This document shows positions 1-64,000 of a DNA stretch of 64,000 bases, piece after piece. Made by a program: the position numbers and the translations under genes. The DNA is from Flavobacterium sp. J49 (GTDB lineage: Bacteria > Bacteroidota > Bacteroidia > Flavobacteriales > Flavobacteriaceae): positions 1 to 64,000 of the forward strand of contig NZ_JAAQQU010000102.1 of NCBI RefSeq assembly GCF_011742145.1, read 5' to 3'. A model generated the notes under the pieces. The model searched no databases, was not told where the DNA came from, and saw only the letters and a list, made by a program, of their open reading frames with translations. Numbering within the stretch: position 1 is the first letter of the stretch; every line of letters begins with the position of its first letter.

Positions 1-135
1 TAACGTGCCGCAGATTGCTACAGTTGCGACGATTTATTACTGTTGATTACAAATATAAAATTCCTTTTTGAGTTTTCGGAGAAAACTCGGGATAATCCCA
101 AGCCACGCAATTGTTGCAAACTGCTGTTATAAGCC
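1..135 (-). other. attC-like recombination site of cassette B
   Basis: An imperfect inverted repeat with its outer arms at 1-27 and 107-135. On the minus strand it begins with an R''-like box ending in AAC (complement of 126-135) and ends with an R'-like CGTTA at the window edge. The last bases of the R'' box, GGCTTATAA, are the exact complement of the first bases of the cassette it closes (657 downward), as expected for an integron cassette that was once a circle. An internal hairpin at 70-88 and a GGG/CCC hairpin at 89-99 are shared with the second site. The left end is cut by the window. Confidence 0.8.
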
Positions 136-657
136 GTTTATTCAGTTATTATTAAGCCACTTTCTTTGTCAAAGTTTTCCCTTTCAGATTCTGTCATTCT
201 GTTTCTTAATAATCTAATTGTATATCCGCCGTGTAATTTTGAACCTTTCACAAACATCCAATCACTAACTTCATTTTTATTAATTTCTACGGTGTCACCA
301 ACTTTAATTCCTTTAATTTTTTCCGGTAGATTATTTACAACGCCAATATACTTTCCATTTTCCACGCTAACATAGTCAACCCAAATATGTTCTGCGGTTT
401 CATTTTCGACAAAACGTTTTTTCAAACCAAAGTATGTGAAAACACGGCTGTTATTTTTTACTGCATAATCAAAACTATCTAAAGTTTTTTTGGCGGTTTC
501 AATTGCCATATTCATTTCAGCGTCGTCACTTTGGACGCCATAAATTGTCGGTTCGTTTTCGCGCTCAATTTTGTTTTTTGAATTACAACTAAGAACGCTA
601 ATTGCGATTATTAATATTAATATTCTTGTATGCAGATTTTTCATAAATGGCTTATAA
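4..657 (-). mobile_element. Integron-type gene cassette B
   Basis: A 654-bp unit running from one predicted G^TT cleavage point (between 658 and 657) to the next (between 4 and 3). It holds one promoterless gene whose ATG lies 13 bases inside the cassette start, followed by its own attC-like site. This compact one-gene, one-site layout is typical of integron cassettes. Mobility is inferred; only the boundaries and complementarity are seen. Confidence 0.75.
138..644 (-). CDS. DUF2314 (YegJ-like) lipoprotein, cassette-borne
   Basis: A 168-residue protein with a lipoprotein signal peptide; the lipobox cysteine is in VLSC at about residue 20. The mature part matches DUF2314 as I recall it: an early MNMAIETAKKTL helix, the AEHIWVDYV strand, a KVGDTVEINKNEVSDWM segment and a closing GGYTIRLLR. 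The function of the family is unknown. The start is the only ATG and follows the cassette boundary directly, with no room for a promoter, so transcription probably comes from upstream. The stop codon lies just outside the attC R'' box. A small secreted or lipoprotein cargo is common in integron cassettes. Confidence 0.75.
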   Translation of the reverse strand: MKNLHTRILILIIAISVLSCNSKNKIERENEPTIYGVQSDDAEMNMAIETAKKTLDSFDYAVKNNSRVFTYFGLKKRFVENETAEHIWVDYVSVENGKYIGVVNNLPEKIKGIKVGDTVEINKNEVSDWMFVKGSKLHGGYTIRLLRNRMTESERENFDKESGLIITE

Positions 658-788
658 CGTTCCGCAGCTTGTAACAGTTGCGACGATTAATTACTGATGT
701 TACCAAAGTTAAAATTACTTTTTGAATTTTCGAAGAAAATTCGGGAAAAACCCAAGCTTAGCAATTGTTACAAACTGCTGTTAGCGGT
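651..788 (-). other. attC-like recombination site of cassette A
   Basis: A 138-bp imperfect inverted repeat (arms 651-681 and 761-788). The R'' box (complement of 780-788) reads CCGCTAAC and is complementary to the start of its own cassette at 1343. The R' box reads CGTTATAAG at the junction with cassette B. Compared with the site at 1-135, an arm pair changes T-A to C-G and the inner hairpin (724-742) changes A-T to G-C, so the fold rather than the sequence is conserved. The stop codon of the upstream gene lies inside this site. Confidence 0.82.
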
Positions 789-1343
789 AGTTTTTTTATA
801 CAGTTCCTTAATTTCCTTTTCTTTTTCACTTTCCATTTTCAGGCCATTTTTTAGTAATCTGTCTAAAATTCCCAAACAACCTGGATTTTTATTTTTTGCA
901 CCGTCCATTAAATATTTTAAAATAAAATCTTGCTTGCTTTTATCGAGTTTAAAAAACTGCTTTTCATCTCTTCCTTTATTTTGAGTATCTAAAAACCAAA
1001 AGTAAATTACTACACGAGCATTGTCGCAATTATATTTGTCTGCCATTATAATAGCTACAGGTAACAATTCATAATATTCAAATCGAGTGTTACCATAATG
1101 ATCTACTAAGTTTCCAAATGCTTCAAAGTCACCATTTTCAACGCATCTTTTTTTCAATTCCGAAACTTTTTCCAAACTGAAATAACGTTGGTTTTCTTCT
1201 TTTTTGGCTAAGGGTTTCTTTGCAACAGGTTTTTCCGTCGAATTGTTACAACTGATAATTGTAATAACCATTAATAACACAAATAGGTTTTTCATTGGTG
1301 TATTTATTGCAAATGTTGTTAAGATGGAAAAAATTACCGCTAA
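658..1343 (-). mobile_element. Integron-type gene cassette A
   Basis: A 686-bp unit between the cleavage point at the attI-like junction (1344/1343) and the one at 658/657. It carries one lipoprotein gene and one attC-like site. Its first bases, TTAGCGGTA on the minus strand, are the reverse complement of the R'' box at its far end, the diagnostic relation for a formerly circular cassette. It is the first cassette after the recombinase. Confidence 0.78.
768..1295 (-). CDS. Hypothetical lipoprotein, first cassette of the array
   Basis: A 175-residue protein that I do not recognise. It has a lipoprotein signal peptide (MKNLFVLLMVITIISC, lipobox cysteine at about residue 16), then a lysine-rich linker and a helical domain. 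The last nine codons and the stop lie inside the attC-like site, so the C-terminal residues TTANSSL are written by recombination-site sequence. That overlap is typical of compact cassette genes. No promoter is evident between it and the recombinase gene upstream, which runs in the same direction. Confidence 0.72.
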   Translation of the reverse strand: MKNLFVLLMVITIISCNNSTEKPVAKKPLAKKEENQRYFSLEKVSELKKRCVENGDFEAFGNLVDHYGNTRFEYYELLPVAIIMADKYNCDNARVVIYFWFLDTQNKGRDEKQFFKLDKSKQDFILKYLMDGAKNKNPGCLGILDRLLKNGLKMESEKEKEIKELYKKTTANSSL

Positions 1344-1420
1344 CTAGCTTATATGTATAAACAAATCATACTTATCCGTCCAAATTGGGTGGTATAGGTA
1401 TGAGTGGTGTCATACTTATG
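1344..1420 (-). promoter_or_regulatory. Candidate attI-like insertion site
   Basis: The junction GTTAGCGG (complement of 1337-1344) marks where the first cassette meets sequence next to the recombinase gene. Beside it are a direct repeat of TCATACTTAT (1366-1375 and 1410-1419) and an inverted repeat, GTATGA at 1398-1403 with TCATAC at 1410-1415. Paired repeats of this kind could be recombinase binding sites. The role is inferred from position. Confidence 0.5.
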
Positions 1421-1448
1421 GTTTGCTTTGGCTAATATATTAAAAATA

Positions 1449-2492
1449 TTACAAATCATCAAACGGACTCTTAATTTGTTGTAAACTTTTAGTACTTACA
1501 TGCGTGTAGATTTCCGTGGTTTTGCTTCGGCTGTGTCCCAATAATTCCTGTATGTAACGCAAATCCGTGCCACTTTCCAACAAATGGGTAGCATAACTGT
1601 GACGCAACCAGTGAAGTGTGGCCGGTTTTGTGATGCCTGCTTTTTGTAAAGCTTGTTTAAAGGTTGATTGCAAACTCTGCTCCGAGTATTGTTCGCCTTT
1701 CACTTGTCCTTCAAACAACCAAATCTTGGGCTTGTAACATTTGTAATAATCCCGTAACAAATCCAAAACCCTCGGACTCAATGGTGCTATTCTGTCCTTG
1801 TTACCCTTGGCTTGTATGATTTTTACAATATTCCGCTTCGAATCGATGTCGCTAAGCTTTAAGGTAAGCAGTTCCTTTCTTCGCAAACCGCAACTGTAAA
1901 TCAAGCACAACATCGCTCTGTGCTTAATGTTGCCATGCGCTTCCAAAATTTGTTTGACTTCTTCTTTGCTCAAAACATTGGGCAATACTTTGGCACGCTT
2001 CGGTCGATGGATACTTTCAATCTCAATTTTCCGATCCTGAACCGTGCTGAAAAACAACTTAATCGCACTCACCACTTGGTTCTGATAGGAAGCCGAAAGA
2101 TTGTTCTTTAAAATGTATTCGTTATTGTATAAAATAACGTCGTCATTGGTAATATCAGAAGGACGTTTTTGATTGAAGAAAACCAAAAAGGATTTCGCCG
2201 CATCCATATAAACCGCAAGCGTATTTTCGCTGTACCGTTTTGATCGAAGCCAGCGCTTGAAATTTTCCAAACTCCTCAAACCTTCTGCATTGGGCGAGAG
2301 TTCGGTCAATGTCCGCAGTCCCAATTGTTTTCGGTTCTCCTCCGTGTCGGGCAAGTGCCAATACCCATTCGTTTGACTCCATCGCGCACCGGAAAAACTT
2401 TTAATCCAGGTAATTAGAGTCTCGTCTTTTTCAAACCAAACACCAATACGCATTTCGCCTTTGTACTTTACTATTTTGGCACTCCATTTCAT
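1449..2492 (-). CDS. Tyrosine recombinase (XerC/D- and integron-integrase-like)
   Basis: A 347-residue tyrosine recombinase. Residues 1-65 form an extra N-terminal domain, about 73-155 a SAM-like core-binding domain, and 170-340 the catalytic domain. The catalytic set is complete: R204 (GLRRKEL), K229 (AKGNKDR), H294 and R297 (HWLRHSYATHLL), H320 (LLGH) and Y329 (IYTH). The segment AGITKPATLHWLRHS resembles IntI proteins, but the stretch between the catalytic lysine and HxxR is too short to hold the extra domain that marks classical IntI. It is transcribed toward the cassettes. It probably inserts and excises them; a Xer-like or element integrase is the alternative. Confidence 0.85.
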   Translation of the reverse strand: MKWSAKIVKYKGEMRIGVWFEKDETLITWIKSFSGARWSQTNGYWHLPDTEENRKQLGLRTLTELSPNAEGLRSLENFKRWLRSKRYSENTLAVYMDAAKSFLVFFNQKRPSDITNDDVILYNNEYILKNNLSASYQNQVVSAIKLFFSTVQDRKIEIESIHRPKRAKVLPNVLSKEEVKQILEAHGNIKHRAMLCLIYSCGLRRKELLTLKLSDIDSKRNIVKIIQAKGNKDRIAPLSPRVLDLLRDYYKCYKPKIWLFEGQVKGEQYSEQSLQSTFKQALQKAGITKPATLHWLRHSYATHLLESGTDLRYIQELLGHSRSKTTEIYTHVSTKSLQQIKSPFDDL

Positions 2493-2590
2493 AAACAGAA
2501 ATTAAATAGGAATAAAGATACAATAAAATGGAATAGAATGTTTTAAAATTGTAAGTTATTTTTTCTTTTATAAAAAAGTACCAAAAGTCA

Positions 2591-2680
2591 TCCGAAGCGC
2601 TCTTTTACCGTTCCGAAAGCCATAAATGGTTGTCCGAAAAGTAAAATGAATAGTCCGAAAAGCATTCGAAACAGTCCGAA
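2591..2680. repeat. Five-copy 21-bp tandem array with TCCGAA core
   Basis: TCCGAA occurs at 2591, 2612, 2633, 2654 and 2675, each exactly 21 bp apart, with diverged sequence between. Read on the minus strand the array is open and encodes a heptad with Phe-Gly every seven residues, but it has no plausible start. It lies about 100-190 bp upstream of the recombinase start and just downstream of the DUF3788 stop. Confidence 0.85.
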
Positions 2681-2739
2681 GCTCGTTCTTAGGCTGGCAA
2701 GGCTTGGAAATGCTCTAAAATTGGTTTTGGGGCGAAAAA

Positions 2740-3156
2740 TCAATGCGCTATTTTTATCGCAATCAATTTTAGGATGTCTTCGGTAGTTTTTGCCTCTTTG
2801 ATGTCTATTCTAATGCCACGACCTTCCGCATAAACTTTGGCTGCTTGAAGTTCGTTTTTGATAGCATCGGCAATGTCGCTTTCCAGGATGGTATCGGTGG
2901 CTTTTTGGCCAAATACAAAAGCTACTTTAAAGAATTTATCACGGGGCAATAGGTAAATGATGATTCTTTTTTTATCCTTAATTCTAAAACTCCAACCGAA
3001 TTTTTCACTGGCAAAAGACCATTCTTCGATAGCATTAGGATATAATTTTTTGGTGTGCTCCGCAAAAGTTTGCCAATACACATAGGTCTCGCCCAAAGCT
3101 TCTTGAAGTTGGGTTATGGTTGGGATTTCCGATTTTTGGGTGAAAATACTTTTCAT
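2740..3156 (-). CDS. DUF3788 family protein
   Basis: A 138-residue cytosolic protein without signal peptide. The pattern W-SFASEKFGWSFRIKDKKR-IIYLLP-F-VAFVFGQKA matches DUF3788, a family of unknown function common in Bacteroidota and Firmicutes. The start ATG overlaps by one base a TAA that ends a fossil copy of the uvrB 3' end (3156-3222). The gene was therefore probably once translationally coupled directly behind uvrB, before another gene came between them. Confidence 0.75.
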   Translation of the reverse strand: MKSIFTQKSEIPTITQLQEALGETYVYWQTFAEHTKKLYPNAIEEWSFASEKFGWSFRIKDKKRIIIYLLPRDKFFKVAFVFGQKATDTILESDIADAIKNELQAAKVYAEGRGIRIDIKEAKTTEDILKLIAIKIAH

Positions 3157-3222
3157 TACACAGTGGCCAATTTGTTTTGCAACGCCTGAATTTCATCGCG
3201 GTATTTGGCGGCATTAAGTTCG
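3156..3222 (-). pseudogene. uvrB: Relict of the uvrB 3' end (UVR motif fragment)
   Basis: On the minus strand this stretch reads AAKYRDEIQALQNKLATV and a stop. It matches the last residues of the intact uvrB ending at 4163 (AAKYRDEIQALQSKLSIT), with about 40 bp almost identical in DNA. It has no start or upstream coding sequence. Its TAA overlaps the ATG of the DUF3788 gene. It is best read as the original uvrB tail left behind when DNA carrying the 3324-4157 gene recombined into the locus. Confidence 0.85.
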
Positions 3223-3323
3223 TTATTGATTAAGCAATGTTGTTTACTCTAAAAAACTTCTGTCTAGATAATTTCTGCTTGGTTTTGCTAAAAATATTTC
3301 AAGAATACTTGAATTGCTAAGCT

Positions 3324-4157
3324 TTAAAATTGATATCCAATTCTGATTAGAGGTGATACTTTTGTCCAATTCCACTGATTGACGTCATAATTTATATCGC
3401 CATATAATTTAGCATGTTCATAATAGTCTTGAGAAGGTACATAATACTCTGAAGTTTCAACTCGGGTCGATTTGTCGTTTGTAAATGTCTTCATAAAATA
3501 CACCTGGAGTTCAGCTGCAACCACTAAATTTTTAGTAATGGCATATTGTGGTTTAAAAACCGGACCCAATCCAAAACCATAAATCTTCCCAATCCTGTCG
3601 TCAACAGTTATAATTTGATGGGAAAAGGTGCTGTTGTCAATCAAGTTTGTGATATGAGAATCGTAATCATAATCTCCACTTCCTTCCAAATAATAAACAG
3701 AAGCCAGGTCAATTCCAAAGTCAAAATCAAAATTATTGGCCAAATGGATGCGCTTCGCAATACCTACAAAAACATTGATATGGTTCTGGCTATAGTGGTA
3801 GTTTTGATTTAGATTTATTTTGGTATTCTCATTGGTATTGATGTACTCAAAATCCTGATGCTCCTTAACTTCTCTTATAGTAATTCCCAATCTTGTCCGG
3901 AAAACAACGTCATTTTTAATCCTTTCGAAGCTAATTCCAAAAGCATTTGAAAACGAATTTCTTGAATAATTGTTCCTTTCGGTTGGATAAGTGGACAATA
4001 ACCAATCATCATTATAAAACTCCCTAAGTGAATTTTGAATGGGTTGATAAAACTCAATAGAAATTGTGTTTTTCTTTTTGGTTTCTGGCTTTGTTGTTTC
4101 CTGAGCGGAAATATTGCAGGCGATTAGAATGAGGATTAAAGAGAATTGTTTTACCAT
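3324..4157 (-). CDS. Outer-membrane beta-barrel protein, hypothetical
   Basis: A 277-residue protein with a signal peptide (hydrophobic residues 4-16, cleavage after NISAQ). The mature part has alternating aromatic strands ending in an aromatic residue (PLIRIGYQF), as in small outer-membrane beta-barrels. I recognise no specific family. Its ATG is 5 bases after the uvrB stop, so the two are probably co-transcribed. The uvrB fossil downstream suggests that this gene was inserted between uvrB and the DUF3788 gene together with a new uvrB tail. Confidence 0.7.
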   Translation of the reverse strand: MVKQFSLILILIACNISAQETTKPETKKKNTISIEFYQPIQNSLREFYNDDWLLSTYPTERNNYSRNSFSNAFGISFERIKNDVVFRTRLGITIREVKEHQDFEYINTNENTKINLNQNYHYSQNHINVFVGIAKRIHLANNFDFDFGIDLASVYYLEGSGDYDYDSHITNLIDNSTFSHQIITVDDRIGKIYGFGLGPVFKPQYAITKNLVVAAELQVYFMKTFTNDKSTRVETSEYYVPSQDYYEHAKLYGDINYDVNQWNWTKVSPLIRIGYQF

Positions 4158-4162
4158 AATTC

Positions 4163-6160
4163 TTATGTTATTGATAGTTTACTTTGCAACGCCTGAATTT
4201 CATCACGATATTTGGCGGCTTGCATGAAGTCTAAATCTTTGGCCGCTTTTTCCATGGCTTTTCGGGCTTCACGGATTTTCTTTTCGATTTCGGATTTGGA
4301 TAGATACAGACTTTCCGGCTCGGCGGCTTTGGCAACTTTGTCTTCAAAATATTGGGTCGAAACCGAATTGCCGCTCAAAGCATTGCCCAAACTTTTGTTC
4401 AAAGCTTTCGGTTCCAAACCGTGAAGCGTGTTATAATCCATTTGCTTGCCGCGACGGTAATTGGTTTCGTCTATGGTTTTCTGCATTGAAGCCGTGATTT
4501 TATCTGCATACATAATCGCTTTTCCGTTCACGTTTCGTGCGGCACGACCTACCGTTTGGGTCAACGAACGATGACTGCGCAAGAAACCTTCTTTATCAGC
4601 ATCCAAAATCGCGACCAAAGATACTTCGGGTAAATCCAATCCTTCGCGCAATAAGTTTACGCCAATCAACACATCGAATAAACCTTTGCGCAAATCCTGC
4701 ATAATCTCCACGCGTTCCAAAGTATCCACATCCGAGTGAATATAGCGACAGCGAATGGAAACTTTGGTTAAATATTTCGTCAGTTCTTCCGCCATTCTTT
4801 TGGTTAAAGTGGTGACCAAAACCCGTTCATCGACTTCACAACGTTGCTGAATTTCTTCGATTAAATCGTCAATTTGGTTCAAACTCGGCCGCACTTCAAT
4901 AATCGGGTCTAATAAACCCGTTGGGCGAATGACTTGCTCTACATAAATGCCTTCAGACTTTTGTAATTCATAATCTGCAGGCGTCGCCGAAACATAAACC
5001 ACTTGGTTTTGCATGCTTTCAAATTCCTCAAACTTTAGCGGACGGTTGTCCATAGCAGCGGGCAATCGGAAACCGTATTCCACCAAATTTTCTTTCCGAC
5101 TTCGGTCACCGCCGTACATGGCGTGAACTTGCGAAATCGTTACGTGACTTTCGTCGACTACCATTAAGTAATCATCCGGAAAATAATCAAGCAAACAGAA
5201 CGGTCGCGTGCCCGGAAGACGGCGGTCTAAGTAGCGCGAATAATTTTCAATGCCGGAACAATAGCCTAATTCGCGTATCATTTCTAAATCGAAATTGGTG
5301 CGTTCTTCCAAGCGTTTGGCTTCGAGATGTTTACCGATTTCTTTAAAATAATCGACTTGTTTCACCAAATCTTGTTGGATATCCCAAATCGCCGCTTGTA
5401 AAACATCAGGCGACGTTACAAACATATTGGCGGGATAAATATTCAGTTTTTCGTAGCGTTCAAAAACTTTGGAAGTCTTAGGGTCGAAGGCTTCAATGTC
5501 TTCAATTTCGTCACCAAAGAAATGCACACGAAACGGTTCATCGGCATAACTCGGGAAGATTTCCACGGTGTCGCCTTTGATTCTGAAGGTTCCCGGAGTG
5601 AATTCTACTTCGGTTCTCGAGTATAAACTTTGGACCAAACGATGTAATAATTTGGTGCGTGAAATGATTTGGCCTTTGTCAATTGAAATCACATTCTTTT
5701 GAAACTCCACCGGATTTCCGATACCGTACAAACACGAAACCGAAGCAACTACTAACACATCACGTCGGCCTGATAATAGGGCAGAAGTAGTGCTCAAACG
5801 CAGTTTCTCTAATTCGTCATTGATAGACAAATCTTTTTCGATAAAAACACCGGTAACCGGAATGTAGGCTTCGGGTTGGTAATAGTCGTAATAGGATACA
5901 AAATACTGCACCGAATTGTTAGGGAAAAATTGCTTAAACTCAGAATACAACTGTGCAGCCAGGGTTTTATTGTGTGCCAAAACCAAAGTCGGTTTCTCCA
6001 CTTCCTGAATCACATTGGCCATAGTAAAGGTCTTTCCCGAACCGGTTACACCCAAAAGGGTTTGGTATTTTTCACCACTAACAATGCCTTTGACAAGTTT
6101 GTCAATCGCTTGGGGTTGATCGCCGGTAGGTTGGTATTCGGATACGACTTGGAATTTCAT
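4163..6160 (-). CDS. uvrB: Excinuclease ABC subunit B (UvrB)
   Basis: A 665-residue DNA-damage recognition helicase of nucleotide excision repair, usual length for the family. It accepts damaged DNA from UvrA and positions UvrC. Seen: Walker A GVTGSGKT at 37-44, the damage-probing beta-hairpin YYDYYQPEAYIP near 90-104, DESH near 338, helicase motifs VTTLTKRMAEELT and QTVGRAARN, and the C-terminal UVR motif. The last residues (SKLSIT) differ from the relict copy downstream. A heptamer array sits 9 bp upstream of the ATG. uvrA lies about 40 kb away in this window. Confidence 0.97.
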   Translation of the reverse strand: MKFQVVSEYQPTGDQPQAIDKLVKGIVSGEKYQTLLGVTGSGKTFTMANVIQEVEKPTLVLAHNKTLAAQLYSEFKQFFPNNSVQYFVSYYDYYQPEAYIPVTGVFIEKDLSINDELEKLRLSTTSALLSGRRDVLVVASVSCLYGIGNPVEFQKNVISIDKGQIISRTKLLHRLVQSLYSRTEVEFTPGTFRIKGDTVEIFPSYADEPFRVHFFGDEIEDIEAFDPKTSKVFERYEKLNIYPANMFVTSPDVLQAAIWDIQQDLVKQVDYFKEIGKHLEAKRLEERTNFDLEMIRELGYCSGIENYSRYLDRRLPGTRPFCLLDYFPDDYLMVVDESHVTISQVHAMYGGDRSRKENLVEYGFRLPAAMDNRPLKFEEFESMQNQVVYVSATPADYELQKSEGIYVEQVIRPTGLLDPIIEVRPSLNQIDDLIEEIQQRCEVDERVLVTTLTKRMAEELTKYLTKVSIRCRYIHSDVDTLERVEIMQDLRKGLFDVLIGVNLLREGLDLPEVSLVAILDADKEGFLRSHRSLTQTVGRAARNVNGKAIMYADKITASMQKTIDETNYRRGKQMDYNTLHGLEPKALNKSLGNALSGNSVSTQYFEDKVAKAAEPESLYLSKSEIEKKIREARKAMEKAAKDLDFMQAAKYRDEIQALQSKLSIT

Positions 6161-6168
6161 CTTTTAAG

Positions 6169-6196
6169 TACGATTTACGAAGTACAAAGTACGAAG
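6169..6196. repeat. Heptamer array (4 units, TACGAAG type)
   Basis: Four consecutive 7-mers, TACGATT, TACGAAG, TACAAAG and TACGAAG, fill the gap between the stop of the four-helix-bundle gene (6199) and the ATG of uvrB (6160). The array is thus the immediate leader of uvrB. The array at 6594-6635 is its inverse. Confidence 0.85.
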
Positions 6197-6198
6197 TT

Positions 6199-6570
6199 TT
6201 ATTTGGTTTGAATATTACTTTTTGTTGTTTTTATGGCCTCAACAATAATGGCTGTTAATTCTTTTGCCTCTTTCATTAAAGGTTGAAAAACAGCTTCTAA
6301 ATTTAACTTTTTCATTTGACAAACCTCAAAAAGTAACTCTAAAAAATAATCGCTTTCATCAATTTCTTCTTCAACAATTTTGAGTTTGTTTAAAAAATCT
6401 GCAGATGATTTAGCCCGTTGTGACGCTCTGTAATTGGCTCCGACTGAGCTTGAACTTCTGATTAATTGATTGATATAGGCATTGTACTCTCTCGTCTTTG
6501 GTAATTTTGAACATAGTATCCAACAATCCAAAGCAAACTTTTTCGTTCTTTGTTTCAAATCATTTGTCAT
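6199..6570 (-). CDS. Four-helix-bundle protein (23S rRNA intervening-sequence protein family)
   Basis: A 123-residue, all-helical protein of the family first found in 23S rRNA intervening sequences (TIGR02436). Diagnostic stretches are the early LKQRTKKFALDCW helix, INQLIRSSSSVGANYRAS and LKIVEEEIDESDYFLELL. The upstream in-frame start at 6600 would be GTG within a repeat array, so the ATG at 6570 is preferred. Here it is not in an rRNA gene but between uvrB and rlmF, flanked by mutually inverted heptamer arrays. Its role is unknown; RNA or nucleic-acid association is only a family-level guess. Confidence 0.88.
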   Translation of the reverse strand: MTNDLKQRTKKFALDCWILCSKLPKTREYNAYINQLIRSSSSVGANYRASQRAKSSADFLNKLKIVEEEIDESDYFLELLFEVCQMKKLNLEAVFQPLMKEAKELTAIIVEAIKTTKSNIQTK

Positions 6571-6593
6571 AGATATAAAATTAAAATTTCTAC

Positions 6594-6635
6594 TTACCAC
6601 TTCTCACTTCGTACTTCCCACTTCGTACTTCGTAC
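6594..6635. repeat. Heptamer array (6 units, TTCGTAC type)
   Basis: Six 7-mers (TTACCAC, TTCTCAC, TTCGTAC, TTCCCAC, TTCGTAC, TTCGTAC) between the rlmF stop (6638) and the four-helix-bundle gene start. The unit is the reverse complement of the array at 6169-6196. Confidence 0.85.
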
Positions 6636-6637
6636 TT

Positions 6638-7603
6638 TTAAAATATTTGCTGTTGTTTTTTGGTCAAAAATGTCCAGGCTACCAATCGGCTAATCTTTTG
6701 GCCTTGTGCCATGTCGATGGTTTTAATATCGGCAGCACCTACTTTTCCTAGCGTTTTGTATATGCTTTTCAGATTGTCTTTTTTGGAGACCAAAGTCGTA
6801 AACCACAAACATTGCAGCGGATATTTGGCACTTTCATAAATCATTTGGGTGATAAAACCGATTTCGCCGCCGCTACACCACAATTCTGCATTTTGGCCGC
6901 CGAAGTTTAAAGTCGCTTTTGAAGTTTTTTCATTACTTAAAGTATTCACTTTTCGCAACGCACTTTTCGCCGCTTCTTCGGCTGAGTTGTGAAACGGCGG
7001 ATTGCAAATGGTGAAGGCAAATTTGTCTTCGGGTAAAATGATATTTTTGAAAATAAATCTCGGCTCCACTTGCAATTGCAGACTGATAACGTCAATCAAT
7101 TTCGGATTATCAGCGATGATTTTCTTGCAGTTTTGAAGTGCTTTTTCATCGATGTCGGTTCCCACAAAACTCCAACCATAAGCACTATTGCCAATGATGG
7201 GATAAATGCAATTGGCACCAATCCCAATATCTAAACCAATCACATTTTCACCTTCGGGAATGACTCCGTTGTTGGTTGTGGCCAATAAATCTGCGATGTA
7301 GTGAATGTAATCCGCTCTTCCGGGAATGGGCGGACAAAGATAGTTCGTCGGAATATCCCAGTTTTGAATGTCGTAGTTTGAAATCAATAAAGCTTTGTTC
7401 AAGGCTTTTACCGCTTCCGGATTACTGAAATCAATGGTTTGCTTCGCCAGTTCGCTTTCGCTCGAGCCAACCCGATGTTCGTTAGTATGAACAAAGTTTT
7501 TTAAATCCGGATTAGCTTTAATCAAGACATCAAAGTCATACCGAAATCGGTGCTGATTTCTGGGATGTAAAGTTGTTTTTTCTGAGCTATTTTGAGTTTT
7601 CAA
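6638..7603 (-). CDS. rlmF: 23S rRNA (adenine-1618-N6)-methyltransferase RlmF
   Basis: A 321-residue SAM-dependent methyltransferase that modifies A1618 of 23S rRNA. Seen: N-terminal LHPRNQHRFRYDF, the LCPPIPGRADYIHYIADL block, the SAM motif GLDIGIGANCIYP and the catalytic ICNPPFHNSAEEA. The family N-terminus begins at LHPRN. The only in-frame start before it is TTG at 7603, so a non-ATG start is likely. Codons near the start fall inside a 183-bp tandem duplication that continues to 7920, so a shortened copy of the 5' end lies just upstream. Confidence 0.93.
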   Translation of the reverse strand: MKTQNSSEKTTLHPRNQHRFRYDFDVLIKANPDLKNFVHTNEHRVGSSESELAKQTIDFSNPEAVKALNKALLISNYDIQNWDIPTNYLCPPIPGRADYIHYIADLLATTNNGVIPEGENVIGLDIGIGANCIYPIIGNSAYGWSFVGTDIDEKALQNCKKIIADNPKLIDVISLQLQVEPRFIFKNIILPEDKFAFTICNPPFHNSAEEAAKSALRKVNTLSNEKTSKATLNFGGQNAELWCSGGEIGFITQMIYESAKYPLQCLWFTTLVSKKDNLKSIYKTLGKVGAADIKTIDMAQGQKISRLVAWTFLTKKQQQIF

Positions 7604-7920
7604 AGGCTGTTTTAATTTAAAATAATTACCGCAAATTCGCGAATTATTAATTAGGTATTATATGTTTTAATCTGCGAATTCGTGGTTTGATTCTTTTAGT
7701 CCCAACAATCCATAAGCAATAAATCGCCCTCGGTGTGGATTTCTGGGATGGAAGTTTATTTTTTCTGAGCTATTTTGAGTTTTCAAAGGCTGTTTTAGTT
7801 TAAAATAATTACCGCAAATTCGCGAATTATTAATTAGGTATTATATGTTTTAATCTGCGAATTCGTGGTTTGATTCTTTTAGTCCCAACATTCCATCAGC
7901 AATAAATCGCCCTCGGTGTG
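7555..7920. repeat. 183-bp tandem duplication across the thiN-rlmF junction
   Basis: Two adjacent copies, 7555-7737 and 7738-7920, differ at only a few bases. Each contains the 5' end of rlmF, the intergenic palindrome and the last codons of thiN. The junction shows CGGTGTG followed by GATTTCTGGG, close to CGGTGCTGATTTCTGGG in rlmF, so microhomology probably seeded it. It creates a 40-codon chimeric ORF (7667-7786, TTG start) joining the RlmF start to the ThiN end out of frame. Within each copy, CCGCAAATTCGCG and CTGCGAATTCGTGG form an inverted repeat that may end thiN transcription. Confidence 0.92.
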
Positions 7921-8541
7921 GGTGATGGTGACGATGCCGTCTGCGGTAACATGATTACTGCTTCCGGTTCGGTAACCGATGGTTAAATCTTCATTGTTTA
8001 AGGAATAAAAAAGATTTTGAGTCGAAATGCCACTCACTTTTCCAATCGGAATCAAAGAAAGAATCGTGTTGGCGGTGTACCATTTTTCAAAAGTATTGGG
8101 CAACAAAAACACTTTCGAATGGTCGTCTAGAATCACGACTTTTAATTTATTTCGGTAAGCAACGATGTTGGTTAAATTGGTAATCGTATGGTCAGCTCGT
8201 CTTCCGGTGGCCCAAATGACATTGGCCGCTTGGTGTCCTTTTTCGATTAAATAATCAAAGGCTTTTTCCAAATCAGTTTTGTCTTGGTTGGGTGCGTAAA
8301 CAATTTCAATCGGGTATTGTTTTTCCTTGTAATATTCCGGATCAAAACCGCGGTCAAAATCGCCTAACAATACATCGACTTTTATCCCCAATTCCAACAC
8401 GCGTTCAATAGCCGAATCTAATACAATCACTAATGGCGACCATTCTAGCAGTTGGCCTAACAATTCTTGACTGCACATTTCGCCATTGGCAATGATTAAA
8501 GCCGGTTCCTGGTCGTCGCGAACGATGTGGTGTGATGACAT
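7879..8541 (-). CDS. thiN: Thiamine pyrophosphokinase
   Basis: A 220-residue enzyme transferring pyrophosphate from ATP to thiamine to give thiamine diphosphate. Seen: an N-terminal domain with DSAIERVLELGIKVDVLLGDFDRG, the PNQDKTDLEKAFDYL motif and ATGRRADHTITNL; a C-terminal all-beta substrate domain follows. The E1 enzyme at 35968 is a thiamine-diphosphate user, though not linked in position. The last codons are duplicated downstream (7683-7720, with MDCWD for MECWD). The ATG at 8541 sits beside an 84-bp heptamer array that fills the gap to the DUF4249 gene. Confidence 0.93.
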   Translation of the reverse strand: MSSHHIVRDDQEPALIIANGEMCSQELLGQLLEWSPLVIVLDSAIERVLELGIKVDVLLGDFDRGFDPEYYKEKQYPIEIVYAPNQDKTDLEKAFDYLIEKGHQAANVIWATGRRADHTITNLTNIVAYRNKLKVVILDDHSKVFLLPNTFEKWYTANTILSLIPIGKVSGISTQNLFYSLNNEDLTIGYRTGSSNHVTADGIVTITHTEGDLLLMECWD

Positions 8542-8544
8542 TTT

Positions 8545-8628
8545 TAAGTTTGAAGTTAAAAGTTGGAAGTACGAAGTGGTAAAAGTAATTAAAACACTTC
8601 TTACTTCGCACTTTGTCCTTCGTACTTT
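8545..8628. repeat. Palindromic heptamer array (12 units)
   Basis: Twelve 7-mers in one phase: the left half is of GAAGTAC type (8545-8586) and the right half of TTACTTC/GTACTTT type (8594-8628), so the block is roughly an inverted repeat around 8587-8593. It fills the whole gap between the DUF4249 stop and the thiN start. It looks like the two arrays around the four-helix-bundle gene, brought together with nothing between. Confidence 0.8.
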
Positions 8629-9446
8629 TATTGAATGATATATTCCGAAACCTCTGTTTTGCTCAGGCGAAAATAGCCTAAAGCGTAATTGTCAAAGTTG
8701 GTTTGATTGATAATATTACCTCTAACGGTTGCTGTTGGGGTTGAAAATGGTCCCATGCTGTTGCTACCGGTTTGTTCCAATAAAATATCCATATAATTGT
8801 AATAGTTTAAAGTAACACCGTTTAAGGTAAATTTCAAAGTATCACCGGGTTTCAAATCTTCGCTGAAGTAAAGCCCGAACATTTCATTGTTTTGAAAAAA
8901 ACGGTCTTCTATGACGCCATATTCCGGTATCACTTTATATGGGTCGTCAATTCTGACCAAATAATGATTGGTTTCATTAACCAAGTCGTTAAAAAAGAAT
9001 TTCACTTCAATTTCGTTGCCCAAAATACCACCTTCATCGTCTTGTTCTACATGGGTTACGGTTGGCGTATTTAATAATTTTTCGGTTGACGTATAGGTTT
9101 CGCCTTCATAGATAACGGTTAAGGTGTAAGTTTCATCAACTACAGGATTAAAGTTGAGACATTTATAAATGCCCGGTTCGGTGTCTTGGGTAAAATTAAA
9201 TACTTCATTGGCACTGTTGGTAATATACACTACAGCATCCGTCACGGGCGGAATTTCGTTATTGAAATAATCGGTCGTGGTCGAAAGTTTTACGATTTGT
9301 TCATTGCCCGAAGTTCCGTTTAACCATTGAATCGAGGCTTCAATGACCAATCTTGGTTCGGAAGTCGACAAGTCAACATCAATCACTTTTTCGCATGATG
9401 TGAAAGCAAAAAGAACTAAGGATAAACTGAATAATATCTTTTTCAT
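8628..9446 (-). CDS. DUF4249 lipoprotein, TonB-receptor partner
   Basis: A 272-residue surface or periplasmic lipoprotein: MKKILFSLSLVLFAFTSC with the lipobox cysteine near residue 18, followed by EKVIDVDL, the usual DUF4249 opening (the CEK-VIDVDL pattern). The body is beta-rich. An in-frame upstream extension to 9590 overlaps the receptor gene and lacks a signal at its start, so the ATG at 9446 is chosen. It begins 4 bases after the TonB-dependent receptor stop, and DUF4249 genes usually sit next to such receptors in Bacteroidota. It may help ligand capture; the ligand is unknown. Confidence 0.88.
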   Translation of the reverse strand: MKKILFSLSLVLFAFTSCEKVIDVDLSTSEPRLVIEASIQWLNGTSGNEQIVKLSTTTDYFNNEIPPVTDAVVYITNSANEVFNFTQDTEPGIYKCLNFNPVVDETYTLTVIYEGETYTSTEKLLNTPTVTHVEQDDEGGILGNEIEVKFFFNDLVNETNHYLVRIDDPYKVIPEYGVIEDRFFQNNEMFGLYFSEDLKPGDTLKFTLNGVTLNYYNYMDILLEQTGSNSMGPFSTPTATVRGNIINQTNFDNYALGYFRLSKTEVSEYIIQ

Positions 9447-9450
9447 AAAT

Positions 9451-11823
9451 TTAGAATTTAATGTTATAAGTAGCACTTGGCACAATCCCGAAAATAGACA
9501 AACGAAGCGCTTCATTAGAACCCGTTTCTTGGTTTTGTCTGAATGTAATTGAAGCGGCATTTTGTCGGTTGTAAATGTTGTAAATACCAAAAACCCATTC
9601 GGCTTGCCATTTTCTGCCTTTGTTTTTTCGCGGAGTCAAAGTCGCCGAAACATCTAAGCGATGGTACATCGGTAAATTGTTTTCGTTTCTGGCACTGAAA
9701 ATCGGTACCGTGATGCCTTGGTATTCATATTGTCCTGTTGGGAAAGTTACGGGTTGTCCGGTTTGCAGAATAAAATTGGAACTAAAGCGCCATTTTTCAT
9801 TCAGTTTATAATTGCCCACGATGGCTAAATTGTGTGTTTTGTCAAAACCGGTTTTGTACCAATCTCCGTTGTTGATACCGGTTTCTTCAGGTGTTCTGCC
9901 AACTACTTGTTGTTCTGTTCTGGATAAAGTATAAGAAACCCAACCCTTGAATTGCCCCGAGTTTTTTCGGAACAAAACTTCCATACCATAAGCTCTGGCT
10001 CTGCCGTTTAAAACGACTCTTTCAATGGCTTCGTTGGCAATCAGATTAGCGCCGTCGATATAATCTACACGGTTTTTAATTTTCTTGAAGAAAGTTTCGA
10101 CCTCAAGCGAATACAAATCATCCTTTAAATTTTGAAAGTATCCCAAAGCGTATTGATCCAAATTTTGCGGTTTCAGGTATTGGTCGCTTGGTGCCCAAAC
10201 ATCTAAAGGTGTTGGCGATTGTGTATTCGAAATCAAATGCAAATATTGGGTCATTCGGTTGTAGCTCGCTTTAATTGATTGGTCATCATTCAGCGTATAA
10301 GCCACAGAAAAACGAGGTTCAAGATTATTGAACTGCGCTATCGTCTCATTTTTGCCGTAACTCACCGTTCCGATAGGTTCAGCGCTTTCATAAATTTGAA
10401 ATTCGCTATTAAAAATCACCGGTTGGTTATTGGCATAAGTATTCAAGGTCTGTTGTCCTAATCGCAGAAAATTACTAAATCTAAGTCCGTAAGAAAGCGC
10501 GAGATTCTTAGTGATTTGGTGTTCGGCGTCTAAATAAACGGCATTCTCTAAGGCATATTTTTTGTCCAATTGGTCGGGATTAATTCCTGATTCTTCACCA
10601 GTAGGTTCAATTTTACCCGGATTAAAGTCATAATAATTGGATTGTAAACCGTAAGTCAGTTTGAACTTATCGGTTAAATAGTGTTTGAAATCGTATTTGA
10701 AATTGTAGTTTTTGATGCCGCTATCCCAATTAAAGCCGATGAAATCCAATCGAAGACCATAGTAATAATCAGAATAAATCAGTGACATGTTGGAAAATAA
10801 TTTATCCGAAAACAGATGATTCCAACGGAAATTAATTACCGCATTGCCATACGTATTGACAAAACTATTGTTCAATTGAAACACATCTCTGCCAAAATAA
10901 CCCGAAAGATATACGTTGTTTTTTTCGTTGATGGAATAACTTAGTTTGGTATTCAAATCATAGAAGTAAGCCAAATTCGGATTGTCGAACAATTTCAAAA
11001 AGAGGTGCGCATAAGAAGCTCTTCCGGCAACAACAAACGAGCCTTTATCTTTTACAATTGGTCCTTCGGCCAAAATACGACTCGAAATTAAACCGATGCC
11101 ACCGTTCATGTGAAAGTCATTTTTGTTGCCTTCTTTTTGGTAAATATCTAGGATAGAGGACAATCTGCCACCATATCTTGCGGGTATTCCGCCTTTATAA
11201 AGTTTCAAATCTTTAATCGCATCCGGATTGAAAACCGAGAACAAACCAAAGAGGTGAGAAGAGTTGTAGATAGTGGCTTCATCCAATAATACTAAATTTT
11301 GATCTGCGCCGCCGCCACGAACATTAAAGCCCGATTGTCCTTCACCGGCATTGGTCACACCGGGAAGCGTGAGGATAGATTTAATCACATCGACTTCTCC
11401 AAAAATCACCGGCATTTCTTTGATTTCCTGAATGGTGAGTTTGTTGACGCTCATTTCAGGTTTCCTAATGTCAATACGTTTGTTGTTTTGAACAATTACC
11501 ACTTCGTCAAGCTGTTGACTGGTTTCTGTAATTAAAAAGTTCCTTTTGGTGTCTTTGGCAAGTTCAATCTTTTCTTGAAGAGTTTGGTAACCAACATAAC
11601 TAATCGATAAAGTATAGTTTCCTTTGGGAAGCGTGATGGAATAAAAACCATATTCGTTTGTAGTCAGGCTGGTTTTTGTTTCGGTAATGTAGAGCGAAAC
11701 CCCTATAAGCGTTTCCTTATTTTTTCCGTCGGAAACTAGGCCGCTAAGCGTGAATTTCTCTTGTGAGTAAAGCGAAAACGTTAATAATATTAAAAATATA
11801 GAAGTTAAAATATTTTTTGGCAT
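9451..11823 (-). CDS. TonB-dependent receptor with carboxypeptidase-like N-domain
   Basis: A 790-residue outer-membrane receptor. After the signal peptide (cleavage near YSQ-EKF) come a carboxypeptidase-D-like beta-sandwich (about 24-105; SGLVSDGKNKETLIGVSLYI), a plug (about 125-230; LPGVTNAGEGQSGFNVRGGGADQ split by its glycine run) and a long beta-barrel ending ATYNIKF with a C-terminal Phe. It is shorter than typical SusC proteins, lacks a SusD partner and is paired instead with the DUF4249 lipoprotein, so a small non-glycan ligand is more likely than a polysaccharide. The substrate cannot be read from the sequence. Confidence 0.93.
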   Translation of the reverse strand: MPKNILTSIFLILLTFSLYSQEKFTLSGLVSDGKNKETLIGVSLYITETKTSLTTNEYGFYSITLPKGNYTLSISYVGYQTLQEKIELAKDTKRNFLITETSQQLDEVVIVQNNKRIDIRKPEMSVNKLTIQEIKEMPVIFGEVDVIKSILTLPGVTNAGEGQSGFNVRGGGADQNLVLLDEATIYNSSHLFGLFSVFNPDAIKDLKLYKGGIPARYGGRLSSILDIYQKEGNKNDFHMNGGIGLISSRILAEGPIVKDKGSFVVAGRASYAHLFLKLFDNPNLAYFYDLNTKLSYSINEKNNVYLSGYFGRDVFQLNNSFVNTYGNAVINFRWNHLFSDKLFSNMSLIYSDYYYGLRLDFIGFNWDSGIKNYNFKYDFKHYLTDKFKLTYGLQSNYYDFNPGKIEPTGEESGINPDQLDKKYALENAVYLDAEHQITKNLALSYGLRFSNFLRLGQQTLNTYANNQPVIFNSEFQIYESAEPIGTVSYGKNETIAQFNNLEPRFSVAYTLNDDQSIKASYNRMTQYLHLISNTQSPTPLDVWAPSDQYLKPQNLDQYALGYFQNLKDDLYSLEVETFFKKIKNRVDYIDGANLIANEAIERVVLNGRARAYGMEVLFRKNSGQFKGWVSYTLSRTEQQVVGRTPEETGINNGDWYKTGFDKTHNLAIVGNYKLNEKWRFSSNFILQTGQPVTFPTGQYEYQGITVPIFSARNENNLPMYHRLDVSATLTPRKNKGRKWQAEWVFGIYNIYNRQNAASITFRQNQETGSNEALRLSIFGIVPSATYNIKF

Positions 11824-11934
11824 AAATTTGGCTTTTGTAATTACAAAATTCTTAATAAAATTGGGTTTTTATTCCTAATCATTTGTTAAGGTTTGGTTAA
11901 TTTGGGATCAAAAATCCGTTAGTTGTTATTTTCA

Positions 11935-12636
11935 ATGCAAAAAAAATCAGTTGTAATGAAGTCAGTTTTTGCTTTATTGTTTTTACTCGTTTTTAGTTTT
12001 AAAGGTTTTTCACAATTTGAAACACCAAAAAAGACTTTGAAAATAGCGCCGGTTACCAATTCTTCAGGTCAGGTGGCGCCAACTTCTTCCAAATCATTTA
12101 CCTATCCCAGCATTTTTGATAAAAAGGACAAACTGTTGGAAAGTGTTTCCTTGCTCAAGAAGAAGCCGGAAGAAGAAAAGAGTATCATGGAGAAGGAAAA
12201 ATTTGCAGATGCCTCAAAGCAGTACACCGATAAAATGAATAAGAAAAGTAGCGATGGCGAAATTCTGGAAAAATTCAAAAGCGATAGTTTTTTGGGTCAA
12301 TTCAAAACCGGAACCAAGATCATAAGCATTGCTTGTAGAGACCACGAAGCACCCGATGGAGATTTGGTTAGGATTTGGCTCAATGATAGAATTGCAGTCG
12401 ATGCGATATTGTTGGAAGTTAGCTTTAAAGAAGTTTATTTAGACCTAAACGAAGGCATCAACAAAATAGAAATAGAAGCTTTAAACCAAGGAGAATCCGG
12501 ACCCAATACCGCGCAGTTTGTAATTTACGACCAAAAGAAAGGGATGATTACTACCAATAAATGGAACCTGACCACCGGTGTCAAAGCCAAGTTGGTTATC
12601 CTAAAAGATGACGGAACATTAGAAGAACAGAAATAA
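11935..12636 (+). CDS. Secreted hypothetical protein
   Basis: About 233 residues with a signal peptide (KSVFALLFLLVFSFKGFSQ), then a lysine/serine-rich, probably disordered stretch (to about residue 110) and a C-terminal beta-rich domain containing SIACRDHEAPDGDLVRIWLN and LNEGINKIEIEALNQGESG. The latter looks like a carbohydrate-binding-module or PA14-like beta-sandwich found in secreted Bacteroidota proteins, but I cannot name the family. The earlier in-frame start at 11923 is TTG, so the ATG at 11935 (or 11956) is preferred. It is divergent from the TonB receptor gene and ends in a strong terminator. Confidence 0.75.
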   Translation: MQKKSVVMKSVFALLFLLVFSFKGFSQFETPKKTLKIAPVTNSSGQVAPTSSKSFTYPSIFDKKDKLLESVSLLKKKPEEEKSIMEKEKFADASKQYTDKMNKKSSDGEILEKFKSDSFLGQFKTGTKIISIACRDHEAPDGDLVRIWLNDRIAVDAILLEVSFKEVYLDLNEGINKIEIEALNQGESGPNTAQFVIYDQKKGMITTNKWNLTTGVKAKLVILKDDGTLEEQK

Positions 12637-12640
12637 AAAA

Positions 12641-12666
12641 AGCGACCCATTCAGGTCGCTTTTTTT
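12641..12666. terminator. Bidirectional intrinsic terminator
   Basis: A perfect 7-bp stem AGCGACC/GGTCGCT with a loop of six, flanked by A-run and T-run. It lies between the convergent secreted-protein gene and isocitrate dehydrogenase gene and can serve both. Confidence 0.92.
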
Positions 12667-12683
12667 ATGGGTATAACGCAGTA

Positions 12684-15029
<2,346 letters not shown>

Positions 15030-15130
15030 TTATCAAATTGACAATTTGAAAGGTTTAAATTAGTAAAATGATAATCTGACGAACTTTTTTTGGCAAAATG
15101 ATAAATTTTCAGGTTAAATTTTAAACATAA

Positions 15131-15160
15131 AAAAGCCCCGATACAATCGAGGCGTTTTTA
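15131..15160 (-). terminator. Intrinsic terminator of rplS
   Basis: An 8-bp stem with a 3-base loop, GCCTCGAT/ATCGGGGC on the minus strand, followed by a U-run. The fourth pair is G-U on the minus strand but C-A on the plus strand, so the hairpin favours the leftward rplS transcript. Confidence 0.85.
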
Positions 15161-15178
15161 TAAGTACAAAGTTTAGAA

Positions 15179-15529
15179 TTATCTTCTTCTTTCTTTGATT
15201 TTTGCTTTTTTACCAGTAAGTTCTCTAAAGTAGTAGATACGAGCTCTTCTAACTTTACCTCTTTGGTTTACTTCAACTTTTTGCAAAGCCGGCATGTTTA
15301 CTGGGAAGATACGCTCTACACCAACTGCACCAGACATTTTACGGATTGTAAAAGTTTCAGTCAATCCTGCTCCTTTTCTTTGGATTACAACTCCTTTGAA
15401 AAACTGAGTTCTTGTTTTTTCACCCTCTTTAATTTCGTAGTAAACAGTGATGGTATCACCGGCTCCGAATGCAGGGAAATCTTTTTTTGTTGATAATTCG
15501 TTGTTAACGAAATCTACTAAATTTGCCAT
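15179..15529 (-). CDS. rplS: 50S ribosomal protein L19
   Basis: A 116-residue ribosomal protein at the 30S-50S interface. Seen: FGAGDTITVYYEIKEGEKTR, the FKGVVIQRKGAG block, FTIRKMSGAVGVERIFPV and GKVRRARIYYFRELTGKKAKIKE. It has its own leader of about 125 bp with a TATATTTG box and a terminator behind it. In many bacteria it follows trmD directly; here an oxidoreductase gene and a heptamer array intervene. Confidence 0.98.
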   Translation of the reverse strand: MANLVDFVNNELSTKKDFPAFGAGDTITVYYEIKEGEKTRTQFFKGVVIQRKGAGLTETFTIRKMSGAVGVERIFPVNMPALQKVEVNQRGKVRRARIYYFRELTGKKAKIKERRR

Positions 15530-15602
15530 TTTTAAAAACTATTATGGTTTGAAATCTGAGCAACATTCACGGTTTTCGCCAGAGGTTAGTCAAATGTGGG
15601 TG

Positions 15603-15610
15603 CAAATATA
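15603..15610 (-). promoter_or_regulatory. -7 promoter box for rplS
   Basis: TATATTTG on the minus strand (consensus TAnnTTTG), about 75 bp upstream of the rplS ATG. The heptamer array at 15616-15650 occupies the spacer and -33 region. Confidence 0.55.
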
Positions 15611-15615
15611 TAAAA

Positions 15616-15650
15616 GAATTACGAATTACAAATTACGAATTACGAATTAT
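15616..15650. repeat. Heptamer array (5 units, GAATTAC type)
   Basis: GAATTAC, GAATTAC, AAATTAC, GAATTAC and GAATTAT in strict 7-bp phase, starting 7 bp past the stop of the oxidoreductase gene and overlapping the likely rplS promoter. Confidence 0.88.
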
Positions 15651-15656
15651 TTTCAA

Positions 15657-16664
15657 TCAAACAAGTAATTTTAATTGCGATATAATCTGCTCATTGTCAA
15701 CAGGAAAGGGTTTTTTGTTTCGAATACTTTCGTATAAAGCGTCAAACAATCCGTTGAAATTGCCTTTGAGCGAAGGAATGATTTCGGTTATTTTTTCCTG
15801 ATTGCTGTAGTAAGTCAGCTTGCCTTCGCGGTTGGGTTTCTCGATTCCAAATTCAGCATCCGTTGGTAACATGCCCTGAATCAGTTGGTCTTCTTGCTCG
15901 TCACAGAATTCTTTGATGTAACTGCCTTTAGTTCCATGAATGATAATGCCGGCTTGGGCATCGGTAACCAACATATTAGTGGTAATAAAAACATTGACTT
16001 TATTTGGGAAAACAATATGCATAAACGCAAAATCATCGACCAAAGAGTTTTCGCGATAGCTATTTTTATAACGGTAATGGCTGACCGGTTTCCCAAAAAT
16101 AGCAATGGCTTGGTCAATCAGGTGCGAACCCAAATCATACCAAATGCCGCTACTCGGAATTGGAGTTTCTTTAAAAGTTTTGGCACCAATGTTTGGACGG
16201 TAACGGTCGAATCTCAAATGCATTTCAACAATATCACCCAGTTTTCCGGAATTAATAATGTTTTTGGCTGAAGTAATATCGCTGCTCCAACGTCGGTTTT
16301 GATATACAAATACTTGTCGGTTTACTTTTTCGGCTAAAGCCAAAAGAATTTCAAATTCTTCCGGAGTTGATGTGGCAGGCTTTTCGAGTAAGATGTGTTT
16401 GCCGGTTTCTAAAACTAGTTTGGCATAATCGAAATGAGTATTATTCGGCGTATTGATTACTACCAATTCAATTTTTTCATCTGAAAGTAGTTCGTTAATA
16501 GTTGAATAACTGATAATTTCGGGATAATCGATTGCGGCTTTTTTTATATTTCGTTCCAAAACGGCATACAATTCGAAACCTTTATGGGTTGCCAAAAATG
16601 GTGCGTGAAAAACTTTCCCCGACATCCCATAAGCCAACAAAGCAGTAACAATTGGTTTTTCCAT
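15657..16664 (-). CDS. Gfo/Idh/MocA-family oxidoreductase
   Basis: A 335-residue NAD(P)-dependent oxidoreductase. The N-terminal Rossmann fold has the loop LAYGMSGKVFHAPF in place of a plain GxGxxG, as in the YvaA/IolW-like group; LLEKPAT (about 93-99) carries the EKP lysine, and the C-terminal domain has SGIWYDLGSHLIDQA with the catalytic histidine. The substrate is probably a sugar or inositol derivative and cannot be read from sequence. It begins 2 bases after the trmD stop, so it is in an operon with trmD. Its position between trmD and rplS is unusual. Confidence 0.92.
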   Translation of the reverse strand: MEKPIVTALLAYGMSGKVFHAPFLATHKGFELYAVLERNIKKAAIDYPEIISYSTINELLSDEKIELVVINTPNNTHFDYAKLVLETGKHILLEKPATSTPEEFEILLALAEKVNRQVFVYQNRRWSSDITSAKNIINSGKLGDIVEMHLRFDRYRPNIGAKTFKETPIPSSGIWYDLGSHLIDQAIAIFGKPVSHYRYKNSYRENSLVDDFAFMHIVFPNKVNVFITTNMLVTDAQAGIIIHGTKGSYIKEFCDEQEDQLIQGMLPTDAEFGIEKPNREGKLTYYSNQEKITEIIPSLKGNFNGLFDALYESIRNKKPFPVDNEQIISQLKLLV

Positions 16665-16666
16665 GA

Positions 16667-17344
16667 TTAGTCATCGAGTAAATCAGGTCTCCTATTTTTG
16701 GTGTGCTCATATGCCATATCTTCCCGCCATTTGTCAATTTTGGCAAAATGCCCGCTGGTCAACACTTCCGGAACTTTCCAGCCTTTGTAATCGGCCGGTC
16801 GGGTATATATTGGTCCCGATAATAAATTGTCCTGAAAACTATCTGTCAAAGCCGAAGTTTCATCACTTAAAACACCCGGAATCAAACGAATTATCGCATC
16901 ACAAAAAACAATCGCGCCAATTTCGCCACCTGAAAGCACATAATCGCCTATCGAAATTTCTTTGGTAATAAAATGATCGCGAACGCGTTGGTCCACGCCT
17001 TTATAATGCCCGCAAAGAATAATAATATTCTCGTACATCGACATGGTATTGGCCATTTTTTGGTTCAAAGTTTCTCCGTCGGGCGACATGTAGATAATTT
17101 CGTCGTAATTGCGCTGGCTTTTCAAATGCGTGATGCAATCGTCAATAGGCTGTATCATCATAACCATACCGGCGCCACCACCAAATTGATAATCGTCTAC
17201 GCTTTTTTGCTTGTTGGTGGTATAATCTCTCAGGTTGTGAAAATGAACTTCCACCAATCCTTTATCGATGGCGCGTTTCATAATCGAACCTTCAAATGGA
17301 CTTCGCAATAAATCGGGTAATATGGTAATGATGTCTATTCGCAT
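16667..17344 (-). CDS. trmD: tRNA (guanine-37-N1)-methyltransferase
   Basis: A 225-residue SPOUT-class enzyme forming m1G37, which prevents frameshifting. Seen: [13 protein letters not shown], the [14 protein letters not shown] block, the knot residues [14 protein letters not shown] and [12 protein letters not shown], and a short C-terminal helical domain ([21 protein letters not shown]). Length is normal. It leads an operon with the oxidoreductase gene 2 bases downstream. Confidence 0.98.
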
Positions 17345-17360
17345 GGGGCAAAGATAAGTT

Positions 17361-18161
17361 TTACTTTTTAGTTGCTAAAATCGAATATACCATCGGAATT
17401 TTGTTTTCAAAATGCTTTATTCGGAACTTTCCTTTTTCAAATTCTTCGGTCTGGTTAAAGCAATTGTAAGGAGAATAATCGTATTCATTAAATTGATTCA
17501 ATTCCAAACCCGATTGCAATAGAGAATTTAAAATTTCACTTATCGGATGGTTCCAGCCTACGGTTTTTGAATGCAATTCGGCTTCGGTGTCTGCATAAGT
17601 TCCTGTTTCTTCTTCAATGATGGGTTCGATGTTGAAATAGCTGTAAAACACCTCTTTAAAATCGTTGTCATACATCCAAACTACCGGATGAAAATCGGCC
17701 ATGATAAATTTACCGTTGGGTTTTAAGAAATGCGATATGACATTCGCCCATTTTCCCAAATCGGGTAGCCAACCGATGGTGCCGTAACTAGTGAAAACAA
17801 GGTCAAATTTTTCGTTGATAAAATTCGGTGCCTCATAAATATCACAACAGACAAAAGAGGCATCAAGATTTAGTTTTTGGGCAAATTCTCGTGCCCGTTC
17901 AATGGCTTTGTCTGATAAGTCTAAGCCGGTAACTTTAGCACCCATTCGAGCCAGAGACATGGTGTCTTGTCCAAAATGACATTGCAAATGCAATATTTTT
18001 TTACCGGTAACATCACCCAATAATGACAACTCAATGTCGTTTAAAGTTGATTTTCCCTTTAGAAAACCTTCAACATCATAAAACTCTGATGCGATGTGAA
18101 CATCCGTTTTGTTGTTCCAAGTAGCCTTGTTGATGCTAATATAATCTGATGACTCTTTCAT
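17361..18161 (-). CDS. Class I SAM-dependent methyltransferase
   Basis: A 266-residue methyltransferase with motif [21 protein letters not shown], acidic motif [11 protein letters not shown], the CCDIYE motif and [15 protein letters not shown]. It belongs to the broad UbiE/SmtA-like group; the substrate is unknown. The ORF could extend to a TTG at 18185 through a poly-lysine stretch inside the upstream gene, but ATG at 18161 gives a normal start. It lies 13 bp behind the DUF1569 gene and 16 bp ahead of trmD, so the set may be co-transcribed. Confidence 0.88.
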
Positions 18162-18174
18162 TTTTTTCTTTTTT

Positions 18175-18624
18175 TTAAACCCCAAATTGTCTCAAATGAT
18201 GGTCCAAATGCATGGTGTGCATTTGACTCCATTCTTCATAAGTCATTTCGCCAAAAAAAGGATGTTTGGTCGTTTTAATAGCGTTTTGACCTTGTTCCGA
18301 AAAAATGTTTATTCTTTCAATTAATCCGTTTTTAGCTTGCTCAAAATCATAGGTTCCTTTTCGGATAAAAGCCGGAGCAGTCGGACTGTTTCTTTTGTAT
18401 TCTTTGGAACTTAATATTTTATTCCTAACTAATTTCCCTATCATACGCATCAGGAAATTGGCTTTCATGGGAATTTTTCCAAAGGCAAAGTCCAAAGGAG
18501 CTTGGCAGTGAGACAACATTTGGTCTACAGTCATTTTTCCCCACAAGGCCTTGCTCTCCGGTGTAAGTTGGTGGATTCTGGAAATGATTAAATCGTTGTC
18601 GGCTTTGTTGTAAATAGAACTCAT
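18175..18624 (-). CDS. DUF1569 (DinB-like) protein
   Basis: A 149-residue helical protein. The start MSSIYNKADNDLIISRIHQL, the LWGKMTVDQMLSHCQ block with its histidine, and the closing MHLDHHLRQFG match DUF1569, a DinB-fold family with a possible histidine metal site; activity unknown. ATG at 18624 is chosen over the TTG at 18648. It is divergent from the PPIase gene; a partial palindrome at 18653-18664 lies in the shared promoter region. Confidence 0.82.
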   Translation of the reverse strand: MSSIYNKADNDLIISRIHQLTPESKALWGKMTVDQMLSHCQAPLDFAFGKIPMKANFLMRMIGKLVRNKILSSKEYKRNSPTAPAFIRKGTYDFEQAKNGLIERINIFSEQGQNAIKTTKHPFFGEMTYEEWSQMHTMHLDHHLRQFGV

Positions 18625-18666
18625 GGTTTTGCTGTTTTTGGTAACCAAATTTACAATATATTGTAG

Positions 18667-18674
18667 TAACTTTG
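18667..18674 (+). promoter_or_regulatory. -7 promoter box of the PPIase gene
   Basis: TAACTTTG matches the Bacteroidota TAnnTTTG consensus 25 bp before the ATG at 18700. The region also holds the imperfect palindrome ACAATATATTGT. Confidence 0.6.
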
Positions 18675-18699
18675 CACCACATTTTTAACAATTCAAACA

Positions 18700-19635
18700 A
18701 TGGAAAACGGAATATACGCTAAATTCAACACGACCAAAGGTGCAATTTTAGTAAAACTAACACACGATTTGACGCCGGGAACGGTTGGAAACTTTGTAGG
18801 CTTAGCCGAAGGACAATTAGAGAATTCAGCCAAACCCATGGGCAAACCTTATTATGACGGATTAAAATTCCACAGAGTGATTCCCGATTTTATGATTCAA
18901 GGCGGTTGTCCTCAAGGTATCGGCTCGGGTGGACCGGGTTATAATTTTGATGATGAATTTCATGTTGATTTAAGACACGACAAACCTGGTGTTTTATCTA
19001 TGGCGAATGCCGGTCCGGGCACTAATGGTTCTCAATTTTTTATCACGCATGTGCCTACTACTTGGTTAGACGACAAACATACCGTTTTTGGTCACGTAGT
19101 AGAAGGGCAGGACATTGTAAACGAAATTGCCCAAGGGGATATCATTGAAAGTCTTGAAATCGTGAGAGTAGGAGATGAGGCTCAAAAATGGAATGCCATT
19201 GAGTCTTTCAGAACTTTTGAAGGTTCTCGTGCCAAAAGAATTGAAGAGGCCAAAAAACAAGCCGAAGCCGCTATGGAAAAATTAGCTGCCGGTTTTGAAA
19301 AAACAGCAAGTGGTTTGCGTTATAAATTCATCCAAAAAGGGAACGGGAAACAAGCAGAAAAAGGGAAAACAGTTTCGGTTCACTATACCGGTCAGTTGGA
19401 AAACGGTAAGACTTTTGACTCTTCTTACCCTCGTAAAAAACCAATCGAATTCCCCTTAGGGAAAGGTCATGTCATTGAAGGTTGGGACGAAGGAATTGCC
19501 TTATTACAAGTGGGTGACAAAGCGCGTTTTGTGATTCCGTCTTACTTGGGTTACGGTTCAAGCGGTGCGGGAGGAGTTATTCCGCCAGATGCCACTTTGA
19601 TTTTTGATGTAGAATTGATGGACGTTAAAGGATAA
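18700..19635 (+). CDS. Dual-family peptidyl-prolyl isomerase (cyclophilin-FKBP fusion)
   Basis: A 311-residue protein joining two unrelated prolyl isomerases. Residues 1-165 are a cyclophilin (FHRVIPDFMIQGGCPQGIGS, AGPGTNGSQFFIT, LDDKHTVFGHVVEGQD). After a helical alanine-rich linker, residues 200-311 are an FKBP (VSVHYTGQLENGKTFDSS, VIEGWDEGIALLQVGDKARF, YGSSGAGGVIPPDATLIF). Such CFBP fusions have been described in flavobacteria. No signal peptide, so it is predicted cytosolic and acts in protein folding. It has its own -7 box and terminator. Confidence 0.95.
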   Translation: MENGIYAKFNTTKGAILVKLTHDLTPGTVGNFVGLAEGQLENSAKPMGKPYYDGLKFHRVIPDFMIQGGCPQGIGSGGPGYNFDDEFHVDLRHDKPGVLSMANAGPGTNGSQFFITHVPTTWLDDKHTVFGHVVEGQDIVNEIAQGDIIESLEIVRVGDEAQKWNAIESFRTFEGSRAKRIEEAKKQAEAAMEKLAAGFEKTASGLRYKFIQKGNGKQAEKGKTVSVHYTGQLENGKTFDSSYPRKKPIEFPLGKGHVIEGWDEGIALLQVGDKARFVIPSYLGYGSSGAGGVIPPDATLIFDVELMDVKG

Positions 19636-19664
19636 TATTAAAACTTAAGTTTTGATTAAAACAG

Positions 19665-19696
19665 AATCCCAATCTTTTACGGTTGGGATTTTTTTC
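19665..19696 (+). terminator. Intrinsic terminator of the PPIase gene
   Basis: Stem AATCCCAA/TTGGGATT around a ten-base loop with a T-run to 19696. Confidence 0.88.
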
Positions 19697-19727
19697 TACA
19701 TTTACTTCAACCAATAACCTTAAAATT

Positions 19728-20030
19728 ATGAAATATAAAGTACTTGCTTTGGCTGTTTTAGCCACTATTATCTATTCGTGTGCTTCTAAATCTAGTGCAC
19801 CGACTGCGGCAACACCAAAAGAGGATGTGAAAGCGGCTGTAATCTTGACCGCCGAACTGGCTGAAGGAAAATCGCTTTATGAAAACAGTTGTGCCCAATG
19901 CCATTCCCTATATAAAGCAACCGATTTTAATGCAGAGCAATGGAAACCAATCGTATCGAGAATGGCACCAAAAGCCCGATTGGATGAAGTACAAGGTCAG
20001 AAAATCTACAATTATTTGACGATGAAATAA
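19728..20030 (+). CDS. Cytochrome c-type lipoprotein
   Basis: A 100-residue lipoprotein: signal MKYKVLALAVLATIIYSC with the lipobox cysteine at 18, then a low-complexity linker and a heme motif CAQCH at 55-59. IVSRMAPKARL offers a possible axial methionine, and the last helix DEVQGQKIYNYL resembles single-domain cytochromes c. It is probably an envelope electron carrier; the partner is unknown. ATG at 19728 is preferred over the upstream ORF extension because it begins the signal peptide. Confidence 0.85.
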   Translation: MKYKVLALAVLATIIYSCASKSSAPTAATPKEDVKAAVILTAELAEGKSLYENSCAQCHSLYKATDFNAEQWKPIVSRMAPKARLDEVQGQKIYNYLTMK

Positions 20031-20035
20031 TAAAT

Positions 20036-20065
20036 AAAAAAACACTCGAAAGAGTGTTTTTTTTT
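20036..20065. terminator. Bidirectional intrinsic terminator
   Basis: Stem AACACTC/GAGTGTT with a GAAA tetraloop, A-run before and T-run after, between the convergent cytochrome and glgC genes. Confidence 0.93.
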
Positions 20066-20067
20066 AT

Positions 20068-21342
20068 TTATACTGCAAAACCATCCGGAAGGACAGCGCC
20101 TTTTTTGACGACGATGATGCCGTCTTTTACAGTATATAAATCGGTATTGGTGTCTTCTAAATGTTTCCCGCCGTTGAGTCTTACATCGTTTCCTATTCTG
20201 CAGTCTTTATCGACTATGGTATTGTTAATGTAGCATCTTTCGCCTATGCCGATATTAATGATGCCATGCAACGAGTTGGTTCTGATTTCTTCTAAATTTT
20301 GGTAATAATCATTTCCCATTAAATAAGAGTTGAGGATTGTTGAACCATAACCCACGCGACTTCTGATGCCTATGACTGAATGTTCTACTGTGACACCGTT
20401 CAAAATACAACCTTCTGCAATGACAGATTTGTCAACAGTGGAAGCGCCGGTAATTTTGGAAGGCGGTAATACCCTGGCGCGGGTATAAATTTTACTCGAA
20501 TTATCGAAAAGATTGAACTTCGGAATGTCATCGGTTAAGCCTAAATTGGCTTCAAAGAACGAGTCAATGTTACCAATATCGGTCCAATAACCTTCATACT
20601 GGTAGCTGAGTATTTTATGTTTGCCAATGGCTTGAGGAATGATTTCTTTGCCAAAATCTTTGGTGTCAGGATTTTTCATCAGGTCAACCAACAGGTCTTT
20701 ATTAAAAATATAAATCCCCATCGAAGCCAAATAGTGTTTGCCTTCGGCTTGCGATTCTTCGCTTACTTCTGAAGCCCAATCGGGCAGCAAACTAGCATTA
20801 GGTTTTTCTATAAAAGAGGTGATATGATTTTCCGCATCGGTTTTAAGGATTCCAAATTCAGGAGCTTCTTTTGCCGTTACCGGTAAAGTAGCAATCGAAA
20901 TGGCTGCGCCGGCTTCGTGATGCGCTTTGATCATTTCGTTAAAATCCATTTGGTACAGTTGGTCACCCGATAATATCAAAGCATAATCAAATTCATGGTT
21001 CATAAAGTGATGCATGCACTGGCGAACCGCATCTGCTGTGCCTTGAAACCAAGTTATGTTGTCAGGTGTTTGTTCTGCAGCCAAAATATCTACAAAGGCC
21101 GTGCTGAAATGGCTAAAGTGGTAAGTGTTTTTGATGTGCTGGTTTAGAGAAGCCGAATTGAATTGGGTCAACACAAACATCCTTTTGATATCGGAATTGA
21201 TACAATTGGAAATCGGAATGTCTACCAAGCGGTACTTTCCCGCAATCGGAACGGCCGGTTTGGAACGGGTTTGGGTTAATGGTGCCAATCTTGATCCTTG
21301 TCCGCCACCTAAAATAATGGCTAGTGTGCTTTTATTAATCAT
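20068..21342 (-). CDS. glgC: Glucose-1-phosphate adenylyltransferase
   Basis: A 424-residue enzyme making ADP-glucose from glucose 1-phosphate and ATP, the committed step of glycogen synthesis. Seen: LGGGQGSRLAPLT and KPAVPIAGKYRLVDIPISNC at the N-terminus, WFQGTADAVRQ, LILSGDQLYQMD, FIEKPN and WTDIG, then a left-handed beta-helix. It lies 25 bp behind glgA in the same direction and was probably expressed with it. Confidence 0.97.
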   Translation of the reverse strand: MINKSTLAIILGGGQGSRLAPLTQTRSKPAVPIAGKYRLVDIPISNCINSDIKRMFVLTQFNSASLNQHIKNTYHFSHFSTAFVDILAAEQTPDNITWFQGTADAVRQCMHHFMNHEFDYALILSGDQLYQMDFNEMIKAHHEAGAAISIATLPVTAKEAPEFGILKTDAENHITSFIEKPNASLLPDWASEVSEESQAEGKHYLASMGIYIFNKDLLVDLMKNPDTKDFGKEIIPQAIGKHKILSYQYEGYWTDIGNIDSFFEANLGLTDDIPKFNLFDNSSKIYTRARVLPPSKITGASTVDKSVIAEGCILNGVTVEHSVIGIRSRVGYGSTILNSYLMGNDYYQNLEEIRTNSLHGIINIGIGERCYINNTIVDKDCRIGNDVRLNGGKHLEDTNTDLYTVKDGIIVVKKGAVLPDGFAV

Positions 21343-21367
21343 GATGCTATTGTTTCGTTGTTAACTT

Positions 21368-22594
21368 TTAGGCTTTTTCTTTTTCAAATCGGTTGATGAC
21401 TTCTTCGTAATAAGTATAAGTTGTTTTGGCGATGGCAGCCCAACTGAATTTATCCAAAACTCTTTGTCTTCCGGCTTTGCCCATTTGGGTAGCCAAAGTT
21501 TCATCGTTTAACAACAGATTGACTTTAGCAGCAAAATTTTTCTGAAAAACTTCAGGGTATTTTGGATTGAAATCCGTTCGGGAAATGCTTTCGAGTGCTA
21601 TTAAGTATCCCGTTTCGCCTTCGACTATAATCTCCGGAATACCACCAACCTCACTTCCAACGACGGGTGTTTCACACGATAGCGCTTCGAGATTGATGAT
21701 GCCGAAAGGTTCGTATAATGACGGACAGGCAAAAACGCGGGCGTGACTGTAAAGCACTTTGACCTTCTCGCGCGGCAACATTTCTGAAATCAAAATAACA
21801 CCGTTTCTTTTCGATTTCAAATCGGCTATTAATGCTTCGGTTTCTTTGGCAATTTCAGGGGTGTCCGGTGCGCCGGCACAGAGAACAATTTGACAATTTT
21901 CATCGAAATATTTGGCCGCGGCTATCAATTGCGAAATTCCTTTTTGACGCGTAATTCTGCCTACAAAAAGTACAAACGGAATGTTGGGATTGATACCATA
22001 TTCTTTTAATAAATCATTATCGAAAGTGGGGGCATAAAAATCAGGGTCAATACCGTTGTGGATGACCGTTACTTTTTCGGGTAAAACACCATAAGCTTCG
22101 ATGACGTCTTTTTTCATTTGTTCGCTTACCGCTATGATTCCGTCTGCGGTATTGTAAGCATGATGCTCAATCCAGCGGGACAAAAAATAGCCATTACCCA
22201 GTTGCTCTACTTTCCATGGTCGATGCGTTTCCAAGCTGTGTGTGGTTAAGATTAAAGGGCATTGCAATAACTCTCTTGAAAAGATTCCGGCCAAATGGGT
22301 GTACCAAGTATGGCAATGAATGATATCGGCTTGTAAAGTGTGCTGCGACATTTCGACATTTTTGCTCAAATTGTGGAACATCTTAATATGCGGATTGTTG
22401 TTGTCCTCGGGTTGGGTTAAAGAAGATTGGATTCCGAGAACATGCATTGACGCAGTAGTTTCTTCTTGATTGCCAAAACAGCGCACTTCTACTTCACTTA
22501 ATTGGGCCAATTCCTGACTCAAAAAATCTATATGTACTCCGGCACCGCCGTAAATATTGGGAGGAAACTCATTGGTAAACAGGGCAATTTTCAT
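21368..22594 (-). CDS. glgA: Glycogen synthase (GT4-like, actinobacterial-type GlgA)
   Basis: A 408-residue glycosyltransferase extending alpha-1,4-glucan. Seen: N-terminal LFTNEFPPNIYGGAGVHIDFL, IHCHTWYTHLAG, LFVGRITRQKGI in the nucleotide domain and PSLYEPFGIINLEALSCETPVVGSE (acceptor loop) with the EX7E-like glutamates. It is shorter than the classical 480-residue GlgA and resembles the GT4 type first named in Corynebacterium. The glgA-glgC operon supports the assignment. No branching enzyme gene is in the window. Confidence 0.9.
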   Translation of the reverse strand: MKIALFTNEFPPNIYGGAGVHIDFLSQELAQLSEVEVRCFGNQEETTASMHVLGIQSSLTQPEDNNNPHIKMFHNLSKNVEMSQHTLQADIIHCHTWYTHLAGIFSRELLQCPLILTTHSLETHRPWKVEQLGNGYFLSRWIEHHAYNTADGIIAVSEQMKKDVIEAYGVLPEKVTVIHNGIDPDFYAPTFDNDLLKEYGINPNIPFVLFVGRITRQKGISQLIAAAKYFDENCQIVLCAGAPDTPEIAKETEALIADLKSKRNGVILISEMLPREKVKVLYSHARVFACPSLYEPFGIINLEALSCETPVVGSEVGGIPEIIVEGETGYLIALESISRTDFNPKYPEVFQKNFAAKVNLLLNDETLATQMGKAGRQRVLDKFSWAAIAKTTYTYYEEVINRFEKEKA

Positions 22595-22693
22595 ACTGTA
22601 AGCCTTTGTGTAATTTATTAAAACTTAAATGTATAAAATATATTCAACTTTTAGATTAACAGTACTATATAAAAACCATACGATTTGATAAAT

Positions 22694-22737
22694 AAAAAAT
22701 CCGAAGTGCATTTTGAACCGCATTCCGGATTTTTTTT
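22694..22737 (-). terminator. Intrinsic terminator of the hydrolase gene
   Basis: Arms AATCCG-AAG-TGC and GC-ATT-CCGGATT with a U-run on the minus strand, just after the alpha/beta hydrolase stop at 22740. Confidence 0.8.
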
Positions 22738-22739
22738 AA

Positions 22740-23633
22740 TTAAGTGTTTAAGAACTCAATCAAGTCTTTGTTTAATCGCTCTCGTTCAGTATAAAAGAGA
22801 CCGTGTGGCGCTTCTTCATAAACTATAAATTTATTATCGGCAATCATCGCGGCCGATTTTTCAGAGGAAACTTCAATCGGAACAATCTCATCTTCATCGC
22901 CGTGTATGATTAAAGTGGGAACATTTACCGCAGCCATTTCGTTTCGAAAATCGGTAATCGAAAACGCTTTGGCACATTCTAAAGTTGCATGCGGTGATGC
23001 CAAAGAGCACAACATTTTGAAATAATCCAACAAGGAAGAACTCAAAGGGTTGGTCAGCATACTTACGCCAAAGAATGTCTTTCCGAAACCATCGAGGAAA
23101 TCAATTCGGTCTTCTTTGATTTTGGTTGCAGTGGCTTCGTTTTTTTCAGGAAGATTACCATCGGGATTGTCTTGAGTCCACAATCTGAATGGAGTGACGG
23201 AGGAAATCAAGACGGCTTTGGAAACATTTTTTCCGCCATAGCGACTAAAATAACGAACTACTTCGCCACCGCCCATGGAAAATCCAATCAGCGTAATATC
23301 TGTGAGTCCTAATTGGTCAATGATGGCTTTTAAATCATCTGTTAAGGTATCATAATTATAGCCATTCCAGGGTTGGGATGATTTCCCAAAACCACGGCGG
23401 TCATAGGCAATCACTCTATAGCCGTTTTCAACCAAAGCCTCGATTTGATATTCCCACATCTCGTTAGACAGTGGCCAGCCATGAATTAATATCACCGGTT
23501 TTCCGTGACCGTAATCTTTGACATACAGTTTTATATTGGGAGCAGTTTCGATATATTTATCGGTTGAATTTTCTTTTGCCATGAAGTTGGTTTCTCTTAA
23601 TTCCGGTTCTTGGTCTACTTGATATTCTCTCAT
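22740..23633 (-). CDS. Alpha/beta hydrolase (chloroperoxidase/esterase-like)
   Basis: A 297-residue serine hydrolase. Seen: oxyanion HGWPLSNEMW (51-60), YDRRGFGKSSQPW, nucleophile elbow GFSMGGG with Ser119, the acidic HGDEDEIVP and catalytic His in EAPHGLF. These features fit the non-heme chloroperoxidase or arylesterase group; the natural substrate is unknown. A second start at Met18 (23582) is possible, and no signal peptide is seen. It is transcribed alone and ends in a terminator. Confidence 0.9.
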   Translation of the reverse strand: MREYQVDQEPELRETNFMAKENSTDKYIETAPNIKLYVKDYGHGKPVILIHGWPLSNEMWEYQIEALVENGYRVIAYDRRGFGKSSQPWNGYNYDTLTDDLKAIIDQLGLTDITLIGFSMGGGEVVRYFSRYGGKNVSKAVLISSVTPFRLWTQDNPDGNLPEKNEATATKIKEDRIDFLDGFGKTFFGVSMLTNPLSSSLLDYFKMLCSLASPHATLECAKAFSITDFRNEMAAVNVPTLIIHGDEDEIVPIEVSSEKSAAMIADNKFIVYEEAPHGLFYTERERLNKDLIEFLNT

Positions 23634-23770
23634 TTTAATGGGGTTTTATATTGGATTTTGCTCAAATTTTGATAGATAAAATTACGGCTTGAACTAAAAA
23701 AATCCGTTATAGAATTAGAGAACATGTTTTTATAATTCTTAGGTTTGTTTCCTTCATTAAAAATGAGATT

Positions 23771-24106
23771 ATGGAACTTACTTGGTCAGAGTTTGAAAAA
23801 ACGGAAATGCGTATCGGAACAATAATTGAAGCGAATGACTTCCCACAAGCCCGAAAACCGGCTTATCAGTTGGTGATTGATTTTGGAGATGAAATCGGTA
23901 TCAAGAAATCTTCAGCACAACTTACCAAAAGATACTCTAAAGAAGATTTAGTAGGCAAACAAATAGTGGCTGTAGTCAATTTTCCCAAAAAGCAAATTGG
24001 CAATTTTATGAGTGAATGCTTGGTTTTGGGTTCGGTAGGAGCAGATAATGATATCGTCTTATTGACTTCCGATTTAAAAGTTGAGAATGGTTTGCGTATT
24101 GGTTAG
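23771..24106 (+). CDS. csaA: CsaA-type tRNA-binding protein
   Basis: A 111-residue OB-fold protein related to the tRNA-binding domain of methionyl- and phenylalanyl-tRNA synthetases (EMAP/CsaA). Seen: MRIGTIIEANDFPQARKPAY, KKSSAQLTKRYS, GKQIVAVVNFPKKQIGNFMSE and VLGSVGADND. CsaA has been proposed as an export chaperone and binds tRNA. The gene stop overlaps by four bases the end of a small membrane-protein gene on the opposite strand. Confidence 0.92.
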   Translation: MELTWSEFEKTEMRIGTIIEANDFPQARKPAYQLVIDFGDEIGIKKSSAQLTKRYSKEDLVGKQIVAVVNFPKKQIGNFMSECLVLGSVGADNDIVLLTSDLKVENGLRIG

Positions 24107-24336
24107 TTTTTTTTTAATTTTCTTTTGATGCTAATAAACAAATTGAAAGCAGAGAGAATGATAAAAACAATGGTAATATAAAATGAAACTTTTAATGGAG
24201 TGTTTTCCTTGTCAGGATTATTCAAGTTTAAATTTAGTATCCAAATCCAAAACACAATGCTTATGCTGTGAAAAACTATTCCGTATTTGTTCATTAAATC
24301 AGTAAACCTCTTGATGTAATTTGCAATTTTTTCCAT
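24103..24336 (-). CDS. Small two-helix membrane protein, hypothetical
   Basis: A 77-residue protein with two predicted membrane helices (about 20-37 and 50-68) and a lysine-rich C-terminus (SIKRKLKKN), suggesting both ends are cytosolic. I do not recognise it. The converging overlap with csaA is only four bases. It could be a chance ORF, but the clean two-helix pattern and positive tail argue for a real small membrane protein. Confidence 0.6.
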   Translation of the reverse strand: MEKIANYIKRFTDLMNKYGIVFHSISIVFWIWILNLNLNNPDKENTPLKVSFYITIVFIILSAFNLFISIKRKLKKN

Positions 24337-24345
24337 AAAATTAAT

Positions 24346-24385
24346 TTAAAAAGTCCAAAACCTTTCAGCTTCGGACTTGTTTTTT
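24346..24385 (-). terminator. Probable terminator hairpin
   Basis: Arms AAGTCC/GGACTT with a large loop, and a U-run on the minus strand, between the DUF3276 gene region and the small membrane gene. Confidence 0.5.
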
Positions 24386-24420
24386 ATCACTAATCACTAG
24401 TTACTAGTCACTAATTACTT
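24386..24420. repeat. Heptamer array (5 units, ATCACTA type)
   Basis: ATCACTA, ATCACTA, GTTACTA, GTCACTA and ATTACTT in 7-bp phase, ending 5 bp before the stop of the DUF3276 gene. Confidence 0.85.
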
Positions 24421-24425
24421 TTTAG

Positions 24426-24809
24426 TTATATATCGTCAAAATCAATATCGGTGAAACTCTTTTCTGAAGTGGTTTTGGTTTCTTCTTCGGCAGTTTCTTG
24501 TTGGTATTCTCTTTTGAAGTCTTTTTGGTGTCTTTCTGAAATTACTTCTTCGCCTTTGTGGTTCAAAACGTAAGCGGTCATTTCTTCTAAAATATCAGTG
24601 AAAGCAGCAAAGTCTTCTTTGTATAAATAAATTTTGTGTTTTTTGAAGTGAAATGAACCGTCTTCTTCAGTAAACTTTTTGCTTTCGGTAATGGTAATGT
24701 AGTAATCATCTGCTTTGGTGGCTCTCACATCGAAGAAATACGTTCTTCTTCCCGCTCTTAAAACTTTAGAAAAAATCTCATCTTTTTCTAACATATCATT
24801 TTCTCTCAT
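24426..24809 (-). CDS. DUF3276 PUR-domain nucleic-acid-binding protein
   Basis: A 127-residue protein: a PUR-alpha-like domain (KVLRAGRRTYFFDVRATKADDYYITITESK and HFKKHKIYLYKEDFAAFTDIL, each read as separate repeats) followed by an acidic tail ending FTDIDFDDI. DUF3276 proteins of Bacteroidota and spirochaetes are single-repeat PUR homologues that dimerise and can bind DNA or RNA; their cell role is unclear. It starts at 24809; Met6 is an alternative. Confidence 0.88.
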   Translation of the reverse strand: MRENDMLEKDEIFSKVLRAGRRTYFFDVRATKADDYYITITESKKFTEEDGSFHFKKHKIYLYKEDFAAFTDILEEMTAYVLNHKGEEVISERHQKDFKREYQQETAEEETKTTSEKSFTDIDFDDI

Positions 24810-24879
24810 ATTCTTTCAGTCAATTAATAATGTTTCTATACAGTTCAAAAATGGTAAAATTTTTGTTACCAAACAACAA

Positions 24880-26637
24880 TTAATTTAATTCTTTTTCCGA
24901 AAGTTGTTTTAAGTACAACTCGGCGTAATACCCCGGTTGGTTTACTAATTGATTATGAGAACCTTCTTGTATGATTTCGCCCTCTTCGATGATGATGATT
25001 TTGTCGGCATTCTTGGCCGAAGAAACCCTGTGACTCACAATAATCGTGGTTTTGTCCTTGGAAATTTCCAAAAGATTATTGAGAATTTGTTCTTCGGTTT
25101 CGGTGTCTACAGCCGATAAACAGTCGTCAAACAACAATATCTCCGGATCTTTGATAATCGCTCGGGCGATGGAAACCCGTTGTTTTTGTCCACCCGAAAG
25201 CGTGATGCCTCGTTCGCCCAAAATGGTTTCGTATTGGGCATTGAAATTCATAATGTTGTCGTGAACTACTGCTTTCTTGGCAGCCGTTATCACTTCGTCA
25301 TCAGTAGCATCTTCCTTGCCAAATTTGATGTTGTTTTTAATGGTGTCTGAAAACAAAAACGCATCTTGTGGCACTATACCGATGCTGTTGCGCAAATCGT
25401 ATAAATTAACTTTGTCTATGGCAGAACCGTCAATGGTAATTTGACCCTCTTTGATATCGTACATTCTGGTAATCAATGAAAGAATGCTCGATTTTCCGGC
25501 GCCGGTTTGGCCTAAAATGGCTAATGTTTCTCCTTTTTTAACTTTGAATGAAATGTTTTTCAGCGCTGTGATTTCCGTATCTTCATAAGTGAAAGTCACG
25601 TTTTTGAACTCGATTTCTCCATGTATATTGGTGTTTTCGGTCGCTTTGTTTTTTATCTCCGGTTCAATTTTGAGAAATTCGTTGATTCTTTTTTGCGACG
25701 CTTCAGCTTCTTGTACCAAAGACGAAACCCAACCGATAGAAGCCACAGGCCAAGTGAGCATGTTGACATAAAGAATAAATTCAGCAATGGTTCCGATGCT
25801 TTTTATGGTTCCTTCCACATACATCAATCCGCCAAAATAAATCACGACCAAGTTGCTCACACCAATCAGCGCAATCATCAGCGGACCGAAAAGCGATTGT
25901 ACTCGCGCCAAACTCATGCTCTTGGTTTTACTTTCCTTGGCCAAATCAACAATCTCTTCTTGGTACTGTTTTTCCAAGGCATAAGCTTTCACTACTCGAA
26001 TTCCGGAGAAAATTTCTTGGGTAAAGCTTGAAATTTTGGATAAATACTGTTGGAAAGTCGTGCTGCGTTTGTTGATTTCAGTGCTCAATCTGAAAATGAT
26101 AAACGATAAAATAGGTAAGGGTAAAATGGTGTACAAGGTCAATAACGGCGATACATTATACATGTAAATAATCACGACGGTAAATCGGATAAAGGTGTTA
26201 ATGGTGTACATTACAGCCGGCCCAACGTACATACGCACTTTACCAACGTCCTCGCTGATACGGTTCATTAAATCTCCCGTTCGGTTGCGTTTGTAGAAAT
26301 TCTGGTCTAACACTTCGTAGTGTTTGAAGACTTCATTCTTTAAATCAAACTCTACGTGGCGCGACATTACAATTAAGGTTTGGCGCATCAGGAAGGTTAA
26401 AACTCCGGCAATCAAAGTCGTGCCCACAATCCAAAGGACGTTTTCAACCAATTCGGCTTTAATCATTTCGGCCGTCATCTTGTTGCTGTGAAAATCTTCA
26501 ATCGCTTGAAATGACTGACTGATGAGCTTCGGAGTGAAAAGAGAGAATATTTGTGCTACAATAGTGATTAAAATTCCTAATAAAAAATGGAATTTGTATT
26601 TGACAAAATATTTGTTTAAATATTGAAGTTCTTTCAT
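24880..26637 (-). CDS. ABC exporter, fused permease and ATPase
   Basis: A 585-residue half-transporter of the MsbA/multidrug type. Six membrane helices span about 18-300. The ATPase follows with Walker A LGQTGAGKSS, the Q-loop VPQDAFLF, the signature LSGGQKQRVSIARA, Walker B ILLFDDCLSAVD and the H-loop VSHR. It probably works as a homodimer moving lipid or drug out of the inner membrane. The cargo cannot be told from sequence. It is a single gene with about 195 bp of upstream leader. Confidence 0.94.
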   Translation of the reverse strand: MKELQYLNKYFVKYKFHFLLGILITIVAQIFSLFTPKLISQSFQAIEDFHSNKMTAEMIKAELVENVLWIVGTTLIAGVLTFLMRQTLIVMSRHVEFDLKNEVFKHYEVLDQNFYKRNRTGDLMNRISEDVGKVRMYVGPAVMYTINTFIRFTVVIIYMYNVSPLLTLYTILPLPILSFIIFRLSTEINKRSTTFQQYLSKISSFTQEIFSGIRVVKAYALEKQYQEEIVDLAKESKTKSMSLARVQSLFGPLMIALIGVSNLVVIYFGGLMYVEGTIKSIGTIAEFILYVNMLTWPVASIGWVSSLVQEAEASQKRINEFLKIEPEIKNKATENTNIHGEIEFKNVTFTYEDTEITALKNISFKVKKGETLAILGQTGAGKSSILSLITRMYDIKEGQITIDGSAIDKVNLYDLRNSIGIVPQDAFLFSDTIKNNIKFGKEDATDDEVITAAKKAVVHDNIMNFNAQYETILGERGITLSGGQKQRVSIARAIIKDPEILLFDDCLSAVDTETEEQILNNLLEISKDKTTIIVSHRVSSAKNADKIIIIEEGEIIQEGSHNQLVNQPGYYAELYLKQLSEKELN

Positions 26638-26783
26638 GGTATTTTTAAAGAAATGGGCTTAATGATTTAAATACTGTTAAAAAAATTGAGAATAGTTAAA
26701 TTATAGTATTCTTTATTAAAATTGATTTTATTAACAATTTGCTAATTATTCCTGATATGGGTGCGTTTTATTGAATAAAATTT

Positions 26784-26791
26784 TATTTTTG
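26784..26791 (+). promoter_or_regulatory. -7 promoter box of the leucine dehydrogenase gene
   Basis: TATTTTTG fits TAnnTTTG, about 40 bp before the ATG at 26833. Confidence 0.6.
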
Positions 26792-26832
26792 TACCGACTT
26801 TTTAGAAAGTCTTAAATTAACACCACTTCATT

Positions 26833-27939
26833 ATGACTTCAGAAATCACTACACCGGTCGAGCTAAAAAAAATGGATCCTGTTTTCGGTCAACTTTCTTT
26901 TGACAATCACGAACAAATCGTTTTTTGTAATGACAAAGATACAGGTTTAAAAGCAATTATTGGTATTCATAATACAGTTATGGGTCCGGCTTTAGGTGGC
27001 ACCAGAATGTGGAATTATGCTAACGAATGGGAAGCTTTAAATGACGTTTTAAGACTTTCTCGCGGAATGACCTACAAATCAGCTATTACAGGATTGAATC
27101 TTGGTGGCGGAAAAGCGGTGATTATCGGAGATTCTAAAACCGATAAAACCCCGGAAATGATTACGCGTTTCGGAGAGTTTGTTAATTCTTTAAGCGGAAA
27201 ATACATCACAGCAGAAGACGTGGGTACAACGACTGAAGATATGGACAGAATTCACAAAGTAACCAAATATGTTACCGGAATTTCTGAGTCTATCGGCGGT
27301 TCGGGAAATCCTTCTCCGGTTACAGCTTATGGCGTTTACATGGGGATGAAAGCAGCTGCCAAATACCAATTCGGTTCTGAAAACTTAGAAGGTAAAAAAG
27401 TATTAGTGCAAGGAACAGGTCACGTAGGTGAAACTTTAATCAGCTACTTAAGAAAAGAAGGAGCGGAGGTTTTTGTTTCCGACATTCACCAAGATAAAAT
27501 GGAAAACATGGTCACTAAATACGGGGCCAAAATTTACACCGGAGCTGATTTGTACAGCGCTGAGGTTGATATTTATTCGCCATGTGCTTTAGGAGCTACC
27601 ATCAATGATGAAACCATCCACAAAATCAAAGCGAAAGTAATTGCCGGTGCAGCCAATAACCAATTGGCGGTAGAAGCCGTTCACGGTCAAATTTTAAGAG
27701 AAAGAGGTATTGCTTATGCGCCCGATTTCTTAATCAATGCCGGTGGTATCATCAATGTTTACGGTGAAATCGTAAAATATGGTAAAGACCAAGCAATGCG
27801 CATGACAGAGAACATCTACAACACTACGTTAGAGATTTTCAACTTTGCAGATGTAAATAATATGACTACGCAACAAGCAGCGATGCAAATTGCGCAAAAC
27901 AGAATTGACCAAAGAAAAAAAGAAAACGCTAATAAATAA
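26833..27939 (+). CDS. Leucine dehydrogenase (Glu/Leu/Phe/Val dehydrogenase family)
   Basis: A 368-residue NAD-dependent amino-acid dehydrogenase, reversibly deaminating branched-chain amino acids to 2-oxo acids. Seen: GPALGGTRMWNY, RLSRGMTYKSAITGLNLGGGKAV with the catalytic lysine in GGGKAV (long run shown as separate blocks), TAEDVGTT, the dinucleotide motif VQGTGHVGETL and SPCALGATIND. It feeds the branched 2-oxo acids that the E1 enzyme at 35968 may oxidise. Its own -7 box lies upstream. Confidence 0.93.
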   Translation: MTSEITTPVELKKMDPVFGQLSFDNHEQIVFCNDKDTGLKAIIGIHNTVMGPALGGTRMWNYANEWEALNDVLRLSRGMTYKSAITGLNLGGGKAVIIGDSKTDKTPEMITRFGEFVNSLSGKYITAEDVGTTTEDMDRIHKVTKYVTGISESIGGSGNPSPVTAYGVYMGMKAAAKYQFGSENLEGKKVLVQGTGHVGETLISYLRKEGAEVFVSDIHQDKMENMVTKYGAKIYTGADLYSAEVDIYSPCALGATINDETIHKIKAKVIAGAANNQLAVEAVHGQILRERGIAYAPDFLINAGGIINVYGEIVKYGKDQAMRMTENIYNTTLEIFNFADVNNMTTQQAAMQIAQNRIDQRKKENANK

Positions 27940-27961
27940 TTATTAGGTTTTAAAATATTCC

Positions 27962-27969
27962 TATTTTTG
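27962..27969 (+). promoter_or_regulatory. -7 promoter box for nusB
   Basis: TATTTTTG (TAnnTTTG) lies 50 bp before the GTG start of nusB and directly before a perfect hairpin at 27971-27995, so start site and hairpin overlap. Confidence 0.55.
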
Positions 27970-27970
27970 C

Positions 27971-27995
27971 AAAGCGAAAGAACTTCTTTCGCTTT
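27971..27995 (+). terminator. Perfect 10-bp hairpin between ldh and nusB
   Basis: AAAGCGAAAG/CTTTCGCTTT with a five-base loop, followed by GTTAATTTT. It can end leucine dehydrogenase transcription but overlaps the presumed nusB start site, so a leader role is also possible. Confidence 0.65.
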
Positions 27996-28018
27996 GTTAA
28001 TTTTAAAAGTTCTTACAG

Positions 28019-28957
28019 GTGTTAAACAGAAGACATATTCGAGTAAAAGTGATGCAATCTATCTACGCGATGCATCAAAAAAATTCTGAGGAGTTGGAGA
28101 AAGAAGAAAAGTTCTTAATCCAAAGTATTGATAACATTCAGGATTTGTATTTAATCATGTTGTCGACTTTGACAGAAATCAGAAAAAAGGAGATTGTTTT
28201 TTTGGAAGCTTCCAGCAAAAAACATTTGGCCACGCCTGAAGAGAAAAATCCCAACAAAAAGTTTATCAATAATGCCGTTTTACTTCAATTGGAAGACAAC
28301 AGCTCGTTGAGTATTGCATTGGAGAAAAGAAAAATCAATAACTGGTCATTGAACGATGATTATATTTTGATTTTGCTCAATGACATCAAACAAAGTGACT
28401 TGTATGCCAAATACATGAGCAACCGCAACAATACTTTTGAGGAAGACAAACAGTTTGTAGTTGATATGTTCACCGAATTGATTGCGCCCAATGACAAGCT
28501 CTACGAATATTTGGAAGACAACAAACTGACTTGGACGGATGACATTCCGGTGGTGAATACACAAATTCAGAAGCAGTTAAAACAAATTTCGGAGAAGGAT
28601 GACTTTAGAGTAGTCAAGCTTTACAAAGACGAAGAAGACAAAGAATTCGTTGGGAACTTATTCCGCAAAACAGTTTTAAACGAAGTAGAATTGGCCAAAG
28701 AATACATCGACAAAACACCCAATTGGGATGCCGACCGTATCGCCGAAATCGATACCATCATTTTGAAAATGGCGATTTGTGAGTTCTTAAAATTCCCGTC
28801 TATTCCCATTAAAGTGACCATCAATGAGTATCTGGAAATTGCCAAAGAATATTCTACCCCAAAAAGTAGTATTTTTATAAACGGGATTTTAGATAATTTG
28901 GTCAAAGAATTCCAAAATGAAGATAAAATCAAAAAAACCGGCAGAGGTTTAATGTAA
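28019..28957 (+). CDS. nusB: Transcription antitermination protein NusB
   Basis: A 312-residue NusB, roughly twice the 140 residues of the Escherichia coli protein. The extra length is an inserted or N-terminal helical region typical of Bacteroidota. Family marks are the start LNRRHIRVKVMQSIYAMHQ, WDADRIAEIDTIILKMAICEF (read as two blocks), and IKVTINEYLEIAKEYSTPKSS with GILDNL. NusB with NusE binds boxA RNA and supports rRNA transcription. The start is GTG. The nusB-DUF1573-yajC order is usual for the phylum. Confidence 0.93.
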   Translation: MLNRRHIRVKVMQSIYAMHQKNSEELEKEEKFLIQSIDNIQDLYLIMLSTLTEIRKKEIVFLEASSKKHLATPEEKNPNKKFINNAVLLQLEDNSSLSIALEKRKINNWSLNDDYILILLNDIKQSDLYAKYMSNRNNTFEEDKQFVVDMFTELIAPNDKLYEYLEDNKLTWTDDIPVVNTQIQKQLKQISEKDDFRVVKLYKDEEDKEFVGNLFRKTVLNEVELAKEYIDKTPNWDADRIAEIDTIILKMAICEFLKFPSIPIKVTINEYLEIAKEYSTPKSSIFINGILDNLVKEFQNEDKIKKTGRGLM

Positions 28958-28966
28958 TTATAAGCT

Positions 28967-29467
28967 ATGAAAAAAAGAATGAATTTAATGGTTGTTGCCG
29001 CACTATTATTGTTGACAACCGCTTGTAAAAAAGAAAATGTAAACGATAAAGAGGTTTTGTTAGACACCATTTCGGCGCAACGACCGGAAGCAGAAGCCAA
29101 ACCAAAAACATTGCCCAACTATCAAGTACCGGCAGACGGAAAGTATCCTGTGATGACTTTTGAAGAAGAAGAACACGATTTCGGAACCATCCAACAAGGA
29201 GACAAACCCACTTACGAATTTGAATTTAAAAACACCGGCGAAGCCGATTTGACCATCACGGCAGCACGCGGTTCTTGCGGATGTACGGTGCCCGAATATC
29301 CTAAAACACCTATCAAAGCAGGTGAATCAGGAAAGATAAAAGTATCTTTTGATTCCAAAGGCAAATCAGGAGAAACCACTAAAACCGTTACCATCATGTG
29401 TAACACCAAAGAAGGCAATAAAATAATAAAAATCAAAGCTAACATCGAAGTTCCCAAAAAGAACTAA
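28967..29467 (+). CDS. DUF1573 lipoprotein
   Basis: A 166-residue lipoprotein (VVAALLLLTTAC, lipobox cysteine near residue 20). The mature part has DUF1573 features: FEEEEHDFGTIQQGDKPTYEF, a FKNTGEADLTI strand and the ARGSCGCTVPEYPKTPI cysteine loop, an ASH/MSP-like beta-sandwich. Its function is unknown. It lies 9 bp after nusB and 15 bp before yajC, so it is in one transcript with both. Confidence 0.9.
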   Translation: MKKRMNLMVVAALLLLTTACKKENVNDKEVLLDTISAQRPEAEAKPKTLPNYQVPADGKYPVMTFEEEEHDFGTIQQGDKPTYEFEFKNTGEADLTITAARGSCGCTVPEYPKTPIKAGESGKIKVSFDSKGKSGETTKTVTIMCNTKEGNKIIKIKANIEVPKKN

Positions 29468-29482
29468 AACAAACCAATTATT

Positions 29483-29761
29483 ATGGAACAATTAGGAGGT
29501 CAATTACCGTTTTTATTACTAATGTTTGTGGTGATCTATTTCTTTATGATCAGACCACAACAAAAGAAAATCAAACAAGAAAAAGAATTCGAAGCCGGAC
29601 TAAAAGTAGGCGATAAAATCATCACCAAAAGTGGTTTCCACGGCAAAATCGCTGAGTTATCAGAAGGTACAGCCGTTATCGAAACCATGTCGGGCAAACT
29701 AAAAATTGAGCGTTCAGCGATTTCTTTAGAATTGACTGCTGCTGCGAATAAGAAAGCATAG
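29483..29761 (+). CDS. yajC: Preprotein translocase subunit YajC
   Basis: A 92-residue accessory subunit of the SecDF-YajC complex with one N-terminal membrane helix (LPFLLLMFVVIYFFMI), then MIRPQQKKIKQEKEF and KVGDKIITKSGFHGKIAEL, the family pattern. It is last of the nusB operon and followed by a terminator. Confidence 0.95.
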   Translation: MEQLGGQLPFLLLMFVVIYFFMIRPQQKKIKQEKEFEAGLKVGDKIITKSGFHGKIAELSEGTAVIETMSGKLKIERSAISLELTAAANKKA

Positions 29762-29806
29762 TTTTCAGGATTCTAAATTTCCAAGGAAATATCAAAAAGC
29801 AAATAT

Positions 29807-29848
29807 AAAATCCCAAACTCATCGTTGTGATGTTGGGATTTTTTTTTA
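29807..29848 (+). terminator. Intrinsic terminator of the nusB-yajC operon
   Basis: Arms AAAATCCCAA/TTGGGATTTT with a smaller hairpin in the loop and a T-run after. Confidence 0.85.
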
Positions 29849-29873
29849 AATAATTTTACTGAGTTAAAATGTT

Positions 29874-29881
29874 TATTTTTG
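29874..29881 (+). promoter_or_regulatory. -7 promoter box of the T9SS gene
   Basis: TATTTTTG (TAnnTTTG), 36 bp before the ATG at 29917. Confidence 0.6.
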
Positions 29882-29916
29882 GCTCGCATTAATCAGACCA
29901 AGTACTAATAAATTCA

Positions 29917-32900
29917 ATGAAATATTTTACACTTTTTCTGTGCTTTTTTCTTCAATCTTTTATTTCAAATGCCCAATGGGTTAATCTCAATACCGGTATA
30001 AACGACAATCTAACGGGAGCTGTTTTTTTGGATGAAAACGGATTGGTCTGCGGAGCCAATGGATTGTACTTTACCACAACCGGTGGAGTTGGTGCAAGCA
30101 GTTGGACACGATTTGAAATTACCGATAATGCAGCTATTGCCGATATATACGAAAATACGGTTTTCACTCATTGCTACTCAAAACCTTCAAACACTACCAA
30201 TACCGGGTTTGTTTTTGCTTGCGGTCAAGATACCGTTACTCAAAAGGCAGTATTATTCATGATCAATATTCCGTCGATGGCCTATTATCTATTGTACATC
30301 GGGCCGGATAATTCAAAGTTGAATAAGATTGATTTCTCGATTAATTATGACCGATATTTTGCAGTTGGAGATGACGGTTTGTTAATCAGATTTAGTGATT
30401 CGCAAGTCAATACCATAACAACCGGTTTAACTGATGATTTGTTAAGTATAGGCACTGCAAGTAGTGCACTGCTTTTGGGTACTGATCAAAAGATTTTAAG
30501 AACTTCTGTCAGTGGATTTTCCCTCGGAACGGTTAATGTTGTACCAATCAATAACGCTACCAATCACGATGTTTTATTTTCAAACAATAATAGTTCAAAT
30601 GTATATGGGATAGGAGGCAATTCGTTTTCTTATACGGATTTGTCCTCAACAACTAACTTTATTACCAGATACAATCAAAATTTTTACAGTCCACTCGATG
30701 CGAATGGTTTTATCTTGAATTCAAGTAACTTTTACATCGGAACCAATAACGGAATTTACAGAAGTTCTTATGCAACCAGTTCTTTTTCAAACGTTGCTGT
30801 GGAGTGGCAAGTCGCATCGCTCAACCACCATATCAAGGATTTTTGGAAGCAAGACGGTACTACCGATTTTTATGCTTTTGGAAATAATGGTGTCATCTTA
30901 AAAACCAGCGGTAACGGCGGAGCGACCAAACCTTATGTTCGCATTAATGCCAATGGTGGATGCTATCCTGGCGGAATTCCTTTAAACGCTGTAACCGGTA
31001 GTGCCAACAGTTACAGTTGGTACATCAACAATAACTTAGTGCAAACCGGAACCAATTCGTTTACCTATAATTTTCCGGCAGCAGGAACCTATACCATTTC
31101 TTTAACGGTCCAAAATAGCGCCGGAGAACAATCTACTGATACTAAAATTATTAATGTAGTTAACCCGCCGCAAATAGACAAAACGGTTACATTGAGTGAT
31201 AACATTTTATGCAAACAGGAAACAATACAAATTCAAGTAGCCGATTCAGAACCTAACGTAATTTACACCCTGAAAATGGAAGGGCAACCCAATTCTAATT
31301 TTGGTCAAAGTGCGATAAGTTCAGGTGGAGATTTGACTTTTACCACCAACTTAATTGATGTTACGGACAACTATTATATTTATGCGCAAAACAGTTTGGC
31401 CAACTGCGGAAGAAGGTTTACCGGTAATTTCTTGATTACCGTAGAAGAAACCAAAGCCGATTTTCATGTGGGATTGATTAATGCCGAAGTTAATGAGACT
31501 GTGGAGTTTTTCGAAAATACGACCGATTCCCAAAACTTTGCTTGGCAATTCACTCCGAATGCATCAATATCTTCGTCTTCGCTGCCAAATCCACAACTGT
31601 CTTTCAGCGCACCGGGATTGGTAACGACTACTTTGCATTCTTGGTCTGATAATGATTGTCATGATACGGTTGTTGCGTCAAAACCCAATGTTTTTGAACC
31701 CGATGCAGCCGCAGCCGACTGTTTTTTATTGGTCAATAACAGTAACGATCCTAATTGGCCCGGCGGTTATAATCCCGATATTTCTCAAATGACACCAACC
31801 ACTGATGGGTTTTTACTCAGCGGAACATATTTTAATGAGATATTCGATTCTAATCACGGCGTTACACTCAATTTGGACGGAAAAAAAGGCGGCTATTTGT
31901 CAAAATACGATAGAAACGGTGTCATCAAATGGACCGTTTATAATATCAATACGGCTTTCGGTAATAACAATGACAATGGCGTTTATTCGACTGCAGTTGA
32001 TTTAAACGGTGACATTTATATTTCCGGAAAAGGCAGTGGAAAGTTCATTGACAATACCGGAAGAAGTACCAATTTATCTGCGACACTAAATCAACCCGGT
32101 CTTTATTTGATTAAATTGAATTCCAAAGGCGAACTCATTTGGTACATGCAAAATAGTTACTTCGGTTTTGTAAAAATGGAAGTGGATAGCCAAAACAATC
32201 TGATAGCCTTGTCGGGTTTCCGAACTGATTTTACTACTGTTCAAACGTATTTCAACGGTGCTTTAGCTCAGGAAATAGGGCAACAAGTAGTGTCACCTCA
32301 AGCGACTAATCTTATCATAAAAGTTTCTCCTTCGGGTAATATAATTTGGGACACCAAAGTCTATTTGTATTCCGCCAACAGAATCGGATTGAGCAATTTA
32401 GGAATTGATGGAAGTAACAATATTTATTTCACTATGGATTTCGATTTGCAAGCCAAAGTATATCAAGCAGGAAGCAATACCATTTCAGAAACTATCACCG
32501 GAGATGGCAGTTACGGTTCCAAAATCGGATTGGTAAAAATGAATCCCAATGGTGAAATTCTGTGGAAACTCAGAAGTCGTACCATAGATGCCAATGGTTT
32601 TCCGAGTGATTTGACTTATGCCAATAAAATGATTGTTGAAAATGACGGAACGATATACCTAACCGGTGCCAACGATACCGGCTATAATTATTTTGGACCA
32701 CTCAACTTTACCCACGTTTTTGAAAACACTAACGGAACTATAGTCTCAACCCAAAAAGGACCTTATTTTGTAGCTAAAGTCAATACCAATGGAATTTGTC
32801 AATGGATAAGAGGTTCCGGTTATACCTATTATGGATTCGGAGAAAACTTGTTGAAATCGGGAAATGAAATTCATGTGGTAGGCCAAATTTATAACAATAC

Positions 32901-33513
32901 AAACGACGGTGATAATTGCACTGCACTTTTTGACAGTACAAACGATAACGGCTATAGCTTAACCATCAATAGGTATGATTATTTCGTTTCAGTATATGAT
33001 GAAGCCGGAAATTTAAAACGATTGTTTTTAAATAACGATGGTGGCAATGTCAATCATTTTTACGGATTTACAGGCTTTTTCAAAGGAAACGGAGATTATT
33101 TCTATTTAGCCAAGAATATGGGATATCCTACTTCTGCTACGCAAGTCTACAATGATTTTGGATTGGCCATGCCGGCATTTAATGGTGTTGACGGAACCGT
33201 AGTTCGCTTTACAGAAAGCTGCGCAGTGTCTAAATATGATGCAACTTTAAGCAACAACGATTGGTCAAATAATGCACTGGAAAATCTTGTCATTGTTCCC
33301 AATCCAACCGCTAACGAGTTCAGTATAACCTTAAATGATTCTTTTGAATCCGGTACTTTAGAAGTTTATGATATTACCGGTAAGTTAATTTCCGAAGCGC
33401 AATTTAATAATGTAACCAAAGTGTCTTCCTCAATTAACGGACAAAACGGTTTGTATTTTGTCAGACTTAAAACCGCCAACAGTCAAAAATGGTTTAAACT
33501 GATTAAATCATAG
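29917..33513 (+). CDS. Large secreted protein with PKD domain and T9SS type A sorting domain
   Basis: A 1198-residue secreted protein. It has a signal peptide (MKYFTLFLCFFLQSFISNAQ), an N-terminal region that looks like a seven-bladed beta-propeller (about 20-330, repeated GTNNGIYRSS-like strands), a PKD-like domain near 340-420 (AAGTYTISLTVQNSAG), a second PKD-like segment near 500-570, then a region with repeated GDIYISGKGSG-type strands, and the C-terminal sorting domain from VIVPNPTANEFSI to GLYFVRLKT and KWFKLIKS. The last is the signal for type IX secretion. It is likely exported to the cell surface; ligand or activity unknown. Confidence 0.9.
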   Translation: MKYFTLFLCFFLQSFISNAQWVNLNTGINDNLTGAVFLDENGLVCGANGLYFTTTGGVGASSWTRFEITDNAAIADIYENTVFTHCYSKPSNTTNTGFVFACGQDTVTQKAVLFMINIPSMAYYLLYIGPDNSKLNKIDFSINYDRYFAVGDDGLLIRFSDSQVNTITTGLTDDLLSIGTASSALLLGTDQKILRTSVSGFSLGTVNVVPINNATNHDVLFSNNNSSNVYGIGGNSFSYTDLSSTTNFITRYNQNFYSPLDANGFILNSSNFYIGTNNGIYRSSYATSSFSNVAVEWQVASLNHHIKDFWKQDGTTDFYAFGNNGVILKTSGNGGATKPYVRINANGGCYPGGIPLNAVTGSANSYSWYINNNLVQTGTNSFTYNFPAAGTYTISLTVQNSAGEQSTDTKIINVVNPPQIDKTVTLSDNILCKQETIQIQVADSEPNVIYTLKMEGQPNSNFGQSAISSGGDLTFTTNLIDVTDNYYIYAQNSLANCGRRFTGNFLITVEETKADFHVGLINAEVNETVEFFENTTDSQNFAWQFTPNASISSSSLPNPQLSFSAPGLVTTTLHSWSDNDCHDTVVASKPNVFEPDAAAADCFLLVNNSNDPNWPGGYNPDISQMTPTTDGFLLSGTYFNEIFDSNHGVTLNLDGKKGGYLSKYDRNGVIKWTVYNINTAFGNNNDNGVYSTAVDLNGDIYISGKGSGKFIDNTGRSTNLSATLNQPGLYLIKLNSKGELIWYMQNSYFGFVKMEVDSQNNLIALSGFRTDFTTVQTYFNGALAQEIGQQVVSPQATNLIIKVSPSGNIIWDTKVYLYSANRIGLSNLGIDGSNNIYFTMDFDLQAKVYQAGSNTISETITGDGSYGSKIGLVKMNPNGEILWKLRSRTIDANGFPSDLTYANKMIVENDGTIYLTGANDTGYNYFGPLNFTHVFENTNGTIVSTQKGPYFVAKVNTNGICQWIRGSGYTYYGFGENLLKSGNEIHVVGQIYNNTNDGDNCTALFDSTNDNGYSLTINRYDYFVSVYDEAGNLKRLFLNNDGGNVNHFYGFTGFFKGNGDYFYLAKNMGYPTSATQVYNDFGLAMPAFNGVDGTVVRFTESCAVSKYDATLSNNDWSNNALENLVIVPNPTANEFSITLNDSFESGTLEVYDITGKLISEAQFNNVTKVSSSINGQNGLYFVRLKTANSQKWFKLIKS

Positions 33514-33596
33514 CATAGACAACGATTACTTTAACCACCACTATTAAGAAAGCATAAAGCTATTAAGTATTAGGACTGTGATGCTGTAAATAAAAA

Positions 33597-33627
33597 TTCC
33601 ATGACTTTTCGTAGTCATGGATTTTGT
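33597..33627 (+). terminator. Intrinsic terminator of the T9SS gene
   Basis: Stem CCATGACT/AGTCATGG with a short loop and T-run. It is flanked by an inverted pair related to the heptamer array that follows. Confidence 0.8.
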
Positions 33628-33630
33628 TGT

Positions 33631-33658
33631 CTTAATACTTAATACTCCAGTCTTAATA
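33631..33658. repeat. Heptamer array (4 units, CTTAATA type)
   Basis: CTTAATA, CTTAATA, CTCCAGT and CTTAATA in phase, adjoining the stop of the YdeI-like gene at 33659. A partly inverted relative (ATTAAGTATTAGGACTG) lies near 33561-33577. Confidence 0.75.
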
Positions 33659-34246
33659 CTACTTCCTGTATTTATCGTTAAATCCTTTTCCTTCCAAAAT
33701 CATCGGCGTGATTTTCTCCAAGCGAGTAACTTTGGTTTTTTCCTGTTTGGCCGTCGCCATATATTCCCAATATTCTTTTTGCTTGAAAGGCGTCAGTTGC
33801 TCCAAAGCGGTTTTTAAGGCTTTGTTGTTATCGAGTGCCGCTTGAAAGAATTCACACGTCATCGCTTCTTTCTTTTCGGGTTTGATAGACAAGCCTGCTT
33901 TTTCGTTCGCGATGGCTTCGTTGATGTATTGCAAAATCAATTTCTCATTGATTTCGGATGCCGAAGTAAAACGCCATTGTCTCAAAGCTTTCGTCACGCC
34001 TTCATTGGCATTAACTAACACTTTCGCTTCATCTTTTAAGAAAACACCATTCCAAAACCAAAGGGTAAAGTAGTTTTTGAAAGCACCAATCCCCAACACA
34101 TTTTTGTTGTTGATGGTATACACTTCGCCACCCCATTTATTGGTTTCAACCAATTCGGTTTTTTGAACAATTTCTCTTAACCGACCAATTTCTTCAGTCC
34201 ATTGGTCGTTTTTTATCCAGGGATTTTTATCTTCTTTCATGCTCAT
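33659..34246 (-). CDS. YdeI/DUF1801 family protein
   Basis: A 195-residue protein: KWGGEVYTINNKNVLGIGAFKNYFTLWFWNG gives the DUF1801/YdhG-like core (long run; about residues 42-70), followed by a YdeI/OmpD-associated C-terminus with ALDNNKALKTALEQLTPFKQKEYWEY and KPMILEGKGFNDKY-like residues. The activity is unproven; iron or metal binding has been suggested for the DUF1801 fold. It starts six bases before the pepT stop, in the same direction, so it is probably co-transcribed with pepT. Confidence 0.82.
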   Translation of the reverse strand: MSMKEDKNPWIKNDQWTEEIGRLREIVQKTELVETNKWGGEVYTINNKNVLGIGAFKNYFTLWFWNGVFLKDEAKVLVNANEGVTKALRQWRFTSASEINEKLILQYINEAIANEKAGLSIKPEKKEAMTCEFFQAALDNNKALKTALEQLTPFKQKEYWEYMATAKQEKTKVTRLEKITPMILEGKGFNDKYRK

Positions 34247-34252
34247 GAAGAG

Positions 34253-35575
34253 TTACTTTTTCTTCTCCTTTTTCTCTTTCTTAACCTTAACCTTTCCCTC
34301 AACCTTAACCTTAGCCTTTTTCTCCTTTTTCGTAAAGTCTGTCGTTGCCGTCAACTCTGCAATTTTCACAATCACTTCTACCGCTTTTTGCATGCTTTCT
34401 ACGGGAACATATTCATACTTGCCGTGGAAGTTGTGACCACCCGCAAAGATGTTCGGACACGGCAATCCCATATACGACAAACGACAACCGTCAGTACCAC
34501 CGCGAATCGGTTTGATTAAAGGTTTGATGCCCAAAGATTTCATCGCTTTTTCGGCCAAATCTACAATGAACATTACCGGTTCTACTTTTTCCTTCATGTT
34601 GTAGTATTGGTCCTTGATTTCGCAAACCACGATGTCTTCGCCAAATTGCTTTTTAAACGCTTTATTGAATTTCTTCGTGATTTTGTGCACCAATTCCTTG
34701 CGTTTGATGAATTTCTTCATATCGTGGTCGCGGATGATGAGTTCCAATTTGGTTTCCTCAATGCTGCCCGTGATTCCGGTCACGTGGAAGAATCCTTCGT
34801 AACCTTTAGTCTCTTGCGGCGTTTCGCCTTTGGGTAATTCGTTGATGAAATCGTTGGCAATCAACATCGAGTTGATCATTTTCCCTTTGGCATAACCCGG
34901 ATGCACCGATTTCCCTTTGAAGGTAATCTTCACACCGGCAGCGTTGAAGTTTTCATATTCCAATTCGCCAATCTGACTGCCATCCATGGTGTAAGCCCAG
35001 TCGGCACCAAATTTCTTTACGTCAAACAAATCCGCACCGCGACCAATTTCTTCGTCGGGCGTAAAACACACTCTGATTTTGCCGTGTTGTATTTCCGGAT
35101 GTTGGATTAAATATTCCATCGCGGTCATGATTTCGGTGATACCGGCTTTGTCATCGGCACCTAATAAAGTCAAACCGTTAGTCGTGATTAAAGTTTGTCC
35201 TTTGTATTGCAATAAATCTTTAAAGTAACTAGGCGAAAGAACGATGTTTTGTTCCTTGTTTAGAATAATATCGCCACCGTCATAATTCGGAATCACTTGC
35301 GGTTTGACATCTTTTCCGGTAAAGTCGGGTGTCGTATCAAAGTGCGATACAAAACCAATCGTTGGCACTTTGTGTTTCACATTCGAAGCCAAAGTCGCCA
35401 TCACATAGCCGTGTTTGTCAATCGTGACTTGCGTCATGCCAATGGCTTTGAGTTCGTCCACCAATTTATTGGCTAAATCGAATTGCTTTTTGGTACTCGG
35501 GGTAGTAGTTGAATTCGGGTCTGATTCGGTATCGATAGTGACGTAGCTGATGAAGCGGTCGATGATGTGTTGCAT
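34253..35575 (-). CDS. pepT: Peptidase T (tripeptidase) with lysine-rich tail
   Basis: A 440-residue M20B zinc tripeptidase. Metal and catalytic motifs are intact: VSHFDTTPDF, LGADDKAGITEIM, FTPDEEIGRGADLFDV, TMDGSQIGELEYE and RGGTDGCRLSYMGLPCPNIF. The Escherichia coli enzyme is about 408 residues; the extra length is a C-terminal tail (about 412-440) rich in Lys-Val pairs, encoded by a 6-bp repeat of AAGGTT type. The tail probably arose by repeat expansion. The enzyme is cytosolic and acts on tripeptides. Confidence 0.96.
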   Translation of the reverse strand: MQHIIDRFISYVTIDTESDPNSTTTPSTKKQFDLANKLVDELKAIGMTQVTIDKHGYVMATLASNVKHKVPTIGFVSHFDTTPDFTGKDVKPQVIPNYDGGDIILNKEQNIVLSPSYFKDLLQYKGQTLITTNGLTLLGADDKAGITEIMTAMEYLIQHPEIQHGKIRVCFTPDEEIGRGADLFDVKKFGADWAYTMDGSQIGELEYENFNAAGVKITFKGKSVHPGYAKGKMINSMLIANDFINELPKGETPQETKGYEGFFHVTGITGSIEETKLELIIRDHDMKKFIKRKELVHKITKKFNKAFKKQFGEDIVVCEIKDQYYNMKEKVEPVMFIVDLAEKAMKSLGIKPLIKPIRGGTDGCRLSYMGLPCPNIFAGGHNFHGKYEYVPVESMQKAVEVIVKIAELTATTDFTKKEKKAKVKVEGKVKVKKEKKEKKK

Positions 35576-35606
35576 GGTTTTATTTTTTTTGTAAAGATAA
35601 TAATTA

Positions 35607-35641
35607 GGAAGTACAAAGTACGAGGTACGAAGTGGGAAGTT
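35607..35641. repeat. Heptamer array (5 units, GGAAGTA type)
   Basis: GGAAGTA, CAAAGTA, CGAGGTA, CGAAGTG and GGAAGTT in phase, about 30 bp upstream of the pepT start. This is the only array here that does not abut a stop codon. Confidence 0.8.
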
Positions 35642-35648
35642 TTGGGTT

Positions 35649-35780
35649 GCCCTTCGACTGCGCTCAGGGTGACAAATTGTGCATTGGATTGTTCTCGGTT
35701 TTAAAAAAAGAGTGTTTGTTATATTTTACAAAACCCAATTGATTCCTAAAACTTTCACCCTGAGCGCAGTCGAAGGGATT
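35649..35780. mobile_element. Inverted-repeat element, MITE-like
   Basis: A 23-bp sequence CCCTTCGACTGCGCTCAGGG plus TGA at 35650-35672 recurs exactly inverted at 35756-35778. The interior is AT-rich and codes for nothing convincing. Such sequences are dispersed in many Bacteroidota genomes. It lies in a 392-bp gene-free gap (35576-35967), which also holds a heptamer array and a terminator; nothing else is evident there. Confidence 0.75.
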
Positions 35781-35933
35781 CAAAATGCTAAATCGATTGT
35801 GGTGTGGCAAAATGCAAATCCAATTCAAGAATTGTCACTAAACTGTGTCAAAATGTATATCCATTTTCAAAATTGTCACAAGAAAGAAAGTTGTAATTAC
35901 AATCAGGGTTTTTCGAAATGTCCAACAAAAGCC

Positions 35934-35962
35934 AAAAAAAAAGGAACCAACCGGTTCCTTTT
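35934..35962 (-). terminator. Intrinsic terminator of the E1 gene
   Basis: Stem AAGGAACC/GGTTCCTT with a four-base loop, then a U-run on the minus strand. Confidence 0.9.
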
Positions 35963-35967
35963 CAATA

Positions 35968-38373
35968 TTAATACAAACTCGGATATTCCTCCGGTTTTGC
36001 TTCGTGCATAATGGTGTAAACTTTTTCAAAAACATCTTCTGCCGAAGGTTTGGAGAAATAATCTCCGTCGGTGCCGTAAGCCGGTCGGTGGGCTTTGGAG
36101 GCTAACGTTTGAGGTTGGCTGTCTAAATGTTGGTAAGCGTTTTGCTCATCTACAATTTGTTGGAGTAGGTAAGCAGAAGCACCGCCCGGAACGTCTTCGT
36201 CTACGACCAGTAAACGGTTGGTTTTGGCGATACTCTTCACACAGTCGTGGTTCACGTCAAACGGCAACAATGATTGTGCGTCGATGATTTCAACATTAAT
36301 CCCAACTTCCAATAATTCTTTCGCGGCTTGTTCTATGATTCTTAATGTTGAGCCATAAGAAACAATCGTGATATCAGTTCCTTCTTTTATGGTTTCCACC
36401 ACGCCAATCGGGGTTTTGAATTCGCCCAAGTTGGTTGGCATTTTTTCTTTCAAACGGTAACCGTTCAAACATTCTACTACCAATGCCGGTTCGTCTGTTT
36501 CCAACAAAGTGTTGTAGAAACCTGCCGCTTTGGTCATGTTTCTCGGAACCAAAACGTGAATCCCGCGAATGGCATTGATAATCATACCCATTGGTGAGCC
36601 TGAGTGCCAAATGCCTTCAAGTCGGTGACCACGCGTTCTGATAATCAACGGCGCTTTTTGACGGCCTTGGGTTCTGTATTGTAAGGTTGCTAAGTCATCG
36701 CTCATGATTTGGATGGCATACAACAAATAATCTAAATATTGGATTTCGGCAATCGGTCTCAAACCACGCATCGCCATACCTATTCCTTGTCCGAGTATGG
36801 TTGCTTCACGAATTCCGGCATCGGCCACGCGAAGTTCTCCGTATTTTTCCTGCATGCCTTCCAAGCCTTGGTTGACATCGCCAATATTTCCGGCATCTTC
36901 GCCAAAAATTAAAGACTCAGGGTATTTATTAAAAATCGCATCAAAATTGTCGCGCAATACCAATCTGGCATCCACTTCTTCCGCTGATTCATCGTAAGTT
37001 GGGGCAACAGTTGTCGCGCCCAAAACCGTTTTATCGGATTGCGAGAACAGGTGCGAACTGAACTTCGGCTGAATTTTATTCGTGTAATTCGTAATCCAAG
37101 TCGCCAATTGGGATTGACCGCTTTCTTTGACAACCAAACGCAATACTTTACGTGCCGTAGTGATAATATCTTTGCGGATAGGTTCTTTAATCGAAGCTAA
37201 TTCTGAAGCGTATTTTTCAATAAACACTTTATTCGAACTCGTCTCAGCAATGGATTTCAATAACGAAACCAATTCTTGTTGCTCTTCTTTCATAGGCGAA
37301 ACAAAAGCGGTCCAAGCGGCTTTTTTGCCTTCCAATACTTCTTTTTTGGCAGCTTCGTCTATGGCTTCTAATTCTTCGGTTGTGGCCAAATTGTTATCGA
37401 CTAACCAAGTACGCATTTGCGCCAAGCAATCGAATTCTGCTTCCCAAGCCAAACGCTCGGCATTTTTGTAACGTTCATGTGAACCCGAAGTCGAGTGGCC
37501 TTGCGGCTGTGTCAATTCGGTTACGTGAATCAAAACCGGAACGTGTTGTTCACGGGCAATGGCACCGGCTTTTTGATAGGTTTCTACCAAAGTCGGGTAA
37601 TCCCAACCTTTTACCGTCATGATTTCGTAACCGTTATTCTCTTCGTCGCGTTGGAATCCTTTTAAGATTTCAGAGATGCTTTCTTTGGTCGTTTGGTAAC
37701 GCGCGTGAACCGAAATTCCGTATTCGTCATCCCAAACACTCATCACCATCGGCACTTGCAAAACGCCGGCAGCATTGATGGTTTCAAAAAACAACCCTTC
37801 CGAAGTCGAAGCGTTGCCAATAGTTCCCCAAGCCACTTCATTTCCGGCGTTAGAGAATTTTGTCAAATCTTCTAAACCGTGAACGTTTCTGTATATTTTG
37901 GAGGCTTGCGCCAATCCTAACAAACGCGGCATTTGTCCGGCAGTAGGAGAGATATCGGCACTCGAATTTTTTTGTTGGGTCAAGTTGTTCCAATTCCCGT
38001 TTTCGTCTAACGAATGTGTGGCAAAGTGTCCGCCCATTTGACGTCCGGCACTCATTGGGTCATGCGCTAAATCGGTGTGACCATACAAGCCTGCGAAAAA
38101 CTGTTGGATTGAAAGTTGTCCAATTGCCATCATAAAAGTCTGATCGCGATAATAACCCGAACGGAAATCACCGTTTTGGAAAGCTTTCGCCAAAGCCAAT
38201 TGCGGTACTTCTTTTCCGTCACCAAAAATCCCGAATTTGGCTTTTCCGGTCAATACTTCCTTTCTTCCCAGCAAGCTGCATTCGCGGCTTATCTTGGCAA
38301 TTCGGTAATCGTTAAGTACTTCTGCTTTGAAATCTTCGAAGGTAATTTCGGTCTTGGTTTGTGCTTCAGTCAT
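35968..38373 (-). CDS. 2-oxoacid dehydrogenase E1, alpha and beta fused
   Basis: An 801-residue thiamine-diphosphate enzyme decarboxylating 2-oxo acids, probably branched-chain. The alpha half (about 1-390) has the RDQTFMMAIGQLS and HFATHSLDENGNW blocks and the TPP-binding WGTIGNASTSEG; the beta half (about 450-801) has FGEDAGNIGDVNQG, GLRPIAEIQYLDYLL and VVDEDVPGGASAYL. Alpha-beta fusion is common in Bacteroidota. No E2 or E3 gene lies nearby. A TAAATTTG box sits upstream of the ATG and a terminator follows. Confidence 0.93.
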   Translation of the reverse strand: MTEAQTKTEITFEDFKAEVLNDYRIAKISRECSLLGRKEVLTGKAKFGIFGDGKEVPQLALAKAFQNGDFRSGYYRDQTFMMAIGQLSIQQFFAGLYGHTDLAHDPMSAGRQMGGHFATHSLDENGNWNNLTQQKNSSADISPTAGQMPRLLGLAQASKIYRNVHGLEDLTKFSNAGNEVAWGTIGNASTSEGLFFETINAAGVLQVPMVMSVWDDEYGISVHARYQTTKESISEILKGFQRDEENNGYEIMTVKGWDYPTLVETYQKAGAIAREQHVPVLIHVTELTQPQGHSTSGSHERYKNAERLAWEAEFDCLAQMRTWLVDNNLATTEELEAIDEAAKKEVLEGKKAAWTAFVSPMKEEQQELVSLLKSIAETSSNKVFIEKYASELASIKEPIRKDIITTARKVLRLVVKESGQSQLATWITNYTNKIQPKFSSHLFSQSDKTVLGATTVAPTYDESAEEVDARLVLRDNFDAIFNKYPESLIFGEDAGNIGDVNQGLEGMQEKYGELRVADAGIREATILGQGIGMAMRGLRPIAEIQYLDYLLYAIQIMSDDLATLQYRTQGRQKAPLIIRTRGHRLEGIWHSGSPMGMIINAIRGIHVLVPRNMTKAAGFYNTLLETDEPALVVECLNGYRLKEKMPTNLGEFKTPIGVVETIKEGTDITIVSYGSTLRIIEQAAKELLEVGINVEIIDAQSLLPFDVNHDCVKSIAKTNRLLVVDEDVPGGASAYLLQQIVDEQNAYQHLDSQPQTLASKAHRPAYGTDGDYFSKPSAEDVFEKVYTIMHEAKPEEYPSLY

Positions 38374-38396
38374 AGTGGAAAAGTTTCTTGAAGTAA

Positions 38397-38404
38397 CAAA
38401 TTTA
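38397..38404 (-). promoter_or_regulatory. -7 promoter box of the E1 gene
   Basis: The minus strand reads TAAATTTG (TAnnTTTG), 24 bp before the ATG at 38373. Confidence 0.6.
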
Positions 38405-38557
38405 AATAAAAAGAAGTAATTTCCACCATACTGTTGAAAAAAACTAATTTCAGTATCAATAATTTTAAACCTAAAAAAATAGACTTGACTGAGAAATTTT
38501 CAACGATATTTAAATATTCTAAAGAAATGTGTAATATTTAAACGATTTCACACGGTC

Positions 38558-41356
38558 TTAAAACCATTTTCTGGTGAAAAGGCCAATCAAAGTATCGGGA
38601 TTGAAAGTCACGATAAAACGGATTCTTTCTCCGTAGTTTTTCTCGCCGATTTCCCAACCGTTATTGGAATACACAGGGAAATACAATTCGAAATAATCGG
38701 TCACTAAGTTCAAGCGAACACCGCTGTCGTAAACCAATTTTTCAGAGACATTTCTGTTCTTAATCAGACCGACATCGCCGTAGACTTCAATCCAGTTCCA
38801 AATATTGGTACTGGTATTCAACGTGGTCATCCATTGGTTGGCCGTTCTCGTTTCCAACATCGATTTGAAAAAACCATCAGTGGGCAGCAATTGTTGGCTG
38901 AATAATCCGGTAGTTTCAGAGCGACCTAAATAATCATATTCGAATAAATAATCGGTTGGGCGATCTAAGGCAAAATCGAAATAGGTAGACGCATTTTTAT
39001 TGTACAAAAACGTACCGGCAAAGAAGCGGAAATTGAGTTGACGGCTATTGTCAAACAACTTGCGGTACTGGATTTCGCCGGCCAACTTCCCAAAAGTCTT
39101 AGAAAGCTGAAAATCGCCTAAGAAATTGTAATGTTTGGTGATTTCGGTTTTACCGTTGTAATATTTAGCGTTGAACACTTTGTAATTTTCGGTGTCTTCG
39201 TCAATAATATAAACCGATTTTTCACGCTCAATCATGATGTATTTAAAAGAAATCATTTCTTTTTTGTTGTCTTTCAAATCATCCGGACGGAAACGCAAAA
39301 ACACCATCGGATTGACTTTCGTATAGTAGGCATCGGGTGCATAATGCAAATAATGACCATTCAATTGGTAGCGAATACTGTACAAATTACTGTCGCGATT
39401 GTATTGGTTGACCATAAAGTTGGCTTTACCCGAAAAGCTTTTGGTTTGGGTAGATATGGTTGGATTCACGTCAAAATTAAACGGCTTGTCCAAAATGGTT
39501 TTGTTGTGAAAACGAATGCCGGGCAATAAACCGTCGTATAAATTGTATTCCAGGGTTGGAATGTAAACGATTTGATTGTAATTCGGGTCTTCTAAATCCT
39601 TGAAGAAAATAAATTTTATCGGTCGGCTGTTCAATCGGAAACCGCGCAAGGATTGCCAGTTGTTTCTCAAATTGAACTCGGGCACTTCATTTTTGTAATT
39701 GATGACAATTTTTTCGGCTTCATTTCTCGGCACGGTAAAAACGCTGTCTTTGGGGAACACATCAATCCATTTTTTGAAAACTACATTTTTGCCTTTGACG
39801 CCATAAATGGGAATTGGCACATTGGTTTCGGTTTTATTCTTAAGCGAAAAACTGATGCTGTCTTTGGTTCGGGTCACTTTATCAAACTTGAAATCGATAA
39901 TGTCACGCGAGTAGATAATTTTGTCAAAAAACCAAGTGATGTCTTTGGGCGAAATTTTAGTCAGCAACAACTCAAAATCATTGCGGTTGGTTTGCTTGGT
40001 TTTATTCAAGTCGATAAACTGTCGGATGCTGGTTGGCACCACCTTATTTTCGAGATAACTGTCGAGGTATTTCAAACTCAAACCGGCTCGGTATTTTGAC
40101 GCAATTTTTTCGTTGAATTTGATCAAAGTGTTTTTGGGTGCACCCAAAGGTTGGTCCAAATTCTTTCGCGCCATCAGCATATAGAAATAACTGTATTGCC
40201 CATTGAAATCGAGACTTACCAAGTTGTAAGCGCGCAAGATTCTCAGTTTGGCCACATTGCCCATCATTTTGGCTTCGGGATGAAAATCATCAATGTATTT
40301 CATCATGGTGTACACTTGAATCCCGTTGATTATCCAACTGTCTTTTCTAGGGTCGAGTTGCAGTGCGTTGTGCAAATAATTATTGAGATAGGTTTTCATG
40401 AACTTAATCTCAAACATAAATTCATCGGGAAACGGAACGATAAAATTGGGTAGTTGATTCAACCCGTAAAACGGATTTCTGTCGTAATCTGCTTGTGAAA
40501 CCGTGATTTTCTCGTGTGGATATTGGCCTAAATTTTCACCCACATAATTGACAATTTTGTCAATGACAATCGCTCTCTGGATGTCGTTTAGTCGGTTGTC
40601 TCTTAAGTTGGAAATGACTTCCACCTGACTGTTTTTGAATACGGTGTGCTCTTTTGGGTTGTCAATCAGCAAACTCAAATTCAAGCGGTTCTTGCCCGAA
40701 AGTTGGTATGGATTGGTGTGGTTTTGGGCTATATTTAAATCAGAATTCAGGGCTAAATTAGCGGGTATTCTAACATCTAAATCATAATCGGAAAGCGCAT
40801 TGGCGGCATCGTCTAAGTTTAAATTGTTGTATTTGACAAAGGCTTTGTTTTCATATCGCGCCGGAATCAGAAAACAGTTTTTAAGGTGCATCTTTCCGTT
40901 GGCACCAAAACCGTATTGCGTGAATTTGGCATTGGGCACTTTGACAAAATAGGTGAGCTTGAAGGTCGCTTTTTGGTTAGGCAATAACTTTTCGCGCAAA
41001 CGTATCTGAATCACATCGGGGTATTTTTCGTCTCTTTCCCAGGTCAGCATCGATTGGTTTTGGTCGATGACCGTGATGTTATCGGTTTTGCCCAGGTCTT
41101 TATTTGGTGCCAAATGAAAACTGCGGTCAAATTCATCCGAAAAGCTCTTGGCCAAAGGCGAAGTTTTACTGCTGTAAGCATGATTCCAATCATTCAAAAC
41201 AATAAAACTAAGCGTGTCATTGGATTGGTTGTTGAAAGTTAGCTCTTGAATTACATTGAGTACATTGGTTTCGCTATTGACTTCCACAACCATTTTAGAA
41301 TGGTGTTGGGCCAAAAGTGACTGACTCAGTAATATGAAAAACAATAGCTTTTTCAA
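38558..41356 (-). CDS. M1-peptidase-like pseudoenzyme with C-terminal outer-membrane barrel
   Basis: A 932-residue exported protein with signal peptide (KKLLFFILLSQSLLAQ) behind a TTG start that overlaps the upstream stop. Residues 20-550 follow the M1 aminopeptidase plan: a beta N-domain, then LGQYPHEKITV (277-287), where active enzymes have GxMEN and HExxH. Here the zinc site is lost: the region reads NQLPNFIV, NNYLHNALQ (325-333) and SWIINGIQVYT (340-350), with no HExxH and Asn for the second zinc glutamate. Residues about 590-932 look like an outer-membrane beta-barrel ending in FTRKWF. It is predicted to be catalytically dead. It is coupled to the SGNH and MBOAT genes upstream. Confidence 0.8.
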   Translation of the reverse strand: MKKLLFFILLSQSLLAQHHSKMVVEVNSETNVLNVIQELTFNNQSNDTLSFIVLNDWNHAYSSKTSPLAKSFSDEFDRSFHLAPNKDLGKTDNITVIDQNQSMLTWERDEKYPDVIQIRLREKLLPNQKATFKLTYFVKVPNAKFTQYGFGANGKMHLKNCFLIPARYENKAFVKYNNLNLDDAANALSDYDLDVRIPANLALNSDLNIAQNHTNPYQLSGKNRLNLSLLIDNPKEHTVFKNSQVEVISNLRDNRLNDIQRAIVIDKIVNYVGENLGQYPHEKITVSQADYDRNPFYGLNQLPNFIVPFPDEFMFEIKFMKTYLNNYLHNALQLDPRKDSWIINGIQVYTMMKYIDDFHPEAKMMGNVAKLRILRAYNLVSLDFNGQYSYFYMLMARKNLDQPLGAPKNTLIKFNEKIASKYRAGLSLKYLDSYLENKVVPTSIRQFIDLNKTKQTNRNDFELLLTKISPKDITWFFDKIIYSRDIIDFKFDKVTRTKDSISFSLKNKTETNVPIPIYGVKGKNVVFKKWIDVFPKDSVFTVPRNEAEKIVINYKNEVPEFNLRNNWQSLRGFRLNSRPIKFIFFKDLEDPNYNQIVYIPTLEYNLYDGLLPGIRFHNKTILDKPFNFDVNPTISTQTKSFSGKANFMVNQYNRDSNLYSIRYQLNGHYLHYAPDAYYTKVNPMVFLRFRPDDLKDNKKEMISFKYIMIEREKSVYIIDEDTENYKVFNAKYYNGKTEITKHYNFLGDFQLSKTFGKLAGEIQYRKLFDNSRQLNFRFFAGTFLYNKNASTYFDFALDRPTDYLFEYDYLGRSETTGLFSQQLLPTDGFFKSMLETRTANQWMTTLNTSTNIWNWIEVYGDVGLIKNRNVSEKLVYDSGVRLNLVTDYFELYFPVYSNNGWEIGEKNYGERIRFIVTFNPDTLIGLFTRKWF

Positions 41357-42237
41357 TTGAATTTATGTTGGATAAAATCGTTTAAAATTATCGTGGTGAA
41401 TACTGTGGCGCCTTTTTCATTCAAGTGTCCGCAAGACGAAAAATAGCGGTCTTCTGTCACTTTGCTTTCATAATTGTACACTTCGGGATACACCGAGTGA
41501 ATGCGGTTAAAATAAGCGTCGCTGTCAGAACCTTGACACATAGGCGTGGCTATGGCAATGAGGTTAATGTTGTTTTTTCGGCACAACATTTTAATCTCTT
41601 CGTAGGCCCAATTTCTTTTCGGACTATACTCTGAAAGGTCATAGCTCATATTTTTACCATCGTGTCTCAAAGCATAAAAACCGTCATTGTTCAAGGCATT
41701 CGTTTTCTTATTAACAAGTGAGAAGAACATTTCCCTAAATCCGATTTTCGCATCGTTCTCAATATAGCGGTAAAACGGAATGTAAAACAGCTTGTTGTAC
41801 TCGGGAATTTTTTGATAATGTTGCTGGATGGTTTTCGAAGTGTGCAAGTAAGGCATGTAAATCGCTCGAACACCATCGGAATACGAATTGCTGTTGAGGT
41901 TCAAATCGACATCCAAAATGATGTTTTTGATTTTATATTTGTTTTCTAACATTAGTTTCAAAAGCAAAGCCGTTTCGTCCAATTTGGAACCGCTCATCCC
42001 AAAATTAAACGATTTGATGCCTTTGTCGTTAAAGACTTTGGCTACCATGTGATTTTGTGTACGCGAAGAACCCATAAACAGCACGTCAAAATTTTTGTCT
42101 TTTGCAGTAAGGACGTGCTGAATCTTATTTCGTTGCGTCGATTTAAGAAAAACTGTTGTATAGGCAATATCCAACACCACCGCCGAAAGAACGGTGATGA
42201 ATAGTAATTTGCCAATAAAAGCAACAAATTTTCTCAT
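41353..42237 (-). CDS. SGNH-hydrolase-like protein of an acyltransferase operon
   Basis: A 294-residue membrane-anchored protein: one N-terminal helix (about 7-27), then an SGNH/DltD-like domain with VLFMGSSRT (Ser57/58) and a C-terminal CGHLNEKGA that supplies the conserved histidine. The usual Asp before that histidine is not obvious (the residues are SSCGH). Such proteins accompany MBOAT acyltransferases and receive or transfer the acyl group in the periplasm. The ATG overlaps the MBOAT stop by one base, and its stop overlaps the start of the barrel protein, so three products are translationally coupled. Confidence 0.78.
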   Translation of the reverse strand: MRKFVAFIGKLLFITVLSAVVLDIAYTTVFLKSTQRNKIQHVLTAKDKNFDVLFMGSSRTQNHMVAKVFNDKGIKSFNFGMSGSKLDETALLLKLMLENKYKIKNIILDVDLNLNSNSYSDGVRAIYMPYLHTSKTIQQHYQKIPEYNKLFYIPFYRYIENDAKIGFREMFFSLVNKKTNALNNDGFYALRHDGKNMSYDLSEYSPKRNWAYEEIKMLCRKNNINLIAIATPMCQGSDSDAYFNRIHSVYPEVYNYESKVTEDRYFSSCGHLNEKGATVFTTIILNDFIQHKFN

Positions 42238-43670
42238 TAGAATTGAAAATAAATAAAGTTTTTATAATCGGTGAATATGCCTAAAGCGATGATAGCGAGA
42301 ATACTCAAACTCACTTTCAACCAGCTGTATTTGCCCGAAAGCGGTTCGATTTTATAACGGTTGTTCCATTCGACCATGACAAACAAAAGAATCATAATCA
42401 GAATTTCGTAATTGTACCGTTCGATATTGAAATATTGTTTCGAAAAATGCCAGTCGGTGGCCATTCGATGGATGTACGAAACGGCTTCTTGGATGGTTTT
42501 GGCACGGAAAAATATCCAGGCCAAACAAGTAATGGCAAAGGTTAAGAGTATATTGACGATGATTCTTAGCGAAGCAAAATTGAACGAGATTTTAAACGCG
42601 TCGATGTTGCTTCGGTTCTTGTTTAAAACCAAGAGCGGTATAAAATACAAAGCATTAATCAAACCCCAAGCGACATACGTCCAGCTCGCGCCATGCCAAA
42701 ATCCGCTGACCAAAAAGATGATCATCACATTCCTGATTTGGAACCATTTTGAACCTTTGCTTCCGCCTAAAGGAATGTATAAATAATCCCTAAACCAAGA
42801 CGAAAGCGAAATGTGCCAACGGCGCCAAAATTCCGCGATGTCTCTGGAGAAATAAGGGTAATTGAAGTTCTTCAGCAAGTCGATACCAAAGAGTTTTGAG
42901 GTTCCCAAAGCGATATCGGAATAACCCGAGAAGTCACCGTAAATTTGGAACGCAAAATACACGGCACCCAACATAAGTGACAATGAATTCATCGAACTGT
43001 AGTTGTCGAAAATCGCATTGGCGTACATCGCACAAGTATCGGCGATGACTACTTTTTTGACCAAACCCCAAATGATTTGGTAAACGCCTTCTTTGGCTTT
43101 TTCAAAATCAAATTCGCGCTTGACTTTTAATTGTGGCAACAAATGCGTTGCGCGTTCAATCGGCCCGGCCACAAGCAGTGGAAAATAGCTCACGAACAAC
43201 GAATAATCAACAAAGTTTTTCTCGGATTTGATTCGGCCGTAATAAATATCGATGATATAGGACAAACCGTGAAAAGTGTAAAATGAAATCCCAATCGGCA
43301 ATATCACATCCAATAAAATCGGGCTGACGTTAAAGCCAATCGCCTGAAACAATTCGGCAAACGAAGTCGCAAAAAAGTTGTAGTATTTGAAGAGACCGAG
43401 AAACCCTAAGTTCATTACAACACAAACCCAAAGCCAGCCTTTCCTCGAACGTGGCGTTGTGCTGTCTTCAATTTTTATGGCTAATAGATAGCAGAGTAAA
43501 GTTGAGAAAACCAGCAGAAATAAAAACCGCCAATCCCAACAAGCATAGAAATAATAACTCGCGAAAATCAGTATGTAATTTTGACTCGCTTTCGATTTAT
43601 TGGCCACAAACCAATACAACAGAAAAACTATTGGCAGGAAAATGGCAAATTGTAGCGAGTTGAAAAACAT
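42237..43670 (-). CDS. MBOAT family O-acyltransferase (AlgI-like)
   Basis: A 477-residue polytopic inner-membrane protein that moves acyl (usually acetyl) groups from the cytosol onto an exported glycan. Seen: PIGISFYTFHGLSYIID, PLLVAGPIERATHLLPQ, QIYGDFSGYSDIALGTSKL, AEFWRRWHISLSSWFRDYLYIP (split here) and the active-site GFWHGASW with His326. About ten membrane helices. It opens a coupled operon with the SGNH-like and barrel genes. The acceptor is unknown. Confidence 0.93.
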   Translation of the reverse strand: MFFNSLQFAIFLPIVFLLYWFVANKSKASQNYILIFASYYFYACWDWRFLFLLVFSTLLCYLLAIKIEDSTTPRSRKGWLWVCVVMNLGFLGLFKYYNFFATSFAELFQAIGFNVSPILLDVILPIGISFYTFHGLSYIIDIYYGRIKSEKNFVDYSLFVSYFPLLVAGPIERATHLLPQLKVKREFDFEKAKEGVYQIIWGLVKKVVIADTCAMYANAIFDNYSSMNSLSLMLGAVYFAFQIYGDFSGYSDIALGTSKLFGIDLLKNFNYPYFSRDIAEFWRRWHISLSSWFRDYLYIPLGGSKGSKWFQIRNVMIIFLVSGFWHGASWTYVAWGLINALYFIPLLVLNKNRSNIDAFKISFNFASLRIIVNILLTFAITCLAWIFFRAKTIQEAVSYIHRMATDWHFSKQYFNIERYNYEILIMILLFVMVEWNNRYKIEPLSGKYSWLKVSLSILAIIALGIFTDYKNFIYFQF

Positions 43671-43673
43671 GCT

Positions 43674-44396
43674 TTAAAAGTTCGGACTCAAATTGTATTT
43701 TTTGTAGAAATTATCCAAAGCTTCTACCACTTCATCTTCAGTATCGACCACTTTTATCAAGTTCATGTCTTCCGGACTTACTGTTTTTTCTTTTTCAATC
43801 ATTACGGTTTTTACCCAGTCTAAAAGGCCTGACCAAAATTCGCTTCCGACCAAAATAATCGGGAATTTACCGATTTTCTTGGTTTGGATTAAGGTCATCG
43901 CTTCGAACAATTCATCCAAAGTTCCGAAACCGCCCGGCATTACCACAAAACCTTGGGAATATTTGACAAACATGACTTTGCGCACAAAGAAATAGTCAAA
44001 ATTTAAGTTCTTATCCTTATCGATATATGGGTTGAAATGCTGTTCAAAAGGCAATTCAATGTTCAAACCTACCGAAGTTCCGCCGCCGTTGTGTGCGCCT
44101 TTGTTTCCGGCTTCCATGATGCCCGGTCCGCCACCGGTGATGACACCGTAACCGGCTTTACTGATTTTATAAGCAATTTTTTCAGCCAATAAATAATAGC
44201 GGTCGTTGGGTTTGGTTCGGGCCGAGCCGAAAATGGATACACACGGTCCGATTCGCGCCATGCTCTCGTAGCCGTTTACAAACTCCGACATGATTTTAAA
44301 AATCGCCCACGAGTCGTTGGTTCTTATTTCGTTCCAGGTTTTTTGTTTTAGTTTTTCCTGTATTTTATCGTCTTCATTTTGAAAATCGTCTCTCAT
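43674..44396 (-). CDS. LOG family protein (Rossmann fold, TIGR00730)
   Basis: A 240-residue protein with GGGPGIMEAGNKGA and PGGFGTLDELFEAMTLIQ, the LOG-type motifs. Relatives act as cytokinin-activating nucleoside-5'-monophosphate phosphoribohydrolases. The longer ORF to 44423 uses a TTG start; ATG at 44396 is preferred. It sits between uvrA and the MBOAT gene (3 bp gap to the latter), all on the minus strand. Confidence 0.88.
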   Translation of the reverse strand: MRDDFQNEDDKIQEKLKQKTWNEIRTNDSWAIFKIMSEFVNGYESMARIGPCVSIFGSARTKPNDRYYLLAEKIAYKISKAGYGVITGGGPGIMEAGNKGAHNGGGTSVGLNIELPFEQHFNPYIDKDKNLNFDYFFVRKVMFVKYSQGFVVMPGGFGTLDELFEAMTLIQTKKIGKFPIILVGSEFWSGLLDWVKTVMIEKEKTVSPEDMNLIKVVDTEDEVVEALDNFYKKYNLSPNF

Positions 44397-44428
44397 CTTT
44401 TTAGTATAATTTTTTTTAAGCAAACGTG

Positions 44429-47260
44429 CTAAAGTAATTCTTTTTTCAAAAACTGCGCGGTGTAGCTTTTCTTATTTTTTATAATCTCTTCCGGTGTACC
44501 GGTGCAAAGGATTTGACCGCCGCCTTTTCCGCCTTCGGGTCCAACGTCTATAATGTGGTCTGCCAATTTGATGACGTCCATATTGTGTTCGATTATCAAG
44601 ATGGTGTTGCCTTTGTCGACCAATTTGTTTATCACATCCATCAACACGCGGATGTCTTCAAAATGCAAACCGGTAGTCGGTTCGTCCATGATGTAAAAGG
44701 TGTTTCCGGTATCTTTTTTCGATAATTCGGTGGCCAATTTGATGCGTTGTGCTTCACCGCCGGAAAGCGTGGTGCTTTGTTGTCCCAAAGTGATGTAGCC
44801 CAACCCGACATCTTGTATGGTTTTGACTTTTCTGTAAATTTTCGGAATGTTTTCAAAGAAATCCACCGCTTCATCCACGGTCATGTTCAACACATCTGAA
44901 ATGGATTTGCCTTTGTATCTTATTTCCAAGGTTTCTCGATTGAAACGCTTGCCTTGACAGGTTTCACATTCCACATAAACATCCGGCAAGAAACTCATCT
45001 CAATTGTTCTAACACCCGAACCTTCACAAGTTTCACATCTTCCGCCCGAAACATTAAAACTGAAACGGCCGGCTTTGTACCCGCGAATCATGGCTTCCGG
45101 CGTTTGCGTGTACAAACTTCTGATTTCTGAAAACACATCGGTATACGTAGCCGGATTCGAACGTGGCGTTCTGCCTATCGGACTTTGATCGATATCAATC
45201 ACTTTGTCAATATGTTCTAATCCTTCAATTTTTTTATACGGTTGCGGTTTTTTGACGCCGTTGAAATAATACGCATTCAAAATAGGGTAGAGCGTTTCAT
45301 TAATCAAGGTCGATTTACCACTGCCCGAAACTCCGGTCACACAAATTAGTTTGCCCAATGGCAATTCGATAGAAACATTTTTTAAATTATTTCCTGTTGC
45401 GCCGGTCAATGTCATGAATTTACCATTGCCTTCTCGGCGTTTTTTGGGCACTTCAATTTTCATTTCCCCATTCAAATACATCGCCGTAATGGTATGCTCG
45501 TTGAGCAATTCCTTTGGCGTGCCTTTGCTGATGATTTCACCTCCAAATTTTCCGGCTTTTGGCCCAATATCGATGACATAATCGGCTCGTTCTATCATGT
45601 CCTTGTCGTGTTCTACGACTAAAACAGAATTCCCGATATCTCGTAATTGTTCCAAAGAATGTATCAGTTTTTCATTGTCTCTTTGGTGCAAACCGATACT
45701 GGGTTCGTCCAAAATATACAATACGCCAACGAGTTGGGAACCAATTTGCGTAGCCAAACGAATGCGCTGTGCTTCACCGCCCGAAAGCGATTTGGAACTT
45801 CTGTTTATCGATAAATAATTCAAACCCACATTCACTAAAAAACGCAAACGGTCTTTGATTTCTTTGACAATTTCGGAAGCAATGATGGTCTGTTTTTCAG
45901 ATAAATGTTGGTCTAAATCCTCAAACCAAGCCGATAAATCTGAAATATCCATAGTTGATAAATCGAAGATGTTTTTTTCGTGAATTCGGAAATACATCGC
46001 TTCTTTTTTCAAACGCGAACCGTGGCATTCCGGACATTCAATTTCGTCCATGAATTCTTTTGCCCAGCGTTTGATGGAAGTCGAATTGCTTTCATCGTAT
46101 TGGTTTTTGATGAAATGCGAAATGCCTTCGAACTCTATTTTGTATTCTTTGGTAATGCCCAAAGTTTTCGATTCTACGGTGAATTTTTCCTTTCCGCCTT
46201 GTAAAATGATTTGCATCGCTTCTTCCGGAATACTTTCGATAGCATCAGCTAGGCTAAAGCCAAATTTCTCTCCGATGATTTCCAATTGCTTGAAAATCCA
46301 TGACGATTTGTATTCACCTAAAGGCGCAAAGCCACCATTTTTGATGGACAATTTTGGATTTGGAATAATCTTTTTTAAGTTGATTTCGTGAACCGTTCCC
46401 AAACCTTTACATTCGTCGCAAGCACCTTTGGGAGAATTGAACGAGAATAAATTCGGCTCCGGATTTTGATACGAAATCCCCGAAGTCGGACACATCAGAT
46501 TTCGACTGAAATAACGAACTTCATTGGTGTCTTGGTCTAATATCATCAATACGTTTTCACCGTGATACATCGCGGTTTTGATGCTTTCGGCTAGGCGTTT
46601 TTCGTTGTCTTCATTGTTCTCAATCACCATTCGGTCGATAACAATTTCGATGTCGTGGGTTTTGTAACGGTCGAGTTTCATACCCGGAAGCAAATCTTGT
46701 ACTTCGCCGTTGACTCTGACTTTTAGGAAACCTTGTTTGGTAATTTGTTGGAACAACTCGGCGTAATGTCCTTTTCTGGCGCGGATAATCGGGGCCAAAA
46801 TATTAATGCGTTTTCCGGTAAAGTTTTGAATAATCAAATCCTTGATTTGCTCATCGGAATAAGAAACCATTTTTTCGCCGGTGACATAACTATACGCTTC
46901 GCCACCTCGCGCGTAGAGCAAACGCAGAAAATCGTAAATTTCGGTTATGGTACCAACCGTTGAACGCGGACTTTTACTCGTCGTTTTTTGCTCAATGGCA
47001 ATTACGGGAGAAAGCCCATCGATTTTATCAACATCCGGACGTTCCAATCCGCCCAAAAATTGGCGTGCATAAGCCGAAAACGTTTCGATATAACGACGCT
47101 GACCTTCGGCATAAATGGTGTCGAAAGCCAAAGACGATTTTCCCGAACCCGAAAGACCGGTGATTACCACCAGTTTTTCGCGAGGAATGTTGATGTCAAT
47201 ATTCTTCAGATTGTGCACTCTAGCGCCGAGTACTTCAATGGTATTTTCTGTTTCAAGCAT
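44429..47260 (-). CDS. uvrA: Excinuclease ABC subunit A (UvrA)
   Basis: A 943-residue damage-recognition ATPase with two ABC modules: Walker [11 protein letters not shown] and [10 protein letters not shown], signatures [12 protein letters not shown] and [12 protein letters not shown]. Zinc-binding sites: the first has only CPTSG before the [16 protein letters not shown] pair, lacking one CxxC cysteine, as I recall in other Bacteroidota; CPECHGSRL and the [11 protein letters not shown]...CETCQG site are intact. Length is normal. The LOG gene starts 32 bp behind it. It works with UvrB (4163-6160). Confidence 0.97.
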
Positions 47261-47330
47261 AGCAATTGGGCAAAACGCAAAGGTAGTGTTTTGGTTGCAA
47301 TTTTTGAATAGACGGTTGAGAAGTTATTGT

Positions 47331-48314
47331 TTAATTCGCCTTGATTCCGTTTTTCTCCAGAATTTCGTTAAAAGTGCTTTCTTTGCCTTGTTTTTTCATT
47401 TCTGAATACACCAATTGAATTAATTTTTCGGCATCACTTCGATAGGGTGATTTTTGCTCAACATAGATATTATATGCCTTGCACAAATTGTCTAAAGCCT
47501 TTTCGTACTCAAACAAATGTTGGGCATAAATGTTTCCGATACCATAAAACACTTCAGGGTTATTAGGGTCAATTTTGGACAAGCGTTCATAGGATTTCAG
47601 TGCTTTTCTGTATTCTTTTTTATAAAGGTAAGCGATTCCAATATTTTGCAACGGCATTTGTCCGTTAGGGTCTATTTTTAATGATTTCTCATAGGCTTCA
47701 ATCGCATCGTCAAATCGGTTGAGTCTTCTGTAGCATACCCCCATATTGTCGTAGGCAAAAGCAAATTCAGGATCAAAAACCACCGCTTTTTTGTAATTAT
47801 CAATGGCTTTTTCAAAGTCACCATTTTTTCCAGCTTCCAAACCTAGGTTATAATATTTCAGCGCTTCACTATCGCTTGACATGGATTTAATGCCAAGTTT
47901 GTCATTGGCGGAAATTTTCGCCTTTATGGCTGCGCAATTAGTCATCAAATAGGTTTCTATTTCGTAGTAATACTTTTTGTATTCATTAGATTCCGGATTG
48001 AGATTGACATTGAGATCAATGTTGACCTCTTTTTTTTCACCAACTGTTGTCTTAAGGTCTTTGATTTGGGATAGCTTGATCCCCAATTGGTAAGCGCCGC
48101 ACTGTTTGTCTATGCAAGTGTGAATTTCGCTAGCCACTTCTTTTCTGGATTTGTTATAGGCAGAAATAGAATCAATACATTGGCAGGCATTGTCTGAGAT
48201 TTCTTTGAGGAAAATCTCACTGTCGAAGTTAATTCCTTTAATGCTGTCATTTTCTTGCGCAAAAGAGACAACACTAATAAGTGTTAAAAGCAAAAGGGAA
48301 AGATTTTTTTTCAT
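47331..48314 (-). CDS. Secreted TPR-repeat protein
   Basis: A 327-residue protein with signal peptide ([16 protein letters not shown]). The first half is helical with cysteines ([17 protein letters not shown]); the second half has at least four tetratricopeptide repeats ([53 protein letters not shown]). It is probably periplasmic and mediates protein contacts. I recognise no specific role. It lies 70 bp upstream of uvrA but is probably separate. Confidence 0.85.
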
Positions 48315-48364
48315 GACTAAGCGGTTTGTTGTATCAAACTTAATAAAAAAAATCTTAAAAAAAC

Positions 48365-50185
48365 CTATTCAATAATCATCTCTTTTAATCGATGTCGATA
48401 ACTTTCAAGTACGTCAATTTTAGACAAAAAGCCAAAGTATTTTCCTTTAAAGATAACCGGTAAAATAGTGGCTTTCGAAGTTTCAAACAGTTTCATTATT
48501 TTTTCGGGTTTGTCTTCAAATAGGATGATTTCCTTGGGTTGACTGATGATTTCAGACATCGTCATGAATTTGACATGATTCGGATTGAAAATAAAAGCTT
48601 TGACTTCTTCAAAATCAACCAAACCAATTAATGATTTGTGTTCGTCAACAATCGGAATCATTTTTTGTTCGGTAGTAGCAAAAATATCCACAACTTTTCC
48701 CGGAGAATCCTTTAGGTTTAGGGTTTTGTAATTTTGTTGTACCAAATTGTAGAAGTTAATACTCTGCAAAATGTTTTTGTCTTTGTCACTGGTAAAAACT
48801 TCACCTTTGTCAGCCAAACTCTTAACATCCATGGAATGTTTTTCAAACTGCTTAGAAACCGCAAAACTAATGGAAGACACAATCATCAAAGGCACCATCA
48901 AATCATAACCGCCGGTGATTTCTACGATAAGGAAAATGGCTGTCAGCGGTGCATGAAACAAACCGCTCAAGATTCCGGCCATGCCTACTATGGTGAAATT
49001 GGCTATCGGTAAATGATGCGTGAAGTTAAGTAGATTTATGGATTTGGCCACAAAATAACCCAGATACGAACCTACAAAAAGTGAGGGCGCAAAGTTACCG
49101 CCATTACCACCGCTTCCTAAAGTTAGTCCTGTGGCAAAAGATTTCAATAACATGGTTACACCTATAAAAGCCAGCAAAACCCATTCGCTGCTTTTGAATT
49201 TTTCTAATAAAGTATTGTCTAACAAAACACTTGGGTTACTGGATGAAAGCGTTTTAATACTTTCATAACCTTCCCCAAAAAGTGTAGGGAAAAAGAAAAT
49301 CAAAATGGCCAAAAGAAGCGCGCCAAATAGGGCTTTGCGATAACCTTTGTTTTTGAAACTACTAAAAAACTTTTCTACTTTTTGAAAATTTCGAGCGTGA
49401 TAAATCGAAGTCAAGCCTGCTAAAATTCCGAGTAAAATGTAATAAGGTGTATTGTGGTAATCAAATTTCAGTGTTTGTTGGAAATTCAAAATTACATCAT
49501 CGCTCAAAGTAATTGTTGAAATTAAAGCACCGGTTGCTGCAGAAATGATGATGGGAATAAAAGCCGCAATTGAAATATCAGTCAAAACTACTTCTATGGC
49601 AAATAAAACTCCGGCAATCGGTGCGTTGAACGCTGCACCAATTCCGGCCGCGACACCGCATGCCAACAATAGTATTCGGTCTTTTTGAGACAAATGGTAT
49701 TTCTGCGCGAAGTTGGAGCCAAACGCCGCACCGGTAATCACAATCGGGCTTTCCAATCCGGCGGAACCTCCGAGACCAACCGTTAAAGAGCTGGTTACGA
49801 TTTGGGCATACATTTGTTTTTTGGGCATGATGCCGCCTTTTTTGGCCACGGCATATAATACTTTGGAACTGCCTTTTTCTATGTGATTGTTCAGGAAATT
49901 GCGCACTACAAAAACGGTTAATAAGATTCCGGCTATCGGAAGTAAACTGTTGATATAGGGTAACTTTAGAAAGCCATTGATATCATTGGCCAAAAGAAAA
50001 ATATTGTGCGCAAAACTCTTGAGCAGAATTACGGCAAACGAACAAGTTATCGCCACAGCAACGCAGGCGAAATAAATAAAGTTTCTTTCGCTTAGTTTGT
50101 CTTTCAAGAGGAAAACCAAATGCTCGGCTCTTCTGAAAATACTTCTGAAAATAATCTTAAAAAAGGAAGCTTTGTTCGACGGCAT
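48365..50185 (-). CDS. ClC-family chloride channel/transporter with CBS pair
   Basis: A 606-residue ClC protein. Membrane part about 30-440 with GLGGSAGLESPIV (gating Glu in GLES rather than GREG), GVAAGIGAAFNAPIAGVLFAIEVV and LGSGGNGGNFAPSLFVGS. At the proton-glutamate position after IE the residue is Val (FAIEVV), as in vertebrate ClC channels, which suggests anion channel rather than H+/Cl- exchange. Two CBS domains follow (about 470-600). The last residues are LKEMIIE. Confidence 0.9.
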   Translation of the reverse strand: MPSNKASFFKIIFRSIFRRAEHLVFLLKDKLSERNFIYFACVAVAITCSFAVILLKSFAHNIFLLANDINGFLKLPYINSLLPIAGILLTVFVVRNFLNNHIEKGSSKVLYAVAKKGGIMPKKQMYAQIVTSSLTVGLGGSAGLESPIVITGAAFGSNFAQKYHLSQKDRILLLACGVAAGIGAAFNAPIAGVLFAIEVVLTDISIAAFIPIIISAATGALISTITLSDDVILNFQQTLKFDYHNTPYYILLGILAGLTSIYHARNFQKVEKFFSSFKNKGYRKALFGALLLAILIFFFPTLFGEGYESIKTLSSSNPSVLLDNTLLEKFKSSEWVLLAFIGVTMLLKSFATGLTLGSGGNGGNFAPSLFVGSYLGYFVAKSINLLNFTHHLPIANFTIVGMAGILSGLFHAPLTAIFLIVEITGGYDLMVPLMIVSSISFAVSKQFEKHSMDVKSLADKGEVFTSDKDKNILQSINFYNLVQQNYKTLNLKDSPGKVVDIFATTEQKMIPIVDEHKSLIGLVDFEEVKAFIFNPNHVKFMTMSEIISQPKEIILFEDKPEKIMKLFETSKATILPVIFKGKYFGFLSKIDVLESYRHRLKEMIIE

Positions 50186-50219
50186 TTATTCAAACATTAG
50201 AATCGCTAAGATACTTTTT

Positions 50220-50261
50220 AAATTCTGAAATCAAAAATCAAAATTCTATATTCTAAAATCC
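50220..50261. repeat. Heptamer array (6 units, AAATTCT/AAAATCA type)
   Basis: AAATTCT, GAAATCA, AAAATCA, AAATTCT, ATATTCT and AAAATCC in phase. It overlaps the stop codon of ggt (50253) and reaches toward the ClC start. Confidence 0.72.
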
Positions 50262-52034
50262 AACCGCTTTATCATCTCCTCTAAAATCGGCACCACCTTC
50301 CAATTTTCCGTCGGGTAAAACTAAAATAGCGTCGACTTTACCAATAATCGGGGCTACTTTTTCATTGATTTTATAGCCTTTTTTGGCCAAGCTTTCCAAT
50401 AATACTTTATCAAATTTTTCGGGTTCAAACTGAATTTCGTCCGGCAACCATTGGTGGTGAAATCTCGGTGCATTGACTGCTTCTTGAACGCTCATATGGA
50501 ATTCGGTTACGTTGAGAATCGTTTGCAAAACCGAAGTAATAATCATCGAACCACCGGGTGAACCCAATAGCATAAAAAGTTTACCGTTTTTCTCCACGAT
50601 TGTTGGCGTCATCGAACTCAACATTCTTTTTCGTGGTGCAATGCTGTTGGCTTCGGCACCAACCAAACCATAAGAATTCGGAACGCCCGGTTTAGAAGAG
50701 AAGTCATCCATTTCATTGTTCAAGAAGAAACCCAATTCGTCGCAATACAATTTGGAACCATAAGCGCCATTAATAGTGGTTGTCACCGAAATGGCATTGC
50801 CTTCAGTATCCACAATAGAGTAATGGGTAGTTTCATCGCTTTCGTAAACAGAAACCTCACCATGACTGACATCCGCTGATTTGGTGGCTTGGTCAAAAGT
50901 AAAAGTACTCATACGGTTTTTCAAATAGTTATTATTCAATAATGCTTTTTGTGGAATTTTGACAAAATCGGGATCACCGAGAAAATAATTCCTATCGGCA
51001 TAAGCTCGGCGTTCGGCTTCGGTTATAACTTGAATGTATTTTTCAGAATTGTGTCCGTATGAATTCAATCGGAAAGGTTCAATCATTTTCAGAATTTGGG
51101 CCAAAGTAATCCCACCGCTGCTTGGTGGTGCCATTGAAATGATGCTCAAATCTTTGTGTTGAAACGAAATGGGTTTGCGCCAAACGACTTGGTATTCGGC
51201 CATGTCTTTGAGGGTGATAATCCCGCCATTTTGTTGGATAAAAGACACTAGTTTTTTGGCTGTTTTGCCTTGATAGAATTCGTTACGTCCTTTTTTCAGA
51301 ATTTGTTCCAAAGTATTGGCTAAAGCCAAATATTTGATGGTGTCACCAATGTTAAATGTCTTATTGTATAAAGTCTTATCACCACTAATTTTTACGATAA
51401 CAGAACGGTATTCATCGAGTTTTGCTTTTTCTTTTTCGGTGACCACTATGCCTTTTTTAGCCAAAGCAATTGAAGGTTCAAACAAATCCTTGAGCGGTAG
51501 TTTACCAAACTTTTTGTGGACTTCGAATATTCCGGCAACACTTCCGGGAATACCTACGGATAATGCACCGTCAATACTCAGATTCGGAATGACATTGCCA
51601 TTTGGGTCTTGGTACATGTTTTTAGTCGCTTTGGCCGGAGCTTTTTCGCGAAAATCTAAAGAACCAATTTCGCCATTGGCCTTGCGATACACCATAAATC
51701 CGCCACCTGAAATGTTACCGGCATAGGGATAAGCTACTGCTAGTGCCAATTGCGTTGCAATCATAGCGTCAAAAGCATTGCCGCCTTTTTTAATAATATC
51801 GATACCTATTTGGGAAGCTTCTTCTCGTGCCGAAACCACCATCGCTTTTTCGGCAATTAATCCTTTTTGTTGGGCGAAAATGAAATTGGAAATGAGTAGA
51901 AAAAAAGTTAAAAGCGTCACTTCGAGTGTTCCGATTGAAAATCGGAATGTATCGAGAAGCTTTATAAGAAAATGAGTATTGGTTCTCGATACTTTTTTCT
52001 TTGGAAAAAACTCGAACTGACGATAATTCTTCAT
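50253..52034 (-). CDS. ggt: Gamma-glutamyltransferase with inserted N-terminal extension
   Basis: A periplasmic glutathione hydrolase/transpeptidase, made as a proenzyme and self-cleaved at the Thr of ETTHYSIVD. Also seen: EKAMVVSAREEASQIG, GGFMVYRK, PSSGGITLAQ and GSPGGSMIITS. The ATG at 52034 overlaps the upstream TAA by one base. After MKNY comes a 36-codon insert (51915-52022, an inverted-repeat element), then LLTFFLLISNFIFAQQ. Removing the insert restores a perfect signal peptide. The insert also provides a GTG (51920) that could restart translation just before the signal. Earlier start 52061 is less likely. Export may be impaired or may use the internal start. Confidence 0.93.
   Translation of the reverse strand: MKNYRQFEFFPKKKVSRTNTHFLIKLLDTFRFSIGTLEVTLLTFFLLISNFIFAQQKGLIAEKAMVVSAREEASQIGIDIIKKGGNAFDAMIATQLALAVAYPYAGNISGGGFMVYRKANGEIGSLDFREKAPAKATKNMYQDPNGNVIPNLSIDGALSVGIPGSVAGIFEVHKKFGKLPLKDLFEPSIALAKKGIVVTEKEKAKLDEYRSVIVKISGDKTLYNKTFNIGDTIKYLALANTLEQILKKGRNEFYQGKTAKKLVSFIQQNGGIITLKDMAEYQVVWRKPISFQHKDLSIISMAPPSSGGITLAQILKMIEPFRLNSYGHNSEKYIQVITEAERRAYADRNYFLGDPDFVKIPQKALLNNNYLKNRMSTFTFDQATKSADVSHGEVSVYESDETTHYSIVDTEGNAISVTTTINGAYGSKLYCDELGFFLNNEMDDFSSKPGVPNSYGLVGAEANSIAPRKRMLSSMTPTIVEKNGKLFMLLGSPGGSMIITSVLQTILNVTEFHMSVQEAVNAPRFHHQWLPDEIQFEPEKFDKVLLESLAKKGYKINEKVAPIIGKVDAILVLPDGKLEGGADFRGDDKAVGF
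51915..52022. mobile_element. 108-bp terminal-inverted-repeat element in the ggt signal region
   Basis: It is bounded by CGTCACTTCGAGT and, inverted, by ACTCGAACTGACG, and contains TTCCGATTGAAAATCGGAA and ATCGAGAAGC/GGTTCTCGAT inner inverted repeats. Length 108 bp, divisible by three and free of stops in the ggt frame. It resembles dispersed palindromic elements seen in many flavobacteria. No transposase is encoded, so it is non-autonomous. Confidence 0.85.
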
Positions 52035-52618
52035 TATAAAGTAGCTAGTTTTTCTTGACAATGTTGGCGTAATTCCTCAAAAAATAAGGTGAATTCATTT
52101 TCAAATTCGGTGTAGTACTGTTTTAATTCTACGATGGATTCATCCATAGCCACGCGATGTTTGGTGCGATAATCCATTTGGAACATAATCATTTGCAAAC
52201 CTTCAATAGTAGCATAACTTACCAGCCAATTTCGTCCAATCATGTAAGGCATCATGCCTTTGGCTCTTTCGGTTAGGATATCGTAATTGTCTTTAAGCAA
52301 GAGATAAAAATCCTGAGCGTAATCTTCTAATTTCACGTCCGAATATTTACTCCAGTTTTTGGCCAAAAAATGATCGTAGAAAATGTCCATAATCACGCCT
52401 GAATAATGACCGTATTTCTCGTGCAATCTATGTTTGCTTTGCCTATAAATCGGATGCATATCGGTAAAACTATCGATGGAACGATGCAATAGAATTCCCT
52501 TTCGAATTTCGGTTGGATAATCCTCATAATGATGCCCGCGAATACTGTCCGCCATGAAATTTCCGATTTTGAGTAAATCGTTGTCGCCTGAAAGATAAAT
52601 GTGGGCTAGGAAATTCAT
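52034..52618 (-). CDS. Acyl carrier protein phosphodiesterase-like protein (AcpH family)
   Basis: A 194-residue all-helical protein with the ACP phosphodiesterase pattern: MNFLAHIYLSGDNDLLKIGNFMADSIRG (start and GNFMAD), IRKGILLHRSIDSFTDMHPI, GHYSGVIMDIFYDHFLA. The histidine and aspartate residues form the presumed metal site. Family members remove phosphopantetheine from acyl carrier protein. The long ORF to 52699 extends into the repeat region upstream; ATG at 52618 matches the family. The stop overlaps the ggt ATG. Confidence 0.86.
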   Translation of the reverse strand: MNFLAHIYLSGDNDLLKIGNFMADSIRGHHYEDYPTEIRKGILLHRSIDSFTDMHPIYRQSKHRLHEKYGHYSGVIMDIFYDHFLAKNWSKYSDVKLEDYAQDFYLLLKDNYDILTERAKGMMPYMIGRNWLVSYATIEGLQMIMFQMDYRTKHRVAMDESIVELKQYYTEFENEFTLFFEELRQHCQEKLATL

Positions 52619-52638
52619 ATTTTTTAGTTGCAGAGTCT

Positions 52639-52718
52639 CAAAGATACAAAGTTTCAAAGTTATATCTAACACCATAAAAAAACTTTGCCACTTTGCCACT
52701 TTGCCACTTTGTAACTTT
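52639..52718. repeat. Inverted 8-bp repeat arrays upstream of glmM
   Basis: CAAAG at 52639, 52647 and 52655, then the complementary CTTTG at 52683, 52691, 52699 and 52707, both with an exact 8-bp period. The right half reads three perfect ACTTTGCC units. The block lies between the divergent AcpH-like and glmM genes and reaches the glmM -7 box. Confidence 0.8.
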
Positions 52719-52726
52719 TATATTTG
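52719..52726 (+). promoter_or_regulatory. -7 promoter box of glmM
   Basis: TATATTTG (TAnnTTTG), 26 bp before the ATG at 52752. Upstream TTG triplets come from the 8-bp repeat. Confidence 0.65.
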
Positions 52727-52751
52727 TACTTCAAAATCAAAACATAAAAAA

Positions 52752-54140
52752 ATGACTCTTATAAAATCAATCTCAGGAATTCGAGGTACTATTGGCGGTA
52801 AAGTTGGAGATAATTTGACACCTGTGGATGCTGTAAAATTTGCTTCTGCTTATGGTACTTTCCTGAAAAGCAACATACAAAAAGACAAGTTGAAAGTAGT
52901 AATTGGTCGTGATGCTCGTATTTCGGGACCGATGATTCACAATTTGGTGGTAAACACTTTAATCGGATTAGGGATTGATGTGATTGATTTGGGATTATCG
53001 ACTACGCCAACGGTTGAAGTTGCTGTGCCATTGGAACAGGCGGACGGCGGTATTATTTTAACCGCTTCGCATAATCCGAAACAGTGGAATGCTTTGAAAC
53101 TGTTGAATGCCAAAGGCGAGTTTTTAAGCGGTGCCGATGGTGCTAAGATTTTGGAAATTGCCGAAGCGGAAGCGTTCGATTTTTCGGATGTGGACAGTTT
53201 AGGCGAAATCACGATGAATGATGCTTATATGGATATTCATATTGATGAGGTTTTAGAATTGCCTTTGGTAGATGCTGAAGCGGTGGCTAAAAGAAAGTTC
53301 AAGGTTGTTGTTGACGGCGTGAATTCTTCCGGAGGCATTATCATTCCGAAGTTATTGGAACAGATGGGCGTGGAGTGTGTGAAATTGTATTGCGAACCGA
53401 ATGGTCATTTCCCTCATAATCCCGAGCCTTTGAAAGAACATTTGGGTGACATTTGTAAATTGGTGGTTGAAGAGAAAGCTGATTTCGGAATCGTAGTTGA
53501 TCCTGATGTTGACCGTTTGGCTTTTATTTCCAATGATGGCGAAATGTTTGGCGAAGAATATACTTTGGTGGCTTGCGCCGATTATGTGTTGGGCAAAACG
53601 CCGGGCAATACGGTTTCGAATATGTCGTCTTCAAGAGCGTTGCGTGATATTACAGAAAAACACAACGGCAGTTACCAAGCGAGTGCGGTTGGAGAAGTGA
53701 ATGTAGTCGAAATGATGAAAGCTTCAAATGCGATTATTGGTGGTGAAGGAAACGGAGGCATCATTTATCCGGAGTTGCATTACGGACGCGATAGTTTGGT
53801 GGGCGTGGCTTTGTTTCTGACGCATTTGGCGAGTTTAGACATGACCGTGGCCGAATTAAGAGCTTCATATCCGCAATATTATATGAGCAAAAACAAAATC
53901 GAATTGACACCTCAAATAGATGTTGACGCGATTTTAGTCGCCATGACTGAAAAATACAAAAACGAAAACATTTCGACAATTGATGGTGTAAAAATTGATT
54001 TCCCGACAGAATGGGTTCATTTGCGCAAATCAAACACAGAGCCGATTATCCGCATTTATACCGAAGCGCCAACTCAAGATGAAGCCGATAAATTGGCTTT
54101 GAGAATTATTGACGAGATTAAGGCAGTGGCCGGGATTTAA
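52752..54140 (+). CDS. glmM: Phosphoglucosamine mutase
   Basis: A 462-residue alpha-D-phosphohexomutase converting glucosamine 6-phosphate to glucosamine 1-phosphate for peptidoglycan and LPS. Seen: GIRGTIGG, the catalytic phosphoserine in TASHNP (Ser106), the metal site DPDVDR (250-255), sugar-binding GEGNGG and the phosphate-binding RKSNTEPIIRIYTEA. The upstream ORF extension is intergenic repeat; ATG at 52752 follows a good -7 box. Phosphomannomutase is possible but the GlmM-like features are preferred. A terminator follows. Confidence 0.92.
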   Translation: MTLIKSISGIRGTIGGKVGDNLTPVDAVKFASAYGTFLKSNIQKDKLKVVIGRDARISGPMIHNLVVNTLIGLGIDVIDLGLSTTPTVEVAVPLEQADGGIILTASHNPKQWNALKLLNAKGEFLSGADGAKILEIAEAEAFDFSDVDSLGEITMNDAYMDIHIDEVLELPLVDAEAVAKRKFKVVVDGVNSSGGIIIPKLLEQMGVECVKLYCEPNGHFPHNPEPLKEHLGDICKLVVEEKADFGIVVDPDVDRLAFISNDGEMFGEEYTLVACADYVLGKTPGNTVSNMSSSRALRDITEKHNGSYQASAVGEVNVVEMMKASNAIIGGEGNGGIIYPELHYGRDSLVGVALFLTHLASLDMTVAELRASYPQYYMSKNKIELTPQIDVDAILVAMTEKYKNENISTIDGVKIDFPTEWVHLRKSNTEPIIRIYTEAPTQDEADKLALRIIDEIKAVAGI

Positions 54141-54161
54141 TCGGAACACTAGTATAAAGTA

Positions 54162-54193
54162 AAAACCCTGAACTACAATTCAGGGTTTTCTTT
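54162..54193. terminator. Bidirectional intrinsic terminator
   Basis: Stem AAAACCCTGAA/TTCAGGGTTTT with a short loop, between the convergent glmM and L,D-transpeptidase genes. Confidence 0.93.
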
Positions 54194-54822
54194 TATTGAT
54201 ATATCCACATCAAAACAGGTTTCTTTGCACTTTTTAGTATCGGGTCTATGATTTTCATGTTTTTGTTGGAAATTGTAGGGCAACCCCAACCTTCCGGTGT
54301 TCCGTTTGGATAGATTTCTTTGTCGGACACTTTTTCCCAAGAATGGAAAACAATGTAACGCGATTGTGCATTGCTGTTCGTTTTCTCCAAACCATGAAGG
54401 ACATATTTGACATTGATTCCCCAATCGCTCCAAGCCCTTTGCCCGATTTTGTATTTACCCAAAGCCGAACAGTGACTGCCGTCTTTGTTACTGAAAGTCG
54501 GACTGTCTTTTGACCAATCCTGACTCCAAGGATAATCACAGCAACCGTGACCCACAAGCATTTGATGGGTTATTTTATTTTGCTTAAAATCATACACAAA
54601 AAAACGATTCAAACCCGATTGAACGCTCATGTCAATCAAAATACAGAAATCCTCATTGTATTTGTTTTTTTGACAAAAACTCAAGGCTTCCTTGGCCTTG
54701 TTATCGGTTCGGGAAACATCGACTTTTGGTTTGTTTTCGCTTTTGATTTTATAGTTTATTCGGTTGTATCCATAAGTAACAACCACTACGGCTAACAATA
54801 GAAAGACAATCTTTTTTTTCAC
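54193..54822 (-). CDS. Murein L,D-transpeptidase catalytic-domain protein (YkuD_2-like)
   Basis: A 209-residue envelope protein with an N-terminal membrane anchor (VFLLLAVVVVTYGY) and a catalytic domain of the L,D-transpeptidase type: DMSVQSGLNRFFVYD, GYHC-like SHCSALGKYKIG, YIVFHSWEKVSD and the catalytic GWGCPTIS cysteine with its upstream histidine. It would cross-link or trim peptidoglycan in the periplasm. The start is GTG at 54822; no ATG is in range. Confidence 0.85.
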   Translation of the reverse strand: MKKKIVFLLLAVVVVTYGYNRINYKIKSENKPKVDVSRTDNKAKEALSFCQKNKYNEDFCILIDMSVQSGLNRFFVYDFKQNKITHQMLVGHGCCDYPWSQDWSKDSPTFSNKDGSHCSALGKYKIGQRAWSDWGINVKYVLHGLEKTNSNAQSRYIVFHSWEKVSDKEIYPNGTPEGWGCPTISNKNMKIIDPILKSAKKPVLMWIYQ

Positions 54823-54884
54823 TGTTTTGTGTTTCTATTTATAACGCAAGAGGATGATTTATAGTATGCAAGATGGAAAAAAAA

Positions 54885-55325
54885 TTATTTCTGTGGATTT
54901 TCATCAAAATTTACCATCCAATTGATTCCGAATTTATCAGTGAACATTCCGAAATAAGCGCCCCAAAAAGTGTCGCACATCGGCATAAAAGCGTTTCCAC
55001 CCACGGATAAACCGTTAAAAATTCTGTCGGCTTCCGCTCGGCTTTCGGTATTGATTGAGACCGAAATATTGGTTCCAATAATGGCATCACCGCTTTGTGA
55101 AGTACTGTCGCTTCCCATCAAAACCGTATTGCCGATTGGTAAAGAAACATGCATTATTCTGTCTGCTTCTTCCGGTGATGGCGGCGGACAATTTTCGTCA
55201 TCGCTTGGCGGCATGTCTTTGAATCTGCCCATATAGGGAAATTCACCTCCGAAAACAGATTGGTAGAACAGGAATGCTTCTTCACAGTTTCCATTGAAAA
55301 TTAAATAAGGATTAACTTGTGTCAT
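54885..55325 (-). CDS. VOC family protein (PhnB-like)
   Basis: A 146-residue protein of the vicinal-oxygen-chelate fold, PhnB group. It begins MTQVNPYLIFNGNCEEAFLFYQ, with the GGEFPYMGRF, IMHVSLPIGNTVLMGSDS and ending WGAYFGMFTDKFGINWMVN (blocks given separately). Related proteins are common stress or drug-tolerance accessory proteins; substrate unknown. It lies just behind the SRPBCC gene. Confidence 0.9.
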   Translation of the reverse strand: MTQVNPYLIFNGNCEEAFLFYQSVFGGEFPYMGRFKDMPPSDDENCPPPSPEEADRIMHVSLPIGNTVLMGSDSTSQSGDAIIGTNISVSINTESRAEADRIFNGLSVGGNAFMPMCDTFWGAYFGMFTDKFGINWMVNFDENPQK

Positions 55326-55341
55326 TGTTTATTGTTTTAGG

Positions 55342-56187
55342 TTATTGTTCTGTGTATTTTTTGAAATTGTCTAAAATCGATTGCCAACCGTCGCGTTGCA
55401 ATGTTGTCGAATGGATATTTTCAGGTTCGAAATTCTCAGTTAGGATAACTTTTCCATCCATTACATCAAATTTTACGGTTACTTTTCTGCCGTCGGCTAT
55501 GTGGTAAACTATTTTTTTCAAGGGAACGATTTCTTGATAAGTTCCGGTAAAGTCAAAGCTCATCTCGCCATCTTTGGAAGCCATAGTGTAGACAAAATTT
55601 TTCCCGACATCCAAATGATTTTCCGCTTTTGGGCAATGCCAGTCATCGGATGCAAAATTCCAGTTTACAATATGTTCGGGTTGGGTGAATTTGTTCCAAA
55701 CTTCCTCTAATGAAACGTCAAGTCTGGTCTTTACTGTAATGGTTTTGGTCTCGTTTTCGGCGATTGCTTTTAATTTTTCTAAAGCTTTCGGAAAAACGTC
55801 GTTGAAATAATCCAGATATTTTTCGACTAAATCTATTTCAACATTAACGGTTGTGATGCCGTTGTTTTCTTTTAAATCATACCGTTCTTCTGCGCCAGAC
55901 CAAGCTTTGGTGGTTTCTGTTTCGGGCAATTCGGTATATTCTTTTAATTCGCCGAAATGTTGAAAGGTCATAGTTTCGAATGGTTTTTTGGTCGCTATTT
56001 TGGAGTTCATTCCACTGCCATTTTGGTCTAAGAAGTAAATTTTACTTCCTTCGTTCCAATCCGAAATGGCATAAGAACCTTCGCAGAAAGCACTGACCCA
56101 AGCTTCGTAGTTTTCTTCATCCCAAAGCGAATACCAAACTTTCTCTTTGGGAGCGTTGATATCAATGCTGAATGTTTGTCTTTTCAT
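55342..56187 (-). CDS. SRPBCC/AHSA1-type protein, two domains
   Basis: A 281-residue protein with two AHSA1-like SRPBCC domains. The first starts FSIDINAPKEKVWYSLWDEENYEAW, the second near 150 (KTRLDVSLEEVWNKFTQPEHIVNW); each would form a hydrophobic pocket. Function is unknown. Its ATG overlaps the stop of the DUF1801 gene (ATGA), so these are translationally coupled, and the VOC gene follows 17 bases behind. Confidence 0.9.
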   Translation of the reverse strand: MKRQTFSIDINAPKEKVWYSLWDEENYEAWVSAFCEGSYAISDWNEGSKIYFLDQNGSGMNSKIATKKPFETMTFQHFGELKEYTELPETETTKAWSGAEERYDLKENNGITTVNVEIDLVEKYLDYFNDVFPKALEKLKAIAENETKTITVKTRLDVSLEEVWNKFTQPEHIVNWNFASDDWHCPKAENHLDVGKNFVYTMASKDGEMSFDFTGTYQEIVPLKKIVYHIADGRKVTVKFDVMDGKVILTENFEPENIHSTTLQRDGWQSILDNFKKYTEQ

Positions 56188-56549
56188 CTCTTTATTTTGT
56201 TTAAGTTTTCATTGACTTTGAATAAAACCATTTTCCGAATTAAGTCATGCGGAATGGGTTGGTTTAGCGCAAATTGCACAGCGCCTTTGGAGTTTTTATA
56301 CCCTTCGATTTCTTTTTGAAATGCTTTAATACCGCTACCGGTTGGGTAAAATCCGATATGGTTTTTGTAAGCTGCGAAATACACCAGAGGTCCTTTGAGC
56401 TTGTAGGCCGGCATTTGGTAACTGATGCTTTCTTCGGCTTGCGGTGCGGTTTGTTTGATGGTTTTGCGTATGGCTTCCAATAATGATTGTACTTCTGTAG
56501 TTTGTAAAGCAATATACTCATCAACACTTTTAAAAGTAGTTTTCATCAT
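56184..56549 (-). CDS. DUF1801 (YdhG-like) protein
   Basis: A 121-residue protein: FKSVDEYIALQTTEVQSLLEAIR, then EESISYQMPAYKLKGPLVYFAAYKNHIGFYPTGSGIKAF (blocks), all typical of the DUF1801/YdhG family. The role is uncertain; some members are described as iron chaperone-like. First gene of the DUF1801-SRPBCC-VOC transcript. Confidence 0.88.
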   Translation of the reverse strand: MMKTTFKSVDEYIALQTTEVQSLLEAIRKTIKQTAPQAEESISYQMPAYKLKGPLVYFAAYKNHIGFYPTGSGIKAFQKEIEGYKNSKGAVQFALNQPIPHDLIRKMVLFKVNENLNKIKR

Positions 56550-56600
56550 TGAAATTTTTTAAGGAAAGTAAAGTTACAAAAAGTCTTTGCTCTATCGATT

Positions 56601-56984
56601 CTAACTTTCATAAAATTCTATTGGTAACTTATCGGGATCGCTGATGAAAGTAAAACGCCTGCCGGTATATTCATCGATGCGAATGGGTTCGGCTATAATG
56701 TTGTGTAGTGCCAAATGGTCAATAACAGTCTCTAATTTGTCTACTTCAAAAGCCAGATGACGCAATCCGGTGGCTTCGGGTTGTGAAACCCTTTTGGGCG
56801 GATTGGGAAACGAAAACAATTCGACTACATAATTGCCTTTAATTGCTAAGTCTAATTTATAAGATTGGCGTTCTTCGCGATACACCTCTCGGATAATTTG
56901 CAAGCCGAGAATCTCAACATAGAACTTTTTGGAAAGGTCATAATCAGAGCAAATGATGGCAATGTGATGGACTTTATTGAGCAT
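56601..56984 (-). CDS. VOC family protein (SMU1112c/YaeR-like)
   Basis: A 127-residue vicinal-oxygen-chelate protein: start KVHHIAIICSDYDLSKKFYVE, GNYVVELFSFPNPP, TGLRHLAFEVD and ISDPDKLPIEFYE with metal ligands His and Glu. It is close to lactoylglutathione-lyase relatives but shorter and without the dimer pattern of known glyoxalase I, so the substrate is open. Start ATG at 56984 overlaps the stop of the 42-residue gene upstream. Confidence 0.9.
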   Translation of the reverse strand: MLNKVHHIAIICSDYDLSKKFYVEILGLQIIREVYREERQSYKLDLAIKGNYVVELFSFPNPPKRVSQPEATGLRHLAFEVDKLETVIDHLALHNIIAEPIRIDEYTGRRFTFISDPDKLPIEFYES

Positions 56985-57102
56985 TTTGTTTGTCTTCTTT
57001 ATCTGCGAAGTACTTATTGATTTTTTGTTGGGCATCAACCCCATTTTTCCAGGCATAATAATAGCCGATGGCAAGAGCGATAATATTCCAATAATAATCC
57101 AT
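56974..57102 (-). CDS. 42-residue small membrane-anchored protein
   Basis: A short gene with ATG at 57102 and TAA at 56974. The product has one hydrophobic helix (YYWNIIALAIGYYYAW, about residues 3-18) and a charged C-terminal helix (INKYFADKEDKQ). The VOC gene starts inside its end, a typical translational overlap, and a purine-rich stretch precedes it. I do not recognise it; the overlap and clean anchor-plus-charged-tail pattern support a real gene. Confidence 0.55.
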   Translation of the reverse strand: MDYYWNIIALAIGYYYAWKNGVDAQQKINKYFADKEDKQNAQ

Positions 57103-57159
57103 TTGCTTTATTTGTCTCTCAAATATAAATCTTTTTCCAGCCAAATCGCCGTGAGGAAG

Positions 57160-58626
57160 TTATCTCAATCGAAAAATCTTAAGGATTTTTTCAATCACTC
57201 TATTGATGTCTTCAGACAAATTGGTTTTATAGATTAACAGCACATACAAACCGCTGAGCAAAATAGATTTGAGCCCGATATTGACAATGGCGTGGAACGG
57301 AAAATCCCAGAAGTAAAACAGCAGAAAGCAAACTGCTAAAATCGCCAAAGAATGAAGCGTTTTAATGGTAAACGGATACAAATCCATTTTTTTGACTACA
57401 AATAAAAGTTTGATGGTATTGTAAATCGCAACAGTTATCAAAGTGGCAAAGGCAGCGCCTTCAATGTCATAAAGAGGAATAAAAATGGCATTTAAAATAA
57501 TCATCAACACTACGGTAAAGATGCCAAACAATAATACGGTTCGATAGTATTTGGTGTTGACAATAATCGAATTGTTGTTGCCCAGCAATACATCGTAGAA
57601 CTTTGACAATCCAATCATAAACACCACGGCAATTCCACCGCTATAATCTTTCGGAATCAACAGATACATTTCCTTGATGTTGACAAAAATCAGGATCATG
57701 ATAAAACCACCAATGACCTGAAGATTGATAGCGCTTTTTTTATACAAATCGTTGAGCTCGTCATGTTTGTTTTCCACCATCAATTTGGCGGTAATCGGTG
57801 CAATAATTTGAGTCATTGCTCGACTTGGTACCGCAATTACGGTAGCGATAAAAATAGCTACACTATATAATGCATTTTGGGTAATGTCTTTGTATTGCGG
57901 AATCATGACTTTGTCGAAATCAACCAGCATTACCGCAACACCGCCGGAAACAATGATGAAAGCAGAATACCGAACAATTTCCTTGATGTTTTTTGGAATC
58001 ACAAAACGCAATACCGGCATTTTTATCGAAATGGCGTAGAGTTTCATCGCGATCATTTGGGCAAAATAGGCGAGCGCCACGCAATATACAAAAGTATCTT
58101 TGGCCAACCAATTGAAATGAACACAGATTAGCAAAGCCATTACTATGGAACGCACCAAAACTTCGCTGATGAAATTTCCGGTTACCGATTTCATGTGGAC
58201 TTTCGCCCAGGCATAAAACACTTCGAAATAGGCCATGAACAAACCAATCAACGGAATCAGCCAAAAGAATGGTTTGAGTGTTGGGTTTTCTTCAATCCAG
58301 CTGTGTGAAATCTGGTCGTAAAAACTATAAAAAATCACACCAATCGGAATGATTAAAGCCAACGGCAGAAACAGAATAAATGTGAGAAACTCATCGCGCT
58401 CTTTTTGGTCTTTATAAGAAGAAAAAAAGCGGATTAAGGTATTTTGAGCACCAAATGCCATCAACGGCATCATAATATTGGCACCGGAAAGTATAGTTGT
58501 TACGATTCCGTAATGTGTTTTACCAAGAAAAATGGTGTAGAAAAACAACGCATTCACCGCACCAATTCCGAATCCAAGGAAAGTGATAATGGTGTTTTTG
58601 ATGGATTGGTTTTGTACGATGCCCAT
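57160..58626 (-). CDS. Oligosaccharide flippase (Wzx/MATE-like)
   Basis: A 488-residue membrane protein with about 12-14 helices of the polysaccharide-transport MOP superfamily. Seen: ITFLGFGIGAVNALFFYTIF at the N-terminus and helix-rich segments throughout, ending with a basic tail. It would flip lipid-linked glycans across the inner membrane. The glycosyltransferase and YfhO genes lie upstream in the same direction (22 bp and then overlapping), suggesting one surface-glycan operon. Confidence 0.88.
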   Translation of the reverse strand: MGIVQNQSIKNTIITFLGFGIGAVNALFFYTIFLGKTHYGIVTTILSGANIMMPLMAFGAQNTLIRFFSSYKDQKERDEFLTFILFLPLALIIPIGVIFYSFYDQISHSWIEENPTLKPFFWLIPLIGLFMAYFEVFYAWAKVHMKSVTGNFISEVLVRSIVMALLICVHFNWLAKDTFVYCVALAYFAQMIAMKLYAISIKMPVLRFVIPKNIKEIVRYSAFIIVSGGVAVMLVDFDKVMIPQYKDITQNALYSVAIFIATVIAVPSRAMTQIIAPITAKLMVENKHDELNDLYKKSAINLQVIGGFIMILIFVNIKEMYLLIPKDYSGGIAVVFMIGLSKFYDVLLGNNNSIIVNTKYYRTVLLFGIFTVVLMIILNAIFIPLYDIEGAAFATLITVAIYNTIKLLFVVKKMDLYPFTIKTLHSLAILAVCFLLFYFWDFPFHAIVNIGLKSILLSGLYVLLIYKTNLSEDINRVIEKILKIFRLR

Positions 58627-58630
58627 AATT

Positions 58631-58658
58631 GGAATTACGAATTAGGAATTACGAATGT
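58631..58658. repeat. Heptamer array (4 units, GGAATTA type)
   Basis: GGAATTA, CGAATTA, GGAATTA and CGAATGT in phase. It contains the stop codon (58649-58651) and last codons of the glycosyltransferase gene and reaches to within 5 bp of the flippase ATG. Confidence 0.85.
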
Positions 58659-59938
58659 ATGAGTTTCGAAAGTTTTTCCGTTAAACTTTTTCTGGAATAT
58701 TGTTGCAAACCAACGGCGTGAACTTTTAAATTTTGCTTTTGGTAGTCCTGATAGTATTTCAAAAGTAGTGCTTTTAGTTTTTCTTTTTCGTCATAAGTAA
58801 AGAAAACGCCGGTGTTGGTTGTCGTAATAATCTCGGCAAAATCAGAACCTTCGGGACCAAGCGCCACAATCGGTCTTTCAGAAACCATGTATTCAAATAG
58901 TTTTCCGGGAATGATGCTTTTAGTGTCTTCAGAGTCGATTTCTATCAGCAATAAAACCTGTGATTTTCGTTGGTGTTCAACGGCTTCTTGGTGGGAAACG
59001 TAGCCTAAATTCAACACAAAACCATGCAGTTTGAATTCGGTTATCGTATCTAAAACTTCCTGACTCACGGCACCGATTAACTTGAGTTGAAAATCGTTTT
59101 TGAAATCTTGGTTTTCTTTGGTCAATTCTTTCAAGGCTTTCCAAAGGATTCTCGGATTTCTTTCCGACAGAAACGAACCGATATGTGCTAAAGTAAATTT
59201 GGCATCCAAAGGTTGTTTGGTGATTTTTTCCACATCATAGCCATTCGTAATCACTTCAATAGGTCTGGAAGTAATCGCTTCAAATTCAGTTTTGGTGGTT
59301 TTACTGGTGACGATAATCGTATCGGCGGTATTTAAAACTGCTGCCTCTAACGCTTTGTGTTTTTTTTCGGCAGAAGAAGACAATTTCAACGCTTTGTGAT
59401 AGCCAATGGTTGTCCACGGATCGCGGAAATCGGCAAACCATTTGACCGCTAAATCTTTCTTCAATTGCAAACCAATCAAATGCAAACTATGTGGCGGTCC
59501 GGAAGTGACGATGGTATCAATATTGTTTTCCTTTATGTATTTCGATAAATATTTGACTGAAGGTTTAACCCAAAGAAACCGCGCATCAGGGATAAAAATA
59601 TTTCCGCGAACCCAAAGCAAAGTTTTTTCTAAAAACGATTGTTTTTTTTGGTTGGGAATAATACCTGAACTGATTTTTTTGGTTTTGTTTTTGCCAAAAA
59701 ACGAAGCCAAACCATAAGGTTCAAAGATTTTGTTTTTCAGGATAATCGCTTTTTCCGAAACCTCGCTTTGCAAACCGTTATCAATAATAGGATACGTTGG
59801 GTTTTCCGGAATGTAAACTATCGGTTGTACATTGAACTCCGGCAAATACTTCACAAACTTTAACCAACGCTGCACGCCCGGTCCACCGGCCGGTGGCCAA
59901 TAATAAGTGATGATTAAGAGTTTTTTGGGTTCAGACAT
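58649..59938 (-). CDS. Glycosyltransferase, GT4-like
   Basis: A 429-residue glycosyltransferase: LLIITYYWPPAGGPGVQRW near the start (GT-B acceptor domain), then SGPPHSLHLIG, WFADFRDPW, VITNGYD, and the nucleotide-sugar part LAHIGSFLSERNP and IIPGKLFEYMVSERPIVALG. The last is the donor-sugar motif region. Donor and acceptor unknown. Its start overlaps the YfhO stop by one base; with the flippase it suggests glycan assembly. Confidence 0.9.
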   Translation of the reverse strand: MSEPKKLLIITYYWPPAGGPGVQRWLKFVKYLPEFNVQPIVYIPENPTYPIIDNGLQSEVSEKAIILKNKIFEPYGLASFFGKNKTKKISSGIIPNQKKQSFLEKTLLWVRGNIFIPDARFLWVKPSVKYLSKYIKENNIDTIVTSGPPHSLHLIGLQLKKDLAVKWFADFRDPWTTIGYHKALKLSSSAEKKHKALEAAVLNTADTIIVTSKTTKTEFEAITSRPIEVITNGYDVEKITKQPLDAKFTLAHIGSFLSERNPRILWKALKELTKENQDFKNDFQLKLIGAVSQEVLDTITEFKLHGFVLNLGYVSHQEAVEHQRKSQVLLLIEIDSEDTKSIIPGKLFEYMVSERPIVALGPEGSDFAEIITTTNTGVFFTYDEKEKLKALLLKYYQDYQKQNLKVHAVGLQQYSRKSLTEKLSKLIHS

Positions 59939-62436
59939 TACTCAAGTTTCTTGCCTTTTTGTTCAAAATAAACCACGCCAATTACTACCAACAACATTCC
60001 AATCGAACTGAATAGGGCGATAGTGCCACCGGTTTTCACGACTTGTGGTTCAAATTTGAATTCGATGTTGTGTTTGCCTTTCGGGATTTCGATTCCTCTC
60101 AAAGTATAATCGACTTTGAAAATCTCAGTTTCTTTTCCGTCAATAGTTGCTTTCCAACCGTCTTTATAATAAATTTCGGAGAAGACTGCGAAGCCATTAT
60201 TACTATTGTTGGAATTATAAATCAAGTGATTTGGTTTATATGAATCAAGTTTTATAGTCGATAAACTATCAACAATATATTCCTGCGATTTTTTTGACCA
60301 CTTTTCAGAATCTTGTATTATCGCCTCGTCTTTAGTGTTAATTTTGCCTAAAGCATTCAATTCCTCATCTGCAGAATTTACTATTGTCAATTCCTTCACA
60401 AACCAAGCATTGCCATTGTGGAACGGATTCGTAACCGGAATATCGCCTTGTTCGGTACCGATGATTAAATATTTGATATTAAAGACATCCAAAACCGGAA
60501 TACTTTTGGTTAAGGAAAGTGTTTTTGGGTCAACATTTTCACCCAAAGTGTTCATGCTTTTTTCAATCAGATGAGTGTATACTTCTTCAAAACGTCTTGG
60601 CCTTACGGCACTGTAACCACCAACCGATTTGTGGAAATAGGACGATCTCGGACTGTGTAAACCACCATCCAATTCATAAACTCTGAAGATAGATTTGTCG
60701 GCTAAAATCAGTGAATCGGCAGCTGTGGGTTCGAATGGTACATCTACTTCACGGGCACTTCTGAATTGTTTTCCGTCATTACTTACATAGTTTTTATCCA
60801 CAAAAAACAAATCGCCTACCATAAAAACTCCGATGATGATAACCGCTGTGTTTTGTGCCAACTTGTTTTTGGTATACAGGTAAAGTGCGCCAAAAGTCAC
60901 CAACATTAAGAAACCGGAACGCAATAAGTCGGCCGAATACAAATCTTTTCGATCTTCTCTCAGAGCTTCTAAAAAGGCGGTTCCAAAGGATTTATCGGGA
61001 TGGCCTTGTAAGGCATTTGCCAACTGACTGTCGATGTCACCTACGAAACTGAACATCCCTTTCGCTAAAAACAGTACTACAATTAATCCTAAACTGGTAG
61101 CGGCGGTTTTCCATAAACTGCTCCATTGTTTTTCTTTATCAGTGGTAAAAAACGACTGCAATCCCATAATGGCCAGCACCGGAATACACAATTCCAATAA
61201 AACCTGAATCGAAGAAACCGCTCTGAATTTGTCATAAGCCGGCACATAATCAATAAAGAAATCGGTTAACAGCGAGAAGTTTTTACCCCAAGAAAGGAGT
61301 AAAGAAAAAATGACTCCAGCGAGGAAAGCATATTTTATTTTGCGCTTGTCGTGGTATAGGGCCAACACAAAAAGGAAGAAAACAATCGCCCCAATATAGG
61401 CCGGTGCGGCTACTTGCGGTTGATCACCCCAATAGGTTATACCGTAACTTTCGGTGATTTCTTTGGCTTCTTCAGGTTGGGCGCCGTATTCCAACATAAA
61501 ATTATATACATGCGAATCTTCGGTTAATTTCTGACCGTTGCCACCACCAAAAAGTCTAGGCGAAATCAAATTCAAACTTTCGCTAACCCCATAGCTGTAT
61601 TCTGTAATGTATTCTCTGTCCATCGAGATATTAGCCTCTTTTTTGGTGCCATCAGGATTTGTGGTCAATTCACTTTTGCCACGGATACTGAAATCGGCGT
61701 ATTCTTTGGTAGCCATTAAACTGGTAGCATTGGCACCAACGGCTAAAGTCACGGCAATTAGAAAAGTGGCTATAATTTTAGGCAAGGCCTTGAGGTCTTT
61801 TTCTTGGTATAATCGGTATAAAAAATAAAAGCTCATTACTATTAAAAGCAAGAACAAGTAATAAGTCATTTGGAAGTGATTGGCCGTAATTTCCAAGGCA
61901 ACGGCGAGCATGGTCAACATACCGCCATGCAAATATTTCTTTCGGAAGACCAAAATAAATCCGGCGATGACTAATGGCATATAGGCTATTGCATGCGCTT
62001 TCGCATTGTGTCCGACGCCGATAATTACAATCAAATAAGTAGACAATCCAAAAGCCAAAGCACCGAAAAAAGCCTTTAGCGGATTAATTCTTAGGGTCAG
62101 AAGTAAACCGTAAAATCCTAAGAAATAAAGGAATAAATAATCTGCCGGTCGGGGTAAAAAGCGCAATAAATCATCGAGCTTTCCGATGTAATCATGCGGG
62201 TATTTAGCACCCGATTGGTAAGTGGGCATTCCTCCAAAGGAAGCATTGGTCCAATAAGGTTCGCTGTCATATTCGGCTCTGAAATCATTTTGTTCTTTAG
62301 CCATACCGGTGTATTGCACGATATCGTGTTGGTATATTTTTTTGCCTTGCAAAACCGGATAGAAGTAAAGTAAAGAAATTATGATAAAACCAAGAATGGC
62401 TAATAAATGAGGATAAAACTTTTGGAGTTGTTTCAT
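59938..62436 (-). CDS. YfhO-family membrane protein
   Basis: An 832-residue protein with about 13 membrane helices and a large C-terminal periplasmic part, matching the YfhO family. Seen: N-terminal YFYPVLQGKKIYQHDIVQYTGM, LALPADYLFLY-like helices and YYKDGWKATIDGKE in the C-terminal domain, then a final helix. YfhO proteins resemble GT-C glycosyltransferases and act in lipoteichoic-acid or surface-glycan glycosylation in Firmicutes. It heads a run of YfhO, glycosyltransferase and flippase genes. Confidence 0.9.
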   Translation of the reverse strand: MKQLQKFYPHLLAILGFIIISLLYFYPVLQGKKIYQHDIVQYTGMAKEQNDFRAEYDSEPYWTNASFGGMPTYQSGAKYPHDYIGKLDDLLRFLPRPADYLFLYFLGFYGLLLTLRINPLKAFFGALAFGLSTYLIVIIGVGHNAKAHAIAYMPLVIAGFILVFRKKYLHGGMLTMLAVALEITANHFQMTYYLFLLLIVMSFYFLYRLYQEKDLKALPKIIATFLIAVTLAVGANATSLMATKEYADFSIRGKSELTTNPDGTKKEANISMDREYITEYSYGVSESLNLISPRLFGGGNGQKLTEDSHVYNFMLEYGAQPEEAKEITESYGITYWGDQPQVAAPAYIGAIVFFLFVLALYHDKRKIKYAFLAGVIFSLLLSWGKNFSLLTDFFIDYVPAYDKFRAVSSIQVLLELCIPVLAIMGLQSFFTTDKEKQWSSLWKTAATSLGLIVVLFLAKGMFSFVGDIDSQLANALQGHPDKSFGTAFLEALREDRKDLYSADLLRSGFLMLVTFGALYLYTKNKLAQNTAVIIIGVFMVGDLFFVDKNYVSNDGKQFRSAREVDVPFEPTAADSLILADKSIFRVYELDGGLHSPRSSYFHKSVGGYSAVRPRRFEEVYTHLIEKSMNTLGENVDPKTLSLTKSIPVLDVFNIKYLIIGTEQGDIPVTNPFHNGNAWFVKELTIVNSADEELNALGKINTKDEAIIQDSEKWSKKSQEYIVDSLSTIKLDSYKPNHLIYNSNNSNNGFAVFSEIYYKDGWKATIDGKETEIFKVDYTLRGIEIPKGKHNIEFKFEPQVVKTGGTIALFSSIGMLLVVIGVVYFEQKGKKLE

Positions 62437-62464
62437 GTTTTTGGTTTAGGTTGTCAACGGGAAA

Positions 62465-62716
62465 TTACTTAATTTCTTCAAAATCTATATATTCACCAAC
62501 GATTTTTTTCTCTTTTGGCTTTTCTGTTTTTGTGGCTTGGGCTTGTTGCTGCTGTTGGTATTGCTGCTGTTGCTGTTGGAATTGCTGGGTGGCTTTTTCA
62601 ACCACTTTTTTGGCAACCACCGGTAAAAACAATCTGGCTAAAAATTTAAAGATATAGTAAATGGCTATGATCCATAATATCGTTCTAACAAAGCCGGGCA
62701 TAGATGCAGTTTCCAT
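62465..62716 (-). CDS. DUF4834 small membrane protein
   Basis: About 83 residues: one membrane helix (VRTILWIIAIYYIFKFLARLF, read from residue 9), a Gln-rich coiled stretch (over a dozen Gln with Tyr), and a charged end VGEYIDFEEIK. The C-terminal GEY-DFEE motif is typical of DUF4834 of flavobacteria. The long ORF starts with GTG at 62755; ATG at 62716 (or 62701) matches the family. It precedes the YfhO gene by 28 bp and is probably in the same transcript. Confidence 0.8.
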   Translation of the reverse strand: METASMPGFVRTILWIIAIYYIFKFLARLFLPVVAKKVVEKATQQFQQQQQQYQQQQQAQATKTEKPKEKKIVGEYIDFEEIK

Positions 62717-62800
62717 ATTGGGAATAAATTTTTTGTCAAAAATACTAAATTCCACAATGTAAAAATCGCTTTAACCTCTTAAATAAATGATAAATTGTAT

Positions 62801-62808
62801 TACTTTTG
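62801..62808 (+). promoter_or_regulatory. -7 promoter box of the outer-membrane protein gene
   Basis: TACTTTTG (TAnnTTTG), 32 bp before the ATG at 62840. Confidence 0.55.
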
Positions 62809-62839
62809 GAAGACTATATTTCTACAAATCTATTATGTT

Positions 62840-63814
62840 ATGCTAAGGATAAAATCACTTTTAATTGTTGGGTTTCTATTTGTTTCAGCCACACCATACG
62901 CACAATACACCGATATTATCAACTCCAATCGACCGGGTAAATCAATGTCGGCTTTCTCGGTTGGGAAATCGGTAATTCAGGCGGAAGGCGGTTTGTATGG
63001 CATTCAGGAAAAGCATGACTTAGCACGGTATGAGGCTAATGGATTCGGAACAGAATTAAGTGTCAGATATGGTGCTTTTTTTGATCAGTTTGAGTTCAAT
63101 CTTGAGACACAATACCAGTATGATTGGTATACAGCACCTTTAGTTGAAGATACTCGTGGCGGATTTAAGCAGTTTACCTTGGGTGCTAAATATTTGGTTT
63201 ACGATCCGTTTGTGCAATTGAAAGACGACAAGCCGAATGTGTACAGTTGGAAAGCGAATCACCGTTTCAGTTGGAAACAATTTATACCGGCCGTTGCGGT
63301 TTATGGTGGTTTTAATTTGAATTTGGGCAACAATCCGTTTACGTTTGAAAGCGATCCGGTAATTAGTCCGAAATTGATGTTGATTACGCAAAATCATTTT
63401 GGCAGCAAATGGGTTTGGGTTAATAATATTATTGCCGATAAATACATGACCGATTACCCAACCTTGGGATGGATTACCACAATGACCAGAGGATTTAATA
63501 TGCGTTGGTCCGGATTTTTAGAAATTCAAGCATACAAAAGCGACTTTTACGCTGATACGGTTGGACGTTTGGGTGCGGCTTATTTGATTAGAGAAAATAT
63601 ACAATTAGATGCTTATTTGGCCAAAAATATAAAAGACACTCCGGCTATAATGCATGGCGGTTTTGGAATGTCTTGGCGCTTTGACAGCAATTATGAAACC
63701 AATTACAAACGTATCAAAAGTGATAAAGAGGATAAGAAAAAGAAAGACAAAAAATCTAAAAAAGACAAAGGTAAAAAGCGCAAAGACGAAGTAGAATTAG
63801 AGAAAACGAAGTAG
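62840..63814 (+). CDS. Outer-membrane beta-barrel (transporter-like) protein with lysine-rich tail
   Basis: A 324-residue protein with signal peptide (SLLIVGFLFVSATPYAQ). The mature part is a beta-barrel (INSNRPGKSMSAFSVGKSV, QAEGGLYG, GGFNLNLGNNPFTFESDP, HGGFGMSWRFDSNYE), often annotated as a transporter in flavobacteria. After the barrel comes a very basic tail (last 30 residues, mostly Lys with Asp), unusual for a barrel that should end in an aromatic residue. The stop falls in a duplicated 20-bp block (about 63783-63822). ATG at 62840 is preferred over 62795. Confidence 0.8.
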   Translation: MLRIKSLLIVGFLFVSATPYAQYTDIINSNRPGKSMSAFSVGKSVIQAEGGLYGIQEKHDLARYEANGFGTELSVRYGAFFDQFEFNLETQYQYDWYTAPLVEDTRGGFKQFTLGAKYLVYDPFVQLKDDKPNVYSWKANHRFSWKQFIPAVAVYGGFNLNLGNNPFTFESDPVISPKLMLITQNHFGSKWVWVNNIIADKYMTDYPTLGWITTMTRGFNMRWSGFLEIQAYKSDFYADTVGRLGAAYLIRENIQLDAYLAKNIKDTPAIMHGGFGMSWRFDSNYETNYKRIKSDKEDKKKKDKKSKKDKGKKRKDEVELEKTK

Positions 63815-63836
63815 AATTAGAAAATACCAAATCATA

Positions 63837-64000
63837 ATGATTACCATAATTGAAGCCAATACTAAAAAACTAATTCAAGAATACGTTAAGTTTCCTTTTA
63901 CCTTATACAAAAACCATCCTTATTGGGTTCCACCTTTAATCAATGATGAGTTGGAAACTTTTGACAAAACCAAAAATCCGGCATTTACCTCGGCTGAGGC
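63837..64000 (+). CDS. Hypothetical (GNAT-like) protein, 5' end only
   Basis: The first 54 codons of a gene cut by the window edge: MITIIEANTKKLIQEYVKFP, LYKNHPYWVPPLINDELE and FDKTKNPAF. This N-terminus is like flavobacterial proteins annotated as GNAT acetyltransferases, but the diagnostic part lies outside the window. It starts 22 bases after the preceding gene. Confidence 0.55.
   Translation, partial: MITIIEANTKKLIQEYVKFPFTLYKNHPYWVPPLINDELETFDKTKNPAFTSAE

Follow-up and report, generated by a model that had tools for sequence, protein, structure and literature searches.

The first 2492 bases of the window, a 64,000-nucleotide stretch of DNA from Flavobacterium sp. J49, form, in our judgement, the start of a chromosomal integron that belongs to a distinct type spread across Bacteroidota and that the integrase encoded at 1449–2492 would run via an attI site and folded attC sites; we hold this reading with high confidence. 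The features of the array head are as follows.

1449–2492, minus strand: integrase gene, encoding a tyrosine recombinase of 347 aa that has an N-terminal extension of ~70 aa and lacks the segment in which IntI carries its specific domain
1344–1403, minus strand: attI, ~60 bases ending in CTAG^TTA, with the crossover placed between 1344 and 1343; 105 bases 3′ of the integrase stop
658–1343, minus strand: cassette 1, from TTAGCGGTAATT to the G of its own attC, delimited by end complementarity and by a boundary rule derived from cassette duplicates in relatives (17 pairs)
768–1295, minus strand: ORF of cassette 1, 175 aa, lipoprotein-like signal, no Pfam family
649–789, minus strand: attC of cassette 1, including its R″ and R′ arms; 147.4 bits with model R1 (E 8.9e-25), fold z −3.0
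4–657, minus strand: cassette 2, from TTATAAGCCATT to the G of its own attC, delimited by end complementarity
138–644, minus strand: ORF of cassette 2, 168 aa, lipoprotein-like signal, DUF2314
1–135, minus strand: attC of cassette 2, incomplete because the contig stops here; 132.3 bits with R1

The attC of cassette 1 was itself among the 42 sites used to build R1; that of cassette 2 was not. Integrase and cassettes run in the same direction, with attI 3′ of the integrase stop codon, and bases 3–1 of the window form the start of a third cassette. Rfam gave no match in bases 1–3000 at E ≤ 1. A sequence-only reading had described an array of integron-like cassettes whose attC sites covary, and had named further sites with G^TT ends as its test; both are borne out, as the genome holds at least 49 attC sites of this kind (48 BLAST matches) and related genomes hold large arrays. 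In a close relative, for example, an integrase with 92% identity is followed by 54 sites in a row that span 35 kb. The repeats that it placed between the cassettes are real (1–142 and 655–796, 81% alike, each with an AAC..CGTT core of 127 bases on the minus strand), but both repeat a single imperfect palindrome in the same orientation and do not form an inverted pair. The array does exit leftward as it stated, with the correction that the window starts at base 1 of contig C93, so that it is the contig itself that ends there. The integrase at 1449–2492 was absent from that reading. To the array and its attC sites we would add an integrase and an attI of their own, and we do not regard the whole as a classical integron, because the integrase lacks the IntI additional-domain stretch and the site cores depart from the RYYYAAC/GTTRRRY consensus.

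The cassette units are best recognized by their ends. The proposal that each cassette begins with the reverse complement of the R″ box at its far end holds exactly over the nine bases originally quoted and at 94% over 16–17 bases (780–796 with 1328–1344, and 126–141 with 643–658). As it predicted, cassette ends across the organism's own genome are complementary, at 227 of 235 variable positions in 47 cassettes, a value as high being reached in none of 10,000 shuffles; for 193 cassettes from seven related arrays the figure is 954 of 965, against 42.7% in the control, cassettes of <100 or >3,500 bases and the single cassette of genome G112 having been left out. This complementarity extends to 12 bases with an unpaired A at cassette position 10, which is invariant (193/193). 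Whole cassettes are also duplicated within the same array. In all 17 of the pairs measured (26 were found), identity or near-identity runs from the TT through the cassette's own attC (0.998–1 for the cassette, 0.992–1 for the attC); in 14 of the 17 the match ends 2–4 bases before the TT, and directly after the next G^TTA identity drops to 0.17–0.55. Cassette ORFs lie on the strand of the site in 180 of 183 cases, with the median ORF making up 91% of its cassette. At the level of sequence, the data fit one-gene cassettes that move as circles, without any circles having been observed.

These same data weigh on the possibility that the sites are merely an ordinary dispersed repeat, MITE- or REP-like, that lies between genes by chance. 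Some sites are indeed found away from the array contigs (on C26, C96, C94 and C90), but the end arms follow the cassette rather than the repeat, the ORFs keep to the site strand and fill most of the cassette, and the array head carries attI and an integrase. Duplication of whole cassettes, with breaks at the predicted ends, also argues against such an element, whose copies should not bring the adjacent gene along, and we find this explanation barely credible.

Both ORFs in the window begin with a lipoprotein-like signal as read from the sequence, in keeping with the earlier description of small lipoproteins. Among 79 cassette proteins, PADLOC gave 2 weak matches to anti-phage systems, and 16 Pfam families were recognized. 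We considered a promoter in the attC loop and rejected it. The motif TAnnTTTG is found in the loop on the site strand in 83 of 335 sites (17.6 in shuffles) and on the other strand in 2, with 65 occurrences at one fixed offset, but only 4 of 335 sites have a correctly spaced −33 element, and the motif is restricted to some attC subtypes (32 of the 49 sites in the organism's own genome, 51 of 286 elsewhere); we retain it merely as an observation.

The attC sites of this family can be described as imperfect palindromes with AAC ... G^TT ends, kept by compensatory changes. On either strand, both window sites fold with z of −2.8 to −4.3, and 0 to 2 of 200 shuffles fold equally well. The compensatory changes that had been pointed out between these two sites are visible in their sequences and hold on a larger scale: across 112 folded sites, 92.3% of cells are paired (63.7% when shuffled, 26–39% in slides), with 544 double-change cells compared with 154 in shuffles. 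AAC and GTT cores are present in 337 of 342 sites, and the RYYYAAC (R″) and GTTRRRY (R′) consensus boxes are met by 6 and 6 of 337 sites, none having both. The bottom strand gives the stabler fold in 273 of the 342 sites and the top strand in 68. Sites of <110 bases are left out of the site counts, as are two matches on the minus strand of locus L156; removal of those that lacked a GTT or AAC end took the 342 to 335 for the promoter-motif count and to 337 for the core and consensus count. Alignment A4 took the best 150 of 154 matches, and the second model, R2, was built from the window-type sites, its alignment leaning to its own structure.

The integrase might instead recombine the sites as double-stranded DNA, with the hairpin serving something else, such as shielding a gene from read-through. 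XerC and XerD, relatives of the window integrase, act on duplex DNA. Furthermore, the window integrase is without the stretch that carries, in IntI, the helix reported to dock extrahelical bases (PMC7790495). On the other hand, the double changes keep pairing through the presumed integrase-binding arms, which a duplex substrate would not need, the unpaired A never varies, and one strand folds better in most sites; we therefore regard recombination as a duplex as unlikely, although it cannot be dismissed. For recombination of a folded single strand, probably the one complementary to the genes, we rely on the pairing kept by double changes and on the better folding of that strand.

An attI conserved in position and sequence accompanies many of these integrases. 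In 22 of 45 loci, the window included, it lies 94–137 bases after the integrase stop with an AG^TT plus ATA core; the junction is missing in 16 loci and of another kind in 7. Its half-sites covary (91/132 compared with 49.6 expected, 0 of 10,000 shuffles), and an offset scan placed an inverted half-site match at −28. Reading bases −29 to −23 as a direct half-site gave no excess (36/154 vs 39.4). The window attI consists of one inverted and two direct half-sites.

The integrase matches Pfam PF00589 (147.6 bits) and PF13495 (63.3 bits) and passes the XerA-type profile NF040815 (222.9 bits, cut-off 220). It stays below the cut-off of the integron integrase profile TIGR02249 (211.2 vs 265, the match falling in two stretches), and does not reach those of the XerC and XerD profiles. 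From the K-region to HxxR there are 58–59 residues in the window type (61 proteins taken from 137 usable ones), 60–69 in 30 XerC/D proteins, and 100 in 30 of the 30 canonical IntI (TIGR02249) measured from the phylum sample, so that the window type is 41 residues shorter at the place of the IntI additional domain. By these span lengths and the TIGR02249 comparison, the IntI-specific additional domain (I2 region) is not present in the window-type integrase. AlphaFold predicts its structure with moderate confidence (pLDDT 82, pTM 0.51); the best fold match of the model is an integron integrase, 2a3v, with TM-scores of only 0.44–0.48, and the best sequence matches in the PDB are 5hxy and 4a8e. 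Two trees were drawn from 197 loci with protein, one of 73 rows and one of 60 rows that include 7 manual additions (plasmid sequences and distant relatives). Window type and canonical IntI form separate clades in the 73-row tree (100/100 vs 97/95), and the canonical IntI of the phylum sample are the nearest clade to the window type in both. Columns filled in <40% of rows were dropped, the IntI stretch among them.

Sites and integrase are closely associated. Of 163 site matches near window-type integrases, 160 lie downstream on the same strand, despite twice as much upstream DNA having been scanned; one of the 3 upstream matches is on the opposite strand, and on an Arenibacter plasmid the sole site match is upstream of the integrase on the other strand. 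No site matched in a control set of 62 IntI, XerC and XerD loci (233 kb). Against the association, the 20 kb taken around a 45%-identical integrase in genome G022 were also free of sites. In the phylum sample, sites were found in 60 of 71 genomes with the window-type integrase only, 17 of 25 with both integrases, 6 of 59 with canonical IntI only and 41 of 141 with neither; 19 of the 96 genomes with a window-type integrase show no sites. These genome counts are not phylogenetically independent. Within the genus, one or more sites at E ≤ 0.001 occur in 133 of 150 genomes (a single match in 13 of these), and the earlier statement that classical integrons are rare in Bacteroidota cannot be carried over to this variant. 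Sites are still held by 63 of 77 genus genomes without a detected integrase (median 4, compared with 15 where one was detected; per-genome counts above 21 were entered as 21), which implies that sites outlive or outrun the integrase or that distant integrases were missed. Among phages, none of 34 records with an integrase match covered 80% of the integrase, and we found no description of such a system in the literature searched.

The many genomes that hold sites without a window-type integrase, together with Xer genes in 22 of 25 genomes, leave room for an array that is real but driven by XerC/XerD or a canonical IntI elsewhere, the adjoining integrase acting only on its own site. We consider this improbable: no canonical IntI exceeds the cut-off in the organism's own genome (the other two integrase matches there are XerD/XerC-type genes, 36% and 31% identical), and only 1 of 73 genomes of its class has one. 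Moreover, sites track the window-type integrase rather than IntI, XerC/D loci lack sites, and the attI half-sites beside the integrase covary between species.

Sedentary chromosomal integrons of the Vibrio cholerae superintegron type combine an integrase, an attI, a long one-direction array of one-gene cassettes, and duplicated cassettes. The window type shares all of these, along with G^TT and palindromic attC of ~130 bases, but its integrase has an N-terminal extension and is shorter at the additional domain, its integrase and cassettes point in one direction, its R boxes are off consensus, and its end complementarity reaches 12 bases with the invariant unpaired A. In Treponema denticola-type integrons the integrase is inverted, sharing the direction of the cassettes, and these were described with canonical IntI; the window type resembles them in direction but not in integrase. 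Unlike XerA-type recombinases (NF040815), the window integrase has an attI of its own and stands at the front of a cassette array.

A connection to clinical resistance comes from blaVEB. The clinical blaVEB cassette has an attC that matches the window-type family (R2), and its ends follow the same pattern, unpaired A included; some blaVEB-3 plasmids carry attI and a truncated window-type integrase in front of blaVEB-3. The veb1 cassette (PMC3518468) is thus like the window type in these respects, and differs from its arrays in now residing on class 1 integrons and plasmids of Pseudomonadota. One such plasmid stretch (L261) had no R2 match behind blaVEB-3 itself, and a search of plasmid DNA with one attC gave no match. 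VEB relatives occur in 21 of 395 Bacteroidia genomes at E ≤ 1e-60 (best identity 56%), with an attC-like site beside 1 of 20 loci scanned, whose ends lack GTT (the 3′ arm was sought from a later GTT). The window-type system is a likely source of the blaVEB cassette.

We propose that the integrase would make and resolve G^TT crossovers between its own attI and the attC carried by a cassette circle with one gene, such that new cassettes would enter beside the integrase and push older ones away, while attC x attC crossovers would release cassettes as circles. The sequences themselves show the cassette units with their ends, the attI, the covariation, the link of integrase and array, and the missing IntI-specific stretch, whereas the integrase as catalyst, the single-strand route and the dispensability of the I2 helix are inferred, as is recombination itself, for which there are no data. 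In PMC7790495, the I2 helix is reported necessary for IntI1, its deletion abolishing function, so that the mechanisms of IntI1 and the window type cannot simply be equated. The same source describes the current account of integron origin, in which gain of I2 turned a duplex recombinase into a reader of folded single strands. With somewhat more conviction than doubt, we suggest that Bacteroidota hold a second integron lineage that works without the I2 helix. It would either preserve the ancestral state of integrons before I2 or have arrived at recombination of folded sites on its own, and would use a different recognition mark, possibly the unpaired R-box A that never varies. Surveys requiring the IntI domain would have missed this lineage, and class 1 integrons would have obtained the blaVEB cassette from it; IntI1 would then use the blaVEB attC poorly because that site was shaped by evolution for another integrase.

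If so, the integron census changes. The IntegronFinder 2.0 survey (PMC9024848) named, apart from Chlorobi and Ignavibacteriae, one complete integron in Bacteroidetes proper, that of Salinibacter ruber M1, and an earlier survey retained only integrases with the additional domain or intI patch (PMC2426708), whereas window-type sites are common within a single genus. A window-type origin may also supply a reason for the odd behaviour of the blaVEB cassette, relative to whose attC that of aadB is 50 times more efficient with IntI1 (PMC3518468). Finally, natural integrons whose integrase is without the I2 stretch would make the I2-based account of integron origin directly testable.

At the beginning of contig C93 of the Flavobacterium sp. 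J49 assembly (3.05 Mb in 105 contigs), the features are arranged as follows, in order reading away from the integrase:

2492-1449, minus strand: integrase gene
1403-1344, minus strand: attI, between the integrase and cassette 1
1343-658, minus strand: cassette 1, after attI
657-4, minus strand: cassette 2, after cassette 1
contig end, minus strand: third cassette after cassette 2, initial three bases only

On sequence evidence we interpret this system as an integron, in which the integrase, attI, attC and cassette turnover can all be recognized. A BLAST search with one attC-like site found 48 matches in the J49 genome, mostly on the short contigs C92 (10.7 kb), C72, C69, C78 and C86, which carry sites all along their length. 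C69:1-747 and C78:5049-5795 share their site fragments, at positions that always differ by 5,048 bases, so these two contigs of the array are probably overlapping neighbors. Smaller, more diverged clusters far from the integrase, on C26, C96, C94 and C90 (loci L039-L046), resemble the CALINs of classical integrons.

A motif scan found 47 complete cassettes in J49, whose start, TTANNNNN, is the reverse complement of their end, NNNNNTAA. Complementarity holds at 227 of 235 variable end positions versus 95 expected with random pairing of ends (none of 10,000 shuffles was as high); the poorest cassette agrees at 3 of 7 positions, and the complementarity extends to base 12, base 10 excepted. Among 193 cassettes excised from seven related arrays, complementarity is found at 954 of 965 variable end positions, compared with 42.7% in the control, and base 10 is always A, opposite C (159), G (31) or A (3) and never T. 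In 180 of these the longest ORF shares the strand of the attC and in 3 it is on the opposite strand, with no ORF of 60 aa in the other 10; the median fraction of a cassette covered by its ORF is 91%. The 79 cassette proteins of the J49 and G119 arrays (the latter from a single-contig genome) include 16 Pfam families in total with one or two members each, and the cassette products are mostly unknown. Cassettes 3, 22, 32, 35 and 43 of the G119 array (L156/L157) are five copies of one 326-327-base cassette with no ORF of 60 aa; cassettes without a gene may carry a signal.

A comparison of 231 cassettes gave 33 pairs in which 70% or more of the shorter member is matched: 26 within one array, five between J49 and G119 and two between G119 and G148, another sampled genome. 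For the 17 of the 26 same-array pairs whose identity end-points were measured, identity is 0.998-1 in the cassette and 0.992-1 in its own attC, and drops to 0.17-0.55 beyond the next G^TTA; on the left side, matching breaks off 2-4 bases before TT in 14 pairs and 8, 10 and 14 bases before it in the remaining three. These end-points define the mobile unit and locate the crossover at G^TT or within a few bases of it, independently of any model.

In an alignment of 112 sites, 92.3% of cells are paired (63.7% when shuffled) and 544 cells have both sides changed (154 when shuffled); when the partner is shifted by 1-3 columns, pairing falls to 26-39%. The structure was used in fitting this alignment, and this favors the fold statistics; two of five covariation measures, double-change pairs and pair types, were weakly above shuffles (46 and 40 of 500 as high). 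RNAalifold, given an unfitted MAFFT alignment of 42 J49 sites, recovered this inner helix as well, and 11 of its 16 pairs show changes on both sides. Pairing of the outer arm NNNNN takes place inside a single cassette, meaning in its circular form. In 273 of 342 sites it is the strand complementary to the genes that folds more stably, as in classical attC sites. A TAnnTTTG motif, with the sequence of the Bacteroidota -7 element, is seen in attC loops such as that of window 655-796. Of 335 sites, 83 have it on the gene strand and 2 on the opposite one, mostly at a single offset; it is possibly a promoter within the attC of some subtypes.

For attI, we searched 45 loci, recognizing the first cassette's 5′ end by its complementarity to its own 3′ end. 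In 22 loci that end lies 94-137 bases past the integrase stop; the junction is always preceded by AG, and all 22 have ATA at -9 to -7. A hexamer at -17 is repeated directly at -60 (91 of 132 identities within loci versus 49.6 between; 0 of 10,000) and inverted at -28 (4.0 versus 2.2 of 6), and recurs at no other offset scanned. These half-sites vary between species and tend toward agreement inside one species. The other loci comprise six with an attC-attC junction, one with an odd junction (genome G073, 208 bases) and 16 without any.

The best 80 of 557 matches to the integrase in named genomes, mostly Flavobacterium among the close relatives (nearest named, Flavobacterium terrisoli, 72% identical), were scanned with R2, an attC model built from 112 sites, at E ≤ 0.01. 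Of 163 sites, 160 are on the integrase's strand and downstream of it, with 684 kb scanned upstream and 324 kb downstream; the three upstream sites are at L062, L091 (opposite strand) and L118. A site is present in 39 of the 44 loci having at least 1,500 bases downstream. Sequence ends within 1,500 bases downstream in 36 of the 80 loci and upstream in only 3, an excess that we infer to be an effect of repeats on assemblies. In Flavobacterium psychrophilum DSM 3660, a fish pathogen (L065), two sites are present and the contig stops about 1.2 kb past the integrase. In G119, 54 sites, all in one orientation, occupy 35 kb behind a 92% identical integrase; two weak echoes of these palindromes on the opposite strand are left out of the count. 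The stretches taken from six other genomes carry 42 (G148), 28 (G133), 31 (G045), 16 (G109), 25 (G073) and 5 (G051) sites, on a single strand throughout; the related-array sites were aligned from the best 150 of 154 matches. Genome G112 has 5 scattered matches, the 20 kb taken of G022 has no site, and no window-type site was found at 62 IntI, XerC or XerD loci (233 kb; two loci overlap).

The integrase matches XerA-type and integron integrase profiles, and its alignments with the IntI profile and with the integron integrase 2a3v are each split into two pieces by a gap. From the conserved K region to HxxR, where IntI holds its additional domain, there are 58-59 residues in this protein and 61 window-type proteins (61 of 137 usable were measured), 100 in 30 canonical IntI and 60-69 in XerC and XerD; the 2a3v alignment leaves 19 residues versus 61. 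Since the I2 helix proper is only about 20 residues, according to the accessible text of PMC7790495, more than I2 alone is missing from the window type. 2a3v is also the top fold match of the integrase model, at low TM-scores (0.44-0.48). In a 73-row tree, which carries a long-branch warning, the window type forms one clade (97/95) and IntI another (100/100), jointly separated from XerC/XerD (100/100); a quick 60-row tree including plasmid and distant relatives agrees. Whether the window type is the sister of IntI is not settled, because archaeal XerA is absent from the trees.

Across the genus, sites occur in 133 of 150 genomes (a single match in 13) and the integrase in 73 (E ≤ 1e-60); 70 of 73 genomes with the integrase and 63 of 77 without it have sites, with medians of 15 versus 4 among the matches listed (at most 21 per genome). 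In a phylum sample of 296 genomes, sites occur in 124, from 74 of 139 genera (E ≤ 1e-5), the window-type integrase in 96 (E ≤ 1e-45) and canonical IntI above cut-off in 84. Sites are present in 60 of 71 genomes with the window type only, 6 of 59 with IntI only, 17 of 25 with both and 41 of 141 with neither; the genomes are not independent by descent. J49's own class (73 genomes) has sites in 55, the window-type integrase in 42 and canonical IntI in 1. Both integrases occur together, on separate contigs, in G245, G304 and G429. The Bacteroidota-type integrase at L095, in a MAG named Azoarcus, sits on a contig that is labelled as a proteobacterium and is probably mis-binned. The system is also mobile, because a Chryseobacterium plasmid (L260, NZ_CP041688.1) carries a 64%-identical integrase followed by four same-strand sites (E 1.1e-16 to 0.0034). 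On L259, a C. oryzae plasmid whose integrase is close, R2 found no sites. On a Rufibacter tibetensis plasmid (L263, NZ_CP012644.1), a related integrase precedes a row of small same-strand genes with no R2 match; this is perhaps a further site subtype.

A plasmid search (298 records) gave, among the 15 matches listed, a 49%-identical, 5′-truncated integrase in five Klebsiella and Aeromonas records, in all of which a blaVEB-3 match begins 79 bases behind it. In L261 (NZ_CP084417.1), the only one examined in full, ..GATATTAGGGAG|TTAGCGGTAATTT lies 75 bases past the integrase stop, followed by the blaVEB-3 start; we read this junction as an attI that has one inverted half-site and, farther upstream, a direct one (one-base shift), then a cassette start. 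The attC of this blaVEB-3 seems to have been lost, as R2 finds nothing behind the gene. The class 1 integron cassette blaVEB-1 has the same start, TTAGCGGTAATT, the end AACTACCGCTAAC and the unpaired A. R2, with rough E-values here, detects the blaVEB attC at 31.1 bits (E 1.4e-4; L264, L265) and 39.6 bits (E 2.7e-6; L267), and at E ≤ 1 found no site for other cassettes (aadB, cmlA5, arr-2, qacL, aac(6′)-Ib etc.) at four loci, nor any in the fourth, L266. Across L261:5001-5858, L264, L265 and L267, the blaVEB cassette and attC fit the window's site family, with an attI and a 5′-truncated window-type integrase preceding blaVEB-3. In the accessible part of Aubert et al. (PMC3518468), the veb1 attC is 133 bp, has a long terminal structure and deviates from consensus at 2L/2R, and the aadB attC is 50 times more efficient; an origin in the window-type system would explain these peculiarities. 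A chromosomal blaVEB cassette was not found. A survey of resistance-cassette origins (108 examined) had, in its accessible part, 11 taxon models and none for Bacteroidota (PMC8352920).

Two reviews, as far as accessible, place Bacteroidota among integron-bearing phyla (PMC8618304, PMC9668308), which fits the canonical IntI seen here outside J49's class. Within literature excluding preprints and most subscription journals, and partly accessible, we found no account of chromosomal integrons of the Flavobacterium type, or of integron integrases that lack the additional domain. Some window-type proteins are named 'site-specific tyrosine recombinase/integron integrase' at NCBI, the name of profile NF040815. 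The integron logic is ordinary and the parts are unusual: the integrase here is of a type that the accepted account deems incapable of running an integron.
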